Source of the DNA: Cystobacter fuscus
GTDB lineage: Bacteria; Myxococcota; Myxococcia; Myxococcales; Myxococcaceae
Direction of reading: 5' to 3'
Assembly: GCF_002305875.1 (NCBI RefSeq)
Contig: NZ_CP022098.1
Location: 2,790,001-2,854,000 of the forward strand
DNA: 64,000 nucleotides
Translations under genes and position numbers: made by a program
Shown here: piece after piece, positions 1-64,000 of the stretch
Numbering within the stretch: the stretch's first letter is position 1
How the letters are laid out: the number at the start of each line of letters is the position of its first letter
Notes under the pieces: generated by a model
Database searches by the model: none
What the model saw: only the letters and a program-made list of their open reading frames with translations
Told to the model about the DNA's origin: nothing

Positions 1-1436
1 GCCTCCTTGCTCGCCTTGACGGTGGCGACCGGCAACTGGACCGCGGGATCCCCCAGCAGGACGTAGCCGGCCAGATCCTGGCGCAGCATCCAGAGGTGTG
101 CCCGCTGGGTGGGGTCCACCGGATCCGGGTGGCCCGAGCGCCGGGCCTCCTCCTGCAGCTCGTAGAGCGTGGTGAGCTCCGTGTTCGCATCCGTGAAGAA
201 GCGTGACAGCGCGTTCAGACCGACTCCGGCACGGCGCCCGGACACCAGGGAGCGCAGCAGGCCCTGGAAGCGGGAGGGCCGGTTCTTCGCCGTCGTGCCC
301 GGGTCCTGGAAGCTGTACGACCAGGCCAGATCCATGTGACCCACGACGGCCAGGGGCCCCTGGGGATTGGCGAGCACCGTCTTGGGCAGCGCGGCGACGA
401 AGGGCCGCTCCCCCTGCCGGGGCAGCGAGGCGAGCAGTCGATCCAACGGCCCCGTGAATTGGCCAGCGTCACGCAACTGGGACAGCCACGAGTGGAAGGC
501 GCTCCGCGAGGGGGTCCCCGCGCCGAAGCAGGCCAGGTAGAACCAGAGGCCACCGGGGAGGAAGGGCTGGTTCGCCAGTGCCGAGGCGTCCAGCGTCTGC
601 CCGGCGCCCAGGCTCATTGCTCCCTGGAGCCTGTGCTGCGCGTCCACGGACTTCCAGCCCTGGCGAGGAGCGCCCAACCCATGGCTCAAGGAGAACAGCA
701 CGCTCGGCTCTCGCGAGGCCGCCTGCTCCAGCAGCCTGTCCACGGACCCATTCTCACCATCCCCCAGCTCCAGGATCTCCTTCGCCGGGAAGTCACCCAA
801 TTCCTGGCGTTCGCGGCAGCTCTGGAGGCTGGGGGTGATGAGCCCCTGGTAGCCCACGCTCGTCGCCCGGGTCCCGTCATGCGCGGTGTAGAAAAGAGCG
901 CGCGCTTGGGGGGAGGCGGAGGGGTTCTTGTCCCAGCGCAGCACCTTCTCCACATACGCCTCGTAGTCCGCGTCCCGGGAGAACGCGAGCCGCCCGATGA
1001 AACCGTCACCGCCGAGGATCTGCTGCATCTCGAGCGAGAGCTGATCCAGATCTCCGAGCATGAGCAGGTAGCGGGGCCGATCCGCCTCCGCGACCTTCTC
1101 GTCCTGGAGCACGCGCCTCTTCCATTGAGCCGCCGTGGGAGCGTCCATGTCCGGCGGTGCCCGGTAGATGCGAACGGGCGCTCCCTGGCCCTGCTGGCGC
1201 AGCTCGCGCAGGGGCGTGATGAGCGCCAACAGCCGATCCCCGTCGGGTCCCTCCGGCGCCACCACTCCCCAGCGCTGCGCGGGCAGCTCGTTGGGATCTC
1301 CGCCCGAGTCCCACAGGTGCGTCGGCATGTCGCTGGCCTCGGGCCTGGGCGGACTCAACGCCGATTCGAGTGGGAGCCCTTCCTCCAAGGTCGGGAGATG
1401 ATCGTCCGCGTGTGTCAGGAGCAGTTCGAGGTTCAT
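1..1436 (-). CDS. Caspase-fold (clan CD-like) protein, C-terminus cut by window edge
   Basis: Reading from an ATG at 1436, 478 codons stay open to the window edge, so the C-terminus is missing. The protein is a clear paralog of the next gene upstream (1461-3107) and aligns along its whole visible length. It shows a Ser-His-Gly block with His252 (SLSHGLGAP) and a Cys block with Cys303 (LACFGAGTP), the usual His/Cys dyad order of caspase/gingipain/CHAT-type folds. Near the edge it has the LLGDPAV motif seen late in such domains. No signal peptide is visible, so it is probably cytoplasmic. It starts 24 nt after the stop of its paralog, which suggests one transcript. Substrate and partner are unknown; peptidase activity is inferred from the fold motifs only. 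Confidence 0.75.
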   Translation of the reverse strand, partial: MNLELLLTHADDHLPTLEEGLPLESALSPPRPEASDMPTHLWDSGGDPNELPAQRWGVVAPEGPDGDRLLALITPLRELRQQGQGAPVRIYRAPPDMDAPTAAQWKRRVLQDEKVAEADRPRYLLMLGDLDQLSLEMQQILGGDGFIGRLAFSRDADYEAYVEKVLRWDKNPSASPQARALFYTAHDGTRATSVGYQGLITPSLQSCRERQELGDFPAKEILELGDGENGSVDRLLEQAASREPSVLFSLSHGLGAPRQGWKSVDAQHRLQGAMSLGAGQTLDASALANQPFLPGGLWFYLACFGAGTPSRSAFHSWLSQLRDAGQFTGPLDRLLASLPRQGERPFVAALPKTVLANPQGPLAVVGHMDLAWSYSFQDPGTTAKNRPSRFQGLLRSLVSGRRAGVGLNALSRFFTDANTELTTLYELQEEARRSGHPDPVDPTQRAHLWMLRQDLAGYVLLGDPAVQLPVATVKASKE

Positions 1437-1460
1437 GTCTGGAGTTCCCGGGGGACGGTT

Positions 1461-3107
1461 TCAATCGGGGATGCCGAGGGCGGCACGGCCCGCCTTGCAA
1501 TAGATGGCGGCGAGGCGCTCGAGTTCGCGGCGCTCGATGCCGTATTTCGTGGCGAGCTCCTTGGGGCTCAGCTCCCCGCACATGAAGTAGCCAATGGCTT
1601 CTTCGAGCTTGTCCGCGGCGATGGGCAGCGGCGCGGACGGGGGAGGAGTGGGGGGCGCGGCCGTGTATGGCTTGGACCGCTTCGACTCGACCGGGAGGCG
1701 GACCGCCGGATCTCCGAGCAGCACGTAGCCAGCGATGTCCTGCCGCATCATCCACAGATATCCACGCCGGATCAGCTCGTCGTTCGAGGGCTGGGCGCTC
1801 GTCTGGACGTCTTCATCGTGGATGCTGGCCAGTTCGCTGTCGGTGAGCGCGAGGTAGCGATACAGCTCGCGGAAGCCGATGCCGACCCGGTCCGACTTGA
1901 GCATCGTCTTCAGGGTGTTGATGAAGCGGCCCGGACGCTTCTTCGCGGGCGAGTCGTCCTCGCGGAAGCTGTAGGTCCACGCGAGATCGACATGGCCGAT
2001 GAACGCCAGCGGACCGTTCGGGTTGGCGAGCACCTTCTGCGGTGTGGCGGCGACGAAGGGCCTGCCCGTCCCCGCGAGGTTCTTCACCACGTCGGGCACG
2101 CTGGGGTAGCGCCCGGCCTCGACGAGCTTGCGGAGCCAGTGCTCGTACGCGCTCGTGTCCGGAGTGCCGGCGCCGAAACACGCGAACATGAACCAGATGC
2201 CATTGGGCATGAACGTGCGCGAGGTCAGGTCGTCCCCGCGCAGCAGCCCGTCACGGCCGAAGCTCATGCTCCCCTGGCCCGCGAGCCGGTCCTCCTCCGT
2301 CGTCCAGCCTCCCTTGGGCGCGCCAGCGCCGTGGCTCATGCTGAACAAGACGCCCGGAGCGGCGTGTGCCGCGCTCTCCAGGAATCGATCCAGACCCGGC
2401 TCCATCTCCTTGCCATGGATGTCGCATTCGTTGGTGGGAAAGAGGCCCTTGCCCATCTCACCGCGCATGAGCTCGATGCCGGGGTTGATGAGCGCCTTGA
2501 ATCCCGCGTCGAGGGCTCTCGAGCCGTCATGGGCCGTGTGCATGATGATCCGGCCGGATGCCTCGCGGGTCAGCTTCTCCGCGCGCAGGACCTTCTCGAC
2601 ATAGGACTCGTAGCCCCGTTCATCGGAGAAGTGGAGGCGGCCGACATAGCCGTCCGTGGACTGCATCTGCTGGATCGCGAGCGGCACCTGGTCGAAATCG
2701 CCCAGGATGAGCTGATACCGCGGCAGGTCCGTGTTCGTGTGCTCTCCCGCGTCGAAGTGCTTCTTGCGCCACTGCGCGGCCCCGGCCATGGTCATGGGCC
2801 CCGCCGGAACGCGGTACTCCTTGATGGGGTGCCCTCCCTGTTGCTCCCGCCGGAGCGCGATCAGCGGTTGGATCAGCTCGCGCAGGCGATCACCCCGGGG
2901 ACCCTCGGGGAGGATGAGACCCCAGCGCTGGGCCTCGAGGTCGTTCGGGTCCCCGCCTTCCTCCCAGAAGTCGAGCGGCTCGTGAACCTGCTCCCGGGTG
3001 CTCTCGAGCCCGGCGGCCGCGTCCACGGGCGGACCTTCCTCCAGCATGGGCGTGTTCGTGTCGGCATGGACCAACAACAGCTCGAGGTTTTCGCTCTGCT
3101 TCGGCAT
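1461..3107 (-). CDS. Caspase-fold (clan CD-like) cysteine peptidase-like protein with C-terminal helical tail
   Basis: This is a 548-residue protein. The ATG at 3107 is preceded by an AAAGAGA-like ribosome site; a longer frame exists but lacks similarity to the paralog. The N-terminus (NLELLLVHAD) matches the downstream paralog, which supports this start. The central region has His259 in SMSHGAGAP and Cys310 in FACFGAGTP, a plausible His/Cys catalytic dyad, followed by a GHVDLAWTYS block and LLGDPAVRLP near 464-473. A Pro-rich linker (about 480-497) leads to a 50-residue helical segment (about 498-548) with an HTH-like KELATKYGIERRELERL stretch. The family assignment (caspase/C25/CHAT-like) is from motif order and is not certain. 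The tail may be a partner-binding module. Confidence 0.72.
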   Translation of the reverse strand: MPKQSENLELLLVHADTNTPMLEEGPPVDAAAGLESTREQVHEPLDFWEEGGDPNDLEAQRWGLILPEGPRGDRLRELIQPLIALRREQQGGHPIKEYRVPAGPMTMAGAAQWRKKHFDAGEHTNTDLPRYQLILGDFDQVPLAIQQMQSTDGYVGRLHFSDERGYESYVEKVLRAEKLTREASGRIIMHTAHDGSRALDAGFKALINPGIELMRGEMGKGLFPTNECDIHGKEMEPGLDRFLESAAHAAPGVLFSMSHGAGAPKGGWTTEEDRLAGQGSMSFGRDGLLRGDDLTSRTFMPNGIWFMFACFGAGTPDTSAYEHWLRKLVEAGRYPSVPDVVKNLAGTGRPFVAATPQKVLANPNGPLAFIGHVDLAWTYSFREDDSPAKKRPGRFINTLKTMLKSDRVGIGFRELYRYLALTDSELASIHDEDVQTSAQPSNDELIRRGYLWMMRQDIAGYVLLGDPAVRLPVESKRSKPYTAAPPTPPPSAPLPIAADKLEEAIGYFMCGELSPKELATKYGIERRELERLAAIYCKAGRAALGIPD

Positions 3108-3331
3108 GGGGTCTCTTTCAGCGTGATGAGCGGGTGTCTTGAGTGCCCGGCTTGAACGGGGCGCGTGGGCATTTCCTTCGCGGAGCCAGGAAGGTGAGCA
3201 ATCAAGAGAGCCGGGCCTTGATGTCTCGCCTGTTCCGCCAGGCCCGGGTCGGAGATCGTCCCTCTTCAACAGGGGACGAGCGGTGCATGGCAGTGAGTAC
3301 TTTGAGGCCTTGTTCCCGAGCGTGCTGTGAT

Positions 3332-3358
3332 GGGCTTCACACGTCAGGTGTGAAGCCC
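3332..3358. terminator. Perfect inverted repeat downstream of the P450 gene
   Basis: The arms gggcttcaca and tgtgaagccc form a perfect 10-bp stem; the flanking c/g pair makes 11 bp with a 5-nt loop. It sits 35 bp beyond the P450 stop codon. There is no T-run on either side, so it may be a factor-assisted terminator or an mRNA 3'-end stabiliser. The rest of 3108-3392 shows no gene. Confidence 0.45.
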
Positions 3359-3392
3359 GGTATGGCGGTCGCGGGAGGCTCGGGGGAGAGCC

Positions 3393-4823
3393 TCAGCCCA
3401 TGGGGAGGAAGCGCACGCGCATTCCCTTGGGATGCATGGCGCCGAAGAAGAGCTTCCCCCGATACTCCTGGTGGGCGCCCACCTCGGGCAGGCTCGCGGT
3501 CAGCAGCGACACGAGGAGCATCTTGATGTTGAGCAACCCGAGCGCGCTGCCCGCGCAGGCCCGCCGGCCCCTGCCGAAGGGAAAGAAGTACCCGCTGCCC
3601 AGGGGGTTCTCCGCCAGGGTGTTCCCCTTCCAGCGGTCGGGCTCGAAGCGCTCGGGGTCCTTCCAATGCCGGGCCGAGCGATGAAGGGGCCAGCACGTGA
3701 GGAGCAGGTCGGTGTTGGGCGGCAGGACATGCCCTCCGAGGGAGACCTGTCGGTCCGGGCTCGAACAGCGCGAGTAGATGGGAACGGGAGGGAGCACGCG
3801 GAGCGACTCCAGCACGACGCGGTTGAACTCCGGGTAGCTCTCGAACACCTCGAGCGCCGGGTCCAGCTCGCGAGTCGCCAACTCGCGCACCTCGGCGACG
3901 ACGCGCGCTCGCACATCCGGGTGCCGCGTCAGGAGGTACAGCGTGTGAATGACACTGCTGGTGATCGAGGTCATCCCTCCGAAGTAGATGTTGCCGATCT
4001 GCGTCGCCAGGGCCCTCTCGTCGAGCTGCGTTCCCACCCTGAGCGTGGCGTGCAGCACGCTCCTGCCCGCCCCGGGTGACTGTCTGATTTCCCGCACGAG
4101 GCTCTCGAACCGGGCTTGCCAGCGCTCGCGCGCACGTGCGCCCGCCAGGGCGAAGGGCAGGGGTACGGGCAGGTTGATCCGGTCGGTGCCGACCTTCGTC
4201 AGTGTCTGGAACGTGTCGAAGATCTCATCCTCGAGCAGCCTCCCCACGGCTTGAATCGAGAGCGCATCGAAGGCGAGACGCGCGATCACCGGCACGACAT
4301 CTTCGAGAGGTTCGCCTCGCGTCGCTTCGACAAGGGCGCGCACCTTCTGGGTGAGCGCTTCACGCACGGCGTGGGCGTCGATCTCGTATCCCCGCGGGCC
4401 GATGGCGTTGTGGGCGGGGTCCGTCTCCCGCTTCTTCTTCCACTCCGCGCCGTTCGCGATGAACTCGCTCGCGTCGGTGATGATGGGGAGGAACTGCTTG
4501 CGGGGACTGGTCTTGTAGTAGCTGTCGAAGTCCCCTTCGAGCACCTGCCAGATGAGTTCCGGGTCCGTGAGGATGATCGTGGGCGCACCGAGGAGCCAGA
4601 CCACGAGCATGCCTCCATGGCGCTCGGCGTACCGGGCGCAGACTTCCCAGGGGAGTCGACCGATGAAGTCCTGGGCATTTCCCAAGGGAAGGGATGGCGC
4701 GGGACCTGGAATGCCCGCGAACGCTTTCATCCGGTGGCTCCAGAGCGCTTGGAAGGCCTTCTGGGAGAGGGTCGGAGTCCTGGATGCACTGGCGTCGGTT
4801 GGGGTTGGCGTGGCGTCGTTCAT
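3393..4823 (-). CDS. Cytochrome P450
   Basis: This 476-residue haem monooxygenase carries the family hallmarks. The haem-binding loop FPFGRGRRACAG has its axial Cys at residue 423, the K-helix motif is ESLR, and an I-helix segment GGMTSITSS lies where AGxxT is expected. A PERF-like segment (PERFEPDRW) also fits. It has no membrane anchor. The ATG at 4823 follows AGGAAGA; a longer frame reaching 4979 has no P450-like sequence in its extension. No ferredoxin or reductase gene is adjacent, so electrons must come from elsewhere. The substrate cannot be read from sequence; a role in secondary metabolism or lipid oxidation is only typical of the phylum. Confidence 0.93.
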   Translation of the reverse strand: MNDATPTPTDASASRTPTLSQKAFQALWSHRMKAFAGIPGPAPSLPLGNAQDFIGRLPWEVCARYAERHGGMLVVWLLGAPTIILTDPELIWQVLEGDFDSYYKTSPRKQFLPIITDASEFIANGAEWKKKRETDPAHNAIGPRGYEIDAHAVREALTQKVRALVEATRGEPLEDVVPVIARLAFDALSIQAVGRLLEDEIFDTFQTLTKVGTDRINLPVPLPFALAGARARERWQARFESLVREIRQSPGAGRSVLHATLRVGTQLDERALATQIGNIYFGGMTSITSSVIHTLYLLTRHPDVRARVVAEVRELATRELDPALEVFESYPEFNRVVLESLRVLPPVPIYSRCSSPDRQVSLGGHVLPPNTDLLLTCWPLHRSARHWKDPERFEPDRWKGNTLAENPLGSGYFFPFGRGRRACAGSALGLLNIKMLLVSLLTASLPEVGAHQEYRGKLFFGAMHPKGMRVRFLPMG

Positions 4824-4969
4824 CTGCGGATGTCTTCCTTTCCGGAGTGACGGGACCTCCGTAACATCTACCTCCCGGGGAGAGCGTGTCCATGCCTGCT
4901 TGCCTCGCGAGCAGGCCGATCTGATTGGGCAGTGTGGGAACGCGATGGTACGGTCGTGCTTTTGGACCG

Positions 4970-7900
4970 ATGAATCCAATGACCGGGTATTTCATCCAGG
5001 AAACGCTGTTCACCAGCACCAGGTCCATCGTCTACCGGGCGATGCGAACCGCGGATGCTCGGCCGGTGGTTCTGAAGGTGCTGAACGCGCAGTTCCCCAG
5101 CACCGAGCACGTGGCCCGGCTCCACCGCGAGTATCGGCTGACGCGGGCGCTCGCGATGGACGGGGTCATCCAGGTCCTGGGCCTGGAGCGCTTTGGAACG
5201 AGCATGGCCCTCATCCTGGAAGACTTTGGCGGCCAATCGCTTGCTCGCCTCCTGGGAGGTCGCTCCCTGGAGCTGCCGCGCTTGCTGCGCATGGCACAGC
5301 GGCTCGCGGACATCCTGGGTCACGTGCACCAGCACCAGGTCATCCACAAGGACATCAATCCTTCCAACATCGTCTGGAACCCAGACACCGACGAGCTCAA
5401 GCTCATCGACTTCGGTATCGCCACGGAGTTGGTGCGCGAGACCCCGGTCGTCCTCGGGGCCCACGTACTCGAGGGAACGCTGCCCTACATGTCGCCGGAA
5501 GCCACGGGCCGCATGAACCGGGCCATCGACTACCGCACCGACTTCTACTCGCTGGGCGTCACCCTCTACGAGCTTCTCACCGGCAAGCTTCCCTTCTCCG
5601 CCACCGACCCGATGGAGCTCGTCCACTGCCACATCGCGCGGGTACCGGTGCCCCCCCACGAGCTGGTGCCCGGCCTGCCCGCCGCCGTCTCCCAACTCAT
5701 CATGCGCCTGCTGTCCAAGCGGGCAGAGGACCGCTACCAGAGCGCCTTCGCGTTGGGGCGCGATCTCCGGCGCTGCCTGGACGAGGTCCAGGCCACCGGC
5801 CACATCTCGTCCTTCGAACTCGGGCGCGGTGACGTGTCCGATTCCCTGCAGCTCCCTCAGAAGCTCTACGGGCGTCAGCGGGAACTCGACGCGCTGCTCA
5901 CCCACTTCGACCGGGCGGCCGAGGGGCGGGCGGAGCTGGTGCTCGTCGCGGGCTACTCGGGGATTGGCAAGAGCGCGCTCGTGCACGAGGTGCACAGGCC
6001 CATCGTGCAACGCCGGGGATACTTCGTCTCCGGCAAGTTCGATCAGTTCAACCGGAACATTCCCTATGACTCCCTCATCCAAGCGCTGCGGGAGCTGATG
6101 CGGCAGCTCCTGACCGAGCCCACGGAGCGCCTGAATCAATGGAAGGAGCAGCTGCTGGGCGTACTGGGTCCGAATGCCTCCGTCATCATCGACGTCATCC
6201 CCGAGGTCGAGTTCATCGTCGGAGCGCAGCCACGGGCCCCCGAGCTGCCGCCCACCGAGGCGCAGAACCGCTTCCATCTCGTCTTCGAGGGCTTCGTGCG
6301 CAGCTTCGCCGGGCCGGAGCACCCGCTGGTGGTGTTTCTCGACGACCTGCAGTGGGCCGACCTGCCCTCGCTCAAGCTGCTCGAGCGGTTGATGACCGAT
6401 CCGGGCACGCGGCACCTGCTCCTCGTGGGGGCCTACCGCGACAACGAGGTGGGCACGTCGCACTCGCTCCTCTCTCTTCTCGAGGAGATGCGCGCGGCCG
6501 GTGCCACCGTGAGCACCATCACCCTCGGCCCGCTGGACCGCGAGCACTGCATCGAGATGCTCGCCGACACCCTGGGCCGCGCCCCCGCGGACGTCGAGTC
6601 CCTGGCGGAACTCTGTCTGCGCAAGACCGAGGGCAATCCCTTCTTCCTGGGACAATTCCTGCTCTCCCTCTCCGAGGAGGGACTGGTCCACTTCGACGCA
6701 CGGGCTGGCAGGTGGGCGTGGGACATGGACCGCCTCGTCCACACGCCCATGACGGACAACGTCGTGGAGTTGATGGCCACGAAGATTCAAAAGCTTCCGG
6801 CGGATGCGCAGCGAGTGCTCTGGCTGGCGGCGTGTATCGGCAACAGTTTCGATCTCAAGACCCTCTCCATCGTCGACGCGCGCACGCCTGGGGAAACAGC
6901 GGAGTCACTCTGGGCGGGATTGCGCGAGGGGCTCGTCCTGCCCGTGGGAGACGCTTACAAGTTCATCGAGGATCGCTCCGCCGCCGCGGCCTTCGTCGAG
7001 CGGGAGACACCAGGTGAGAGCGCCAGGGTCGTCTACCGCTTCTTGCATGACCGGGTGCAGCAGGCGGCCTACTCGCTCATCCCCGAGGACAGCCGGCGGG
7101 AGGTCCACCTGCGGATCGGCCGTCTGATGCGCTCGGCGCTCAGCAAGGGAGAGCGTAACGAAGAACTCTTCACCATCGTGGGGCACCTCAACCTTGGTGC
7201 GGAGCTGATCACCGGGCAGGCAGAGCGGGACGAGCTGGCGGAGTTCAATCTCATGGCCGGGCGCAAGGCGCAGTCCTCCGCCGCGCATGCGGCCGCGCTG
7301 GGTTATCTGGAGAAGGGGCTCTCGCTCCTGGGCCCGGAGCGCTGGACGCGGTGTTTCCCGCTGGCGCTCCAGCTTCACACCCAGGCGGTGGAGGTGTGCT
7401 TCTTGAGCACGGACTTCCCGAGCATGGAGCACCACTCCGACGAGGTCCTTCGACACGCTCACGGCACGCTCGACCTGGTCCGGGTCTACGAGATGAAGAT
7501 CCAGGCCTATGTCATCCAGAACCGGCTCAAGGACGCGGTCTTGGCCGCACGCCGGAGCCTGTCGCTGCTCGGTATCGAGTTTCCGGACCAATCGACCTCC
7601 GAGGATGTACGAGCCGCGTTCGCCAGGACGAAGGCCCTCATCGGGGAGCGCCGCATCGAGGATCTCATCGACCTGCCACCGATGACGGACCCGAAGATGC
7701 TCGTGGCGATGCGGATCTTCACGAGCATCGCCACGACCACGTACGTTGCCGCTCCGGATCTCTTCCCCCTCGTCGTGCTTCGCCAGATCGAACTCGGGCT
7801 CGAGCACGGCAACACGGGGGCGTTGGCCTACGGCTATGGCACGTACAGCATCCTCCTCGCTGGCTTGCTGGGGGATATCGACTCCGCCCATGCCTCGGGA

Positions 7901-10357
7901 AAGCTGGCGCTGCGGCTGCTCGAACGCTACGAGTCCCGGGAGTATGCCCCGCGCACCCGTTATCTTTGGAACATGCACATCGAGCACTGGAAGGAGCATC
8001 TGCGCGAGTCTCTGCGCAACCTCCAGGAACTCTACCAGACGAGCTTGGAGGTCGGAGACCTGGAGTTCGCCGGATGGAGCGTGATGTTGCGCCAGACCCA
8101 CGCGTTCTTGTTGGGACAGGAACTCGCGGAACTAGACCAGAGCACCGCCAGATGGCTCCAAATCATCGTGCAGCTCAAGCAGGAGAGCGCGATCTACTAC
8201 ACGAGGATCATGCACCAGACGGTGCAGAACCTGAGAGGCCTGTCCGAGAACCCGTGTCTCCTCATCGGGGCCGCGTACGACGAGCGGAAGATGTTGCCCC
8301 TCCACCTCGAGGCGAACGACGCGTTCGGCCTCGCCACGCTCTTCATCTACAAAATCCAGCTCTGCGTGCTGTTCGGTCAGCCCGCCGAGGCGCTCGAACA
8401 CTCCGCGAGAGTCGAGCGTTACCTGGGCGCGGTATTGTCCACGGCGTTCGGCTTCGGCATCCACTTCTTTGACGCACTCGCGCGCCTGGCTCTCTTCACT
8501 GGGATGTCTCCCGAGGAGCGCGAGCACGCGATGAAGCGCATCGACGAAAACGTGGAAAAGCTCGAGGCGCGGGCCCACCACGCGCCGATGAATTATGGGG
8601 CCAAGCACGCCTTGCTGGAGGCGGAGCGCCACCGCGTGCGCGGCGAGGTGGAGCAGGCGCGCAAGGCGTACTACCGGGCCATCTCCCTGGCTCGCGAGCA
8701 CGAGTACCTCAACGACGAGGCGCTCGCCACCGAGCTCTTCGCCACCTTCCTACGCCAGCAGGAGGAGTTCGAGGTCTCGCGCTTCTTCCTGGCCAAGGCG
8801 CGCCATCTCTACCACCTGTGGGGCGCCGAGGCGAAGGTCCGGGAGCTGGATCGCGCCCTGCCGGAGCTGCGCGCGGTGTCGGCGCCCTCCAATGGGACCA
8901 CCACCGCTGCTCCGCGCACCTCCATCAGCACCACCTCCTCCACGCAGGATTCCCATACTTCGCGAGCACTCGATCTGGTGAGCGTCGTCAAGGCCTCGCA
9001 GGTCATCTCCGGCGAGGTCGTCCTCACCGAGCTGCTCAAGAAGCTGGTGCGCATCGTCGTCGAGAACGCCGGGGCCCGCTCTGGCCTGCTCGTGCTCGAA
9101 GGCGGGCGGCCACTCGTCGCCATGGCGCAGATCTCGCTCCAGGACGAAGCGAACACGGTCACGCTCCACGAGAACCTGGAACAGCTTCCGATTGGCTTCT
9201 CACGCGCCATCATGCGCTATGTGGAGCGCACTCACACGGTGGTGGTGCTCGGCGATGCCTCCCGGGCCGAGGGCTTCCAGTCGGATCCCTACATCCGCGA
9301 GCGCCAGCCCAAGTCGGTGCTGTGCATGCCCATCCTCTACCAGAAGAAGCGCGTGGGTCTCCTCTACCTGGAGAACGAGTTGCTGGCCAACGCCTTCACG
9401 CCCGAGCGTTGCGAGGTGCTCGAACTGCTGGCCGCGCAGAGCGCCATCTCCCTCGAGAACGCCAAGCTCTATGACACCCTGGAGGCGCGGGTGAAGGATC
9501 GCACGCGCGAGCTTTCCGAGGCGCTGCGTACCCTTCGCGAGACGCAGAAGCAGCTCGTCCTCCAGGAGAAGCTCGCCTCGCTCGGCGGTCTCACCTCGGG
9601 CATCGCCCACGAACTCAAGAATCCGCTCAACTTCGTCAACAACTTCGCCCAGTCCGCCATGGGCCTCATCGGCGAACTTCGCGAGGAGCTCCACGGCCAG
9701 CGCGACACCCCGGCACAAGGGCGTGCCCAGGTGGTGGACGAGGTGCTCGATGAGCTGTCGCTCGCCGCGACGAGAATCTCCGAGCATGGTTCGCGAGCCG
9801 ATCGCATCATCCGCGCGATGCTCGAGCATGCGCGCTCGGGTTCCGGCAGACCCAGCCGGGTGCGCATCAACGAGCTCGTGCAAGAGCACGTCAACCTCAC
9901 CATCGTGGGCCGTGATTCCCGACCAGGGGCCTCCATGCTTGGAGCGGTGCTCCAGGAGGATTACGACGAGCGCCTGGGCAACGAGCTCGTCACGCCGGAG
10001 AACCTCGGGCGCGTCATCCTCAACCTCACCAACAACGCGCTCTACGCGCTCTCACTCAAGAAGAGCGCGCTGGGCGAGTCCTTCACCCCCGTGCTGGCCG
10101 TGAAGACGCGCGATCTGGGGGACCGGTTCGAAATCCGCATCCGGGACAATGGACCGGGCATCAGCGCGGCGAGCAAGGAGAAGATCTTCACTCCCTTCTT
10201 CACCACCAAATCCTCTGGCGAGGGCACGGGACTGGGCCTGTCCATCAGCCACGACATCGTGGTGCAGGGCCACGGCGGCACGCTGGAGTTCACGAGCGAG
10301 GAAGGCCAGTTCACGGAATTCGTGGTGACGCTGCCCAAGCGTACGGGCGACGGTTGA
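4970..10357 (+). CDS. Trifunctional Ser/Thr kinase / AAA ATPase / GAF / histidine kinase
   Basis: This is a 1795-residue signalling protein. The N-terminal kinase domain has Lys36 in VVLKVL, catalytic HKDINPSN (Asp128) and DFG (Asp147). An AAA-type ATPase follows, with Walker A GYSGIGKS (Lys334) and Walker B VVFLDDLQWAD. A long TPR-like helical region comes next, then a GAF domain and a coiled linker. The C-terminus is a histidine kinase with phospho-acceptor His1547 (GIAHELKNPL), an N-box, DNGPGIS and GTGLGLS. The architecture is known from myxobacteria and cyanobacteria. No response regulator is adjacent, so its target is unlinked. The start is uncertain: ATG 4970 and ATG 4979 are both possible and neither has a strong ribosome site, and an upstream TTG at 4925 is less likely. 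Confidence 0.93.
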   Translation: MNPMTGYFIQETLFTSTRSIVYRAMRTADARPVVLKVLNAQFPSTEHVARLHREYRLTRALAMDGVIQVLGLERFGTSMALILEDFGGQSLARLLGGRSLELPRLLRMAQRLADILGHVHQHQVIHKDINPSNIVWNPDTDELKLIDFGIATELVRETPVVLGAHVLEGTLPYMSPEATGRMNRAIDYRTDFYSLGVTLYELLTGKLPFSATDPMELVHCHIARVPVPPHELVPGLPAAVSQLIMRLLSKRAEDRYQSAFALGRDLRRCLDEVQATGHISSFELGRGDVSDSLQLPQKLYGRQRELDALLTHFDRAAEGRAELVLVAGYSGIGKSALVHEVHRPIVQRRGYFVSGKFDQFNRNIPYDSLIQALRELMRQLLTEPTERLNQWKEQLLGVLGPNASVIIDVIPEVEFIVGAQPRAPELPPTEAQNRFHLVFEGFVRSFAGPEHPLVVFLDDLQWADLPSLKLLERLMTDPGTRHLLLVGAYRDNEVGTSHSLLSLLEEMRAAGATVSTITLGPLDREHCIEMLADTLGRAPADVESLAELCLRKTEGNPFFLGQFLLSLSEEGLVHFDARAGRWAWDMDRLVHTPMTDNVVELMATKIQKLPADAQRVLWLAACIGNSFDLKTLSIVDARTPGETAESLWAGLREGLVLPVGDAYKFIEDRSAAAAFVERETPGESARVVYRFLHDRVQQAAYSLIPEDSRREVHLRIGRLMRSALSKGERNEELFTIVGHLNLGAELITGQAERDELAEFNLMAGRKAQSSAAHAAALGYLEKGLSLLGPERWTRCFPLALQLHTQAVEVCFLSTDFPSMEHHSDEVLRHAHGTLDLVRVYEMKIQAYVIQNRLKDAVLAARRSLSLLGIEFPDQSTSEDVRAAFARTKALIGERRIEDLIDLPPMTDPKMLVAMRIFTSIATTTYVAAPDLFPLVVLRQIELGLEHGNTGALAYGYGTYSILLAGLLGDIDSAHASGKLALRLLERYESREYAPRTRYLWNMHIEHWKEHLRESLRNLQELYQTSLEVGDLEFAGWSVMLRQTHAFLLGQELAELDQSTARWLQIIVQLKQESAIYYTRIMHQTVQNLRGLSENPCLLIGAAYDERKMLPLHLEANDAFGLATLFIYKIQLCVLFGQPAEALEHSARVERYLGAVLSTAFGFGIHFFDALARLALFTGMSPEEREHAMKRIDENVEKLEARAHHAPMNYGAKHALLEAERHRVRGEVEQARKAYYRAISLAREHEYLNDEALATELFATFLRQQEEFEVSRFFLAKARHLYHLWGAEAKVRELDRALPELRAVSAPSNGTTTAAPRTSISTTSSTQDSHTSRALDLVSVVKASQVISGEVVLTELLKKLVRIVVENAGARSGLLVLEGGRPLVAMAQISLQDEANTVTLHENLEQLPIGFSRAIMRYVERTHTVVVLGDASRAEGFQSDPYIRERQPKSVLCMPILYQKKRVGLLYLENELLANAFTPERCEVLELLAAQSAISLENAKLYDTLEARVKDRTRELSEALRTLRETQKQLVLQEKLASLGGLTSGIAHELKNPLNFVNNFAQSAMGLIGELREELHGQRDTPAQGRAQVVDEVLDELSLAATRISEHGSRADRIIRAMLEHARSGSGRPSRVRINELVQEHVNLTIVGRDSRPGASMLGAVLQEDYDERLGNELVTPENLGRVILNLTNNALYALSLKKSALGESFTPVLAVKTRDLGDRFEIRIRDNGPGISAASKEKIFTPFFTTKSSGEGTGLGLSISHDIVVQGHGGTLEFTSEEGQFTEFVVTLPKRTGDG

Positions 10358-10462
10358 GCGGCGTGTTCCGGGGACCGCTACGGGGTGTCTGGAAGTGCCC
10401 CGAATCAAGAAGGGGCATGCCGCATCAGATGGAGACAAAGCCCCGTGATAAGAGGACCCGCC

Positions 10463-11491
10463 ATGAAGAGCCCCATCCTCCAGACCCTGCCCCTTGGCTC
10501 ACCCCCTTGGGTGACCGCGGATCCGTTCCTGTTCTGCGTGCACCATGACGACCACTACCCCGCCGGTAACGAGCATCTGGGACCGGAGGCCTCGCTCGAC
10601 GGCCGCAACCTGGGCCAGGACTTCGCGGGGAAAGACGGCTGGAGCATGTACCACGGCGAGCAGGTGCCGGGCTTCCCCGGGCACCCGCACCGCGGTTTCG
10701 AGACGGTGACGCTGGTGCGCAACGGGCTCATCGACCACTCGGACTCGCTCGGCGCCACCGCGCGCTTCGGCCACGGCGACGTGCAGTGGTTGACCGCGGG
10801 CGCGGGCATCGTGCACTCGGAGATGTTCCCGCTCGTGAAGAAGGGCGAGCCCAACCCCACCGAGCTGTTCCAGATCTGGCTGAACCTCCCGGCCGAGGAC
10901 AAGCACGCGCCGCCCCACTTCTCGATGCTCTGGAGCCAGGACATCCCCCGCCTCGCGTTCACCGACGCGGCGGGCCGGCGCACCGAGGTGACGGTCGCCG
11001 CGGGGGAGCTCGAGGGCCGGCGCGCGCCGCCACCTCCGCCCCGCTCGTGGGCCTCGCGTCCGGACACGGACGTGGCCATCTGGACCGTTCGCCTCGAGCC
11101 CGGCGCGACGTGGACCCTTCCGCCCGCGAAGAACCCGCGCGCCCAGCGCACGCTCTACTTCTTCGAGGGCGAGGCGCTGAAGGTCGCGGACCACGTCTTC
11201 CGTGAGCACCAGATATTGGCCGTGCAGGGCGACGTCCCGCTGCGGCTCGAGGCCATGGGCGGCGCGGTCGAGGTGTTGATGTTGCAGGGGCGCCCCATCG
11301 GGCAGCCCGTCGTGCAGTACGGCCCCTTCGTGATGAACACCCGCGCGGAGATCCAGCAGGCGTTCAACGATTACCAGCGCACGCGCTTCGGCGGCTGGCC
11401 GTTCGGGAAGGACGACCCGGTGCACCCGCGCGAGGAGGGCCGGTTCGCGCGGCACGCGGACGGCCGCATCGAGCGGCCGGCTCCGCGCTGA
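10463..11491 (+). CDS. Pirin family protein
   Basis: This is a 342-residue bicupin of the pirin family. The metal-binding HPHRGFETVT motif lies in the N-terminal cupin, with a later GAGIVHSEM block contributing further ligands; a C-terminal pirin_C-like region follows. Pirins are iron proteins linked to quercetin oxidation or redox sensing, but the substrate here cannot be set. The ATG at 10463 follows AAGAGGA at good spacing; the frame extends upstream to 10385 without family similarity. It is downstream of the trifunctional kinase with about 105 bp between them, so it is likely a separate unit. Confidence 0.9.
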   Translation: MKSPILQTLPLGSPPWVTADPFLFCVHHDDHYPAGNEHLGPEASLDGRNLGQDFAGKDGWSMYHGEQVPGFPGHPHRGFETVTLVRNGLIDHSDSLGATARFGHGDVQWLTAGAGIVHSEMFPLVKKGEPNPTELFQIWLNLPAEDKHAPPHFSMLWSQDIPRLAFTDAAGRRTEVTVAAGELEGRRAPPPPPRSWASRPDTDVAIWTVRLEPGATWTLPPAKNPRAQRTLYFFEGEALKVADHVFREHQILAVQGDVPLRLEAMGGAVEVLMLQGRPIGQPVVQYGPFVMNTRAEIQQAFNDYQRTRFGGWPFGKDDPVHPREEGRFARHADGRIERPAPR

Positions 11492-11509
11492 GTCGCCGTC
11501 CCCCCAGGC

Positions 11510-12250
11510 TCAGATGATGTAACCACCTGAGAGCTCGATGCACTGGGCGTTGACCCAGCGCTGGTCTTCGCTGAGCAATGAAGCGATCACGCGCCCCACG
11601 TCGTCCGGCTCACCGATCCGACCGAGTGCCGTTTGTGACGCGAGCAGGGCCTCGAAGTCCGGGCTCAGCCCGCCTGCGAGATCGGTGCGGATCGGGCCGG
11701 GTGACACCGCGTTGGCGCGGATCCCCCGGGAACCGAACTCCTTGGCCATGTAGCGGGTGAGCGTCTCGAGCCCCGATTTGAAGGCTGCATAGGGTGCGAC
11801 GCCCGCCGTTGCCACACGGGTGGTCACGCTCGTGACGTTGATGATGTGCCCACCCGCGGCGATCAACGGGAGCAGTGTCTGGGTCAGGAAGAACGGCCCC
11901 TTGAGGTGCACGCCGAACAGCCCGTCGAACTCGGCTTCGGTGACTGTCTCGATTGGATTGTAGAGTCCATATCCGGCGTTGTGGACGAGGATGTCGAAGG
12001 TGTCTCTCCCCCAGCCGCGCGCCACCGCGGAGAGGGCGTCGCGGAAGGCCGCGAAGGAACCGACATCACGCACGTCGAGCTTCAAGGCGGTTGCCCTGCC
12101 GCCCTCGGCTTCGATGTCACGGACCACCGACTCGGCGCCCGTGGGATGGCTGTTGAAGGTGACGACAACGCCGACGCCGCGTCGGGCAATCTGAAGGGCG
12201 GCACTTCGTCCGATGCCGCGGCTACCACCGGTGATGACTGCGATCCTCAT
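11510..12250 (-). CDS. SDR family oxidoreductase
   Basis: This 246-residue classical short-chain dehydrogenase has the NAD(P)-binding TGGSRGIG loop at the N-terminus and an NAG motif (VHNAGYG). A Ser with Tyr-x3-Lys (SVTTRV...YAAFK) forms the catalytic triad, followed by SPGPIRTDL. A basic residue after the Gly-rich loop suggests NADPH preference. The ATG at 12250 has a GAGGAG site 6 nt upstream. It is divergent from the AraC-type gene at 12373, a common regulator/target arrangement. The substrate is unknown. Confidence 0.93.
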   Translation of the reverse strand: MRIAVITGGSRGIGRSAALQIARRGVGVVVTFNSHPTGAESVVRDIEAEGGRATALKLDVRDVGSFAAFRDALSAVARGWGRDTFDILVHNAGYGLYNPIETVTEAEFDGLFGVHLKGPFFLTQTLLPLIAAGGHIINVTSVTTRVATAGVAPYAAFKSGLETLTRYMAKEFGSRGIRANAVSPGPIRTDLAGGLSPDFEALLASQTALGRIGEPDDVGRVIASLLSEDQRWVNAQCIELSGGYII

Positions 12251-12372
12251 GTGTGCTCCTCGCGTGATGTGGAGCCACGAACGTAGGAGTTGGGTGCGCC
12301 GGAGGGTACGTGGGATCCGGTCGCGTTCTTGCCTGATCCTGCCATGGGCCGCCGCGCCCACGCGGATGAGGC

Positions 12373-13260
12373 ATGATGGTGCCCGTGGATGCCCTGGACG
12401 AGCTTCGCGAGTTGACCGCCGTCGCCGAGAACCGGCGCACCGAAACCGGTATCCCCAGGGTCGCCATGGTGCGGGGCAAGGTGCCCGAGCACGAGCTCGC
12501 GGCCGTCTACGAGCCGATGATCAACCTCATCCTCCAGGGTGCCAAGACGATGACCATCGGTGAGCGAACGCTGCGCTACGACCCGGCCACGTATTTCGTG
12601 ATGTCGGTCGACCTGCCAGCCGTCGGAACCGTGCACCAGGGAGGTGCTGGGAGGCCCTACCTCGCGGTGAGCCTGTCCCTCGAACCGCGAGTCATCGCCG
12701 AGGTCTTGGCGCATGCGCCCCAGCGCGTGGGCCGTGGCGCGGGTTTCGCCGTGGCTTCGGTCTCCGCGGAGCTTCTCGACGCGTGGACGCGGCTCCTGCG
12801 GCTGATGCGACGACCCGATGAGATCCCGGTGCTCGCTCCCCTCTACGAGCGGGAGATCTTGTTCCGCGTGCTCCAAGGACCACAGGGGCACCTCCTGCGG
12901 GAGATCGCGGTGCCCGACTCGGCCATCTCGCGGGTGCGGCTCGCGATTCAGTGGATTCGCGAGAACTACGCGCGGCCTCTGCGGACCAAGGGACTCGCCA
13001 GGATTGCCGCGATGAGCGAGTCCGCCTTTCACAGGCACTTCAAGTCCGTCACCACGATGAGCCCGCTTCAGTTCCAGAAGCGGCTCCGGTTGATGCAAGC
13101 GCGCTCCTTGCTCGTCGAAAGTCTCACGACAGCCTCCTCGGTGGCGTTCGAGGTCGGCTACGAGAGTTCGTCGCAGTTCAATCGGGAGTACTCGCGCTTC
13201 TTCGGCCGCCCACCGGCCACGGATGCGCGAGAGGTCCGAGCGCGACTGCAGCGGGGGTGA
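12373..13260 (+). CDS. AraC family transcriptional regulator
   Basis: This 295-residue regulator has an N-terminal ligand-binding domain of the AraC_N type (residues about 20-175). The C-terminal double helix-turn-helix (about 195-290) contains ARIAAMSESAFHRHFKSV and VGYESSSQFNREYSRFFG. It is divergent from the SDR gene, with a 122-bp shared promoter region, so control of that gene is the simplest reading. ATG 12373 and ATG 12376 are both possible; the only ribosome-site candidate is a GAGG just upstream, which fits 12376 slightly better. No clear operator repeat was found in the intergenic region. Confidence 0.9.
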   Translation: MMVPVDALDELRELTAVAENRRTETGIPRVAMVRGKVPEHELAAVYEPMINLILQGAKTMTIGERTLRYDPATYFVMSVDLPAVGTVHQGGAGRPYLAVSLSLEPRVIAEVLAHAPQRVGRGAGFAVASVSAELLDAWTRLLRLMRRPDEIPVLAPLYEREILFRVLQGPQGHLLREIAVPDSAISRVRLAIQWIRENYARPLRTKGLARIAAMSESAFHRHFKSVTTMSPLQFQKRLRLMQARSLLVESLTTASSVAFEVGYESSSQFNREYSRFFGRPPATDAREVRARLQRG

Positions 13261-13297
13261 CCCGCCGCATCGGTGGACAGGGCGACTCGTCGGCGGC

Positions 13298-14311
13298 TCA
13301 CGGGGAGGCTCGGCGGGGGGGCGGCTCCGTCAGCCGGAGGGTGGCCACCACCTGGCCATGGTCGGACTGGATGCGGTCGGGCCGCTCCCGGCTCAAGGTC
13401 CGGTCCACGAGGTGGTCATTGAAGTAATGGACGTACTCCACCTCTCCCATCCGCTTGGGATTGAGCCGGCTGAACTCCTGGGAGACGTAGATTTGATCCA
13501 GGGTGTCGTAATAGCCGTTGTAGATGTGGCTGTAGCTGACATCCCGCCGGGTGTTCTGACGCGCCTGGATGTCGAAGGCGTTGTAGAGCAGCACGTCCCA
13601 GATGGCCTGCTTCTCCTGGGGGGGCAGGTGATGGACGGGGGGCGTGCCCGAGACGATCACCGTCGTCACGGACAAGGCGGAGTCGTTCAGATCTCCGAGC
13701 AGGACCACGGGGTGCTTCGTGCCCTCCATCAGCTTGAGCAGGATGCAGCGCAGGGCGTAGGCCTCGGCGGCTCGGACCATGAGGGCGCGTGCGCTCCCCA
13801 GGGCGAGGTTCTTGGCGTCCGACTCCGTCTCCTCGTCCAACATCGGGCGCTTGGACTTGAGGTGCGCGACGAGCACGCTCAACTCCTGGCCCTCCGGCAA
13901 TCTCAGGTCGGCCTGCAACACCGGACGGGAGAAGGACTGGATGGGATCGGGAATCCCGGAGACCGTGAGCGCGAAGCCATCTGGAAAAGCCTGGTGGGTG
14001 ATCGTCCGGACGACTTCCAGTGAGGTGGCGAGCCCCACCTGGGGTTTGTTCTGCTCCTGGGTCGCGACCATCACGTGCAGGGGTGCTGCCCCCGGGGGCG
14101 CTCCCGCCTGGACGGCGTCTTTCAGCGCATCCAGATGCCACACCTCCTGGAAGCCGACGATCTCGGCATCCATCCTCCGCAACTGACCGCCAATCCAGGC
14201 GATCTTGTTCGCGTACTCTTCCTTGCTGAACGGTCTGTCGTTCGGATAGGTCACCTGCCCCGGCAGGGCGAGATTGAGCACGTTGAACGTCCCTACCTTG
14301 AAGCGCGACAT
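13298..14311 (-). CDS. Endonuclease/exonuclease/phosphatase family protein
   Basis: This 337-residue DNase I-like fold protein shows the family motifs in order: GTFNVLNL, GFQEVWHLD (metal-binding Glu), VVLLGDLND, a YYDTLDQIYV strand and the terminal SDHGQVVATL with the catalytic Asp-His. All catalytic positions look intact. There is no signal peptide, so it is probably cytoplasmic. The ATG at 14311 has AGGAG upstream. It converges with the AraC gene, 37 bp apart. It could act on nucleic acid, phosphoinositide or another phosphodiester. A broken relative lies at 18427-18567. Confidence 0.88.
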   Translation of the reverse strand: MSRFKVGTFNVLNLALPGQVTYPNDRPFSKEEYANKIAWIGGQLRRMDAEIVGFQEVWHLDALKDAVQAGAPPGAAPLHVMVATQEQNKPQVGLATSLEVVRTITHQAFPDGFALTVSGIPDPIQSFSRPVLQADLRLPEGQELSVLVAHLKSKRPMLDEETESDAKNLALGSARALMVRAAEAYALRCILLKLMEGTKHPVVLLGDLNDSALSVTTVIVSGTPPVHHLPPQEKQAIWDVLLYNAFDIQARQNTRRDVSYSHIYNGYYDTLDQIYVSQEFSRLNPKRMGEVEYVHYFNDHLVDRTLSRERPDRIQSDHGQVVATLRLTEPPPRRASP

Positions 14312-14488
14312 GGCTGACTCCTGAACTCGAATCCCGGTGCGCGGGCGGCGCCCCGTCCCCTCGGAGAAGACCTCCGCTTCGAGCGAGTGTACGGTTTTTC
14401 CCGTGGCGACGCATGGGCGGCGCGGGAGTCCCCTGGAGGTGGACGGTCCAGGCTATGAAGTGCTCGACACATTTCGGGGAGCGAGAGG

Positions 14489-15004
14489 GTGAAGACAGAG
14501 CGCAGTGGGCCGGACTCAGACCAGAGGGCACCCCGGACGTTGGGCATGTGGCTGATCATCACCTACAAGTTCGTGAAGGCCGGCTTGATGCTCGGGCTGG
14601 CGATCTGGCTCACGACCGATCCGGAGGCGGTCTACTTGTTCGGGCAACGCGTTGCCCACGAACTCGTCGAGGCACGGCCCTTCATGGTACGGCTCGGGAA
14701 CTGGCTGCACACGCACCTGACGAAGCATGTGATCGAACGTAGCGCCCTGGTGGCCTGGCTGGATGGGGTCACCACGGCCCTCGAGGGCACATTGCTCCTG
14801 CTGGGAAAACCCTGGGGGGAATGGCTCGTCGTGATCGGACTGTCCTTGTTCCTGCCCTTCGAGGTCTATGAGGTGATCCACAAGCCAGGCGTGGGCAAGG
14901 CAATCGTGCTGCTCCTCAACGCCGCGATCGTCGTGTACCTGGTGTACGAGCTGCTCTTCCCGGCCCACCGCGCCCGTTCGCGGCAGGTGCCTCCGGCCGG
15001 GTAG
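14489..15004 (+). CDS. DUF2127 family membrane protein
   Basis: This is a 171-residue protein with about four hydrophobic helices and the pattern of the DUF2127 family: a first helix TYKFVKAGLMLGLAIWL, a WLDGVTTALEG segment, and FLPFEVYEVIHKPG before the last helix. The function of the family is not known. The GTG at 14489 is supported by a GGAGCGAGAGG site directly upstream; the first roughly 18 residues are hydrophilic and variable. It is divergent from the EEP gene. Confidence 0.8.
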   Translation: MKTERSGPDSDQRAPRTLGMWLIITYKFVKAGLMLGLAIWLTTDPEAVYLFGQRVAHELVEARPFMVRLGNWLHTHLTKHVIERSALVAWLDGVTTALEGTLLLLGKPWGEWLVVIGLSLFLPFEVYEVIHKPGVGKAIVLLLNAAIVVYLVYELLFPAHRARSRQVPPAG

Positions 15005-15160
15005 GGTGGTGACGTAGTTGCTGGCTTGGGCACCCTCCTGCCCAAGCAATCTTCCCGGTTGTTCAGGAGCTTGCGCTCGAACTGCCCCAGCGCTTCCTGG
15101 AAATTCTCAACCCACTACGATGCACCCGACACCTTTCTCGGCTTGCTCCTGGAGGACACC

Positions 15161-15958
15161 ATGAGAGTCTGCGGGCTCTTTGCGCTGCTGCTGCTCGCGT
15201 CAGGATGTGCGACAACGCGGATCGTGAAACTGGATACGGGGAGGGAAACGCCCATCGTCTATACGCCTGTCGAGTCCGAGCAGGTTGAGATCGACGACGA
15301 AGAGTTCAAGAGCGCAGTGACACAGTTGGTGCTCGACATGGAGCTGAGCGTCTTGCTCGAGGGAGACGAGCAGGAGAATCATCGTTCGTTGCTCGCCACA
15401 GCCGGAGGAGTTGTCGACGGCGTGCAGGGTCGAACCGTGCCTCCATCGTATGAGCGTATTTGCCAGCAGCAGATCGACTCAGCGACTTGCCTGAGCCTGC
15501 TCGCGGGTGGGTTTACATTGGCGCCGAAGGAGCGGTTCCTGATGGCGCTCTTCTTCGCGTTCGATACCGTCTGGGATGGGGTGGAAGATGCAGTGAGGGA
15601 CTTCGCTAATCCCGCGGCTCTTCGGGCAATGGTGGTATCAATCGTCGGGACTGCGCTTGTCATGCTCGTTGCGCCCGAGCCCATCACGAAGTTCATCGCG
15701 ATGGGACTGACGGCGTCCCTGATCGCGTACCTGGGTACAGGTCCCGTGTGGAACCTCGGACAAGGATTCCTGCGACTCCTGGAGGAGTCGAAAAACGCGC
15801 ACGGCTTTCTGGAACTGGAGAAGTCCGGGCACCGTTTCGGAAGGGTGCTTGGCGACAACGGGGCACGTGTTCTGGTCCTCGTAGCGTTGACGGCCATGGG
15901 TGGAAAGAAACAGGGCACGGAACTGCGAAAGCTCATCACCAAGAACATTGAGGGATGA
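15161..15958 (+). CDS. SitA-like lipoprotein, N-terminal region only (no toxin domain visible)
   Basis: This 265-residue protein has a type II signal peptide (LLLLASGC, Cys16) and then VKLDTGRETPIVYTP. A conserved helical region (FAFDTVWDG, two hydrophobic stretches PEPITKFIAMGL and ASLIAYLGTG, then GRVLGDNGARVLVLVALTAMGG) follows. I recognise this as the N-terminal part of myxobacterial SitA-type polymorphic toxins, which use outer-membrane exchange to enter kin cells. Those proteins normally continue into a toxic C-terminus. Here the frame ends about 20 residues after the shared region, so the toxin part is missing or extremely short. The ATG follows GGAGGA. Two immunity-type genes lie directly downstream. 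The SitA family name is from memory of related sequences. Confidence 0.7.
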   Translation: MRVCGLFALLLLASGCATTRIVKLDTGRETPIVYTPVESEQVEIDDEEFKSAVTQLVLDMELSVLLEGDEQENHRSLLATAGGVVDGVQGRTVPPSYERICQQQIDSATCLSLLAGGFTLAPKERFLMALFFAFDTVWDGVEDAVRDFANPAALRAMVVSIVGTALVMLVAPEPITKFIAMGLTASLIAYLGTGPVWNLGQGFLRLLEESKNAHGFLELEKSGHRFGRVLGDNGARVLVLVALTAMGGKKQGTELRKLITKNIEG

Positions 15959-15965
15959 TTCATTT

Positions 15966-16538
15966 ATGGAGCGAAGATTCTTCCGCCTAAGCATCGATGC
16001 GGAAGTGCCAGGGCGCTGGTACTTCTCGGAGCCCACCAACCTTACGGGAGAGGAGATCGACGACATCTGGCAGTTTAGCGACGGTCGACCGGTAGAAGTT
16101 CGTGAGAGGATGCGCATTCCGCTTTACCGGCTTGGAAGGCCGCTGGATTTCACCACCGCAGGGGTAGGGCTGGCGCCGATCCTCAGCGAGCGCGTTGCAT
16201 CAGTGCTGCGCGAAATGGCGACCAGCGATGTTCAGCTCTTCCCGGTCGAAGTCGAGGGACAGAGCGAGCCGTACCATCTCTTGAATGTGGCACGGACGGT
16301 TCGGTGCATTGACGACAAGGCCTGTAAGGAAGTGCAGCTCTATACCGCGAAGGACGGGAGGCCAGACCAGATCGGCGAATACCGAGCCATCTCCGGCCTA
16401 CGCATCGACAAGTCGAAAGTGGGTGACGCTCGGATCTTTCGGCTCTGGGGGTGGCACCCGCCGATCATCGTTGATGGAGAGATCAAGGTGGCTCTGGATA
16501 AAACCGGTATCTTGGGGGCGCGGTTCGACGAGGTCTGA
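15966..16538 (+). CDS. Imm11-family immunity-like protein
   Basis: This 190-residue cytoplasmic protein starts 7 nt after the lipoprotein stop codon. Its sequence (RRFFRLSIDAEVPGRWYFSE at the start, YHLLNVARTVRCID in the middle, and a late RLWGWHPPIIV) resembles the imm11/MXAN_0049-type immunity family of myxobacterial polymorphic toxin loci. It has no signal peptide or membrane segment, as expected of a protein that blocks a delivered toxin in the cytoplasm. AT-ending codons are more frequent than in neighbouring housekeeping genes, which suggests transfer. Which toxin it neutralises is unclear because the adjacent lipoprotein has no evident toxic domain. Confidence 0.68.
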   Translation: MERRFFRLSIDAEVPGRWYFSEPTNLTGEEIDDIWQFSDGRPVEVRERMRIPLYRLGRPLDFTTAGVGLAPILSERVASVLREMATSDVQLFPVEVEGQSEPYHLLNVARTVRCIDDKACKEVQLYTAKDGRPDQIGEYRAISGLRIDKSKVGDARIFRLWGWHPPIIVDGEIKVALDKTGILGARFDEV

Positions 16539-16552
16539 GTCGGAATCAACCC

Positions 16553-17530
16553 ATGAGCAGCGCCTATCCTCGAATTCGTCGCCATGAGCAGGGGCCAGCC
16601 GGTGATGTGCTCGTGCGGAGAGAGGTCATCCAGCTGGTGTTGTACCTACCGCTCAATCATCATGCGCTCGCGCTTCCCATCCAGCGTGCGCTCGATATGT
16701 ATCTGGACGCGGTTGGGACGGGGCCCGAGATCTTCTCGGAATACTCCCTGGGGTACGAATCCGCTGTTCTTCACGAGGATAGTTGGTCGAACATCCGCCA
16801 GATACTCTCTACTTCGGACGAGGAGTATTTCCTCGATGACGAGGAGGATGAGCAACTTCGCTTGATGCAGCAGAAGAACCAGTGCGACCGGATGGTGGAA
16901 TTGTCGAGCGAGGAGCGCGGCGTCACCGGTTTCGGTTTCTTCTACTGGGCGCGTCTGTCGTGGCGCGTGCCTCCGAAGAATCAGATGAGTCTGGTGAGCT
17001 TTTCCTGGCCCACCGAATACCTGGAGGCGTGTGGTCCCGGGCGGATGCGGGAAGAGATGATGGCGCTGGCCGCGCTGCTGCCCTATGCCTCGGGCCACGC
17101 GGGGCTCGCCTTCTCTTCCCCAAACCTCTGGGGACCCTCCATGAAGGACATCCATGAGGATGCGCTGCGCTACCCTGGCCTCGATGTGACGCACGGCCAG
17201 CGGGAAATGGGCACGCGCGTTGATGGCGTGCATTGGCTCAATTTCCTGGGCCCGGAAGTGTCGTCCCATGTGGGTGGTGCCGAGGTGCTTCGTTCACGGC
17301 TGCATTCCCCTTCCTCCACCGTGCAATCACTCGTGGATGGGCGAGTCCTGGTGTCCCTGGGCCTCGGGCCCGAGGCGGGCGACCTGCGGCGAGGCGACAC
17401 GCTGCCCGCCTACCGCGAACTGGCGCGCGTGCTCGAGCCCTGGCTCTTTTCCTTCCCGGAGCACATGTCCTGGCGGGACTGTCCTCTCGATGCGGCCCAC
17501 CGCTGGTGGCGCCGCTTTCTCGACGAATGA
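16553..17530 (+). CDS. DUF3396 (type VI immunity family) protein
   Basis: This 325-residue soluble protein begins 14 nt after the imm11-like gene. It carries features of the DUF3396 immunity family: an early VIQLVLYLPLNH strand, a later SFSWPTEYLE motif, ALLPYASGHAGLAF, and a C-terminal WLNFLGPEVSSHVGG segment. The immunity gene at the end of the window (63399) has matching SLPTEYLLEHG and FGYASLAFV blocks, so the two are distant paralogs. Together with the SitA-like lipoprotein and the imm11-like gene it forms a three-gene cassette. Function is inferred from family and context. Confidence 0.75.
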   Translation: MSSAYPRIRRHEQGPAGDVLVRREVIQLVLYLPLNHHALALPIQRALDMYLDAVGTGPEIFSEYSLGYESAVLHEDSWSNIRQILSTSDEEYFLDDEEDEQLRLMQQKNQCDRMVELSSEERGVTGFGFFYWARLSWRVPPKNQMSLVSFSWPTEYLEACGPGRMREEMMALAALLPYASGHAGLAFSSPNLWGPSMKDIHEDALRYPGLDVTHGQREMGTRVDGVHWLNFLGPEVSSHVGGAEVLRSRLHSPSSTVQSLVDGRVLVSLGLGPEAGDLRRGDTLPAYRELARVLEPWLFSFPEHMSWRDCPLDAAHRWWRRFLDE

Positions 17531-17564
17531 CTCTTGCTGGGGCCTCTTCACGCCCAGGGGTCGT

Positions 17565-18314
17565 TCACGGTTTTGCGGACTGCGGCGGGCGGCCCCGGTC
17601 CTTCGAGACAGGAAAGTAGCATTTGCCCTGGTACTCGGCCTGGATGGCGGTGCAGGGAGGGCGCCTCTCGAGAGTCACCCAACACCCTCCGTTGATTTCA
17701 ATCTCATCCAGATCGGGTCTACAGGGAGCCTTCGCCTGATTGCGAAAGGGTTCGTAGGGGAGGGGATAGGCAATGGAGGCTGCCTTGAGCGCACCTGTGT
17801 TGGCCAATCCCGGCGCATCGAGTTGAGAGGGTCTCTTCCTTGTCTCGCCCCAAGAGGCGAGTTCCGCTCGCCCCGAACTACCTATCCCATGGAGCCAGAC
17901 ACCCAGCGCGAGCACCGCGGCACCCGCTGCGGCGCACGCGGCCCACCGTCCCCAGGGGCGCACGGCCCCCCGAGCGATGTGGGCCTGTACCTGGGTGCTG
18001 CCCTCCACACGCGTGAGGGCGGCGGCCATCTGCACGAAGACGTTCGTCAGCTCCGACACCTGCGCCGAGTCGGGCGACCGCACCACCGTCAATGACATGG
18101 AGGAGGTGGCTGGCCGGCAATAGACCCGCACCTCCCATGCTCCTTCGGGCCGCCACTCCACGCCCGCTCCCGGCAGCAGCGTCAGGGCCGCCCTGCCTGT
18201 CCATCCATGCCGCGCTTCGTAGAGGCGGCCCAGCTCCGGACCCACCTCCTCGTAGCTCTTGCCGAGCAGGAACGGCCCCTCCCCACTGTTCTTCCCGCGC
18301 TCTTCATCCGCCAT
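17565..18314 (-). CDS. Hypothetical single-pass membrane protein with Cys-rich C-terminus
   Basis: This 249-residue protein of unknown function starts at ATG 18314 (AAGGGG upstream). Residues up to about 120 are soluble and contain LLGKSYEEVG. One transmembrane helix follows (WAACAAAGAAVLALGVWL). The outer part ends in a conserved-looking Cys block, GGCWVTLERRPPC...YQGKCYFPV, whose Cys residues may form disulfides outside the membrane. Proteins with this tail are common next to protein kinases in myxobacteria, which I state from general recall. It converges with the immunity gene at 17530. Confidence 0.65.
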   Translation of the reverse strand: MADEERGKNSGEGPFLLGKSYEEVGPELGRLYEARHGWTGRAALTLLPGAGVEWRPEGAWEVRVYCRPATSSMSLTVVRSPDSAQVSELTNVFVQMAAALTRVEGSTQVQAHIARGAVRPWGRWAACAAAGAAVLALGVWLHGIGSSGRAELASWGETRKRPSQLDAPGLANTGALKAASIAYPLPYEPFRNQAKAPCRPDLDEIEINGGCWVTLERRPPCTAIQAEYQGKCYFPVSKDRGRPPQSAKP

Positions 18315-18426
18315 GTGACGCCCCTTGCTGGACTGTGCCCACACGGCAGCGGATTTGACTGCTGAAGTCAAGTCGAGCGAGATGCCCTGTTGGGTTCAGT
18401 GAGCCGGGCGCTGCGGCTTTCGCAGC

Positions 18427-18567
18427 TCACGGCTTGCCGGACCCCTTGGGTTCTTCCTTCGGGAACGAGACGAGCGCTCGGACCGGGTAGTGGTCCGAGC
18501 CTCCCTCGCGCAGCACCCGGGCCTCGGAGAAGGTGAGCCCGCGTCCGAGGATGTGATCGATCTCCAC
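18427..18567 (-). pseudogene. C-terminal remnant of an endonuclease/exonuclease/phosphatase gene
   Basis: The last 46 codons of a minus-strand frame read EIDHILGRGLTFSEARV...GGSDHYPVRALVSF, the typical end of DNase I-like fold proteins (DHI strand and terminal SDHYPV). Upstream of about 18568 the frame has no family similarity and no suitable start, so the catalytic N-terminal part is gone. It is different from the complete EEP gene at 13298-14311. This suggests a deletion joining it to the sequence now preceding the S24/S26-like gene. Confidence 0.6.
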
Positions 18568-18693
18568 CACCGGAGGACAGGTCCGCGGTCGTGGGGACGC
18601 GCGGACGTGGCTCGGGACACGCGGTCCAGTCCGCGTCAGAGACGAGGGCCTGGGGACGTCTCTCGGCGCGAATTCCTGACGAGGAGCAACACG

Positions 18694-19005
18694 ATGGGAT
18701 GGGCGACTGACGCGGTCAGTGCGTTGACGAGAGGGGAAGAGGTCACGGTCCGGCCGCGAGGCGGCTCCATGCGAGGACGGATCGAGGATGGGCAGCCGGT
18801 GACGCTGGGTCACGTGGACCCCGCCGTGGTGGAGGCTGGTGACGTGGTGCTGGTCCGGTGGAGAGGGGGCTTCCTCCTGCATCTGGTGAAGGAGGCCACC
18901 GTGGACCGGCTGCTCATCGGCAACAACGTGGGCAGGGTGAACGGTTGGGCGAGCCGCCGGGCTGTCGTCGGACGCGTGGTGCGGGTTCATCCTTTGGGAC
19001 GGTAA
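18694..19005 (+). CDS. Small S24/S26-like peptidase-fold protein
   Basis: This 103-residue protein resembles the LexA/signal-peptidase catalytic core. It has a Ser in PRGGSMRG (Ser25) followed by a Gly/Val-rich beta region, GDVVLVRWRGGFLLHLVKE (Lys66), and a closing GRVVRVHP. Ser25 and Lys66 could form the usual dyad, although the spacing and the context of Lys are only approximate. No membrane helix or DNA-binding domain is present. The ATG has GAGGAG upstream. Its role is unknown. Confidence 0.65.
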   Translation: MGWATDAVSALTRGEEVTVRPRGGSMRGRIEDGQPVTLGHVDPAVVEAGDVVLVRWRGGFLLHLVKEATVDRLLIGNNVGRVNGWASRRAVVGRVVRVHPLGR

Positions 19006-19072
19006 TGCTCGGCAGCCCGCGTTACGAAAGGTCTGAACCTTCCCCACTGGACCCCTATCGATGGTGCTACCC

Positions 19073-19498
19073 ATGAACGTCCCGGAAACCTGGCCCGAGG
19101 AACTGCCCGTCACGCAGCTGCGCATCGCGCGCCCTACCGACAAGCTGGAGGAAGTCGTCCGCTTCTACGTCGAGGGGGTCGGCTTGAAGCACCTCGGTGG
19201 CTTCGAGAGCCACGCGGGTTACGACGGCGTGTTCATCGGGCTTCCCGGGTACGGCGTGCATCTCGAGTTCACCCGCCACGAGGCGGGCAGCCCGTGTCCC
19301 GCGCCCACCCGGGACAACCTGCTCGTCCTCTACGTGCCGGACGTGGCCGCGCGGGATGCCATCGTCGCGAGGCTCTCCGTCCTGGGCTACCCACCCGTTG
19401 CGCCCGAGAATCCGTACTGGGCCGGGGCGGGCGTCACCGTGGAAGACCCCGATGGGTGGCGCGTGGTGTTTCAGAACACTCGTGGCATCGGGCCTTGA
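19073..19498 (+). CDS. VOC family (glyoxalase-like) protein
   Basis: This 141-residue protein has a glyoxalase/bleomycin-resistance-like fold. It has a first RIARPTDKLEEVVRFYVEG strand-helix, GVHLEFTRH, and a second half ending in GAGVTVEDPDGWRVVFQN. The DPDG.R.VF ending is typical of the superfamily. The substrate cannot be read. ATG 19073 is chosen; ATG 19061 is in frame just upstream and neither has a strong ribosome site. Confidence 0.85.
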   Translation: MNVPETWPEELPVTQLRIARPTDKLEEVVRFYVEGVGLKHLGGFESHAGYDGVFIGLPGYGVHLEFTRHEAGSPCPAPTRDNLLVLYVPDVAARDAIVARLSVLGYPPVAPENPYWAGAGVTVEDPDGWRVVFQNTRGIGP

Positions 19499-19542
19499 AT
19501 CCGGTCCAGACAAGTCGAGCTAGAGGCACCACCGGCCTCTCA

Positions 19543-20037
19543 TCATCTCCTGCTCCCTGGCGCCCTCGAAACCTTCCGGGCGGGACGACGGGCAGCCGGG
19601 TGGCTCCGGGCCGCCAGCGTCTCTCGTGCCCATTGCTCGTCCTCCTCGTTCTGGATGTGCACCAGATCGCCTCCACAGTGGGAGCACGTCTGGACAGTCC
19701 AGCGCTTCACGACTTGAGGACACTGGACGCAGAGCGAGTAGGGCAGAGGGACGGAGTCGAGTGGATCGTTCGGCGCTTCGCGGTGCGCGGGCCCGCTCCG
19801 CGAGGACCCTCCCGTGATGATGAGTGACAGCCCCCCCAGGATGCTTCCGGCGCCGAGGAGGATTCCGAGCGCGGCTATTTCGGGCTGCCTGTTCCGGCGG
19901 TGCCGGTAATCGTCCTTCGCCTCTCGCGCGAGAGACAGACCCCCGGCCAGGAAGACGGCACCGAACAGGACCGCCACCACCCCGCCTTTGCGGCCCGCGC
20001 CGCGAATGCCTTCGATGAGCTCGAGGAAGAAGTCCAT
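19543..20037 (-). CDS. Hypothetical two-helix membrane protein with zinc-ribbon-like motif
   Basis: This 164-residue protein has two hydrophobic helices (VVAVLFGAVFLAGGLSLA and AALGILLGAGSILGGLSLII). A soluble tail contains CVQC...TCSHCGG, a four-Cys zinc-ribbon-like knuckle. No known family is recognised. It starts near the divergent mrfA-like gene, with about 120 bp between the start codons. Both the codon pattern and an ordered hydrophobic profile support it being real. Confidence 0.6.
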   Translation of the reverse strand: MDFFLELIEGIRGAGRKGGVVAVLFGAVFLAGGLSLAREAKDDYRHRRNRQPEIAALGILLGAGSILGGLSLIITGGSSRSGPAHREAPNDPLDSVPLPYSLCVQCPQVVKRWTVQTCSHCGGDLVHIQNEEDEQWARETLAARSHPAARRPARKVSRAPGSRR

Positions 20038-20158
20038 GACGGCCCCGTTCTAGTCCGAAGCGCGGGCGGTCTTCTCGCTCATCGTTCCGACAGCAGCGCC
20101 CTCGGTGGAGCGTTGTACGTTGCCCCTCCGGGTGCACGCCTGTACAGTGCCCGGCCTC

Positions 20159-22576
20159 ATGAAGCCAGAGAAGGAAGAAGGGGCATTCACCGGGTCCCGG
20201 CGCAAGCCTTGGACGGGACCTCGCGGACTCGATGCCGTCCTCCAGGGGTGGCGCGAGAACAACCAGCTCTGGCCAGACATCGTCCTGGACGAGGTGACTC
20301 CGGCCCGGCCCGGTGCCCATGCGCCCATCCCCGAGGGCGTGGCCCCCCAGGTGCGCGAGGCCCTGCGTCGCCGCGGCATCGAGCGGCTCTTCTCCCACCA
20401 GGCCGAGGCGTACGAGCTGGCCCGCTCGGGCAAAAACCTCGTCATCGCCACGCCCACCGCCTCGGGCAAGAGCCTCTGCTACAACCTGCCCCTGCTGGAC
20501 CGCTTCGCGCGCGAGCCCCAGGCCCGGGCCCTCTACCTCTTCCCCACCAAGGCGCTCTCGCGCGACCAGGAAGAGTCCCTGCGCGTCTTCATGCGCGAGG
20601 CGGGCCTGGATCACGGTGCCATCACCTTCGACGGGGACACCCCGGCGGATGCCCGGCGCGCCGCCCGCGAGCGCAGCGGCGTGCTGCTCACCAACCCGGA
20701 CATGCTGCACACCGGCATCCTCCCGCACCACGCGAGCTGGGCCCGCCTCTTCTCCAACCTCCGCTACGTCGTCATCGACGAGCTGCACACCTACCGCGGC
20801 GTCTTCGGCTCGCACCTGGCCAACGTGCTGCGCCGCCTGCAACGCGTGGCGGCCTTCCATGGCTCCTCGCCCACGTTCATCCTGGCCTCGGCCACCATCG
20901 GCAACCCCAAGGCCCACGCCGAGCGGATGCTGGGCCGCGAGGTGGCGCTCATCTCCGAGAGTGGCGCTCCCGCGGGCGAGCGCCGCGTCATGGTCTACAA
21001 CCCTCCCGTGGTCAACGCCGAGCTGGGCATCCGCGCCAGCTACCTCAAGAGCGCCGTGCGCCTCACCGCGGACCTCGTGCGCGCCGAGGTGTCCACGCTC
21101 CTCTTCGCCCAGTCGCGCAACTCCGTGGAGGTGATGCTCAAGTACCTGCGCGACAAGTTCGTGGCCGAGAAGATGGACCCGAACCTCATCCAGGGCTACC
21201 GCGGCGGCTACCTGCCCGGCACGCGCCGCGCCACCGAGGCCGCCCTGCGCGCGGGTGAGGTGCGCTGCGTGGTGGCCACCAACGCGCTGGAGCTCGGCAT
21301 CGACATCGGCTCACTGGACGCCGTGGTGTGCGCGGGCTACCCGGGCTCGGTGGCGGCGCTCATGCAGCGCTTCGGCCGCGCGGGCCGTCGGGGCGCGGGC
21401 AGCCTCGCGCTCCTGGTCACCTCCAGCGCTCCGTTGGATCAGTACCTCGCCGCCGATCCCCGCTTCCTCACGGGCGCTCCGGTGGAGCACGCGCGCATCG
21501 ATCCGGACAACGTGGAGATCCTCGTGCAGCACCTCAAGTGCGCCGCCTTCGAGCTGCCCTTCGCCGAAGGCGACACCTTCGGGGACGTGCCGGCCGAGTC
21601 CGTGACGGACGCGCTCGGCTACCTGTCCCAGCACGAGGTGGTGCACCCCTCGCCCGGCCCCGAGGGCCGCAAGATGTTCCACTGGTCCTCGGACGCGTAC
21701 CCGGCCAACCACGTGTCGCTGCGCAGCGTGGGCTGGGACAACGTGGTCATCATCGAGCTGGGTACGGACCGCACGCTCGCGGAGATGGACTTCCGCTCGG
21801 CGCACACCATGCTGCACGAGCAGGCCATCTACCAGCACGAGGCCGAGCAGTATCAGGTCGAGCGCTTCGACTACGACAACCACAAGGCCTACGTGCGCAA
21901 GGTGGCGCCGGACTACTTCACCGACGCGATGACCTACGTGCGCGTCAACGTCATCCAGGAGGACCAGGGCGCCCCCATGGGTCCCACGCTCCAGGCGGGC
22001 ATGGGCGAGGTGAGCGTCATCGAGAAGGTGGTGGGCTACAAGAAGATCAAGTTCCACACCCACGAGAACGTGGGCTACGGCGAGGTGGCCCTGCCGGAGA
22101 TGCAGATGCACACCACCTCGCTCTGGCTGACCGTGCCCGAGTCCGTGGTGCGCTCGTTCGGCGCGCCGCGCCCCGCCGTCATCGACGCGCTCCGGGGCAT
22201 CGCCACCGCGCTGCGCACCGTGGCGTGCGTGGGGCTGATGATCGATCCGAGGGACCTGGGCAAGACGCTCGGGAGCAAGGACGACGCGGACGGGCCGCCG
22301 CGCAAGGACGGCGGCGTGGGGTTCGATCCGACCATCTTCCTCTACGACAACATCCCCGGCGGCGTGGGCCTGGCGGCGCGGCTGTTCGATCAGCGCGAGG
22401 AGCTGTTGCGGCGCGCGCGCCGGCTCCTGGAGGGGTGCGCGTGCGAGGAGGGTTGCCCCGCGTGCATCGGCCCGGCGGCGGGCTCCTTCCCAGGCAGTGC
22501 TCCGGTGGAGGATCATCCGCGCAAGCGGCTCGCGCTGGAGATCCTCTCGGCGCTCGGCGTCGTGGCCCTGCAATAG
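20159..22576 (+). CDS. mrfA: MrfA/YprA-like DEAD/DEAH-box DNA helicase
   Basis: This is an 805-residue superfamily 2 helicase. Its motifs run in order: ATPTASGKS (I), FPTKALSRDQ (Ia), TNPDMLHTGI, DELHTYRG (II), ASATIG (III), FAQSRNSVEVM (IV), TNALELGIDIG (V) and QRFGRAGRRG (VI). The C-terminal DUF1998-like domain ends in a Cys cluster, CACEEGCPAC, expected to bind zinc. Bacillus MrfA uses this layout in repair of mitomycin-type DNA damage together with the MrfB exonuclease. The following gene is an MrfB-like protein 12 nt away, which supports the assignment. The ATG at 20159 is chosen over an earlier start at 20105 because the extension is unconserved in appearance. Confidence 0.9.
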   Translation: MKPEKEEGAFTGSRRKPWTGPRGLDAVLQGWRENNQLWPDIVLDEVTPARPGAHAPIPEGVAPQVREALRRRGIERLFSHQAEAYELARSGKNLVIATPTASGKSLCYNLPLLDRFAREPQARALYLFPTKALSRDQEESLRVFMREAGLDHGAITFDGDTPADARRAARERSGVLLTNPDMLHTGILPHHASWARLFSNLRYVVIDELHTYRGVFGSHLANVLRRLQRVAAFHGSSPTFILASATIGNPKAHAERMLGREVALISESGAPAGERRVMVYNPPVVNAELGIRASYLKSAVRLTADLVRAEVSTLLFAQSRNSVEVMLKYLRDKFVAEKMDPNLIQGYRGGYLPGTRRATEAALRAGEVRCVVATNALELGIDIGSLDAVVCAGYPGSVAALMQRFGRAGRRGAGSLALLVTSSAPLDQYLAADPRFLTGAPVEHARIDPDNVEILVQHLKCAAFELPFAEGDTFGDVPAESVTDALGYLSQHEVVHPSPGPEGRKMFHWSSDAYPANHVSLRSVGWDNVVIIELGTDRTLAEMDFRSAHTMLHEQAIYQHEAEQYQVERFDYDNHKAYVRKVAPDYFTDAMTYVRVNVIQEDQGAPMGPTLQAGMGEVSVIEKVVGYKKIKFHTHENVGYGEVALPEMQMHTTSLWLTVPESVVRSFGAPRPAVIDALRGIATALRTVACVGLMIDPRDLGKTLGSKDDADGPPRKDGGVGFDPTIFLYDNIPGGVGLAARLFDQREELLRRARRLLEGCACEEGCPACIGPAAGSFPGSAPVEDHPRKRLALEILSALGVVALQ

Positions 22577-22588
22577 GCGAGGTGCACC

Positions 22589-23962
22589 GTGGACTTGAAG
22601 CGCAAGCTGGCGCGACTCGGCGGCGTGGGTCCCGGGGGCAAGCCGGGCACGTCCGCGACTCCGGCTCCGGCCGCTCCCGTGGTTCCCGTGCCCGCCCCCG
22701 CCGTGGAGCCCGAGGCGCCCTCGGCGGAGCAGGCCGCGCGCGTGGCCATGCTGCGTCGGATGCTCGGAGAGCTGACCGAACGTCACGGGACGGCGCTCCG
22801 CCGCGGTCCTCCGACACCTCCTCCGGGTCCTCTCCCCGCCGAGTCCCGGACGACGCCGCATGGGGTCATCCACGTCGCCGAGCGTCTGCTGTCTCCGGAG
22901 CACCACCATGGAAGCGCGCCGCTCGCGGAGGCGCTGGACGCGGAGGCCTCTCTGGTGGCGAGCCTCGCGTTGCAGCCGAGCCTCGCGGGCGTGGACTTCC
23001 AGCGGATGCTCTTCCTGGACACGGAGACGACGGGGCTCGCGGGCGGCACGGGCACGGTGCCCTTCCTGGTGGGCCTCGCCTGGTTCGAGGGTCGCTCGTT
23101 GCGCGTGCACCAGCTCTTCCTGCGCCGGCTGGGCGAGGAGGCGCCGCTCCTGCGCGAGCTGGCCGCGCGCATGGCCCAGGCCTCGTGCCTCGTGACGTTC
23201 AACGGCAAGAGCTTCGACTGGCCGCTCCTGCGCACCCGCTTCGTGCTCAACCGCGTGCCCGTCCCCGCCGAGCTGCCGCACCTGGACCTGCTGCACTGCG
23301 CGCGTCGCGTCTTCAAGCACCGGGGCAGCGGGACGCGGCTGGTGCACCTGGAGGAGCAGGTGCTCGGCTTCCACCGGGTGGGCGACGTGGATGGGGCGCT
23401 CATCCCGGAGCTGTACTTCCGCTTCCTGCGCGGCGCCGAGGGCTCGGCCTTGACGCCCGTGCTGGAGCACAACGTGAATGATCTCCTGCTGCTGGCGGCC
23501 CTGCTGGGCCTGCTGGCGCGGCGCTTCCGGGCGAGCGGCGCGGAAGGGAAGGACCCGAGGGACCTGCTGGGCTTCGCGGGCGTGGCGCTCCGGGCGAGAG
23601 ATCCCGAGCGGGCCCTCGCCTTCGCCCAGGCCGCGGCGGCGGGAGACTCGGGCGCGGTGCGGGCCGAGGCGCTCGCGCTCGCCTCGCGGTTGTCGCGCCG
23701 GGGCGGGGATGTCCGCACGGCGGTGGCCAACCTGCAGCGGGCGCTCGCGTCGGCCCGGAAGGAGCAGACGGCTCCGCTCCACTTGTCCCTGGCGAAGCTG
23801 TACGAGCACGGGCTCAAGGATCTGCCGCGTGCGCTCCACCACGCCCGTCTCTGCCCGCCCGCCGAGAGCGGCGAGGCCCTGCGCCGCCGTGTCGAGCGCC
23901 TGGAGCGCAAGCTGTCCAAGGCGACGCGCGCATCCACCCTGGACCTGGGCGAGCCGCTCTGA
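22589..23962 (+). CDS. mrfB: MrfB/YprB-like RNase H-fold 3'-5' exonuclease
   Basis: This 457-residue protein has a DEDD-type exonuclease core. FLDTETTGLAGG (Asp and Glu ligands), TFNGKSFDWPLLRTR (middle Asp) and LEHNVNDLLLLAALL (final Asp) are all present. After the core comes an alpha-helical, TPR-like C-terminus (RDPERALAFAQAAAAGD and later ARKEQTAPLHLSLAKLYEHG). The N-terminal 60 residues are Pro/Ala-rich and probably disordered. The GTG start at 22589 follows GCGAGG, 12 nt after the helicase stop, so the two are co-transcribed. Known MrfB works with MrfA in excision of crosslink-type adducts. Confidence 0.88.
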   Translation: MDLKRKLARLGGVGPGGKPGTSATPAPAAPVVPVPAPAVEPEAPSAEQAARVAMLRRMLGELTERHGTALRRGPPTPPPGPLPAESRTTPHGVIHVAERLLSPEHHHGSAPLAEALDAEASLVASLALQPSLAGVDFQRMLFLDTETTGLAGGTGTVPFLVGLAWFEGRSLRVHQLFLRRLGEEAPLLRELAARMAQASCLVTFNGKSFDWPLLRTRFVLNRVPVPAELPHLDLLHCARRVFKHRGSGTRLVHLEEQVLGFHRVGDVDGALIPELYFRFLRGAEGSALTPVLEHNVNDLLLLAALLGLLARRFRASGAEGKDPRDLLGFAGVALRARDPERALAFAQAAAAGDSGAVRAEALALASRLSRRGGDVRTAVANLQRALASARKEQTAPLHLSLAKLYEHGLKDLPRALHHARLCPPAESGEALRRRVERLERKLSKATRASTLDLGEPL

Positions 23963-23963
23963 G

Positions 23964-26081
23964 CTAGGCCCGCCAGGGCACGAGTACCCGGGGAGTGTCC
24001 TGGTCCGTCCTGGCCAGGTGCGTGAGCATGTCATCCACGCGCGTGAGCCAGTGCAGGAGGCGGAAGGGGCTGGCGGTGCCCCGGCGGGCGGCTTCCTCGG
24101 GCGCGAGGCGGTGCCGGGCCTCCTGGATGAGCGTGGACGCGGGCTCGACGCGGGGAGGCGCCTCCTGGCCCAGCGCGCCCGCCAGCACCCGGGCGTTGTT
24201 CGCGAGCCGCTCCGCCGCCTCGCGCAACAGCTCCCGCGACGCGTCGTTCATCTCCATCAGCCCACGTCCCATCTCCAGGTGCCGCACGGACAGGACGAGC
24301 TCGGACACGGTCCGCAGGGTGTTCGTCGCGCGCGGGGTGAAGTGCCGGAGCCCCCCGGTGAGCGGTTGCGCCGCGGTGCGCAGGTCGCGCAGGCGCGCGT
24401 CCAGCACCCGCGCGGAGTCGAGCAGCCGGGCTGGATCCGTCTCCGGGGTGCGCTTCACCACGGCCTCCTCGAGGTACTCGCACACCGCGTCCAGTACCTG
24501 CCGGGCGGACGTCTGGATCTGCGCCGTGGTGCGCTCGGGGAAGAGGATGAGGGCGATGACGGCGCCGATGACCGCGCCAATCACCGTCTCCTCGATGCGC
24601 AGCAGGAGGAGCGCCGGAGTGAAGCGGCCGAGCAATCCATAGAGCACGGACAGGAGCGTGGTGAACCAGAACACCATCCACGCGTAGGAGATTTGAATCA
24701 GATAGAAACCGAAGAAGACGCACACGAAGATGCTCACCAGCTCGATGCCGGCATGGCCACTGACGGCCCTGGCGAGGAACAGTCCGGCGAGCACGCCGAG
24801 TACCGTTCCCAGCACCCGCGCCCAGGCGCGCTGCAACGTGTCTCCCCGCGAGCGCGTGCGCGTGAAGATGACGAAGGCGGTGATGACGGCCCAGTACCAG
24901 CGCTCGGCGGACACCGCGTAGCCCACCCCCATCGCGATGACGCTCGCCACGGTGATTTGGATGGCCTGGCGCGTGGAGGGATGGAGGCCCGTGCGCGCGA
25001 GCGGGCCCGGCGCGGCCTTGCCCGCGGGTGTGGCGGCCGGCTCCGGGACGAGCGGAGGATGCTCGCGGGGAAGCCGAGCGGAGGCCTCGAGCAGATCCGT
25101 CAGGGCCCGGTGGAGGCGCTGGGCATCCACCCGGCCCCGCTCGTCTCCGGGTGCTTCCCGCACCCGGTCGAGGTACGCCCTCATCGTTCGGGCCGCCGCG
25201 GGATCCCGGTCGCGGATGGCGACCCGCGCCGACACCAGGGCCTGGCGGATGTCCGCTCGCGCCCCCGATGACAATGCGCCCGAGTCGACCACCTGCTGCA
25301 CGGAGCGGAGCACGCGGTTGGCGGCGAGCTCCAGCTCGAAGAGCTGCTGTCTCAGGTCCGAGTGGCCACGGGAGGCCAGGTCCTCCACCGCGAGCGCCGC
25401 GTCACTCAGGCGATCGGCCTGCCGGAGCAGCCGGCGCAACAGGGCACAGGTCATCCGGGGCTGCTCGGGGATGTCCGCGAGCTCCCACAGCACGACGTCG
25501 ATCGTCTTGCGAAAGGCCCGCACGGTGCGCCGCAGGGCGTGGTCGGGGCGGTCCGGGACGAGCACGAAGCGCACCGTGTACGCGATGCCGACGGCGACCA
25601 CCATGGCCCCCGCGAGCGCGGGCACCTGCGAGAGCTGGGCGTGGAAGAAGAGGGCGTTGAAGAAGGAGAAGAAGCCAATCATCCCGAGCGCCAGGCCCCG
25701 GGGACCGAACCTGCGCACGAAGGTGGAGACGAAGATGGTGACGGCGAAGGCCGCGGCGCCGAGCAGGGGCACCTGGGCGGCGAGCGTGCCCAGGACGGAC
25801 GAGGTCAGCGCGGGCACGAGGAGGAGCGCGGTGGTGAGGCGCTGCTCCCGGGGTTCCGGGTCCGTGGCGATCTGCGAGCCCATCATCGCCACCATGGTGC
25901 CCACCAGGGTGACGGTGGGTGGCTCTCCGAGCAAGCGCGCCAGCCGGGAGAGGACGAGGGCGGCGAGGCCCGCGCCCAGGGCCGCGCGCAGACCCTTGCG
26001 CAGCCGTCCCAGGTCGGGGTCGGAGATCACGAACAGGTCCCACAGGTGCGTGGGATTCAGGCGGTGCTGGAGATGTCGCAA
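23964..26081 (-). CDS. FUSC family membrane protein (aromatic acid exporter-like)
   Basis: This protein of about 705 residues has two membrane domains, each of five to six helices. One is near the N-terminus (GLAALVLSRLARLLG to AYTVRFVLV) and one is central (ITVASVIAMGVGYAV to GAVIGAVIALILFP). Each is followed by a long cytoplasmic helical region, the layout of FUSC/YccS/AaeB-type proteins. These are thought to export aromatic acids or similar compounds or act in envelope stress. The frame is open to 26099, but the TTG at 26081 has an excellent GGAGGA site at about 6 nt spacing and is preferred. It converges with mrfB with a 1-bp gap. Confidence 0.85.
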   Translation of the reverse strand: MRHLQHRLNPTHLWDLFVISDPDLGRLRKGLRAALGAGLAALVLSRLARLLGEPPTVTLVGTMVAMMGSQIATDPEPREQRLTTALLLVPALTSSVLGTLAAQVPLLGAAAFAVTIFVSTFVRRFGPRGLALGMIGFFSFFNALFFHAQLSQVPALAGAMVVAVGIAYTVRFVLVPDRPDHALRRTVRAFRKTIDVVLWELADIPEQPRMTCALLRRLLRQADRLSDAALAVEDLASRGHSDLRQQLFELELAANRVLRSVQQVVDSGALSSGARADIRQALVSARVAIRDRDPAAARTMRAYLDRVREAPGDERGRVDAQRLHRALTDLLEASARLPREHPPLVPEPAATPAGKAAPGPLARTGLHPSTRQAIQITVASVIAMGVGYAVSAERWYWAVITAFVIFTRTRSRGDTLQRAWARVLGTVLGVLAGLFLARAVSGHAGIELVSIFVCVFFGFYLIQISYAWMVFWFTTLLSVLYGLLGRFTPALLLLRIEETVIGAVIGAVIALILFPERTTAQIQTSARQVLDAVCEYLEEAVVKRTPETDPARLLDSARVLDARLRDLRTAAQPLTGGLRHFTPRATNTLRTVSELVLSVRHLEMGRGLMEMNDASRELLREAAERLANNARVLAGALGQEAPPRVEPASTLIQEARHRLAPEEAARRGTASPFRLLHWLTRVDDMLTHLARTDQDTPRVLVPWRA

Positions 26082-26339
26082 GCCATTCCTCCGCCGCAAG
26101 GGTGCGGATGGAAGGCCGGCTCGTGCACGCCCGTTCTCCTGGCCGCCTGGGCTCCGGGGAGGCGTGAGCCGCTCGAGAGGGCCCGTACCGGGAGGAGGCT
26201 TCGCGCGGGGCAGGTGTGACGCACCTCACTCGCTGGCTGTGGACGCCATCACATCGGGCGCGCCCCTTCCTCGTGCACTGTCTCCTCATGAACGCGGGCC
26301 GCCGCTGACGCGGCCCGATATCGCAGGGGGAGGCACGCC

Positions 26340-27560
26340 ATGGTCGAGACGCTTCGTGAGCACAAGGACAACGCCGCTCAACTCTTCGCCAGCGGGCAGT
26401 GGGAGGCGGCACTCGCCGAGTACCGGTACATCACCCGGGCCGCGCCGGAGGACCTGGCCAGCCGCCAGAAGGTGGCCGAGCTGCTCCAGCGGCTGGGGCG
26501 CAAGCAGGAGGCCATCGAGGCATACACGGACGTGGCCAAGGCCTGGGCGCGTCAGGGGTGGCTGCTGCGTGCCATCGCCTTGTGCAAGCTCATCCTCCAG
26601 CTCGAGCCGGGCCATGGTCCCACCCAGCGGTTGCTGGCGGACTTCCACGCGGGCCACTCGGAGCCCCGGCCCCGGCTGATGCCCTCGCCCGCGGTGTCCG
26701 CCACCTTCCAGGAGTCGCACGGGGAGGGCGACGAGGTGCTCCCGCGCATCCCGCTCTTCTCGAAGCTGAGCCCGGAGGCGTTCCTGGCGGTGGTGGAGGA
26801 GCTGAGGCTCAAGCCCTTCGAGTCGGGGGCCGCCATCATCACGGAGGGCGAGGTGGGCCAGTCCCTGTTCGCCATCGTGGAAGGGCGCGTGGACGTGGTG
26901 CGTCAGGGGGATGGTGGGCAGAACCGCAAGGTGGCCTGCCTGGGCGAGGGCGACTTCTTCGGGGAGATGGCCTTGCTGTCGGATGCTCCGCGGCTGGCGA
27001 GCGTGGTGGCCGCCACGCGCACCGTGGTGTTCGAGCTGACGCGGGACCAGGTGGAGCGGCTCGCCGAGCTGCATCCCTCCGTGGCGCACATGCTGCGGTC
27101 CTTCTACCAGGTGCGGCTGCTGGCCAACATCCTGCGGGGCAACCCGCTCCTGTTCGCCCTCACGCCCCTGCAGCGCGAGGCCATGACGAAGGCCGTCCAG
27201 TTCCACGCGGTGCCGGCCGGCCAGAGCCTGCTCGTCCAGGGACAGCCCGGTGACGCCCTCTACCTGCTGCTCCGGGGCCAGTGTCGCGTGGTCCACCTGC
27301 TCCCGGATGGTCACGAGAGTCAGCATCCGTCGCTGCACGAGGGCGACATGTTCGGCGAGCTCTCCGTGCTGCTCGGCCTGCCCGCCACCGCCTCGGTGAT
27401 CGCCGACACCCCCTGCACGCTGTTGCGGCTGGCACGCGCGGACGTGGAGCGGCTCATCGTGATGAACACCGGGCTGCGCGAGGCGCTCTTCCGCTTGAGC
27501 TCCGAGCGTCTCCAGCGCACCGCCCAGCTCGTGTCCAGCTACGAGATGCTCGGGGCCTGA
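26340..27560 (+). CDS. TPR-like protein with two cyclic-nucleotide-binding domains
   Basis: This 406-residue protein has an N-terminal TPR-like helical part (residues about 5-95, GQWEAALAEYRYITRAAPED). Two consecutive cNMP-binding beta barrels follow (about 135-255 and 265-385). Each has the phosphate-binding-cassette-type stretch: GEGDFFGEMALLSDAPRLAS in the first and HEGDMFGELSVLLGLPATAS in the second. The Arg that would contact a cyclic nucleotide phosphate is present in the first and absent in the second. There is no C-terminal helix-turn-helix, so it is not a Crp/Fnr transcription factor. It may regulate a partner protein through ligand binding. ATG with GGGAGG upstream. Confidence 0.88.
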   Translation: MVETLREHKDNAAQLFASGQWEAALAEYRYITRAAPEDLASRQKVAELLQRLGRKQEAIEAYTDVAKAWARQGWLLRAIALCKLILQLEPGHGPTQRLLADFHAGHSEPRPRLMPSPAVSATFQESHGEGDEVLPRIPLFSKLSPEAFLAVVEELRLKPFESGAAIITEGEVGQSLFAIVEGRVDVVRQGDGGQNRKVACLGEGDFFGEMALLSDAPRLASVVAATRTVVFELTRDQVERLAELHPSVAHMLRSFYQVRLLANILRGNPLLFALTPLQREAMTKAVQFHAVPAGQSLLVQGQPGDALYLLLRGQCRVVHLLPDGHESQHPSLHEGDMFGELSVLLGLPATASVIADTPCTLLRLARADVERLIVMNTGLREALFRLSSERLQRTAQLVSSYEMLGA

Positions 27561-27790
27561 GCCATCCTCGGCGCAAGGTGGTGGGCTGGTCCATGTGCGA
27601 GCACATCGACCGGCACCTGGTGCTCAATGGCATCTCAACCCTGCTGTCCAACGTCACTGGGGCAAGCCCATGCTCAGTCCGACAGAGTTGACAGGGCAGC
27701 ATCCCACCATGGAAGGTGTCCCAATCTCCTTTCTGGGTAGTCAGCGGCAGGGGCTATCTCGGGCGGTTGTCATTTCAAGGGGCACCTCGC

Positions 27791-30700
27791 ATGGCGAAGG
27801 ACTACGCAATCGTCGTCCGGAAGCGCCCTGTCGGGGACAGCCTCGGCACAATCCTGCTGGCCCTGGTGCCCTGGGGCGGGAGTTACGCCGGGCGAGCGAG
27901 GGACTCGTCGCGGCGAACCTCCGGCCAGCAACAGTCGGCCTCATCCTTTGGTTTCCAGGCTCTCCTGCTCGCGAGCTGTCTCATGGCCAGCATGAGCGCA
28001 GCCGGCGCGGAGTTGAGACGAGTGAGGGTGACGCTCTCGGCCGAAGCGCATTCGCGAGCCGAAGCCCTCAGCCCCCGCCTGGAGGACTGGAAGGAGGGCG
28101 TGCTCGCCCTCCGTGTGGTGGATCCCGGCCGTTTGGTGGTGAAGGCAGGTGGAGAAGTCATTGCCGCAGCGGCGCTCGGTTGGGGCGAGGACCAGCGGCT
28201 GCGGGTAGATTCGCTCGATGCCTACTCGCCCGAGGCCCTGCCGCGGGTCGTCAACCGCGAGCGCGGACGGGAGGAGGTGGTGGTAGACGTCCCGGAGGGA
28301 GTGGGCGCCGGCGAGCACCTCACCCTCACTTATGAATGGAACTGGAAGCACGCGGGGAAGCCCGCCCTGGAGCGCGCCTGGCGCCTCCCCCCCATGGAGG
28401 ACATCCCGCCAGAGTGGCTGGAGGACGAGCCGTCCGAGCCCGAGCGAGAGGACACGCTCGAGGACGAGGCCGGCGCGCAGGCCGTCCTCTCGCCCGAACT
28501 GGCTCCGTTCCTCGTTCAAGTGGACCCGGCTCGGCCCGAGCTGCTCTGGGTTCCCGGGTATGCCTCGCGCGGGGAAATAGCCTCGCGGCTCTTCGGGGAT
28601 GCCTCGGCGGCGGGCGCTTTCGATATCGAGCCCCGAGCGCCTCCCTCCAGCGCTGTGGAGGGCCTCCACGTCTGTGTGCGCGTGCGCCACCCGCCAGCGC
28701 TCGTGCCGGAGTTGCTCGCCACCATGCGTCATGCCCTGAATTCGCATCTGGAGGCGGATGTCGCTTGGAGCCGCGCCCAGCTTTCGGCGGCCACGCTGAA
28801 CAGGGCCGGGGCCGCCGCACTGGTGGAGCGCGGCCTGCGCTGGGCTCAACGCTCGGACATTCAGGACGGGGCCGGGCAGAGCTACTTCGACCGGTACCTC
28901 CAGGCGCTTGAGCCCTTGAGGGACGAGTCGCAGCGCGGGCACATCCTTGGAGAGGCCGCCGAGCCCCTGCGGAAGGCCATCGCTCTGCGCTCCAAACGCT
29001 TCACGGCGAGCTACAGCGTCACGGATGGCTCGCCCGTCCTCGCCCCGGGCAGCGTAGTGGGCCGCTTTTATTTCGCCGACGGCTCCAGCATCCAGGTGCG
29101 CACCTTGCTGCTGCTCACCGAGGAGACGTCCCTGGAGCGTGCGGAGCTGCGCGTGCGCAACGCTCCACGCGGAAGCCCGCGCGTCATCATCCCCGGGGAG
29201 GACGGGCGCTGGCGGGGCTACAGCGCCGAATTCAACACCGTTGCTGGCGCTCCCGACCCGCTCGAACACCCCGAGGGTAATGCCTACTGGTACTACCCAG
29301 GCACGCTCCTCGTTCGACCGGGAGACTGGCGGCCGGGGGTGGGAGCCGGTACAGGCGAGTTGGCGGTCTTGCGGCGAGAGTTCCTCCAGACAGCCCTCGC
29401 CACGGTGACACCGCAAGCGCCCAAGTCCCTTGTTTCCCTCGATCATGACGTGCTCGCCCTCCTCACCCCGGACGAGCGACTGGGCGTCTTCAACACCATC
29501 CTCTCAGGCCCTGCGCTCACCTCCGACATGAAGGAGGAGGCAGTGCACCTGCTGGCGCGTGTTCTGCTGTCCACGCCTGACCGGGAGTTTCCACCGTTGG
29601 AGCGCAAGCTCACTTCGAGTGGGGTGCTGGAGAAGCTGCTCGGCAGCAACGCGCCGGACAGCAAGGTGTTGCTGGGACAAGCCTTCACCCAGAAGGCACT
29701 CGCTTCGTTTCCCCTCGTGCTGGACCTCATCGAGTCCTTGCCCACCTTCCACCTGGGGCGTGAGGGCGAGAGGACATATCTGCTCAACGTCCCCTCTGGG
29801 CTGGTGTCCACGACGTTGGTGGCGCCGGAGGCGTGGGAGGAGCAGCAGGGAGTGCGCATGGGTGCCGAACCCGCTCTGCCCGGAGAAGCGGCGGGACCTT
29901 CCAGGCGCATGGCCCTGTACTTCCAACCGGTGCGGCAGGAATTCCAGGCCCGCTATCTGTCCTCGGTGGACGAGGCGCCGCGCAGCCGGGCTCTGCACCC
30001 ACTGGAATGGGTGCGGCTGGAAGTGCATGGGCCACAGCCGCGCACGCACCTGATGACGGCCATGGAGCTGGCTCTGCTCGCTTCCACGCCGGACAAGTCA
30101 CTTGTGTGGTCGGCAGTGAGCCGCATCAGCGAGATGCACATGGTGTACGGCGCCGCTTCTGCCCTGACGAAGGCACCGCTGTGGACAGGAGTGTCAGCCA
30201 CAGCAGCGCGAGGCGGCACGCTGGCGGCGGCACGCGGAGTGGCGGTGCGCCTCTTCGTGGGCCGTATCTCGTTGGTGGCGACTCTGGCGGTGGTGGACAC
30301 GTACCGGGACGAGCTGTCGCGGACGCCCGAGGGACGGGACTTTCTCGCGGTACATGACCTGGCCATGGTGGCGCTGGCTGGCCGGGATATCTACAAGCTC
30401 GCCACCTCGGGTATAGGACGCGAGCTGGTACACCGGGGAGGGCTGGCGTTGAGCACGGCTGGTGCCCGAGCCTCGTCCGGACTGCGCGCGTCGGTGGAGT
30501 CCGTCCAGGCCCTGGTGAAAACGCTGGAGCGGACGCTCGCCGAGGGCAAGGCGGTTGCGACACCGGACGGCCTGCGGTTTTCCCTTCCTGGCGGCGCCGA
30601 GGCCTTCAAGCAGGCCTTCTTCGCCATTCGCGGAGAAATGGCCGCCGCAAGGGCCCTCGGGGGCATCCGCCGCGCGGGGCTCGCGGCCGAGGAAGCCGTG

Positions 30701-31660
30701 AAGACGCTGGAGGCGCTGAAGCAGTTGTCGGCGGAGAGCCAAGAAATGGCGAGCGCCTACAGCGCGGTGGCGCGGCGTGCGGCGGCCCTGCCGGCCGACA
30801 AGGCCCAAGCCTACCTCGCCGCAGTAGAAGACATGCGTGCCGCGACCCGCAGTGCGGCGAAGCCGGCGCTCGCGGAATTACTGAGGCGCTCGGGGGCTCC
30901 GAGCCTGAGGGACCCGCTTGCATTCCTGTCGGAGGCCGCGTGGCTCGTCAGTCACCCGGAACTGGAAGTCGAGGCAGTGATTGAGCTGGCGAGGAAGGCG
31001 CGCAGAGGCAGCGTGGACCTGGGTTGGTTGCGCTCGATGGGGCTGAATCTTGAGTACCTCGACTTCATGGGCAGGAACGAGAAGACGGCGTGGAAACTGT
31101 TCCAACAGGCGGCAGCGGAGCCGTGGAACCTGGCGGTGCAGCGGCGGGCGCGCGAGCAACTCCGAGGAATCGCGGTGGAGATGCTGACAGAGCGCAACGC
31201 TCAAAAGCTTTTCCCGGGCTTTCGAGTGACCGGGCGTCAAGTGCCATTGGAGGAGGGGCATATCATCGACAACGTGCTAACGGCGGTGATGGGGCCACGG
31301 CTCCAACATGGGGTAGAAGTAAAGGGCTGGAACAAAGACAGGTGGCGCATGGCGCTCAATGCATGGGATGCCAAACAGGGCACGCAGGCGATCAATGAAC
31401 AGCAGGCCGCACTAGCAAATCAATTACAGCACCTGCTCGAACAACTCGCTGATGCGGCGAAGGCCCCCCGAGGGAGGCCCTTCCTCGTTATCACCGACAA
31501 GCTAAGTGGGCCGACCAAGGAGAAGCTGGCGGAATTCCTACGCAGAAACGTGCGGGGCACACAGATCATCGAGGTAGAGGAAGCCCAAATACTGGGGCAG
31601 ACGAAGCAGTTGCGCGCAGCGCTCAAGCTACCGGAGGACTTGCCTGGAGGTGCACCATGA
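27791..31660 (+). CDS. Large lipoprotein polymorphic toxin with C-terminal PD-(D/E)xK nuclease-like domain
   Basis: This is a 1289-residue protein from ATG 27791 (AAGGGG upstream). A lipobox LLLASC (Cys63) suggests an exported lipoprotein, but it lies unusually far from this start and the preceding 45 residues are Arg/Gln/Ser-rich. The real start or the signal region may therefore be altered. The middle (about 100-900) is a beta-rich then helical region with no recognised domain. The C-terminal about 150 residues carry GHIIDNVL (Asp1160) and GVEVKGW (Glu1176, Lys1178), a PD-(D/E)xK-type active site, then a Gln-rich helix. The gene overlaps the next gene by 4 nt (ATGA), the usual toxin/immunity coupling. 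Nuclease activity and delivery to other cells are inferred. Confidence 0.75.
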   Translation: MAKDYAIVVRKRPVGDSLGTILLALVPWGGSYAGRARDSSRRTSGQQQSASSFGFQALLLASCLMASMSAAGAELRRVRVTLSAEAHSRAEALSPRLEDWKEGVLALRVVDPGRLVVKAGGEVIAAAALGWGEDQRLRVDSLDAYSPEALPRVVNRERGREEVVVDVPEGVGAGEHLTLTYEWNWKHAGKPALERAWRLPPMEDIPPEWLEDEPSEPEREDTLEDEAGAQAVLSPELAPFLVQVDPARPELLWVPGYASRGEIASRLFGDASAAGAFDIEPRAPPSSAVEGLHVCVRVRHPPALVPELLATMRHALNSHLEADVAWSRAQLSAATLNRAGAAALVERGLRWAQRSDIQDGAGQSYFDRYLQALEPLRDESQRGHILGEAAEPLRKAIALRSKRFTASYSVTDGSPVLAPGSVVGRFYFADGSSIQVRTLLLLTEETSLERAELRVRNAPRGSPRVIIPGEDGRWRGYSAEFNTVAGAPDPLEHPEGNAYWYYPGTLLVRPGDWRPGVGAGTGELAVLRREFLQTALATVTPQAPKSLVSLDHDVLALLTPDERLGVFNTILSGPALTSDMKEEAVHLLARVLLSTPDREFPPLERKLTSSGVLEKLLGSNAPDSKVLLGQAFTQKALASFPLVLDLIESLPTFHLGREGERTYLLNVPSGLVSTTLVAPEAWEEQQGVRMGAEPALPGEAAGPSRRMALYFQPVRQEFQARYLSSVDEAPRSRALHPLEWVRLEVHGPQPRTHLMTAMELALLASTPDKSLVWSAVSRISEMHMVYGAASALTKAPLWTGVSATAARGGTLAAARGVAVRLFVGRISLVATLAVVDTYRDELSRTPEGRDFLAVHDLAMVALAGRDIYKLATSGIGRELVHRGGLALSTAGARASSGLRASVESVQALVKTLERTLAEGKAVATPDGLRFSLPGGAEAFKQAFFAIRGEMAAARALGGIRRAGLAAEEAVKTLEALKQLSAESQEMASAYSAVARRAAALPADKAQAYLAAVEDMRAATRSAAKPALAELLRRSGAPSLRDPLAFLSEAAWLVSHPELEVEAVIELARKARRGSVDLGWLRSMGLNLEYLDFMGRNEKTAWKLFQQAAAEPWNLAVQRRAREQLRGIAVEMLTERNAQKLFPGFRVTGRQVPLEEGHIIDNVLTAVMGPRLQHGVEVKGWNKDRWRMALNAWDAKQGTQAINEQQAALANQLQHLLEQLADAAKAPRGRPFLVITDKLSGPTKEKLAEFLRRNVRGTQIIEVEEAQILGQTKQLRAALKLPEDLPGGAP

Positions 31661-32442
31661 ACCGGTGGCCTCTCTGGGCGGTCCTGGCTTCAGGTGAGCC
31701 GGCATGGCTGGAGAACCGTGCCTACGATGCATTGGGTCTGGAAAAGGGCGAGGAGGACGAAGAAGGGCCGCCGTTCGAGATGAGCTTGGGAAGTGGCCGC
31801 TACCACGCCATCGTGGGGACCAACCCCATTGACGTAGGCGCCGAGATTCAGATCTCCAAGGAACTATCGCTCGGTTGTGATGAGCCTGTGTACTCGATTG
31901 AGCGCGCCAACGATCCCTGGACCGTCATGTCGTGGCGAAAGGGCTCACCGGACGTCCTGGAGAACGATCCAGAATCCCTGGCGAAGTCTCTCGGTTGCCC
32001 GCTTCCAGGAGGCGCGAGATCGTCCAACCGAGCAGCGAAAGATTCCCTGCGGAAGGTCGCGATGGTGGAAGGAGTCCGGGCCCAAGAGGCGACTCGGGTT
32101 CTGGAGGAGGATGCTGGCGAGTCACTCACTCCAGGGCGCTATCGCCTTGAGGACACGCCGCAAGGGCTCCTTATTGCCAGCGGAACAGGCGACATAGGGT
32201 ACGCCGACATCACTGTGTCGGAACGGATTCCCAATGCGACCGTATACGCAGTTATTGCATCGCCAGACCTGGACGAGTTTTTTGTCACCGTGAGGAGAGG
32301 GGGCGAGGGGGTCGAAGAGTTCGCCCAGCCGCCCGATGACCTTCCGCGTCTGCGAGTTGCTAGCGACATCAAGGGGGAGCGCTCACCGGATCGGATTCTC
32401 GCCGCGCTGGGCATCCCAGCCGAGTGGTTCCGGAATGAATGA
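31657..32442 (+). CDS. Putative immunity protein for the large lipoprotein toxin
   Basis: This 261-residue cytoplasmic protein shares the ATGA junction with the toxin stop, so translation is coupled. No signal peptide, membrane segment or recognised domain is present. It begins NRWPLWAVLASGEPAWLENR, is acidic in the first 50 residues (GEEDEEGPP), and contains two beta-rich segments (GRYHAIVGTNPIDVGAEIQI and later ATVYAVIASPDLDEFFVTV). An acidic protein is suitable for binding a nuclease domain. Function is inferred from position only. Confidence 0.65.
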   Translation: MNRWPLWAVLASGEPAWLENRAYDALGLEKGEEDEEGPPFEMSLGSGRYHAIVGTNPIDVGAEIQISKELSLGCDEPVYSIERANDPWTVMSWRKGSPDVLENDPESLAKSLGCPLPGGARSSNRAAKDSLRKVAMVEGVRAQEATRVLEEDAGESLTPGRYRLEDTPQGLLIASGTGDIGYADITVSERIPNATVYAVIASPDLDEFFVTVRRGGEGVEEFAQPPDDLPRLRVASDIKGERSPDRILAALGIPAEWFRNE

Positions 32443-32494
32443 CGGGTGCCCGGGATGCCGCACCCAGGGACCTCGGCAGATCCGAGTCACCTGC

Positions 32495-33667
32495 TCAGGG
32501 GTCGAAGCGCATGACGTCGCGCACCTGCCGGAGGGCGGCCCCCGAGGGGACGAGGCGCATGAGGGTGTCGCGCAGGAAGCGGACCGCGGTGTTCTCGAGC
32601 TGGGCGAGGCGTCCGAGCTGGAAGGAGCGGGAAACGAACTGGTTGGCGCGCGCGAGCCGGCGGCGCTCGTACTCGGCGAGCGCCGTGACGGGCTCGGGCT
32701 CCCGGGCCAGGCAGCGGGCGAGCACCACGGCGTCCTCGACGGCCTGACAGCCGCCCTGTCCCATGTTGGGGGTCATGGGGTGGGCGGCATCTCCCAGCAG
32801 GGTCACCCGGCCCTGGCTCCATCGCGCGAGCGGCACCCGGTCATGGATGTCGGTGCGGAAGATGTTCTCCTCGGACGTGGCGTCGAGGACGGCGGCGATG
32901 GGCGCGTGCCAGCCGCCGAAGCACTGGCGCAGGGCCTCGCGGGCGCGGCCGGGTTCATCCCGGACTCCCGCGGGGGCGTTCCGGGTGGCGTACCAGTACA
33001 CCTCTCCGTGCCCCACGGGGACGATGCCGAAGCGGGCGCCGGGCCCCCAGCTCTCGCTGGCGTGGGTGGGGGGGGCCTGGGGCGGCCGCGTCGTCATGCC
33101 CCGCCAGCTCGTGTAGCCCGAGTAGCGCGTGACATCGCCCCACAGCGCCTGGCGCACCACGGAGTGGAGCCCGTCCGCGCCCACCAGCAGGTCTCCCGTG
33201 GCGGTGGTGCCATCCGACAAGCGCACCGTCACGCGCTCGCCGTCGTCGTGGAAGCCCGTCACCGCGCGTCCCGTGTGCACCTGTCCCTCCGCGAGCCCGG
33301 AGAGCAGGACCGCTTGCAGGCGGGAGCGGCGGATGGCGATGGCCGATTCTCCCAGCTCCCGTGCGAGCAGGCCGAGCTCCACGCGGGTGAGCACCCCGCC
33401 GGAGTCGGTGAGCGTGGCCAGGGAGGTGAGGGGCTGGCCCTCCTGGCTCACCGCCTCCGCCAGGCCGATGGAGCGCAGCGCCTTCATGGCGTTCATCTGC
33501 ATGATGATGCCCGCGCCCACCGGACGCAGGACCTCGGCGCGCTCGAAGACGGTGGAGGCGATGCCCGCCTGGCGCAGGGCTCGGGCCAGGGTGAGCCCAC
33601 CAATGCCGCCTCCCGCGATGAGCACGTGGCGGGAGGGGGGGCTCGTGGGCGACGGTGGGGCGGACAT
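32495..33667 (-). CDS. FAD-dependent monooxygenase
   Basis: This 390-residue flavoprotein hydroxylase is of the p-hydroxybenzoate hydroxylase/UbiH type. The N-terminal FAD-binding GGGIGGL motif follows IA, the mid DG motif is VGADGLHSVVR, and the second FAD motif is LLGDAAHPMTPNMGQG. It uses NAD(P)H and oxygen to hydroxylate an aromatic or similar substrate that cannot be read from sequence. It begins 20 nt after the aminotransferase and is the last gene of a TetR-aminotransferase-monooxygenase transcript. Confidence 0.92.
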   Translation of the reverse strand: MSAPPSPTSPPSRHVLIAGGGIGGLTLARALRQAGIASTVFERAEVLRPVGAGIIMQMNAMKALRSIGLAEAVSQEGQPLTSLATLTDSGGVLTRVELGLLARELGESAIAIRRSRLQAVLLSGLAEGQVHTGRAVTGFHDDGERVTVRLSDGTTATGDLLVGADGLHSVVRQALWGDVTRYSGYTSWRGMTTRPPQAPPTHASESWGPGARFGIVPVGHGEVYWYATRNAPAGVRDEPGRAREALRQCFGGWHAPIAAVLDATSEENIFRTDIHDRVPLARWSQGRVTLLGDAAHPMTPNMGQGGCQAVEDAVVLARCLAREPEPVTALAEYERRRLARANQFVSRSFQLGRLAQLENTAVRFLRDTLMRLVPSGAALRQVRDVMRFDP

Positions 33668-33687
33668 GTGGCGGCTCCGGGGGGTGC

Positions 33688-34977
<1,290 letters not shown>

Positions 34978-34997
34978 GCGCTTTCACCATGAATGAT

Positions 34998-35594
34998 TCA
35001 CGGCGCGAAGAGCCGCAGCAGGGTGTTCGTCTTGGGGTACGGCACGTGATTCATGTGGGGGAGGATGCGCATCAGCGCGAGCCCCTGGATGGTGGCCAAC
35101 CACATCCACGCGAGCTCGGCCGCGGGCGTGCGCACCACCTGTCCCGCCTCCTGGCCCGCTTCGATGAGCGTCACGAGCTGCTGGAAGAACTGCGAGCTGT
35201 AGCGCTCCAGGGCCTGCCCGACGGGGCCGGGCACGCTCTCGCTCGCGTGCGCCTGCACGAGGATGAGCGGGAAGGACGGCTCGCGCTGGACGCCGTCCAA
35301 CACCCGGGTGCACAGCCATTGCAACTGCTCCCACGGGGAGTCGGAGTGCTGGCGGGCCTCGGCGATGAGCTGGATGCCCTGTTGTACGGACTCCTCGACG
35401 AGCGCGGCGAACACGGACTCCTTGTCCGGGAAGTAGTGGTAGACGAGCCCGTAGCTGATGCCCGCCGCGGCGGCCAGGTCCGTCATCTTGCTCGCCGCGA
35501 GCCCCTTGCGCGCGAAGACCCGCCGGGCCGCCTCCAGCAGGGCACGCCGTCGCTCCTCCTTCAACCGCTGGTTCTGTGCTTCCGTGCGAGGCAT
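34998..35594 (-). CDS. TetR/AcrR family transcriptional regulator
   Basis: This 198-residue protein has the TetR N-terminal helix-turn-helix (ALLEAARRVFARKGLAASKM...AAAAGISYGLVYHYFPDKESV, residues about 17-60) and a helical ligand-binding half. It is the first gene of the TetR-aminotransferase-monooxygenase operon and is divergent from the GST gene with 62 bp between start codons. It probably represses its own operon and perhaps the GST gene. The ligand is unknown. Confidence 0.93.
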   Translation of the reverse strand: MPRTEAQNQRLKEERRRALLEAARRVFARKGLAASKMTDLAAAAGISYGLVYHYFPDKESVFAALVEESVQQGIQLIAEARQHSDSPWEQLQWLCTRVLDGVQREPSFPLILVQAHASESVPGPVGQALERYSSQFFQQLVTLIEAGQEAGQVVRTPAAELAWMWLATIQGLALMRILPHMNHVPYPKTNTLLRLFAP

Positions 35595-35656
35595 GGGGGC
35601 CCGGGCAACCTATCATGGCTGTACCCGGAGGTGCCGGAACGGCATGCTCCCGCGCC

Positions 35657-36469
35657 ATGCCTCACCCCGACCGCACGCTCTATCAATTCCCCATCTCCCA
35701 CTTCTGCGAGAAGACCCGCTGGAACCTCGACGCCAAGGCCATCCCCTATGGTGTCCGCAATCTGCTGCCCGGTCCGCACGCTCGAGTGACGAAGCGCTTG
35801 ATGGGGGGGCGTGGCCACTCCGTTCCCGTCCTGGTGGACCGGGGCACGCCCCTGGGTGACTCCACCGACATCGCCTTGCACCTGGAGCGAGCCTATCCGT
35901 CCGCGCCCCGGCTGATCCCCGTCGAGGGGCCCGAGCGCGAGCGCGTCCTGGAGCTGGAGGCCTACTACGACGAGACGGCCGGCGTGCACGTGCGGCGCTG
36001 GGTGTACGCGAAGCTGCTCGAGGAGGAGTCGGAGGTGAAGTCCGTGCTCTTCAGGGCCTTTCCGCTCCCGGTGCGCCTGATCGGACGCGCGATGTTTCCC
36101 CTCGTGAAGAAGAACATCCAGCACCACTACGTCCAGTCGCCCGAGAAGGTGGAGGCGTCGCGGGTGGCCCTGCTGGCGGGAATCGAGCGGCTGGAGCGGG
36201 AGATCCAGGGAGATCCCGCGCGCTACCTGGTGGGGGACCGTCTGTCGATCGCGGACATCACCGCGGCGGCGCTCTACTCTCCGTTGATGCGCCCCGAGGG
36301 CTCTCCGTATGCGCCCCGGCGAGGGGAGCGCATGCCGCGTCAACTCGAGGGGATGCGCGAGGAGCTTCTGACTCGTCCCGCGGGCCAGTGGTTCTTGCGG
36401 CGCTACCAGGAGGATCGTCAGCGCCTGGCCCGGGGCTTCCCCCCGGGCGCGGACATTCCCCGGACGTGA
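35657..36469 (+). CDS. Glutathione S-transferase family protein
   Basis: This 270-residue protein has an N-terminal thioredoxin-like GST domain with a CEKTRWNLD active-site-like segment (Cys near residue 17), a cis-Pro loop SVPVLVDRG and the DSTDIALHLE glutathione-binding stretch. A helical C-terminal domain with YLVGDRLSIADITAAAL (the N-capping box of GSTs) follows. It may detoxify compounds handled by the divergent operon, which is an inference from position. Confidence 0.88.
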   Translation: MPHPDRTLYQFPISHFCEKTRWNLDAKAIPYGVRNLLPGPHARVTKRLMGGRGHSVPVLVDRGTPLGDSTDIALHLERAYPSAPRLIPVEGPERERVLELEAYYDETAGVHVRRWVYAKLLEEESEVKSVLFRAFPLPVRLIGRAMFPLVKKNIQHHYVQSPEKVEASRVALLAGIERLEREIQGDPARYLVGDRLSIADITAAALYSPLMRPEGSPYAPRRGERMPRQLEGMREELLTRPAGQWFLRRYQEDRQRLARGFPPGADIPRT

Positions 36470-36556
36470 CGGTCCCTGGGGGCGGATGGGAATTTCCCGC
36501 CGCCTTCGGGGTTGGCGGCCCGGGTTTTTTCATCAACCCCAACCCCACGAGATTCC

Positions 36557-38653
36557 ATGAACCGCATGAAGTTCCTCCGTCACGCCTGGGCCCCGGGTAC
36601 GCTCGGAGCCTGCCTCCTGCTGGGATGCGCGGCGAGCACCCGCTCCACCTCTCCGGCGGAGTCCCCCTCCGCTCCCCAGGCGGAAGCCAAGAGCCCGACC
36701 CTGTCGCTCGGCGTCGAGACGAAGCACTTCGACACCAGCGTGCGTCCCCAGGATGACTTCTTCCGCTACGTCAACGGCACGTGGTTGAAGACGACCAGGA
36801 TTCCGGCGGACAAGGGCCGCTACGGCTCGTTCATCGAGCTGCGCGACAAGAGCGAGGAGGCGCTGCGCACCCTCATCGAGGAGTCCGCCGCCGTGCAGTC
36901 TCCGGCGTCCGGCTCCGACACCCAGAAGGTGGCGGACTTCTACAAGAGCTTCATGGACTCCGAGCGCATCCAGTCGCTCGGCATCGAGCCGCTGCGGGCG
37001 GATCTGCAGCGCATCGCCGCGCTCAAGGACAAGAAGGCGTTGCCGGAGCTGTTCGCCGCGCTCGGGCGCATGGGCGTGCAGACGCCGTTTGGCGGCTTCG
37101 TGGGCCAGGACGCCAAGAACGCCGAGCGCTACATCCTCTACGTCAACCAGAGCGGGCTGGGGCTGCCGGATCGCGACTACTACAGCAAGCCCGAGCCGCG
37201 CTTCGTCGAGACGCGCGCCGCGTACCTCACCTACATCGAGACGCTGATGCGTCTGGCGGGAGAGAAGGATCCCGCGGGTGCGGCGAAGACGATCCTCGCG
37301 CTGGAGACCGCGCTGGCGGAGAAGCACTGGGATCGCGTGCGCAACCGCGACCGCGAAGCCACGTACAACCTCAAGAGCGTGGCGGAGTTGGACTCGCTCA
37401 CGCCGGGGTTCTCGTGGACGAGCTATCTCAAGGCCGCGGGGACCGAGAAGTCGCCCGCCGTCATCGTGCGCCAGCCGGACTACTTCCAGGCCATGGCGAA
37501 GATGCTCCAGGACACGCCCCTGCCCACGCTCAAGCAGTACCTCACCTTCAAGGTGGTGAGCGGGTTCGCGCCCATGCTCAGCACGCCCTTCGAGCAGGCC
37601 CACTTCGCCTTCTACGGCAAGACGCTCCAGGGTCTGGAGGAGGACCGGCCCCGGTGGAAGCGCGGCGTGGAATCCGTGGACCGCGCGCTGGGCGAGGTGC
37701 TCGGCCGGATCTACGTGGAGCGCTACTTCACGCCCGAGAGCAAGGCGCGCATGCAGAAGCTGGTGGACAACCTCCGCGTCTCCTTCAAGCAGGGGATTGA
37801 TCAGCTCGACTGGATGAGCCCGGAGACCAAGGCCCAGGCCCAGCAGAAGCTGGCGAAGTTCAACGTGAAGATCGGCTACCCGGAGAAGTGGCGGGACTAC
37901 TCCGCGCTCAGCGTCCGGGCGGATGACCTGGTGGGCAACGTGAAGCGCTCACAGGACGTCGAGTACAACCGCAACGTGGAGAAGCTCGGCAAGCCCATCG
38001 ATCGGCTGGAGTGGGGCATGACGCCGCAGACGGTGAATGCCTACTACAACTCCTCGATGAACGAGATCGTCTTCCCGGCGGCCATCCTCCAGCCTCCGTT
38101 CTTCGATCCCCAGGCGGATGACGCCACCAACTACGGCGCCATCGGCGGCGTCATCGGGCATGAGATCAGCCACGGCTTCGACGATCAGGGCAGCCGCTCG
38201 GATGGCGACGGCAACCTGCGCGACTGGTGGACGGCGGAGGACAAGGCCGCCTTCCAGCAGCGCACCGGCCAGCTCTCCGACCAGTACTCCAGCTTCAGCC
38301 CCCTCCAGGGGATGAACGTCAATGGCAAGCTCACCCTGGGCGAGAACATCGGCGACCTGAGCGGCCTGACCGTGGCCTACAAAGCCTACAAGCTGTCGCT
38401 CGGAGGCCAGGAGGCTCCGGTCATCGAGGGCTTCACCGGCGACCAGCGCTTCTTCCTCGGCTGGGCCCAGGTGTGGCGCACGGCCAACCGCGAGGATGCG
38501 CTGCGTCAGCAACTCCTCACGGATCCGCACTCGCCGGGCGAGTACCGGGTCAATGGCGTGGTGCGCAACATGCCCGAGTTCTACTCCGCCTTCGGTGTGA
38601 AGGAGGGCGATGGCGCCTTCCTGCCGACCGACAAGCGCGTGAAGATCTGGTGA
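36557..38653 (+). CDS. M13 family (neprilysin-like) zinc metallopeptidase, lipoprotein
   Basis: This 698-residue protein has a type II signal peptide (ACLLLGC) followed by a Ser/Pro/Ala linker. The M13_N domain begins with DDFFRYVNGTWL. The C-terminal catalytic domain shows NAYYNSSMNEIVFPA, the zinc-binding HEISH (His535, Glu536, His539), the third ligand in ENIGDLSG (Glu596) and the terminal RVKIW. It is probably anchored in the outer membrane facing the periplasm or surface, and cleaves peptides. ATG 36557 is chosen; ATG 36566 is a close alternative. Confidence 0.95.
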   Translation: MNRMKFLRHAWAPGTLGACLLLGCAASTRSTSPAESPSAPQAEAKSPTLSLGVETKHFDTSVRPQDDFFRYVNGTWLKTTRIPADKGRYGSFIELRDKSEEALRTLIEESAAVQSPASGSDTQKVADFYKSFMDSERIQSLGIEPLRADLQRIAALKDKKALPELFAALGRMGVQTPFGGFVGQDAKNAERYILYVNQSGLGLPDRDYYSKPEPRFVETRAAYLTYIETLMRLAGEKDPAGAAKTILALETALAEKHWDRVRNRDREATYNLKSVAELDSLTPGFSWTSYLKAAGTEKSPAVIVRQPDYFQAMAKMLQDTPLPTLKQYLTFKVVSGFAPMLSTPFEQAHFAFYGKTLQGLEEDRPRWKRGVESVDRALGEVLGRIYVERYFTPESKARMQKLVDNLRVSFKQGIDQLDWMSPETKAQAQQKLAKFNVKIGYPEKWRDYSALSVRADDLVGNVKRSQDVEYNRNVEKLGKPIDRLEWGMTPQTVNAYYNSSMNEIVFPAAILQPPFFDPQADDATNYGAIGGVIGHEISHGFDDQGSRSDGDGNLRDWWTAEDKAAFQQRTGQLSDQYSSFSPLQGMNVNGKLTLGENIGDLSGLTVAYKAYKLSLGGQEAPVIEGFTGDQRFFLGWAQVWRTANREDALRQQLLTDPHSPGEYRVNGVVRNMPEFYSAFGVKEGDGAFLPTDKRVKIW

Positions 38654-38674
38654 TTCGCGCCTGAACGCGCGCGG

Positions 38675-38705
38675 GCCCGGGAGCGTCGGAAATACGCTCC
38701 CGGGC
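38675..38705. terminator. Strong hairpin after the M13 peptidase gene
   Basis: The arms gcccgggagcgt and acgctcccgggc form a perfect 12-bp stem with a 7-nt loop, 21 nt after the M13 stop. No T-run follows, so it is not a classical intrinsic terminator. It also lies just before the next gene's start at 38723 and could influence that 5' region. Confidence 0.5.
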
Positions 38706-38722
38706 TGATAGGTTCGCGCGCC

Positions 38723-40939
38723 ATGCGAACCCCTCTTGTTTCCGCTGTCGCGTGCGCCTTCTGGCTCACGCACTGCAGTCATGCTCCGGAGCCGCGGGAG
38801 GCGCCCGCCCCCAGCGCTCCGTCTCCCTCCGCCGCCACGCCCGTCAGCGCGCCCAGGGGCCTGAGCTATCCGGCCGCGCGCAAGGACGACGTGGTCGACG
38901 ACTATCACGGCACGAAGGTGGCCGACCCCTACCGCTGGCTGGAGAACCCGGACTCGCCCGAGTCCCGTCAGTGGATCGAAGCGGAGAACCAGCTCACCTT
39001 CGGCTATCTGGAGAAGATTCCCCTGCGCTCGCGGCTCAAGCAGCGCATGACGGAGCTGTGGGACTACGAGCGCTTCTCCGTCCCCTGGAAGGAGGGCAGC
39101 CGCTACTTCTTCTTCCGCAACGACGGCCTGCAGAACCAGTCCGTGCTCTACACGGCGGACTCGCTCTCGGCCGAGCCCCGGGTGTTGTTGGATCCCAACA
39201 CGCTGTCCGCGGATGGCACGGTGGCGCTCTCCGGGCAGGACATCACCGACGACGGCAACCTGCTGGCCTATGGCGTGGCCACCGCCGGCAGCGATTGGAA
39301 GGAATTGCGCGTGCGTGACGTGCGCACGGGCAAGGATCTGCCGGACATCATCAAGTGGGTGAAGTTCTCGGACGCCTCGTGGACCCGGGACGGCAAGGGC
39401 TTCTTCTACAGCCGCTATGACGAGCCCAAGGCGGGCGAGGCGCTCAGCGGCTCCAATTACTACCAGAAGCTCTACTTCCACCAGCTCGGCACGCCGCAGA
39501 GCCAGGACACGCTCGTCTACGAGCGCAAGGATCAAAAGGAGTGGGGCTTTGGGGGCCACGTCACCGACGACGGGCGCTACCTGCTCATCAACGTCTCACG
39601 GGGCACCGAGCAGAAGAACCTGGTGTTCTACAAGGACCTGAAGGACCCCAAGGCCAAGGTCGTGGAGCTGCTGCGCGACTGGGACGCGGACTACGACTAC
39701 ATCGCCAACGACGGCACGCTGTTCTGGTTCAAGACGGATCTGGACGCGCCCCGCGGCCGCGTGGTCGCCATCGATCTGCGCAAGCCGGAGCGCAAGGAGT
39801 GGAAGGAGATCATCCCCCAGGGCGAGGAGACGATCGCCTCGGTGGACATGGTCAACGAGCTCTTCCTGCTCAACGTGATGAAGGACGCGCACTCGGTGGT
39901 GCGGCGGGTGTCGCGTGACGGCAAGCCCCAGGGCGAGCTCGCGCTGCCGGGCCTGGGCAGCGTGTCGGGCCTCAACGGCAAGCGTCAGGACACGGAGACG
40001 TTCTACTCGTACTCCAGCTACACCTCGCCGCCCACCGTGTACCGCTACGACGTGAAGTCGGGTCAGAGCACGGTGTTCAAGGCGCCCCAGGTGAAGTTCG
40101 ATCCGTCGCAATACGAGACGGAGCAGGTCTTCTTCCAGAGCAAGGACGGCACCCGCGTGCCCATCTTCCTCAGCCACAAGAAGGGGCTGAAGTGGGATGG
40201 GACCACGCCCACGCTGCTGTATGGCTATGGCGGCTTCAACGTCCCCCTGACGCCGGGCTTCAGCGTGGCCAACCTGGTGTGGATGGAGCAGGGTGGCCTC
40301 TACGCCGTGGTCAACCTGCGCGGCGGCGGCGAGTACGGCCGGGAGTGGCACGAGGCCGGCACGAAGCTGCGCAAGCAGAACGTCTTCGACGACTTCATCG
40401 GCGCGGCCGAGTACCTCATCGCCCAGAAGTACACCTCCACGCCTCGGCTGGCGATCTCCGGTCGCTCCAACGGCGGGTTGCTCGTTGGCGCGGCGGTGAC
40501 GCAGCGGCCGGACCTCTTCGGCGTGGCGCTGCCCGGCGTGGGCGTGCTCGACATGCTGCGCTTCCACAAGTTCACCATCGGCTGGGCGTGGACGAGCGAC
40601 TACGGCTCCGCGGAGAACCCGGAGGAGTTCAAGGCGCTCCACGCCTATTCGCCGCTGCACCAGGTGAAGCCCGGCACGCAGTACCCCGCCATGCTCGTGC
40701 ACACCGCGGACCATGACGACCGCGTGGTGCCCGGCCACAGCTTCAAGTTCACGGCGGCCGCCCAGGCGGCGCAGGCCGGTGAGGCCCCGGTGCTCATCCG
40801 CATCGAGACCAAGGCTGGCCACGGCGCGGGCAAGCCCACGAGCAAGATCATCGAGGAGTACAGCGACCTCTGGGCCTTCTCGTTGGACCAGATGGGCGTG
40901 GGCCGCACCCAGTCCGTCGCGGGCACGCAGTCACCCTGA
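38723..40939 (+). CDS. Prolyl oligopeptidase (S9A), lipoprotein
   Basis: This 738-residue protein has a type II-like signal peptide ending in WLTHCSHA (Cys about 18) and a Pro/Ala linker. A seven-bladed propeller (about 60-480) and the alpha/beta hydrolase domain follow. The catalytic Ser582 is in GRSNGG, the Asp in [12 protein letters not shown] and His700 in KAGHGAGKP. It cleaves short proline-containing peptides. As an exported lipoprotein beside the M13 peptidase it probably takes part in extracellular peptide use, which fits a predatory lifestyle. Confidence 0.95.
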
Positions 40940-40959
40940 GGCTGGAGAGGTGAGGGGGT

Positions 40960-40993
40960 GGGCAGGCGGGTTCATTCCCGCGTGCCCGCTTTT
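40960..40993 (+). terminator. Intrinsic terminator after prolyl oligopeptidase
   Basis: The arms gggcaggcggg and cccgcgtgccc form an 11-bp stem with one mismatch and the loop ttcatt, followed by gcTTTT. It lies between the convergent prolyl oligopeptidase and dps genes and fits termination on the plus strand. Confidence 0.65.
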
Positions 40994-41469
40994 CAGCTCT
41001 CGAGCGAGGCGCGCAGGAACCACGCGTGCTTCTCGAACTCGGTGATGATGCCGGTGAACAGGTCCACGGTGTCCGTGTCCTGGTGCTGCTCGGCCGCCTT
41101 GCGGCTGTCGCGCAAGCCGACGAGGTAGCCTTCGATCCGCTCGGCCAGGAGCTTCACGTGCTCCAGGTCCTTCGTCGTCTCCTGCGGGTAGTCCGCCAGC
41201 CGGCTCGTCTTGGCCACGTAGCGGCTGGTGCCGTAGGCCTTGCCGCCCAGTGTCACGGCGCGCTCGGCCACCGAGTCGTTGTGGTTGGCCAGGCTCACCG
41301 CGAACGTCTCGAAGAGCGGATGGAGCGCCGCGAACTGCGGGCCCTTGATGTTCCAGTGCGCGACCTTGATCTGGCTGTGCAGATCCAGGCCGTCGGCCAG
41401 ACGCGCGTTGAGCTGCTCGACGAGGGCGGCGCGGGACTGCTCGGGAAGGGGGCTCGGGCTGCGGTACAT
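40993..41469 (-). CDS. dps: Dps family ferritin-like DNA protection protein
   Basis: This 158-residue protein of the Dps/miniferritin family has the inter-subunit ferroxidase residues in KVAHWNIKG (His) and in the HNDSVAERAVTLGG helix (Asp and Glu). These would oxidise ferrous iron with peroxide and protect DNA during stress. The ATG at 41469 follows AAAGGA. It lies on the same strand as ahpCD but a terminator-like hairpin separates them, so it is likely independently expressed with possible read-through. The context is clearly oxidative stress. Confidence 0.93.
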   Translation of the reverse strand: MYRSPSPLPEQSRAALVEQLNARLADGLDLHSQIKVAHWNIKGPQFAALHPLFETFAVSLANHNDSVAERAVTLGGKAYGTSRYVAKTSRLADYPQETTKDLEHVKLLAERIEGYLVGLRDSRKAAEQHQDTDTVDLFTGIITEFEKHAWFLRASLES

Positions 41470-41520
41470 GTGGATGTCCTTTCTGAAGAGTGTGGATTGG
41501 ATGCACGAGGGCGCAAAAGG

Positions 41521-41554
41521 AAGCGCCCCCCGGTGGTGATACCGGAGGGCGCTT
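41521..41554 (-). terminator. Intrinsic terminator after ahpD
   Basis: The arms aagcgccccccggt and accggagggcgctt form a 14-bp stem with one mismatch and the loop ggtgat. On the minus strand it is followed by ccTTTTgcg. It lies between ahpD and dps and should end the ahpCD transcript. Confidence 0.7.
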
Positions 41555-41587
41555 CTGGGAAGCCCGCGCGATGGGGAACTGACGGCT

Positions 41588-42115
41588 TTACGACTCGAGA
41601 CCGACCGCCGCCGCGTGGATGACCGAGGCGATGCGGATGGCATCGTTCACCTGATCCTCGGAGATGCCACCGTCGATGACGACCTTCTCGTGCGACTGCA
41701 CGCACATCTCGCAGCCGTTGATGGCGCTCACCGCGAGGCAGACGAGCTCGAAGTCCACCTTGTTGGTGAGCACCTGCCCCAGACGATTCATCCGCAGACC
41801 GGGCCGCTTGGTGGAGTAGGACTCCTTGCCCACCATGTGACGGAACCGGTAGTAGATGTTGTTCATCCCCATCAGCGAGGCCGCCGCGCGGGAGTCCTCG
41901 ATGACGGGCTCGGCCTGCTCGCCGAGGGCCTGGCGGGCCTCGTGGAGAATGGCCTTCTTGAGCAGCTCGTTGCGCGAGGCGTAGGCACACGCCACGGCCA
42001 CGCCCCAGCGCTGAGTGGGGGTGAGGCTGTTGTTCTCCAGCACGGACTGGAGGTTGAGGCGGGTGTCCTTGTGGGCATCCGCCAGCTCACCGCGAACGAC
42101 TTCGAGCGACGCCAT
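41588..42115 (-). CDS. ahpD: Alkyl hydroperoxidase AhpD family protein
   Basis: This 175-residue protein of the carboxymuconolactone decarboxylase/AhpD family has the catalytic CxxC with the downstream His in NGCEMCVQSHEKVV (Cys135, Cys138, His142). Two arrays of helices make the usual domain. AhpD reduces the adjacent peroxiredoxin AhpC. It begins 6 nt after the ahpC stop, so the two are translated from one transcript. The ATG at 42115 follows the ahpC end directly. Confidence 0.93.
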   Translation of the reverse strand: MASLEVVRGELADAHKDTRLNLQSVLENNSLTPTQRWGVAVACAYASRNELLKKAILHEARQALGEQAEPVIEDSRAAASLMGMNNIYYRFRHMVGKESYSTKRPGLRMNRLGQVLTNKVDFELVCLAVSAINGCEMCVQSHEKVVIDGGISEDQVNDAIRIASVIHAAAVGLES

Positions 42116-42121
42116 GACGCC

Positions 42122-42676
42122 TTACCCCGCCTTCGCCAGCTTGGTGGTGAGCGTCTCCTCGCCCTTCTGCCAGTTGCAGGGGCACAGCTCGTCCGTCTGG
42201 AACGCGTCCAGCGTGCGGAGCACCTCGCTCACGTTACGGCCCACCGACAGGTCGTTCACCGACACGTGCCGGATGATGCCCTCGGGGTCCGCGATGAAGG
42301 TGGCGCGCAGGGCCACGCCCTCGTCCTTGTGCAGCACGCCCAGCGCCGCGCTCAGCTCGCGCTTGATGTCCGCCAGCATCGGGAAGGGCAGGGCCTTGAG
42401 GTCCGGGTGGTGCGTGCGCCACGCGTGGTGCACGTACTCGCTGTCCGTGCTCACGCCGAGGATCTGCGCGTTGCGATCCTGGAAGTCCTTCTCGCGCTTG
42501 CCGAACTCCGCGATCTCCGTGGGGCAGATGAAGGTGAAGTCCTTGGGCCAGAAGAAGAGCACCGTCCACTTGCCCTTGTAGGAGCTCTGGTTGATGTCCT
42601 TGAACTCCTTGCCCTTCTCGAGGCTCACCACGCCCTTGAGGTTGAACGCGGGAATCTTGTCGCCAACGGTCAGCAT
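42122..42676 (-). CDS. ahpC: Peroxiredoxin AhpC
   Basis: This 184-residue 2-Cys peroxiredoxin has the peroxidatic Cys51 in FTFICPTE and a C-terminal resolving region LCPCNWQKG (Cys165 or Cys167), as in the AhpD-dependent actinobacterial type. The C-terminus is shorter than in the AhpF-dependent proteins. The ATG at 42676 has AAGGAG upstream. No ahpF is present, which agrees with AhpD serving as reductant. A sigma-54-type promoter lies about 70-85 bp upstream. Confidence 0.95.
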   Translation of the reverse strand: MLTVGDKIPAFNLKGVVSLEKGKEFKDINQSSYKGKWTVLFFWPKDFTFICPTEIAEFGKREKDFQDRNAQILGVSTDSEYVHHAWRTHHPDLKALPFPMLADIKRELSAALGVLHKDEGVALRATFIADPEGIIRHVSVNDLSVGRNVSEVLRTLDAFQTDELCPCNWQKGEETLTTKLAKAG

Positions 42677-42745
42677 GTTCTTCGACTCCTTGGATGGGGG
42701 CCTGCTTGCTTCCAGGCCCGGGTGGTGAAGTTCGTGTACTCTCAA

Positions 42746-42761
42746 AGCAGCCGCCGTGCCA
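42746..42761 (-). promoter_or_regulatory. Sigma-54 (-24/-12) promoter for ahpCD
   Basis: On the minus strand the sequence TGGCACGGCGGCTGCT has an exact GG-N10-GC pattern and matches the consensus TGGCACG-N4-TTGCT at all but one position. The start point would fall near 42735, giving a leader of about 60 nt before the ahpC ATG. Confidence 0.65.
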
Positions 42762-42811
42762 GAACACGTCCTTCGTGATTCCAGGGGGTTGCTGCTCCCC
42801 CGTGTTCCAGT

Positions 42812-42872
42812 CGGTGCCGCCGGGACGGTGCATACCGAAATAACGGTGTCCGGCGCCACTGACATTTCGGTG
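42812..42872. promoter_or_regulatory. CGGTG repeats: candidate enhancer sites for the sigma-54 activator
   Basis: CGGTG occurs at 42812, 42826, 42844 and 42868. The 11-mer tcggtgccgcc is directly repeated at 42811 and 42867, and accgaaat (42834) pairs with atttcggt (42864) as a perfect inverted repeat. The block lies about 75-135 bp upstream of the predicted ahpC start point, the usual enhancer distance. Confidence 0.5.
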
Positions 42873-42897
42873 CCGCCCCGGTTATCTACGTAGACGT

Positions 42898-44520
42898 ATG
42901 GCGGATGACATCGTTGCGGTGGCACGTGCGGAATGGCGCGGGGAAGCCCGGGACCTGGTCGAGCTGGCGACCTCGGAGCGGCCGGTGGCGGAGCTGCTGC
43001 GCCGGGGGCTGGAGTGGCTCACCCGGGTGGTGCGCTTCGATCTCGCCACGCTCTTCTTGCTGCGAGAAGGAAAGCTGGTGGCGGTGGTGGCCCGGGGGCC
43101 CCTGGCGAGCGAGCGGGTGCGCCGGCACGAGCTGCGGCTGGCGGACTTCCCCTCGCTGCGCCAGGCGCTGGAGACGCGGCGGGCGCGGGCCTTCACGGAC
43201 GAGGACCACTCGCATGGAGATGGGGACCCGTTCGACGGGGTGTTGGACCTGCCGCCCGGGCACTCGTGCATGGTGGTGCCCCTGTGCGCGGCGGAGCGCT
43301 GCTACGGGCTGCTGACGTTGGATAGAACCGAGTGCGAGACGTATCCGCAGTCGGTGGTGGATCTGGTGGAGGTGTACGGGCAGATGCTGGCCACGTCGCT
43401 GCAGGAGGTCGAGCAGAAGAGCTCGCTCGAGCGGCTGCACCAGCGCGAGCACGAGCACGCGCGGCTCTTGGAGTCCCAGTTGGGCGGGGACGAGGTGGGG
43501 GTGTTGGAGACGTCGCGCAGCCCGGTGGTGCGCGAGCTGGCGATGCGGGCGCGGCAGGTGGCGGAGACGGACACGCCGGTGCTGTTGCTGGGCGAGACGG
43601 GCACGGGCAAGGAGCGGCTGGCGCGGGCGGTGCACCGCTGGAGCACCCGGGCGGAGGGGCCCTTCGTGACGCTCAACTGCGCGGCCATTCCCGAGGGGCT
43701 GCTGGAGAGCGAGCTGTTCGGCCACGTGAAGGGCGCGTTCACCGGGGCCACGAAGGACCGGGCCGGGCGCTTCCAGATGGCGCACGGGGGCACGCTCTTC
43801 CTCGACGAGGTGGGGGAGATGCCGGTGGAGCTGCAGGCCAAGCTCTTGCGCGCCCTGCAGGAGAAGACCTTCGAGCCGGTGGGCAGTGACAGGACGGTGC
43901 GCGCGGACGTGCGCATCCTCGCCGCCACGCACGTGGACCTGCGCCAGGCCCTCTCCCAGCGGCGCTTCCGCGAGGACCTCTATTACCGGCTGAGCGTCTT
44001 TCCCCTGCGGCTGCCGCCGTTGCGCGAGCGGTTGGAGGACCTGCCGCTCCTGTGTGCCTTCCTCCTGGAGGAGCAGGCCCGGAGGACGGCGCGGCGGGGG
44101 ATGAAGGTGGCGCCGGAGGGGCTCGCGCGCCTGGCGGCCTACGACTGGCCGGGCAACATCCGCGAGCTGGCCAACGCCCTGGAGCGTGCCACCATCCTCT
44201 CGCGCAAGCGGGAGCTGGGCGCCGAGTCCTTCGACGTGCCCGCGCGGGCGCCCGAGCCGAAGCGTCCGTCCGAGCCCGCCCCCGCCCCCGTGCCCGTCTC
44301 GCAACACGTGGAGGAGGGCTCCGTGGCGACGCTGGAGGAGGTGCAGCGCCAGCACATCCTGCGTGTGCTCGCCCGTACGCAGGGCCGGCTCTACGGCCCC
44401 GGGGGTGCCGCGGCGCTGTTGGGTCTCAAACCCTCCACGCTGCAAAGTCGCATGAAGAAGCTGGGCATCACGCGCCTGGAGCAATACGTCGCCACTCCGT
44501 CGTCCCCTCCCGGGAAATAG
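42898..44520 (+). CDS. Sigma-54-dependent enhancer-binding protein (GAF-AAA-Fis)
   Basis: This 540-residue activator has an N-terminal GAF sensor (about 25-170) containing Cys124, Cys130, Cys135 and Cys146. The AAA domain has Walker A GETGTGKE (about 232), the sigma-54-contacting GAFTGA at 279-284 and Walker B TLFLDEVGEM (about 299-308). A Pro/Ala linker leads to a C-terminal Fis-type HTH (AALLGLKPSTLQSRMKKLGI). It is divergent from ahpC across 221 bp carrying a -24/-12 promoter, so control of ahpCD is likely. The overall layout resembles NorR. A Cys-based peroxide or redox signal is an inference. The palindrome tctacgtaga lies just before its ATG. Confidence 0.92.
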   Translation: MADDIVAVARAEWRGEARDLVELATSERPVAELLRRGLEWLTRVVRFDLATLFLLREGKLVAVVARGPLASERVRRHELRLADFPSLRQALETRRARAFTDEDHSHGDGDPFDGVLDLPPGHSCMVVPLCAAERCYGLLTLDRTECETYPQSVVDLVEVYGQMLATSLQEVEQKSSLERLHQREHEHARLLESQLGGDEVGVLETSRSPVVRELAMRARQVAETDTPVLLLGETGTGKERLARAVHRWSTRAEGPFVTLNCAAIPEGLLESELFGHVKGAFTGATKDRAGRFQMAHGGTLFLDEVGEMPVELQAKLLRALQEKTFEPVGSDRTVRADVRILAATHVDLRQALSQRRFREDLYYRLSVFPLRLPPLRERLEDLPLLCAFLLEEQARRTARRGMKVAPEGLARLAAYDWPGNIRELANALERATILSRKRELGAESFDVPARAPEPKRPSEPAPAPVPVSQHVEEGSVATLEEVQRQHILRVLARTQGRLYGPGGAAALLGLKPSTLQSRMKKLGITRLEQYVATPSSPPGK

Positions 44521-44575
44521 CGCGGGAGGCGGGCCGTTGGCCCCGTACGCCGCTGTCCTGGAGGAATGAGGAACC

Positions 44576-45421
44576 ATGAGCGATCCGATGCCGCCGCCCT
44601 CGTCGTTCGGCCCGCCCCCGGGCGCCTCGAAGCCCCCGCCCTCGCGCGCGCCGCTGATCGTGGTGCTCCTGGGCGTCGTGGTGGCGCTCGCCATCGTGGG
44701 CTACTCCTGGTGGAAGGGCCGCCAGGCGCCGGTCGCCGAGCCCACGCCCGAGCCCTCTCCCCCCGTGGCCACGGCGCCGGATGCCTCCATTGATGACGTG
44801 CCCCCGCCGCTGCCTCCCCTGGCGGAGAGCGATGCCCGCGTGCGCGAGCTGGTGGGCCTGCTGTCCCCCCTGCCCGAGCTGCAGAAGTGGCTGTCCTCCA
44901 CCGAGGACCTGGTGCGCCGCTTCTCCTCGGCCGTGTCCAACATCGCCGAGGGCCAGAGCCCCCGCTCCGCGCTGTCCTTCATGGCCCCCGTGGGGGACTT
45001 CCAGGTGATCCAGCGCGAGCGCCGCCTCTTCATCGCTCCCGAGAGCTTCGCCCGCTACGACGGCGTGACGCGCGTGTTCACGTCGCTCGACACGTCCACC
45101 AGCGCCATCACGTACAAGGCGCTCCGGCCCCTCATCCAGGGGTCCTATCTGGAGATCAGCCGCCCCGGACAGCGCTTCGAGCAGACGCTCGCCAACGCCA
45201 TCCAGCGGATGCTGGACACCCCCGTGCCCGAGGGCGACGTGGAGGTGGTGGACGCGCCGGGCGGGGTGAACTTCAACTACGCCTCCGAGCAGCTCGAGGG
45301 GCTCAGCGCCGCGCAGAAGCACCTGGTTCGCATGGGGCCCACCAACGCCCGGGCCATCCAGACCAAGCTGCGCGAGCTGCGGGACGCGCTCGCCCTGCCG
45401 CCGCCCTCCGCCTCGCCGTGA
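44576..45421 (+). CDS. DUF3014 family membrane-anchored protein
   Basis: This 281-residue protein has a Pro-rich cytoplasmic N-terminus, one transmembrane helix (APLIVVLLGVVVALAIVGYS, about residues 24-43) and a Pro-rich linker. The DUF3014 domain follows (about 80-265, from RELVGLLSPLPELQKWL to the QKHLVRMGP region). The family is found in proteobacteria and its function is not known. The ATG follows GGAGGAATGAGGAACC. It is downstream of the sigma-54 activator by about 55 bp and may be co-expressed. Confidence 0.85.
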   Translation: MSDPMPPPSSFGPPPGASKPPPSRAPLIVVLLGVVVALAIVGYSWWKGRQAPVAEPTPEPSPPVATAPDASIDDVPPPLPPLAESDARVRELVGLLSPLPELQKWLSSTEDLVRRFSSAVSNIAEGQSPRSALSFMAPVGDFQVIQRERRLFIAPESFARYDGVTRVFTSLDTSTSAITYKALRPLIQGSYLEISRPGQRFEQTLANAIQRMLDTPVPEGDVEVVDAPGGVNFNYASEQLEGLSAAQKHLVRMGPTNARAIQTKLRELRDALALPPPSASP

Positions 45422-45428
45422 GGGGGGA

Positions 45429-45448
45429 CGCGCCGGGCAGCCGGCGCG
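45429..45448. terminator. Hairpin between convergent DUF3014 and XRE-cupin genes
   Basis: The arms cgcgccgg and ccggcgcg form a perfect 8-bp stem with the tetraloop gcag, between the two stop codons. No T-run is present; it could act on both strands. Confidence 0.4.
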
Positions 45449-45449
45449 C

Positions 45450-46010
45450 TCAGATGCCTCCGGGGGCCAGCACGACGATGCTGAAGGCCACCAGCGGCTT
45501 GTCCCCCTTGTTGCGGTAGGTGTGCTTCTGGTCCCCCCGGAAGACGAGCACGTCGCGCGCCTCGAGCGTCCACACGGAGCCGACGGTCACCAGCTCCAGG
45601 GTGCCGCTCTCGCAGGTGAGGTATTCCCGCGTGCCGGGCGTGTGCGGAACGCCCACGAGCACGCCGTCGCCGGGAAAGTCCATCCGCTCGATGATGAGGC
45701 CCGGCAGGCTGTCCGGCAGCACCCGTTCGATCCGCACGTTGCCCTTGGTGCGCGAGGAGAGGCTCGCCCGCTTGACGAGCCGGGCCTCCTGCCGGGGGGC
45801 GCCGAGCAGCTCCTCCACCGTGGTCTGCAACGACGACGCGACGCGCAACAGGACCGACAGGGTCGGATTTCCACTGCCCGACTCCAGGTGGGTCCACGTC
45901 GCGCGCGGCACGCCCGCCAGCCTGGCGATCTGCTGCTGGCTCAGGCCGCGTGCGTCGCGCAGCGCGCGCAGGTTGCGCGCCAGGTTCTCGGAGGTGCGCT
46001 CCATGGCCAT
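45450..46010 (-). CDS. XRE family regulator with cupin sensor domain
   Basis: This protein of about 186 residues has an N-terminal Cro/XRE helix-turn-helix (LRALRDARGLSQQQIARLAG...RATWTHLESGSGNPTL, about 10-65) and a C-terminal small cupin barrel (GVPHTPGTREYLTCESGTLEL to LVFRGDQKHTYRN). Such regulators sense a metabolite through the cupin. ATG 46010 has GGAGAGG at good spacing; starts at 46043 and 46076 are in frame. It is divergent from sodB, with an AT-rich inverted repeat between them. Control of sodB is a reasonable guess. Confidence 0.85.
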   Translation of the reverse strand: MAMERTSENLARNLRALRDARGLSQQQIARLAGVPRATWTHLESGSGNPTLSVLLRVASSLQTTVEELLGAPRQEARLVKRASLSSRTKGNVRIERVLPDSLPGLIIERMDFPGDGVLVGVPHTPGTREYLTCESGTLELVTVGSVWTLEARDVLVFRGDQKHTYRNKGDKPLVAFSIVVLAPGGI

Positions 46011-46089
46011 GGCTGCCTCTCCCGTCCGGCTCTCCCGTGACATCCCCGTGGCCCCTTCCCCGTCCGTCCGCGCCATCTCATTGGCGACC

Positions 46090-46105
46090 GGACAATTTAT
46101 TGACC
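46090..46105. promoter_or_regulatory. AT-rich inverted repeat between XRE-cupin gene and sodB
   Basis: The sequence ggacaatttattgacc has half sites CAAT/ATTG with GG/CC outer pairs, imperfect only at the centre and one outer position. It stands out in a GC-rich region midway between two divergent starts and is a candidate operator for the XRE-cupin protein or another redox regulator. Confidence 0.45.
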
Positions 46106-46180
46106 AGGCCGCTGACATACGGACCGCATGCCGGTAGAGCAAGGGCAGCTTCAGCGTACCCACGACGAAAGGACGTTCCC

Positions 46181-46765
46181 ATGCCGTTCACGTTGCCCGA
46201 ACTGCCCTACAACAAGGATGCACTCGCCCCCCACATCAGCGCGGAGACGCTCGAGTACCACCACGGCAAGCACCATGCCGCGTACGTGACGAACCTGAAC
46301 AAGCTGCTGGAGGGCAAGCCCGAGGCCAACCAGTCGCTCGAGCAGGTCATCCTCAGCAGCGACGGGGGCGTCTTCAACAACGCCGCCCAGGTGTGGAACC
46401 ACACCTTCTACTGGAACTGCATGAAGCCCAACGGCGGCGGCAAGCCGACGGGTGACCTCGCGGACGCCATCAACCGCGACTTCGGCTCGTATGAGAACTT
46501 CCGCGAGCAGTTCTCCAACGCCGCCGCCACGCAGTTCGGCTCGGGCTGGGCCTGGCTGGTGCTCGACAAGGACAAGCTGGCCATCACCAAGACGGGCAAC
46601 GCGGACCTGCCGATGAAGCACGGCCAGAAGGCGCTGCTGACCATCGACGTGTGGGAGCACGCCTACTACATCGACTTCCGCAACGCGCGCCCGAAGTACA
46701 TCTCCACGTTCCTCGACAGCCTCGTCAACTGGGACTTCGTCACCCAGAACCTCAAGACGCGCTGA
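46181..46765 (+). CDS. sodB: Iron superoxide dismutase
   Basis: This 194-residue Fe-type superoxide dismutase has metal ligands His27 (YHHGKHHAAY), the His in WNHTFYWNC, and the Asp and His of DVWEHAYYIDF. The AAATQFGSGWAWLV segment follows the Fe-type pattern. No signal peptide is present, so it acts in the cytoplasm. The ATG at 46181 is preceded by AAAGGA. It is divergent from the XRE-cupin gene and lies close to dps and ahpCD. Confidence 0.96.
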   Translation: MPFTLPELPYNKDALAPHISAETLEYHHGKHHAAYVTNLNKLLEGKPEANQSLEQVILSSDGGVFNNAAQVWNHTFYWNCMKPNGGGKPTGDLADAINRDFGSYENFREQFSNAAATQFGSGWAWLVLDKDKLAITKTGNADLPMKHGQKALLTIDVWEHAYYIDFRNARPKYISTFLDSLVNWDFVTQNLKTR

Positions 46766-46782
46766 GCGAGGCGCTCGCGGTG

Positions 46783-48669
46783 TCAGGCGCCCGGCGCGTG
46801 GGTGGCGCCGGGCGCGTGGCGCGGGAGGCGGAGCGTGAAGGTCGTGCCCTCCTCCGGTGAGGAGCGGACTTCCACCTCGCCCTGGTGCCCCCGGACGAAC
46901 TCCCGGACGATGAAGAGGCCCAGCCCCACGCCCCCCGAGGCCCGGCGTCCGCCGCGGCCTCCGGTCCGGAAGGGCTCGAAGAGGTGGGGCAGCAGGGCCG
47001 CGTCGATGGGCCTGCCGTGGCTGTTCACCTCCAGCCGCTGCTCTCCGGCGGCATCCCAGAGCTGGATGGTGATGGGGTGGGACTCGTCGCCGTGCTCGAT
47101 CGCGTTGCCCACCAGGTTGGAGAAGACCTGCGCCAGTCGGTCCGCGTCCCAGTGGCCCTGGGTGTCGCCCTCCACGGTGAGCTGGATGTGGCGCCGCGGG
47201 TAGATGGCCGCGAACTCGTCGAGCACCCGGCGGCACACCTGCTCCAGGTCCACGGCATGGCGCACCACCGGGAGGGCCTTGTCGCGCGCCCGGACGCTGT
47301 CGAGCATCTGGCGCGTCAGCCGGGTCATGCGCCGGGTGGTCTCCTCGATGCGCGAGAGGGTGGTGTGCTGCGCCGGGGTGAGGTTGGGGGACTGCGCCAG
47401 CATCTGCGCGGACAGTCGGATGGCGGCCAGCGGGCTGCCCAGATCATGGCTGACGATGCCGAGGACACGCTCGACGAGCCGTGCCTCCCGGGCCGACTCC
47501 TCCTCGCGCCGCTTGTGCTCGCTCACGTCCATCATCGCGCCGATGAGCCGCTCGGGCCGTCCCTCGGGGCTCCGGTCGATGTGGCCACGCTCCAGCACAC
47601 ACGCGTAGGTGCCGTCCGCCCGCCGGAAGCGGTACTCGCTCGACCAGTGCTCTTCCCGGCCCTCCATCGCGGCGTGCAGGGCGCGCAGGATCCGCGGCTG
47701 ATCGTCCGGGTGGATGCGCTCCCTCCACCAGCCCGGTGACGTGCCGCACTGCTCGGGTGCCTCGCCGAACACCTCTCCGAGCACCGTGCTCCAGTTCATC
47801 TCGCCGCTGCCGAGATGCCAGTCCCACAGCACCTCCCGGGTGGCGCGCGCCGCCCACCGGTGGCGTGCCTCGCTCTCCTGGAGTGCTCGCTCCAGGTGCT
47901 TGCGCTCGGTGATGTCCCGGGAGATGCCGAACAACCCCGTGACGGCTCCCGTCTTCTCGTCCCGCAGCACCCCCTTGGTGCACAGCCACACCCGCTGGCC
48001 CGCGACATCCTCGTCCTCGTACGTCAGGGGCCGCCGCGCGGCGAGCACCTCTTCGTCATGGGCCCGCGTGGCGCTCGCATCCTCGGGCTGGAAGATGTCC
48101 TGGTCGCCATGGCCGATGATGTCCGCCGGCGAGACGCCCATCGCGCGCGCTCCCTCGGGGTTGATGAGCGTGTAGCGCCCGTCGAGATCCTTGGCGAAGA
48201 TGGCGTCCGGGGCGCAGTGGATGACCCGCTGGAACAGCTCCCGATCGCGCCGCAGCGACTCCGTCTCCCGCCGCTCGGCGGTGATGTCGCGGATCCACAG
48301 CATCAGGTGCCCGGCGCGCTGGGCCGCGTCGATGTGGAAGACGACCCGGTCCTCTCCCTCGCCATGGGTCAGCTCGGTGGAAAGGCTTCCCTCGTCCTCG
48401 AGCGAGTCCTCCCAGCGCAGCAGCTCGCGCACGAAGGGCTCCTGCTTGTCCTGGTCGAGGATGTCCCGCAGGCGCAGGCCCGGAAACAGGTGCGCGTCCG
48501 GCACCAGGCGCCGGGTGGCGGGATTGGCCTGGATCCACAGGGCATCCTGGAGAGGCGTCTGGGAGTTCAACGCCAGTCGCAGCAGCACCATGCCGTAGGG
48601 CGCGAGCGCCCAGAAGGAGCTCGTCACGGCCTCGATGCTTTCCACTCCCCCCACTGCAATGGCTCGCAT
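46783..48669 (-). CDS. PAS-domain sensor histidine kinase (orphan)
   Basis: This is a 628-residue protein. It has three PAS-type segments: an N-terminal degenerate one, a second at about 145-265 (APDAIFAKDLDGRYTLINPE) and a third at about 275-395 (PAS_3 type with WWRERIHPDDQPRI). The kinase core follows, with the H-box GIVSHDLGSPLAAI, an N-box SNLVGNAIEHGD and GGVGLGLFIV. There is no membrane segment, so it senses in the cytoplasm. No response regulator is adjacent, so it probably works with an unlinked partner. The first PAS contains no obvious cofactor-binding residue. The signal is unknown. Confidence 0.9.
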   Translation of the reverse strand: MRAIAVGGVESIEAVTSSFWALAPYGMVLLRLALNSQTPLQDALWIQANPATRRLVPDAHLFPGLRLRDILDQDKQEPFVRELLRWEDSLEDEGSLSTELTHGEGEDRVVFHIDAAQRAGHLMLWIRDITAERRETESLRRDRELFQRVIHCAPDAIFAKDLDGRYTLINPEGARAMGVSPADIIGHGDQDIFQPEDASATRAHDEEVLAARRPLTYEDEDVAGQRVWLCTKGVLRDEKTGAVTGLFGISRDITERKHLERALQESEARHRWAARATREVLWDWHLGSGEMNWSTVLGEVFGEAPEQCGTSPGWWRERIHPDDQPRILRALHAAMEGREEHWSSEYRFRRADGTYACVLERGHIDRSPEGRPERLIGAMMDVSEHKRREEESAREARLVERVLGIVSHDLGSPLAAIRLSAQMLAQSPNLTPAQHTTLSRIEETTRRMTRLTRQMLDSVRARDKALPVVRHAVDLEQVCRRVLDEFAAIYPRRHIQLTVEGDTQGHWDADRLAQVFSNLVGNAIEHGDESHPITIQLWDAAGEQRLEVNSHGRPIDAALLPHLFEPFRTGGRGGRRASGGVGLGLFIVREFVRGHQGEVEVRSSPEEGTTFTLRLPRHAPGATHAPGA

Positions 48670-48762
48670 GCGAAGACCCTAGCGCGCTCCTTCCGCCAGC
48701 TTGAATCGACCCCGGGTCTGATACCAGTGTTCTTCGTGAAAACAGTTTTCCAGGAAAGGCGT

Positions 48763-49569
48763 TCACCGGCCCACGGCGGGTGGCGCCATGTAGAACTGGA
48801 AGCGGGTCACGGGCCGGTAGCCCATGCGGCGATAGACGGGCAGTCCCGCGGGAGTGGCGTGCAGCACCGTGCGCTCCAGGCCCCAGGCGCGATGGGCCTC
48901 GGTGAGTGCGTGGCGGATGATGGCCTCGGCGCAGCCGAGCTTCCGGTGGGGGGCGAGGGTGGCGACCATGGACACGTAGGCGACGTCGTCCGCGCGCATC
49001 ACGGCCGCGCAGCTGGCGGCCTGCTCGAGGCGGTAGCCGACGAAGCCCAGGTTGTCGCCGGAGAACATCGCCGGGACATCGAACACCTGGCGACCGGTGG
49101 CCAGCGCCACGTCGTAGCTGAGGGAGTTGAGGTCGGCGAGGTCACCCCGCACGCGCGCGTCACTCGCCGCGCTCATCTCCATGCGGGGCAGGGGACGGGC
49201 GGGGGGAAGCAGCCGCTCGGCGACCATGCCGGTGGCCACCACGCTGGGCGACAGGCCCAGGGGCGCGAACAGGGACGCCGCGCGCGCGCGCAGGGCGGGC
49301 GGAACCCAGTCCTCGCACAGCGCGAGCATCCAGCCCTGTCTCCGGGGCATGAAGTAGCGGGCGGCGGCGGTGGCGGCGTGGCTCAGGCCCGACTCCGTGT
49401 CCACCGGGGCGGGCAGGAAGGCCGCGTTGAGCATGGCCCAGGGAACATTGCTCGCCGCGATGCACACCTCGGGCTGGTCGAGCACCTCGCCGGTGGGACT
49501 GCCACGGGCGAAGAAACGCCAGGCGTCTTGGAAGCGGGTGTTGGACTCGTGGATTTCTTCTGGGGACAT
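48763..49569 (-). CDS. GNAT family N-acetyltransferase
   Basis: This 268-residue protein has its GNAT core in the second half. AYVSMVATLAPHRKLGCAEAIIRHAL provides the acetyl-CoA-binding R/Q-x-x-G-x-G/A-like turn, and the last strand TPAGLPVYRRMGYRPVTRFQ carries the typical PVYRRMGY. The N-terminal half may be a substrate-binding region. It begins 6 nt after the stop of the lytic transglycosylase gene, so it is probably in the same transcript. The acceptor is unknown. Confidence 0.85.
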   Translation of the reverse strand: MSPEEIHESNTRFQDAWRFFARGSPTGEVLDQPEVCIAASNVPWAMLNAAFLPAPVDTESGLSHAATAAARYFMPRRQGWMLALCEDWVPPALRARAASLFAPLGLSPSVVATGMVAERLLPPARPLPRMEMSAASDARVRGDLADLNSLSYDVALATGRQVFDVPAMFSGDNLGFVGYRLEQAASCAAVMRADDVAYVSMVATLAPHRKLGCAEAIIRHALTEAHRAWGLERTVLHATPAGLPVYRRMGYRPVTRFQFYMAPPAVGR

Positions 49570-49575
49570 GGGGGC

Positions 49576-51996
49576 TCAGCGCGAGCCCGCATTATTGGAA
49601 CCCCGGTCTCCAAAGGCCAGTGTCGTGAGCGAGCCCGAGTCATAGAGGAACTGGTAGGCCGCCGCGCTGCCCAGCACCCGCTTGACGTACAGGCGCGTCT
49701 CCTCCACGGGGATCTGCTCCACCCACTCGTCCAGCTCGGCGTCGGGGAAGCGGGAGATCCACCGGTCCACCGCGCCCGGGCCCGCGTTGTAGCTGGCCAC
49801 CGCGTACGCCAGGTTGCCGGAGAAGCGCCGCTGGAGGCCGCCGAGGTACGCCGAGCCGAGGCGGATGTTGTGGTGCGGCTCGAGCAGGGCGTCGGGCGTG
49901 GCCAGCGTCAGCCGCAGCTCGCGCGCCACCACGGAGGCGGTGGCGGGCATGAGCTGGGCGAGCCCGAGCGCTCCCGTGGACGAGCGCGCCTTGGGATTGA
50001 AGGCGCTCTCCTCGCGCATGAGCGCCTGCATCAGGTCCGGGTTCACCCGTGCCGAGCGGCAGTGACGCACCACCAGCTCGCGGAAGGGCTGGGGGTAGGC
50101 CGCCGAGTAGATGAGGCGCGTCTCGGCCTCGGTGGGCGCCGCCAGTCCCTCGCGCCGGAAGGCCCAGGCGATGGGGCGCGCATGGCGCTCGTTGCCCGAG
50201 GCGCGCAGCAGGTGGAAGAGCAGACGGATGGACTCCTCGTCACGGCCCTTGCGATCCACGGCCAGCAGCTCCGCGGCCGCCTCGCGGTGTCCGAGCCGCA
50301 GCATCTCCAGGCCGGTGACGAAGTGCGCGTCCTTCATGAGGGCGCCGGCCTCCAGGGGCCACACCTCGGCGGGGCTGGTGGGCTGACGCAGCCGCGCGAC
50401 GATGGCGCTCGTGCGCTCCGGGGCCTCGTGCGCCAGGCGCGAGCGCGCCAGCAGGCCGTACCACGTGGCCGCGCCCTCGGCCGCGACGCGCTCGAGCAGC
50501 GCATGTGCTTCCACCGCGCGGCCCAGGCCGGGCAGCAGGCGCGCGCGCCAGTAGCGGGCTCGCTGCACGAACTCGTGCGTGGAGCCCGTGCCCCGCAGGG
50601 CCTCGATGCGCGTGAGGGCCTCGAGCGCCGCCTCGTTCTTGCCCTCGGCGCGGTACATCCAGAAGCGCTGGAAGAGGGCCTCGGCGGCGAAGTTGCCCTC
50701 CGGGTAGTTGGCGATGAGCTGATCCAGGTAGCTCACGGCGGCGGCCTTCTCCCCGCGCTCCTGCGCCTTGCCCGCCGCGTAGAAGAGGGCGTCATCGGCA
50801 TAGGGGTGCTGGGGGTAGTCGCGCGCGAGCTGGAGGTAGGTGTTGATGGAGCTCTCCGGCTCCACCACCGACTCCGAGTAGCCCAGCACGTAGAGGGCGC
50901 GGGGCCGCAGCGCGGCGTCCTGGCACTGCTCGGTGACGGGCCGCAGCACGCGGATGGCCTGGGAGTGCTTGCGCTCCTTGCGCAGGGCGGTGCCGTAGGC
51001 GAAGTGCGCGCGGCAGGCCAGCTCGTCGGGCAGCTCCAGCTTCGGCAGCAGCCGCCCGAGCGTGTCCATCGCCTCGCGGTTCTGGTGCAGCGACAGCAGC
51101 GTCTCGGCGCGCGCCACCTTCCACTTGGGCACGTAGGGCAGGTCGCGCAGGCCCTTCACCGCCGCCGTGGCCTCCTTGGAGAAGGGGTGCAGCGCCCATA
51201 CCGCGAGGTGCGCCCGGTGCTCGCCGTTGTAGTCGGCCTGGTAGCGCGCCAGCCGGGCGATGGTGAGCCACGCGGCGGCCTGATCCGGGTCCCCCGGCCG
51301 GGGCGTGTCCGTCTGGACGATGGGCGTGAGGGCCGCCACGGCCGCGGCGTAGTCGCGCTTGCGCTTCTCGAGCAGCGACGCCATGCCGAAGCGCGCGTCG
51401 GTGTAGCGCCGCGCGCCGGGCTTCACGGCCTCGTAGTGGGCGATGGCCTCCGTCCACTTGCGCTGCTTCTCGTACGCCCGCGCCGCCTCGAAGTGGCAGT
51501 AGTCGCTCATCACGGGCCAGTCCTGGGCGAGCCCCTCGAGCTCCTCGGCCGCCACGGCCCACTGTCCCTGGCCGAACGCGCTCATCGCCCGGAGGTAGCG
51601 CACGGGCGCCGTCGGCGCCTCCTTGTCCAGCAGTTGCCGGGCGACGCGGTAGCGGTGCTGGTCGTACGCGCCCTTGGCCTGGGCGAGCACGCCCTCGGCG
51701 AAATAGGAGGAGAGGCTCGTGCCGTCGAGCTTGTGCACCCATTTGCGCTCACCCGGCGCCACCGGTTCCGCCGGGCCGAGGGTGAACTCGGGGGGCGCCT
51801 CCTCGTCCTCGCTGTCGAGCGAGGAGTTGAGCTGGGGTTTGGCCGAGGCGCTCTCGGCGAGGTTGGAGATGTCCGCGCCGCCGGGCGCGGTGGGCGGGGT
51901 GAGCGCGGCGGGTGCTTCCGCCCACACGGGCGACACCCAGAGCGCGGCAACCAGCGACCATTGCTTCCATCCGAGCGTCGTGTCTTGCAGTCCCAC
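49576..51996 (-). CDS. Lytic murein transglycosylase (Slt-type) with TPR region
   Basis: This is an 806-residue exported protein. The GTG start at 51996 gives a short n-region and a hydrophobic stretch (WSLVAALWVSPVWAEA) as signal peptide, with AGGGGAA upstream; the frame is open further to 52116. A long TPR-like helical region (about 100-610) resembles the Slt70 ring. The C-terminal transglycosylase domain has catalytic Glu in LMREESAFNP, then GALGLAQLMPATA and VASYNAGPGAVDRW. It cleaves peptidoglycan in the periplasm during growth or remodelling. Confidence 0.9.
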   Translation of the reverse strand: MGLQDTTLGWKQWSLVAALWVSPVWAEAPAALTPPTAPGGADISNLAESASAKPQLNSSLDSEDEEAPPEFTLGPAEPVAPGERKWVHKLDGTSLSSYFAEGVLAQAKGAYDQHRYRVARQLLDKEAPTAPVRYLRAMSAFGQGQWAVAAEELEGLAQDWPVMSDYCHFEAARAYEKQRKWTEAIAHYEAVKPGARRYTDARFGMASLLEKRKRDYAAAVAALTPIVQTDTPRPGDPDQAAAWLTIARLARYQADYNGEHRAHLAVWALHPFSKEATAAVKGLRDLPYVPKWKVARAETLLSLHQNREAMDTLGRLLPKLELPDELACRAHFAYGTALRKERKHSQAIRVLRPVTEQCQDAALRPRALYVLGYSESVVEPESSINTYLQLARDYPQHPYADDALFYAAGKAQERGEKAAAVSYLDQLIANYPEGNFAAEALFQRFWMYRAEGKNEAALEALTRIEALRGTGSTHEFVQRARYWRARLLPGLGRAVEAHALLERVAAEGAATWYGLLARSRLAHEAPERTSAIVARLRQPTSPAEVWPLEAGALMKDAHFVTGLEMLRLGHREAAAELLAVDRKGRDEESIRLLFHLLRASGNERHARPIAWAFRREGLAAPTEAETRLIYSAAYPQPFRELVVRHCRSARVNPDLMQALMREESAFNPKARSSTGALGLAQLMPATASVVARELRLTLATPDALLEPHHNIRLGSAYLGGLQRRFSGNLAYAVASYNAGPGAVDRWISRFPDAELDEWVEQIPVEETRLYVKRVLGSAAAYQFLYDSGSLTTLAFGDRGSNNAGSR

Positions 51997-52212
51997 ACCA
52001 TTCCCCTGGTCGAGGCCCGAGCCGTCAGTGAGGGCCTGGAAATAGGAATGGCGGGGAAGGCTGGGGAGTGAGGGAGCGTGCGTCTTCTCAAGCGGGCGTT
52101 GTCCGGTGCACGGCACACATTCGCTCCATGGGCGTGGCGGGCGGATTCACATGGGGTGCGATGTTGTCTCGTGAACCCGACAGGGGCCGCTCATGTCATA
52201 GGGTAGGGCGCC

Positions 52213-53322
52213 ATGCCCATCACCCAACTGGAGGTCGCCGGCTACCGCTCGGTGCGCAGGCTCGTGCTCCCCGTGGGGCCGCTCACCGTCATCGTGGGGC
52301 CCAATGGCAGCGGCAAGACGAACCTCTACCGCGCGCTCCACCTGCTGTCCGAGGCCGCCGAGGGTCGGCTGTCGCGGGCGCTCGCGGAGGAGGGCGGGGT
52401 GCCCAGCGTGCTGTGGGCGGGCGCGCGCGAGCGGGGGCCCTCGCTGCTGACGGTGGGCGTCAGCTGGGAGGAGCTGGAGTACCAGCTGACCCTCGGCGCG
52501 GTGCCGCCCCAGGTGGACGAGAGCGGTCAGCCCTTGAGCCTCTTCAACCTGGATCCCGAGGTGAAGGAGGAGCACCTGTGGGCGCTGGAGGGCCGGCGGC
52601 GCGTGGTGCTGCTGGAGCGCAAGGAGCGCACGGCCTTCCTCCGGGACGCGCACGGCGAGCGGGTCACCTATCCGTTGCGGCTCTGGGCGGGCGAGTCGGT
52701 GCTGTCGCAGCTCGCCGAGCCCCACCGCTTCCCGCGCCTGGCCGAGGTGCAGGGCGCGCTGAGGGGATGGCGCTTCTACCACCACTTCCGCACGGACCTG
52801 GAGGCGCCCCAGCGCTCGCCGCGGATGGGCGTGCGCACGCCCGTGCTCGCCCAGGACGGGAGCGACCTCGCCGCCGCGCTCCAGACCATCCTCGAGGTGG
52901 GAGACGCCGGGGGCCTGGAGAGCGCCGTCTCCGAGGCCTTTCCGGGCGCGCGCCTGGAGATCCAGGCCCCTCGGGGACGCTTCAGTCTGCTGCTGCACCA
53001 GCCGGGGTTGAAGCGTCCCCTGTCCGCGCGCGAACTGTCGGATGGTACGTTGCGCTACCTGTGCCTGCTGGCGGCGCTGATGAGCCCCCGGCCCCCGGCG
53101 TTCCTCGCGCTGAACGAACCGGAGACGAGCCTCCATCCGGACCTGCTCGAGCCCCTGGCGGCGCTCATCGTGAACGCCTCGCGCGACAGCCAGGTGTGGG
53201 TGACGACCCATGCGGAGCCGCTGGCCCGGGCCCTGGCGCGGCGGGCGCGGGTGGAACCCCTCCGGCTGACGAAGGAGGGGGGAGCCACCCGGGTGGTGGA
53301 CCCGGAGATGTCCGAGGACTGA
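52213..53322 (+). CDS. AAA ATPase (RecF/OLD-like, AAA_21)
   Basis: This 369-residue ATPase of the ABC/RecF type has Walker A VGPNGSGKTNLYRA at the N-terminus, a signature-like LSARELSDGTLRYL, Walker B with FLALNEPETSLHPDLL and a switch-type WVTTHAEPL. It has no nuclease (TOPRIM) domain, so it is not a complete OLD nuclease. Similar stand-alone proteins have unknown roles in DNA metabolism or defence. It is divergent from the transglycosylase and followed by the R3H ATPase 47 nt downstream. Confidence 0.88.
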   Translation: MPITQLEVAGYRSVRRLVLPVGPLTVIVGPNGSGKTNLYRALHLLSEAAEGRLSRALAEEGGVPSVLWAGARERGPSLLTVGVSWEELEYQLTLGAVPPQVDESGQPLSLFNLDPEVKEEHLWALEGRRRVVLLERKERTAFLRDAHGERVTYPLRLWAGESVLSQLAEPHRFPRLAEVQGALRGWRFYHHFRTDLEAPQRSPRMGVRTPVLAQDGSDLAAALQTILEVGDAGGLESAVSEAFPGARLEIQAPRGRFSLLLHQPGLKRPLSARELSDGTLRYLCLLAALMSPRPPAFLALNEPETSLHPDLLEPLAALIVNASRDSQVWVTTHAEPLARALARRARVEPLRLTKEGGATRVVDPEMSED

Positions 53323-53369
53323 CACAGAACGTGCAACCCCGCGGGAAAGGGTGCACCTTGAAGGGCGTC

Positions 53370-55106
53370 ATGAGTCCACGTGCCACCGTTCCTCCTGATG
53401 ACTTCCTTCTCCTCGTGGGCGTGCTTCCCGAGGCCCTGCAGGACGCGGTCCGGGAGCTGCCACCCGGCGAGGTGCTCGAGGTGGTGATGGACCTGGGCCG
53501 CCCGCCCGAGGCGCGCCTCGTCGGGGGCGTGGCCAGGCTGTCCGAAGCCCCCGTCACCCGCAAGGAGCTGGAGCAGGTGATCGCCCAGGTGGGCAGCGTG
53601 GGCGAGGACAACCGCGCCGGCATCGAGCGCACGCTCCACCGCGTCTCCGCCATCCGCAACCGGCGGGGCAAGGTGGTGGGCCTCACGCTGCGCGTGGGCC
53701 GCGCCATCTTCGGCACCATCGACATGCTCAAGGATCTCATCGCCTCGGGCCAGAACATCCTGCTGCTCGGCCGGCCCGGGGTGGGCAAGACGACGAAGCT
53801 GCGCGAGGTGGCGCGCGTGCTCGCCGATGACCTGGGCAAGCGCGTCATGGTGGTGGACACCTCCAACGAGATTGGCGGCGATGGCGACATTCCCCACCCG
53901 GGCATCGGCGGCGCGCGTCGCATGCAGGTGTCTCGGCCGGATCGCCAGCACGACGTGATGATCGAGGCGGTGGAGAACCACATGCCCGAGGCCATCATCG
54001 TCGATGAGATTGGCACCTCGGCCGAGGCCGCCGCGGCGCGCACCATCGCCGAGCGCGGCGTGCAGCTGGTGGCGACGGCCCACGGCAACACCTTGGAGAA
54101 CCTGGTGCTCAACCCCACGCTGTCCGACCTCGTCGGCGGCGTGCACACCGTCACGCTCAGCGACGAGGAGGCCCGGCGCCGCCACACGCAGAAGACGATC
54201 ACCGAGCGCAAGGGGCCACCCACCTTCGACGTGGTGGTGGAGATGGTGAGCCGCGACGAGGTGCGGGTGCACCGCGATACCGCCGAGGCCGTGGATCGGC
54301 TGCTCGCCGGCGAGGTCCCCGGAGGCGAGCAGCGCCAGCTCGTCGGGGGACAGGTGGAGGTGACGCCGGCCTCCCCGGTGGACAGCCCCCGGTCGGTCCG
54401 GGGCGCCCCATCGCAGGCCCGGCCGCCCCCTCCGCCGATCCGTCCGCTCGCCGCTCCGTCCCGGCTCGCCTCGGGCAAGGGCCGGCCCGCCGCGCCAGAG
54501 GCCCCGGCCCTCGAGCCCTCCTCACGGGAGGAGGCGGGGAGCAGACAGCCGGGGCTGCGTCAGGGCACCACGCGCTTGTACGCGCACGCGGTGAGCCGCG
54601 ATCTGCTCGAGCGGGTGCTGCGCGACATCGCGGTGGACGCGAAGGTCATCGGGCGCCTGGAGAGCGCGGACCTCATCCTCACGCTGCGCTCGCGGGCCAA
54701 TGATCCGAAGCTGCGCAAGCTCGCGGGCAAGGCGGGGGTGCCGGTGCTGGCCATCAAGCGCAACAGCGCGTCGGAGATGCGGCGGGTGTTGCGCGACGCG
54801 TTCCTGCTGGCCGAGGGGGAGAACGAGGAGCGGGTGCGCGAGGCGGTGCTGGAGGCCGAGGAGGCCATCCAGCGTGTCCTGCGGGAGTCGGTGGTGGTGC
54901 CGCTGGCCCCGAGACCTCCGCGGCTGCGCAAGCTCCAGCACCGGCTCGTGTCGCGCTACCACCTGGAGGCGGTCAGCCACGGCAGCGAGCCCCAGCGCCA
55001 CCTCGTCATCTACCCGCTCGGCGCCCTGGTGGACGCGCCGCGCGAGCCGGAGTTCGAGGACGAGGGGGCGGACGACGACGGGGCCGAGCAGCCCGCGACG
55101 AACTGA
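53370..55106 (+). CDS. R3H-domain ATPase (SpoIIIAA/Ycf45-like)
   Basis: This 578-residue protein has an N-terminal RecA-like ATPase resembling SpoIIIAA/Ycf45, with Walker A LLGRPGVGKTTKLREV, Walker B AIIVDEIGTSAEA and a VATAHGNTLENLV sensor segment. A long Pro/Ala-rich linker (about 315-395) follows. The C-terminal R3H single-strand nucleic acid-binding domain contains HRLVSRYHLEAVSHG and PQRHLVIYP. Such proteins are widespread in myxobacteria and cyanobacteria; the role is poorly known but nucleic acid binding is expected. The ATG at 53370 follows AAGGG. It is downstream of the AAA ATPase and may be in one operon with it. Confidence 0.88.
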   Translation: MSPRATVPPDDFLLLVGVLPEALQDAVRELPPGEVLEVVMDLGRPPEARLVGGVARLSEAPVTRKELEQVIAQVGSVGEDNRAGIERTLHRVSAIRNRRGKVVGLTLRVGRAIFGTIDMLKDLIASGQNILLLGRPGVGKTTKLREVARVLADDLGKRVMVVDTSNEIGGDGDIPHPGIGGARRMQVSRPDRQHDVMIEAVENHMPEAIIVDEIGTSAEAAAARTIAERGVQLVATAHGNTLENLVLNPTLSDLVGGVHTVTLSDEEARRRHTQKTITERKGPPTFDVVVEMVSRDEVRVHRDTAEAVDRLLAGEVPGGEQRQLVGGQVEVTPASPVDSPRSVRGAPSQARPPPPPIRPLAAPSRLASGKGRPAAPEAPALEPSSREEAGSRQPGLRQGTTRLYAHAVSRDLLERVLRDIAVDAKVIGRLESADLILTLRSRANDPKLRKLAGKAGVPVLAIKRNSASEMRRVLRDAFLLAEGENEERVREAVLEAEEAIQRVLRESVVVPLAPRPPRLRKLQHRLVSRYHLEAVSHGSEPQRHLVIYPLGALVDAPREPEFEDEGADDDGAEQPATN

Positions 55107-55121
55107 GCGGGGCGCGAGCGC

Positions 55122-56189
55122 TCAGGGGGCGTTCGGATCCCCCAGGCCCTTGAAGGGGTTGAACGTGTACGTCGTGGCGAAGCGTGAGGACGGGCTGAAG
55201 TAGATCGCCGCGAGCTTCGCCGGATCCGTGGCGATCTCACCCCGCGCGACGGCGCCGTCATCCCCGTCGTCCCAGCCCCAGGGCGCGTTCGCCGAGTTGG
55301 TTCCGCACTGACCCGCGATGTAGCCGCAGCCCCCGCTGGTGTCGCCGCGGAACGTGCCATCGGAGGCGAACAGCTCGGACAGGGAGCGGCGCGTCCACAA
55401 CCCCTCGGAGCCGTAGATGTCGATGAGCTTGTAGCGCACGTCCGAGTCGGTGGCCGACGAGGGCTCCTCGGCGGTGGTCAGCGAGGGGTAGTACTTCACG
55501 CCATCGCCGTTGATGTCGTAGTACGGCCAGGCCTTGAGCCCGTGGCCCTTGGCCTCCTGGGCGGTGATGGGGTGCTGGACGCCCTCGAAGTCCGCGGTGG
55601 ACAGCTTGCCGTCGAGCGACTCCGCGCCCGAGGTGAGCGGACTGCCGTCCGGCGTGTACGAGAAGAAGTCCTTGTGCGCCACGGTCACGGCGCCCACGAG
55701 CGAGCCGTACTCCGTGCCATTGCGCTCCACGATGAGCAGCACGCCCTCGCCGTCGTTCTCGTGCTCCGAGTCGAAGATGGAGTCGAACCAGTCGCGCGGG
55801 TGGAAGAACGTATAGACGATGTACCAGTGCGAGCTCGTCTCCACGACGGACTGGTAGGCATAGGCGGGGAGCGCCCTGGACGCGGCGTTGTCCCAGTTGT
55901 TCGTGCCGCTCCAGTCCCCGTCGAAGTCGACCCGGGTGATGTAGTCGGCCTTGCCGCTGATTCCATGCGAGCCCGTCACGTCCACGTCCTGGTAGTGGAT
56001 GGGGGCCCAGCGCTTGGCGAGGGCGGCGCGGAACGCGGCCGAACCAGCGCTGCCCGCGAGCGCTCCCCGGGTCTGCCCAAGCGCTTCTTCTTCCGACGTG
56101 CTCGCGCCGCAGGCGGACAGCAACATCACGGCGGCGGGGAGGACGGCGCGTGCGACGAATCCACGACGAGGGCGGCGAATGGAAAACAT
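55122..56189 (-). CDS. Vps62-like lipoprotein of unknown function
   Basis: This 355-residue protein has a type II signal peptide (AAVMLLSAC, Cys about 27). After a short linker comes a domain starting RWAPIHYQDVDVTGSHG and continuing HWYIVYTFFHPRDWFD, DSEHENDGEGVLLIVERNG and HGLKAWPYYDINGDG. This resembles the Vps62/YkrK-like secreted family, which I judge only from the pattern. It is probably an outer-membrane or surface lipoprotein. It converges with the R3H gene, 15 bp apart. Confidence 0.75.
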   Translation of the reverse strand: MFSIRRPRRGFVARAVLPAAVMLLSACGASTSEEEALGQTRGALAGSAGSAAFRAALAKRWAPIHYQDVDVTGSHGISGKADYITRVDFDGDWSGTNNWDNAASRALPAYAYQSVVETSSHWYIVYTFFHPRDWFDSIFDSEHENDGEGVLLIVERNGTEYGSLVGAVTVAHKDFFSYTPDGSPLTSGAESLDGKLSTADFEGVQHPITAQEAKGHGLKAWPYYDINGDGVKYYPSLTTAEEPSSATDSDVRYKLIDIYGSEGLWTRRSLSELFASDGTFRGDTSGGCGYIAGQCGTNSANAPWGWDDGDDGAVARGEIATDPAKLAAIYFSPSSRFATTYTFNPFKGLGDPNAP

Positions 56190-56374
56190 AAGGGGTTCTT
56201 CCTTTCTCGCGCCGCACTAAATGCTCGCCGGGCTGGTGGGGTAAACTACTTTTCTGGGTTTCACCCGATTTTTTCCCGCGCGATGCGCAACCGCCAGGAA
56301 GCGGCCCTCACGACAACCGACGCCCGCGATGCTTCGCGGACGGCGGAGGAGCAACGTTGTTGCGTGGGGGGTGC

Positions 56375-56857
56375 TTACATCGGACCCGCGCACTTGGCGG
56401 TGTGAACGCCCGCGGGGCACCAGAAGTTGCGGATGTTCAGGCCGTCCTTGGTGCCGGTGCGCGAGGTGCAGGCGTTGGGGGTCCAGTTGGCCTCACGCAG
56501 GGTGATGCGGTTGGGACTGGGGGCGGTGTCCACATCCGCGACGAAGGCGGCGTGCCCGTACACGTGCGACGTGGGGATCATCGCCACACAACCCACGTGG
56601 GCGTGGTTGCTGTTGATCACCGCGACCTTGTCGCTCCAATAGGTCAACCCATACGGGAGGTTGGGCGCCCTGCACCGGGCGAACAACACACAGTTGTCGC
56701 AGTAGTCCGTGCAGGCCGCGGACTCCGCGGTGGCGGTTTCCTCCGAAACCTGGGGCGCCACGTCCTCCATCTCCATCTCGGTGCCGCCACATCCGGTGGT
56801 GGCGAGCGCGAGGGTGAGCAGGGACAACGAGAGGAGCCGCGTGGGGGACGAGATCAT
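56375..56857 (-). CDS. CHAP domain lipoprotein (cell wall amidase-like)
   Basis: This 160-residue protein has a type II signal peptide (LALATTGC) and a short acidic linker. A CHAP-like core follows with Cys in DNCVLFARC, His in VYGHAAFVADVD and the ITLREANW strand, the Cys/His/polar triad of NlpC/P60-type enzymes. Extra Cys residues (CTDYC and later) may form disulfides. It may cleave peptidoglycan peptide bonds. The ATG at 56857 has GGAGAA upstream. Confidence 0.75.
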   Translation of the reverse strand: MISSPTRLLSLSLLTLALATTGCGGTEMEMEDVAPQVSEETATAESAACTDYCDNCVLFARCRAPNLPYGLTYWSDKVAVINSNHAHVGCVAMIPTSHVYGHAAFVADVDTAPSPNRITLREANWTPNACTSRTGTKDGLNIRNFWCPAGVHTAKCAGPM

Positions 56858-57128
56858 GGTGGAGGGTTCTCCGGGGACGGGTGGGTGCGAACGCTGCGGA
56901 CCGGGCACCTCCATCCGGAAGTGCCCTCATGAAAAAGGACAGCCCGGACTTCCAGCCGTCCCAGGAAAAAGAATTAAAGCGGGAATATTGCTGGTCCGAG
57001 CCATCCTGGGGTAGTCAAGGGTGTGCCCGATCCCATCCAGGGACACGGGTACACCCTGCGGGATGGACACCGGGTGCCGTGTCGTCCGTCGCCCCGTCGA
57101 TCGCGCAGAGAATCGGAAGGCTCCGCGG

Positions 57129-58430
57129 ATGACTCCAGACATGAAGAACAATCGGGTCTCGCACCCGCTCGTGCTGCTCGTCGTGTGCTTCCTCGCGTTG
57201 CTCCCGCGGGAGGGGCGGGCCGAGGGGCGCGAGGTCCCCGGCCTCGCCCCGAGCTTCAAGGTGCTGGCTTTCTACAATGGCACCTGGGACGCGGCCCACA
57301 TCGACTTCGTCAGGGAGGCCAACCTCTGGTTCCCTCAGCTCGCCGCGCAGAACGGCTTCTCCTATACGGCCACCAACAACTGGAATCAGCTCAACGCCAC
57401 CACGCTGGCCCAGTACCAGGTCGTGATGTTCCTGGATGACCTGCCGCAGACCGCGGCCCAGCGTTCCGCGTTCCAGCAGTACATGCAGGCGGGGGGCGCC
57501 TGGATGGGATTCCACGTCAGTGCCTTCACCACCTCCCCGGCGGACTGGAGCTGGTACCACCATCAGTTCCTCGGCTCGGGCTCGTTCCAGTCGAACACCT
57601 GGGGCCCCACCACCGCCGTGCTGAAGGTGGAGAACCGCACGCACGCGTCGACCGTGAACCTCCCGGCGACCTTCACCTCGGCGGTGAGCGAGTGGTACAG
57701 CTGGAGCAACAACCTGCGCTCCAACGCGGACATCCAGGTGCTCGCCTCGGTGGACCCCGTGAGCTTTCCGCTCGGCACCGATCCGAACCAGTCCTGGTAC
57801 AGCGGCGACTACCCCATCCTGTGGACGAACAAGAAGTACAAGATGCTGTACGCGAACTTCGGCCACAACGCGATGAACTACTCGAACAACACGCCGCTGT
57901 CGTCGACGTTCGCCAGTGCGATCCAGAACCGGTTCATCCTCGACGGGCTGAAGTGGCTGGGGGGGAGCGGAGGGACGCCGCCCCCTTCTCCGGGTCCGAT
58001 CTCTCCGACCGCCTGGTATTCGGTGGTGGGCCTGGGCGCCGGCAAGTGCGTGGACGCGAGGTCCGCCGCCTCGGCGAATGGCACCGTCATCCAGCAATAC
58101 ACCTGCAATGGCACCCAGGCGCAGCACTTCCAATTCCAGCCGACCAGTGGTGACCAGGTGCGCATCAACAGCCGCCTCAACAGTGCCCAGACGCTCGACG
58201 TGACGGATGTGTCCACGGCCGATGGCGCGCCGATCCAGCTCTGGGTCTACAGCAATGGCAACAACCAGCAGTGGCAGCCCGTGGCGGAGGCCGGTGGGAC
58301 CTACCGCTTCGTCAGCCGCCACAGCGGCAAGTGCCTCACCGCCACGGGCTCCGCCGACAGCACCCAGTTGGTGCAATACACCTGCAACGGCAGCCCCTCG
58401 CAGTCGTTCTCCCTGACCCAGCAGCCGTAA
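57129..58430 (+). CDS. Secreted ThuA-like protein with ricin-type lectin domain
   Basis: This 433-residue protein has a signal peptide (PLVLLVVCFLALLPREGRAEG). A ThuA (trehalose utilisation-like, glutamine amidotransferase fold) domain covers about 35-280, with WMGFHVSAFTT and DYPILWTNKKY. A linker (PPPSPGPISP) leads to a ricin B-type beta-trefoil lectin (about 300-430) with repeated Q-x-F/W units (QAQHFQFQP, NNQQWQPVA, PSQSFSLTQ). Secretion and carbohydrate binding are expected. ATG 57129 is supported by GGAAGG; ATG 57141 is in frame. Confidence 0.85.
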   Translation: MTPDMKNNRVSHPLVLLVVCFLALLPREGRAEGREVPGLAPSFKVLAFYNGTWDAAHIDFVREANLWFPQLAAQNGFSYTATNNWNQLNATTLAQYQVVMFLDDLPQTAAQRSAFQQYMQAGGAWMGFHVSAFTTSPADWSWYHHQFLGSGSFQSNTWGPTTAVLKVENRTHASTVNLPATFTSAVSEWYSWSNNLRSNADIQVLASVDPVSFPLGTDPNQSWYSGDYPILWTNKKYKMLYANFGHNAMNYSNNTPLSSTFASAIQNRFILDGLKWLGGSGGTPPPSPGPISPTAWYSVVGLGAGKCVDARSAASANGTVIQQYTCNGTQAQHFQFQPTSGDQVRINSRLNSAQTLDVTDVSTADGAPIQLWVYSNGNNQQWQPVAEAGGTYRFVSRHSGKCLTATGSADSTQLVQYTCNGSPSQSFSLTQQP

Positions 58431-58442
58431 GGGGGCCGCCGT

Positions 58443-58470
58443 CCCCGCCCCGGGTGCATGGAGGGCGGGG
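58443..58470. terminator. Hairpin between convergent ThuA-lectin gene and 58481 gene
   Basis: The arms ccccgccc and gggcgggg form a perfect 8-bp GC stem with a 12-nt loop. It lies 13 nt after one stop and 10 nt from the other. There is no T-run. Confidence 0.35.
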
Positions 58471-58480
58471 CGCTCTCCCC

Positions 58481-59296
58481 TCAGCGGCCGCGCGGGGCGG
58501 GGCGACGTGCCGCCGCGGGGCTCTGCCTCGGGAGGATCCCGGTGCGCACCACGGGGTCTCCCGGCTCGAGCAGGGTTCCCTCTCCGCCCACCATCACCGG
58601 CGGTTCGGAGCCGGTGAAGTAGAGATCGGTGTTGGGCGCCTTCACCACGAGGGAGGCGAGGCCGATCTCCGGGTGGATGATGACGTGCTCCGCGTCGAGG
58701 GTCCGTCCGCCGATGGTGAGGTTCCGGGTGCCTTCGCGTGAGAGCGTCACCGTGACCTTGCGTGGCTTGGGCGTGGTGGCGAGGGCCTGGAGCTTCACGT
58801 CCTCGCCCTGGCGCAGGCGCGGCATCAGGTTCTTCGCGGCCAGGACGAAGCCCACGCCGGCGAAGGTGCGGCCCGGCTCCACCTTCAACTTCTCGTTGTA
58901 GCGGCGCGTCTTGCCGTCCTTGACGAGGGTGCCCGTGGCGCGCCCGCTGCCGAAGTCGATGTCGAACTGCCGCGTCGCCGTGCCGCCCTTGAGCTCCCGC
59001 CACCGCCAGCGCTCCTGGGCGAGCTCCGGTTTCTGGGCGAAGATGGCGAGCTCCTCGATGCGCCGTCCGTCGTTGTAGTCGTACGTGAGCAGGACGTGGA
59101 GCCGTTCCCCCTCGGTCCACTGGGTGAGCATTCCCTTGCCCAGGGGTTGGCCCGCGGGGGTGCTCACCGACAGCTCGCGGGTATCGTTCTTCTCCGGATA
59201 GCGCTGTTCCAGCGCCCAGGCCGGAGAGGCGAGCCCGCACAGCAGTCCCATGCCAAGCAGCAGTCTTCCACGCAATGAACGAGAGGTCTGACCCAT
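58481..59296 (-). CDS. Secreted protein of unknown function
   Basis: This 271-residue protein has a signal peptide (RLLLGMGLLCGLASPAWA, cleavage after AWA). The mature part is beta-rich, with repeated strands such as RRIEELAIFAQ and TATRQFDIDFGSGRATGTLV, and ends in an Arg/Ala/Pro-rich tail. No family is recognised with confidence; a DUF3108-like fold is possible. The ATG at 59296 has no strong ribosome site. It is divergent from cydA across an AT-rich region. Confidence 0.6.
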   Translation of the reverse strand: MGQTSRSLRGRLLLGMGLLCGLASPAWALEQRYPEKNDTRELSVSTPAGQPLGKGMLTQWTEGERLHVLLTYDYNDGRRIEELAIFAQKPELAQERWRWRELKGGTATRQFDIDFGSGRATGTLVKDGKTRRYNEKLKVEPGRTFAGVGFVLAAKNLMPRLRQGEDVKLQALATTPKPRKVTVTLSREGTRNLTIGGRTLDAEHVIIHPEIGLASLVVKAPNTDLYFTGSEPPVMVGGEGTLLEPGDPVVRTGILPRQSPAAARRPAPRGR

Positions 59297-59440
59297 GCCC
59301 GGGAAGATGAGGAGCGCGCGGCCTTTCGGGGAGCACGGCGCGAGGCACTCCAGCGGCCACCTTCCCGCCCGGGCTCCAGGCGAGCGTGCGCGGCGCGACC
59401 CGCCCCGCGACCCGAGGGCGAGCCCCTTGTTCATCCGTGG

Positions 59441-59490
59441 GTAGTCATTAATTTTAATTATTGCGTAATAATAGAGCATAAAACAGATTC
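59441..59490. promoter_or_regulatory. AT-rich cyd promoter region with inverted repeat
   Basis: This 50-bp stretch is almost entirely A/T in a GC-rich genome. It holds ATTATT-gcgt-AATAAT (59457-59472), a perfect 6-bp inverted repeat with a 4-bp spacer, the geometry of FNR/CRP- or Rex-type operators although the half sites do not match their consensus. TAATAA (59466) is a possible -10. It precedes the bd oxidase genes, which are commonly redox-controlled. Confidence 0.5.
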
Positions 59491-59499
59491 ATCCATGAC

Positions 59500-60828
59500 A
59501 TGGATCTGCTCTACGCGCGCGCACAGATGGGGCTGTCCCTCGCCTTCCACATCCTCTTCGCGGCCGCGGGCATCGCCCTGCCGCTGCTGATGGTGCTCAG
59601 CGACCTGAAGGCGCGGCGGACGAGGGATCCGGACTACACGGCGCTGAGCGTGAAGCTGGCGAAGGGGACGGCCATCCTGTTCGCGGTGGGGGCGGTGAGC
59701 GGCACGGTGCTGTCGTTCGAGCTGGGGCTGTTGTGGCCTGGCTTCATGGGTACCTGGGGCGAGGTCATCGGCCTGCCGTTCGCGCTGGAGGGGACGGCCT
59801 TCTTCACCGAGGCGGTGTTCCTCGGCATCTACCTGTACGGACGCGATCGCATCTCGCCGGGGCTGCACCTCTTCTCGGGGGTGATGGTGGCGCTGAGCGG
59901 CGCGGCGAGTGCCTTCTTCGTCACGCTCGTCAACACCTTCATGAATGATCCGGTGGGCTTCACGCTCACGGCCACGGGGCCGGTGGACGTGGACCCCGTG
60001 GCGGCGATGTTCAGCCCGGGCTGGGTGCACCAGACGACCCACACGCTCGTCGCGTGCTACCAGGCGAGTGCCTTCGCCATGGTGGGCATCCACGCGCTCG
60101 TGTTGCTGCGCCATCCGGGCCTGGCCTTCCACCGCAAGGCGCTGTCGGTGGCACTGCCGCTGGCATGTCTGTCCGCCCTGGTGCAGCCGCTCGTGGGCCA
60201 CCAGTCCGCCGAGCACGTGGCCCGGGCGCAGCCGGTGAAGCTCGCGGCGGCGGAGGCGCTCTTCGAGACGCAGCGGGGCGCGCCCCTGAGCGTGGGGGGC
60301 CTGCCGGACATGGAGACGGGCACCCTGCGCTACGCGCTCGAGCTGCCCCGGGGCCTGTCGCTCCTGGCGTTCAGCGATCCCAACGCCGAGGTGAAGGGGC
60401 TGGAGGAGTTCCCCCGGGACGAGTGGCCTCCGGTGACCAAGGTGCACCTGGCCTTCCAGGTGATGGTGGGCGCGGGGGGCGCCATGGCGCTGCTGGCGCT
60501 GGTGACGCTCGTGCTGCGCTGGCGCCAGGGAGCCTGGCCGGACGGGCGGCGGATGCTGGGGGCGTGGCTGGTGTGCGGGCCGCTCGGGGCGGTGGCGATG
60601 GAGGCGGGGTGGCTCGTCACCGAGTGGGGCCGCCAGCCGTGGATCCTCCGGGGGGTGATGCGCACGGCGGACGCGGTGACGCCGGTGGGCCCGCTGGCGG
60701 TGCCCTTCTGGACGTTCACGCTCGTCTACCTCTTCCTGGGCGTCATGGTGGTGTTCCTGCTGGTACGGCAGGTGTCGGGCACGGTGCCGCACGGGCGCGA
60801 GTCGCACGAGGTGGCCCATGCCCACTGA
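59500..60828 (+). CDS. cydA: Cytochrome bd-type quinol oxidase subunit I
   Basis: This is a 442-residue membrane protein with about nine hydrophobic helices. The N-terminal LAFHILFAAAG holds the His of haem b595, and FELGLLWPGFMGTWGEVIG plus the middle His (HQTTHTLVACY) hold further haem ligands. GHQSAEHVARAQPVKLAAAEALF is a conserved Q-loop start. The Q-loop is short, as in the cyanide-insensitive CioA type. The complex reduces oxygen to water with quinol and works at low oxygen. The ATG at 59500 has no good ribosome site. Confidence 0.93.
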   Translation: MDLLYARAQMGLSLAFHILFAAAGIALPLLMVLSDLKARRTRDPDYTALSVKLAKGTAILFAVGAVSGTVLSFELGLLWPGFMGTWGEVIGLPFALEGTAFFTEAVFLGIYLYGRDRISPGLHLFSGVMVALSGAASAFFVTLVNTFMNDPVGFTLTATGPVDVDPVAAMFSPGWVHQTTHTLVACYQASAFAMVGIHALVLLRHPGLAFHRKALSVALPLACLSALVQPLVGHQSAEHVARAQPVKLAAAEALFETQRGAPLSVGGLPDMETGTLRYALELPRGLSLLAFSDPNAEVKGLEEFPRDEWPPVTKVHLAFQVMVGAGGAMALLALVTLVLRWRQGAWPDGRRMLGAWLVCGPLGAVAMEAGWLVTEWGRQPWILRGVMRTADAVTPVGPLAVPFWTFTLVYLFLGVMVVFLLVRQVSGTVPHGRESHEVAHAH

Positions 60829-61810
60829 ACTGCTGCTGGGAGGTGTGTTGGTGGCCGCCCTCGTCCTCTACGCGCTCTTCGGGGGCGCGGACTTCGGGGG
60901 CGGGGTGTGGGACTTGCTGGCCTCGGGGCCGCGCCAGGCGAAGCAGCGGGAGTTGATCGCCCGGGCGCTCGGGCCGGTGTGGGAGGTGAACCACGTCTGG
61001 CTCATCCTCGCCGTCGTCATCCTCTTCTCGGCGTTTCCCCGGGCCTTCGCGGCGCTGTCGGTGGCGCTGCACGTGCCGCTGACGTTGCTGCTGCTGGGCA
61101 TCGTGTTCCGCGGCACGGCCTTCACCTTCCGCACCTACGACGCGCGGGCGGACCGGGTGCAACGTCGCTGGGGGCTCGTCTTCAGCGGGGCGAGCGTGTT
61201 GTCGCCGGCGCTGCTCGGGCTGTGCGTGGGGGCCATGGCGGGGGGCGAGCTGGGAGGAGGGGAGCGCGCCCTGTTCTCCGGATGGCTGTCGCCCTTCGCG
61301 CTGGCGGTGGGGCTGTTCGCGTTGTGCCTGTTCGCCTTCCTGGCGGCGGTGTACCTCACTGCGGAGACGAACGAGCCCGCGCTCCAGGAGGACTTCCGGC
61401 GCCGGGCGCTGGGGGCGGGCGTGGCGGTGTTCGTGGCGGCGCTCGGAGTGCTGGTGCTCGCGCGAGGGGGAGCGCCCCGGGTGTGGGTGGGGCTGACGAC
61501 CTCGTCTTATGCGCTGGCGCTGCACGCGGCGACGGCCGTGGTGGCGGTGCTCGCCTTCGGGCTGCTGCTCACCCGGCGCTTCGCGTGGGCGCGCGTGGCG
61601 GCCGCGGCGCAGGTGGGTCTCATCGTCGCCGGGTGGGCGGCCTCTCAGTACCCGTACCTCGTGGTGCCGGACCTCACCCTCCAGTCGGCGGCGGCGTCGC
61701 CCGTGGCCCAGCGCGTCCTGCTGATGGCGCTCGCGGTGGGCGCCGCGTTGATCTTCCCCTCGTTGCTGTTGCTGTTCCGGGTCTTCCGCGCGCCGCCCAG
61801 GACGTCCTGA
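60818..61810 (+). CDS. cydB: Cytochrome bd-type quinol oxidase subunit II
   Basis: This 330-residue membrane protein with about eight helices begins PTELLLGGVLVAALVLYALF and has the conserved GGADFGGGVWDLLA and GPVWEVNHVWLILAVVILFSAFP near the N-terminus, as in CydB. It overlaps cydA by 11 nt and forms the heterodimer with it. No cydX or cydDC assembly genes follow, so these are elsewhere or not needed. Confidence 0.93.
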   Translation: MPTELLLGGVLVAALVLYALFGGADFGGGVWDLLASGPRQAKQRELIARALGPVWEVNHVWLILAVVILFSAFPRAFAALSVALHVPLTLLLLGIVFRGTAFTFRTYDARADRVQRRWGLVFSGASVLSPALLGLCVGAMAGGELGGGERALFSGWLSPFALAVGLFALCLFAFLAAVYLTAETNEPALQEDFRRRALGAGVAVFVAALGVLVLARGGAPRVWVGLTTSSYALALHAATAVVAVLAFGLLLTRRFAWARVAAAAQVGLIVAGWAASQYPYLVVPDLTLQSAAASPVAQRVLLMALAVGAALIFPSLLLLFRVFRAPPRTS

Positions 61811-61888
61811 CGGGCGGCCACCTCACCGAGCCCCTGCTTTTCATCGTTCCTTCCCATGCCCACCTTGGAGCCAGGGAAAGGCCAGGAG

Positions 61889-62494
61889 ATGGACACGGAG
61901 CGACCGAGACGCAGGGCGCCGGGCTGGGCGAAGGCGCGCATCTACACGGTGGGCCATTCCACGCGCTCGGCGGAGGAGCTGGTGGAGCTGCTCCAGGCGC
62001 ATGACATCCAGACGCTCGTGGACATCCGCACGGTGCCCCGCTCGCGGACGAATCCCCAGTTCAACCGGGACACGTTGCCCCGGACGCTCGCGCGGGCGGA
62101 CATCCGGTACGTGCACCTGGCGAGACTCGGAGGACTGCGGCGCGCGCGGGCGGACTCACCCAACGGCGCGTGGCGCAACGCCAGCTTCCGAGGCTATGCC
62201 GACTACATGCTGACGGACGAGTTCACGCGGGGGCTCGAGGAACTGAGGGAACTGACTCCGGACGGGCCGCTGGCGCTCATGTGCGCCGAGGCGGTGCGCT
62301 GGCGGTGTCACCGTTCGCTCGTGGCGGACGCGCTGTTCGCCCGGGGCGTGGAGGTGCTGCACATCACCAGCCGCACCCGCGCCGAGCCGCACAAGCTCAC
62401 TTCCTTCGCGCGACTGCACGGCAGGCAGGTGCTCTATCCCGAGGACAGGACTTCGTCCGCGGACCTGTCCGCGCCGAGTGCATCGGGGAGTTGA
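61889..62494 (+). CDS. DUF488 domain protein
   Basis: This 201-residue protein has the DUF488 core: IYTVGHSTRSAEELVELLQ, TLVDIRTVPRSRTNPQFN, a LARLGGLR segment and the nucleophile-like LALMCAEAVRWRCHRSLVAD with Cys residues, ending EVLHIT. The function of the family is not known. ATG 61889 follows GGGAAAGG; an upstream ATG at 61856 lacks a ribosome site. It is downstream of cydB by about 80 bp. Confidence 0.85.
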   Translation: MDTERPRRRAPGWAKARIYTVGHSTRSAEELVELLQAHDIQTLVDIRTVPRSRTNPQFNRDTLPRTLARADIRYVHLARLGGLRRARADSPNGAWRNASFRGYADYMLTDEFTRGLEELRELTPDGPLALMCAEAVRWRCHRSLVADALFARGVEVLHITSRTRAEPHKLTSFARLHGRQVLYPEDRTSSADLSAPSASGS

Positions 62495-62577
62495 GGGCGC
62501 GAGCCTGGGCCCAGTCCGCCATCGTGGACGGGAACGTTCTTGCCATCCTCTTCGTCCGTGGTTCGTTCTCGGCGCTC

Positions 62578-63402
62578 ATGCTGCCTTCGGTCCGCTCCGG
62601 CTGTTCCCGGTTCATCCTCCTGCTTCTGAGCTGTGCGCTGCTCGGCTCGTGCGCGGCCCATCCCCGGCACTCCGGCTTCTCCGGTGGGGCCTTGCGCCTC
62701 GACTCGGAGACGGCAGGCCGCATGCGCCATGCCGCGGCCTTGAAGAGAGCGGCGGGTGTAGTGGTCTCCACAGTCGCCGCGGCCTCGACGATTGGCCTCC
62801 TGGCTCCCGAGGTCCTCGGGTTTTTCCAGAACGATGAGGAGGAACTCAGTCGGTTGGAGGTAGCCCTCCTGGAGTGTGTCCAGCGAGCGGAGCGGGACAT
62901 CAACGCCGAGCGCTTTGGCTACGGCGCCCCAACCGCTGCGGACTGCAATGCGGTGGTGGGGGTAGACCGGTGTGGCAGGCCCATCTACCAGTCCATGGAA
63001 CTGGGCAACTTGAAGCACGCCCGAGCCCTCGCTTGTATGCAAGACATCCTGAAAGAACTCTGGCCCGGCCCCTTCAGCATCGAGCAGCGGTATCGGTTCT
63101 ATCGCCATGCCAAGGTCCTCGAGACGGTCAGCCGAGAGCAGGAGAAGCGCCTTCTCGATGCGGACTGTGCCGAAGAGCTACGGGGCACCATCAAGCCCGA
63201 TGTTGTCCTCCACGCGGACCGCCATCTTCTCCAGGCCATCCTGATCCTGGATCTCAAGTTCCCTTGCTCCGGAAGCGGGAAGCCCAAGTGGACGGAGTAT
63301 GGTGACAAGAGTGCCTATGCCGGTTCGAGTCAGGATCGAATCTACCAGGAAGCGTTGGGCGGAAAATCCTTGATGTTGTCTCCAAAGGGGATCTTCGAAT
63401 GA
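62578..63402 (+). CDS. Lipoprotein toxin with PD-(D/E)xK nuclease-like C-terminus
   Basis: This 274-residue protein has a type II signal peptide ending LLGSC (Cys25). A hydrophobic stretch follows (AGVVVSTVAAASTIGLLAPEV, about 59-79) that may insert in a membrane. The C-terminal half has KPDVVLH (Asp208) and ILDLKFPC (Asp225, Lys227), a PD-(D/E)xK-like active site, and SQDRIYQEALGG. A Cys-rich middle is present. The stop codon overlaps the next gene start (ATGA). The layout, lipobox plus nuclease-like domain plus overlapping immunity gene, matches the locus at 27791. The start has no strong ribosome site. Toxin activity is inferred. Confidence 0.78.
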   Translation: MLPSVRSGCSRFILLLLSCALLGSCAAHPRHSGFSGGALRLDSETAGRMRHAAALKRAAGVVVSTVAAASTIGLLAPEVLGFFQNDEEELSRLEVALLECVQRAERDINAERFGYGAPTAADCNAVVGVDRCGRPIYQSMELGNLKHARALACMQDILKELWPGPFSIEQRYRFYRHAKVLETVSREQEKRLLDADCAEELRGTIKPDVVLHADRHLLQAILILDLKFPCSGSGKPKWTEYGDKSAYAGSSQDRIYQEALGGKSLMLSPKGIFE

Positions 63403-64000
63403 GCGAGCGCTACCCTGTGGTGCAAGTGCGTGGAATAGATGGGCAAATCACCGTTCGAGATGGTCTCATCCTGTGCTTCTTCATGCGGCGCAAGCATAAG
63501 GAAATCGCTCAGAAAATCTGGCATTCTCTACAGATCTACTTGCGTTCCATTCCCACTGAAGCACTGGCCTGGTACGTATCTCCAGAGGGAGACACGTTGC
63601 TGTTGAATGAACAGGGCTGGATGCATATCCGCGAGAAGATCCTGGATCGCCCTTGGGCTCAGGCTTGCCATGTTGAACTGTTGCAGCTGGAGTCTGGAGC
63701 GGGGGGCTACAATTTCGAATATGATGGCTACGAAATTGATCCCCTGTGTGACTATGACGAGAAAGCGGCCTGCGCCATCGCTTTCTCCCTGCCCACGGAG
63801 TATCTCCTGGAGCACGGCGCGGACAAGGTCCGAACTCTTGCCCTGGAACTGTCTCGCGATCTGCCCTTCAGCTTTGGCTACGCCAGCCTGGCCTTCGTTG
63901 CCCCCAGCGGGCAGTGGTACTCGGTCCGCAGGGAGTTGCTGCCCCTCCTCGAGCGTTACTGGGGGTTCGACCTCTACAGCCTCGGCAGGACCAGCCGAGT
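63399..64000 (+). CDS. DUF3396 (type VI immunity family) protein, 3' end cut by window edge
   Basis: This open frame begins at ATG 63399, overlapping the toxin stop by 4 nt, and stays open for 200 codons to the edge. It has an early DGLILCFFMRRKHKEIAQ segment and a later FSLPTEYLLEHGADKVRTLA block with FGYASLAFVAP. These correspond to SFSWPTEYLE and GHAGLAF in the gene at 16553, so it is a distant paralog. Codon use is less GC-rich than in neighbouring housekeeping genes. It is probably the specific antidote of the adjacent lipoprotein nuclease. Confidence 0.8.
   Translation, partial: MSERYPVVQVRGIDGQITVRDGLILCFFMRRKHKEIAQKIWHSLQIYLRSIPTEALAWYVSPEGDTLLLNEQGWMHIREKILDRPWAQACHVELLQLESGAGGYNFEYDGYEIDPLCDYDEKAACAIAFSLPTEYLLEHGADKVRTLALELSRDLPFSFGYASLAFVAPSGQWYSVRRELLPLLERYWGFDLYSLGRTSR

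Follow-up and report, generated by a model that had tools for sequence, protein, structure and literature searches.

The gene divergent from ahpC in Cystobacter fuscus very probably encodes a NorR-like, self-regulating activator of peroxide scavenging, which would act through three palindromes and a σ54 promoter. At the level of sequence comparison between genomes, the sites, the promoter, the spacing between them, the linkage of the sites to the activator gene and the joint loss of promoter and activating loop are established.

A σ54-type activator gene next to ahpC

We analyzed a 64-kb stretch of DNA, here called the window, from a genome of 12.35 Mb. The repeats under study (42811-42877) lie within a 221-bp intergenic region with ahpC on one side and a divergent activator gene on the other. 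The features of the locus are the following.

41588-42115, minus strand: ahpD (TIGR00777, E 3e-48, under its cut-off; TIGR00778 and PF02627, over theirs)
42122-42676, minus strand: ahpC, peroxiredoxin (PF00578, E 1.4e-40)
42746-42761, minus strand: predicted σ54 -24/-12 promoter of ahpC, TGGCACGGCGGCTGCT, 11 of 12 consensus positions
42773-42791, minus strand: conserved block between enhancer and promoter, mean information 1.23 bits
42815-42830, no strand: site 0, weak palindrome TGCCGCCGGGACGGTG, the one closest to ahpC, centred 61.5 bp from the T of the -24 element of its promoter
42833-42848, no strand: site 1, TACCGAAATAACGGTG, centred at a distance of 79.5 bp from the same T
42857-42872, no strand: site 2, CACTGACATTTCGGTG, centred at a distance of 103.5 bp from the same T; it overlaps the region in which the -35 element of the activator gene is expected
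42882-42888, plus strand: -10-like element of the activator gene, TTATCTA, 9 nt before the ATG
42898-44520, plus strand: NorR-like activator gene, with GAF domain, σ54-activating AAA+ domain with GAFTGA, and Fis-type HTH

ahpC and ahpD probably form one operon. The activator combines an AAA+ domain (PF00158, E 1.6e-70) that contains the GAFTGA loop with a Fis-type HTH (PF02954, E 6e-6), and with tandem upstream sites and a -24/-12 promoter at its target it has what defines a σ54 enhancer-binding protein (bEBP). The regulator at this locus is thus a bEBP and not of the LysR type. A scan for σ70 promoters and terminators returned no match. The surroundings of the locus are an oxidative-stress neighbourhood: a ferritin-like (Dps-type) gene follows ahpD at 40993-41469, with a hairpin between the two at 41520-41555 that was seen by eye and not by the terminator scan, and an Fe/Mn superoxide dismutase gene (46181-46762) lies 1.7 kb past the activator gene.

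Three palindromes in the intergenic region

The initial annotation had pointed to four CGGTG copies, an 11-bp direct repeat and an 8-bp inverted repeat. All of them are present: CGGTG starts at 42812, 42826, 42844 and 42868, the direct repeat TCGGTGCCGCC occupies 42811-42821 and 42867-42877, and ACCGAAAT (42834-42841) stands opposite ATTTCGGT (42864-42871). The CGGTG cluster exceeds chance. Four copies within 67 bp of one strand occur at a single place in the window, and when the 221-bp region was shuffled 5,000 times by dinucleotides, 0.04% of the shuffles reached such a cluster. Of the same shuffles, 0.6% contained an 11-bp direct repeat and 9.7% an 8-bp inverted repeat within 40 bp, which makes the latter unremarkable by itself.

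Of 96 family genomes, 70 have an orthologue of the activator (E <= 1e-110), with 71 matches in total, and in 63 of the 71 loci ahpC is divergent from the activator. Among these 63 orthologous intergenic regions, 36 carry at least four CGGTG copies, and the first copy (42812-42816) is conserved partly. The exact ACCGAAAT/ATTTCGGT pair is kept in 10/63 and [A/C]CGAAAT...ATTTCGGT in 53/63. Two copies of the 11-bp direct repeat were seen in a single one of the 63 regions; this repeat is therefore incidental and was ruled out as a functional unit.

The meaningful units are three 16-bp inverted repeats whose starts are 18 and 24 bp apart, and their right arms account for three of the four CGGTG copies. 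Sites 1 and 2 give the symmetrised consensus CACCGAAATTTCGGTG. Conservation was assessed in an alignment of 53 of the 63 regions, from which eight long ones and two near duplicates were omitted. Mean information per position was 1.16, 1.55 and 1.79 bits for sites 0, 1 and 2, and 0.78 bits for the rest of 42690-42880. Every position of TCGGTG in site 2 (42867-42872) is kept in 53/53 rows and each position of GGT in the right arm of site 0 (42827-42829) in 52/53; because many of the compared genomes are close relatives, the rows are not independent and such counts are inflated. Site 0 of the window scores under the threshold of 12, and three other loci (L011, L166, L167) have a strong palindrome around its position. 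The annotation had made its reading depend on conservation of the repeats in orthologous loci, and there the palindromes proved to be conserved.

Spacing between the sites and the ahpC promoter

We looked for σ54 promoters by a simple consensus count, taking as a match at least 9 of 12 positions with GG and GC correctly spaced. The set comprised 70 ahpC loci (63 divergent, six separated and one outside the family; L012 and L169 were omitted), and 66 of them gave a match. The two strong sites are centred 78.5-80.5 and 102.5-104.5 bp from the -24 element in 49/66 loci, at 89.5-90.5 and 113.5-114.5 bp, some 11 bp more distant, in 16/66, and at 81.5 and 105.5 bp in the one other locus. Placement of the cluster at enhancer distance from the ahpC promoter, as the annotation had it, is borne out by the three centres, all of them upstream of the conserved -24 element.

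Joint loss of the GAFTGA loop and the σ54 promoter

The activators of the 66 loci with a σ54 match carry the loop as GAFTGA (60), GSFTGA (4) or GAYTGA (2). In five activators this loop, which contacts σ54, is broken or missing (L011, L167, L012, L168 and L229). At the ahpC genes of L011, L167, L168 and L229 the scan found no σ54 match, and none was seen by eye at L178, which lies in the L012 genome and was taken to be the second part of that locus. These five genomes fall in four genera. rpoN was found in four of them, and the fifth (G102) is 82% complete. All five loci keep at least one palindrome scoring at least 18. They possibly represent a switch from σ54 to conventional regulation. HupR is an enhancer-binding protein without GAFTGA, and proteins of this type resemble the five activators, whose ahpC promoters show no -24/-12 element, but differ from the window activator, in which GAFTGA is intact. 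In L168, a perfect palindrome CGTTGCTATAGCAACG lies close to the ahpC promoter and perhaps serves another regulator.

The sites track the activator gene

The site-2 16-mer CACTGNNATTTCGGTG was found in 65 of the 96 family genomes, 64 of them among the 70 that have the activator and one among the 26 that do not, and a reversed control pattern gave one match in 96 genomes. The lone 16-mer in a genome with no activator detected (G012, L209) lies on a stretch on which neither activator nor ahpC was seen, and the frequency of the control pattern suggests a chance match.

The sites also stay with both genes when these move apart. Eight loci (L039-L046) have extra DNA between ahpC and the activator; all eight keep two sites at the ahpC end and at least one at the activator end, where six have at least two. 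In six genomes the activator has been relocated (L047, L136, L138, L140, L142, L145), and two sites lie upstream of it in 6/6 while the distant ahpC has two sites and a σ54 match, again in 6/6. Taken together, all 14 of these loci have at least one site with a score of at least 12 next to each of the two genes, and ahpC retains its σ54 match in all of them. This co-occurrence, the retention after separation or insertion, the distances from the -24 element and the persistence of palindromes where loop and σ54 promoter are gone strongly support the proposal of the initial annotation that the repeats are likely binding sites of the divergent activator. What it had overlooked is the 16-bp palindrome as the unit, the incidental nature of the direct repeat, the probable overlap with the activator promoter and the copies at catalase genes described below.

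Further support for direct binding comes from an activator paralogue (L169, genome G043) that adjoins a catalase gene (L289). Its recognition helix reads PPTTLQS, while 72 of 75 homologues have KPSTLQS, and the palindromes near it, AACGAAATAGCGTT and CGACGATATTTCGTTG, have CGTT instead of CGGT arms. This co-variation of helix and half-site argues for direct contact between activator and palindrome, as far as sequences can indicate it. Outside the family, 4 of 99 genomes of the phylum have activator homologues (E <= 1e-105), two of which have a palindrome beside rubrerythrin or ahpC: L227 is divergent from a rubrerythrin gene (PF02915) with CACCGATATTTCGGTG and L229 from ahpC with CACCGAAAAATCGGTG. 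The third (L228, genome G163) is divergent from a gene of the multihaem cytochrome type; its half-sites differ, and a strong σ54 match was noted there by eye. At the fourth (L230) no palindrome was seen. A search of contigs with the activator also returned at least 80 loci that were set aside, having mainly the AAA+ part in common at 33-52% identity.

The activator promoter and probable autoregulation

A consensus scan for σ70 found no promoter for the activator gene in the window. Of 68 loci, 45 have a -10 element of the TATTAT type, which in 36 of the 45 ends 9 nt ahead of the ATG, and six have TTATCTA, the form in the window. Motifs resembling a Shine-Dalgarno sequence lie upstream of the activator in 3/68 loci. 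Given this rarity and the short distance from -10 to ATG, the activator mRNA is probably leaderless. The promoter region of the activator gene probably overlaps site 2, which would then serve negative autoregulation. For comparison, in Vibrionales the gene for NorR2 is described as having a NorR2 site but no σ54 promoter (PMC1274295).

A probable second target: catalase

A loose tandem pattern matched 94 of 96 genomes, with lower but non-zero numbers for controls. Among the matches listed we chose by eye ten palindrome-like, mostly repeated places (L217-L226). Several of them lay upstream of catalase genes (PF00199, E 8e-176), and all close catalase orthologues were then tested. Of the 54 found, 52 were analyzed jointly, without L269, whose coding sequence was too short for anchoring, and L289, the catalase beside the activator paralogue, with one hit at 13.5 and no good σ54 match. 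The counts also leave aside L290, a distant catalase with no site. Motif hits scoring at least 8 averaged 3.43 per catalase upstream region, over 54 regions that include L289 and L290, versus 0.026 in mononucleotide shuffles, and at least two such hits were present in 52/52. At a strict score of 15.8, that of the lowest training site, 48/52 had at least one site and 25/52 had two. The upstream regions of 17 paralogous catalases gave one hit in total.

All 52 catalase promoters have a σ54 match of at least 9/12, and they carry sites though the activator gene is not adjacent. The most frequent site spacings are 26/24/20 (10/52) and 28/24/20 (7/52). The nearest site is centred 59.5-62.5 bp from the -24 T in 49/52, and this agreement with ahpC depends on the weak site 0 of the window at 61.5 bp.

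The conserved block between enhancer and promoter reads CAAnCCCCTGGAATCAnTG at ahpC and CAAnCCnTTGAAATCAnTGG at catalase, with an identical distance to -24. The consensus for integration host factor (IHF) is YAANNNNTTGATW. Best matches of 8 or 9 of its 9 positions, on either strand, were found in 26/52 catalase promoters (shuffled, 2.1%) and in 13/60 ahpC promoters, some on the opposite strand (shuffled, 1.2%); the window block matches 6/9 positions. The block is thus IHF-like in catalase promoters and weakly so in the window, and CAAnCCCCTGGAATCAnTG is placed where an IHF site would aid looping.

This catalase is not found in the window's own genus (0/4 genomes). A tandem-site search of this genus returned the ahpC locus in 4/4 genomes and 0 to 3 other places in each, compared with 0 to 4 for the control. 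Because the genus is without the catalase and the extra tandem sites are no more than in the control, the regulon that can be assigned in the window genome comprises ahpCD and the activator. A search of the window genome itself gave five palindrome places; the two that were inspected (L233 and L235) are inside predicted reading frames. Two other places caught our eye. In G011 (L224, 3961-4043), three palindromes and, by eye, a σ54-like element lie just downstream of hemH, and in G003, a genome of the window's genus (L296, about 1500-1540), tandem perfect palindromes lie near a PAS histidine kinase gene. Neither locus has an obvious peroxide role.

Do the sites serve the activator and ahpC?

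Three other explanations of the palindromes were considered. That the repeats merely reflect chance or the composition of a G+C-rich intergenic region finds some footing in the frequency of 8-bp inverted repeats among shuffles and the poor conservation of the 11-bp repeat, but is scarcely conceivable in view of the conservation of the palindromes, their specificity across whole genomes and their recurrence at catalase. Another DNA-binding protein might use the palindromes while the divergent activator binds elsewhere, as the 16-mer in G012, a genome without detected activator, could be taken to mean. We consider this very unlikely, since the sites go with the activator gene from genome to genome and stay with it when it is separated from ahpC, and the paralogue with an altered recognition helix has altered sites nearby. 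It is also most improbable that the sites serve autoregulation of the activator only, with ahpC under other control: separated activators do keep their sites, and no -24/-12 element facing ahpC was seen there, but sites and σ54 match remain on the ahpC side in 14/14 split or separated loci, and catalase promoters have sites away from any activator gene. An activator that uses the palindromes both for σ54-dependent activation and for control of its own gene is the reading we prefer.

The sensor domain and the likely signal

The best NCBIfam model for the activator is NorR (406.1 bits; next best, 350; cut-off, 476). Like NorR, the regulator of norVW in E. coli and of norAB in Ralstonia, it has the domain order GAF-AAA+-HTH and a σ54 target operon. 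Assignment to NorR itself was rejected, as the score is under the equivalog cut-off and the operator is different. Numbered after E. coli NorR, whose iron centre involves R75, Y98, D99, H111 and C113, D99 is kept in 73 of 75 homologues and H111, C113 and D131 in 75/75, Y98 is F in 71/75, R81 is replaced in 74/75 (by E in 72) and R75 is present in 0/75, with S, T, M, Q, A or E in its place. The GAF domain adds His104 and Cys146, both invariant (75/75). The window activator thus shares with NorR three tandem upstream inverted repeats and the counterparts of D99, H111, C113 and D131, but differs from it in the absent R75, the replaced R81, the added His104 and Cys146 and the other sequence of its HTH. 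Its palindrome ACCG-N6-CGGT is unlike the NorR operator, given as GT-N7-AC in the passage on it in PMC1274295, and its targets are peroxide scavengers. In short, the activator would work like NorR, yet it falls below the NorR score and has another operator.

We therefore weighed whether the activator might sense NO like NorR, so that AhpC would be induced against peroxynitrite or nitrosative stress by the same DNA mechanics. The NorR model as best match, the retained residues and the three tandem enhancer sites, as described upstream of E. coli norV in the relevant part of PMC2941729, speak for this. The replacement of R75 in every homologue speaks against it: R75 is the ligand that NO is postulated to displace (PMC2941729). 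So do the operator and the neighbours and targets, which are ahpC, catalase and rubrerythrin and not NO reductases or Hmp. On balance we regard NO as an unlikely signal. Since NorR residues are kept, His104 and Cys146 are added and ahpC, catalase and rubrerythrin are neighbours or targets, the signal is probably peroxide, which might be perceived via a modified iron centre or via the pair Cys124/Cys146.

OxyR, of the LysR family, and PerR, of the Fur family, both control ahpC and catalase genes. ahpC and catalase are likewise the controlled genes here, but the regulator is a σ54 enhancer-binding protein. An OxyR-like LysR protein is encoded elsewhere in the window genome (281.8 bits; cut-off, 329, reached in 0/12 genomes), so that control of the peroxide response in this genome may be shared.

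From gene numbering we take Mxan_1565 of Myxococcus xanthus to be the divergent neighbour of MXAN_1564; it is probably the orthologue of the window activator. MXAN_1564 is AhpC according to the entries for it in PMC7643160 and PMC4158809. Mxan_1565 appears in Table 1 of PMC8570273 as an NtrC-like activator, listed merely as a mutant of a swarming study with reference to earlier work, and this entry mentions no peroxide role or site. In a search of open-licence papers, which is weak evidence of absence, no σ54 activator of ahpC or catalase was recognised; RpoN and stress resistance in Campylobacter are a subject of PMC3196706.

A model for activation of ahpC

Binding, the oligomeric state of the activator, DNA bending, autorepression and the chemical signal are what we infer in the following model. 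The divergent NorR-like activator would bind the three tandem palindromes at 42815-42872. An oxidant, most likely peroxide sensed by the GAF domain, would free the AAA+ ring, and the DNA would loop, perhaps helped by IHF or another bending protein at 42773-42791. The GAFTGA loops could then remodel σ54-RNA polymerase at the -24/-12 element of ahpC (42746-42761), and ahpC-ahpD would be expressed. At sites 1 and 2 the activator would overlap its own promoter region and so regulate, probably repress, its own gene. Catalase, too, may be driven by this activator in many relatives, through a similar enhancer.

We see about an even chance that the Myxococcota have a σ54 peroxide regulon of ahpCD, catalase and, distantly, rubrerythrin, run by a NorR-related activator whose NO-sensing iron centre has been rebuilt for peroxide, as an alternative to the two regulators normally credited with peroxide regulons, OxyR and PerR. 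If the proposal is true, most of the family, that is the 70 of 96 genomes with the activator, may run AhpC via σ54, and many of them catalase as well, and the regulator of those peroxide genes would be a relative of the NO sensor NorR. The operator, the promoter layout and the residues His104, Asp113, His122, Cys124, Asp142 and Cys146 make such a change of the GAF signal testable. In the lineages that lost both GAFTGA and the σ54 promoter, nature would offer a test of how a conventional regulator may arise from an enhancer-binding protein.
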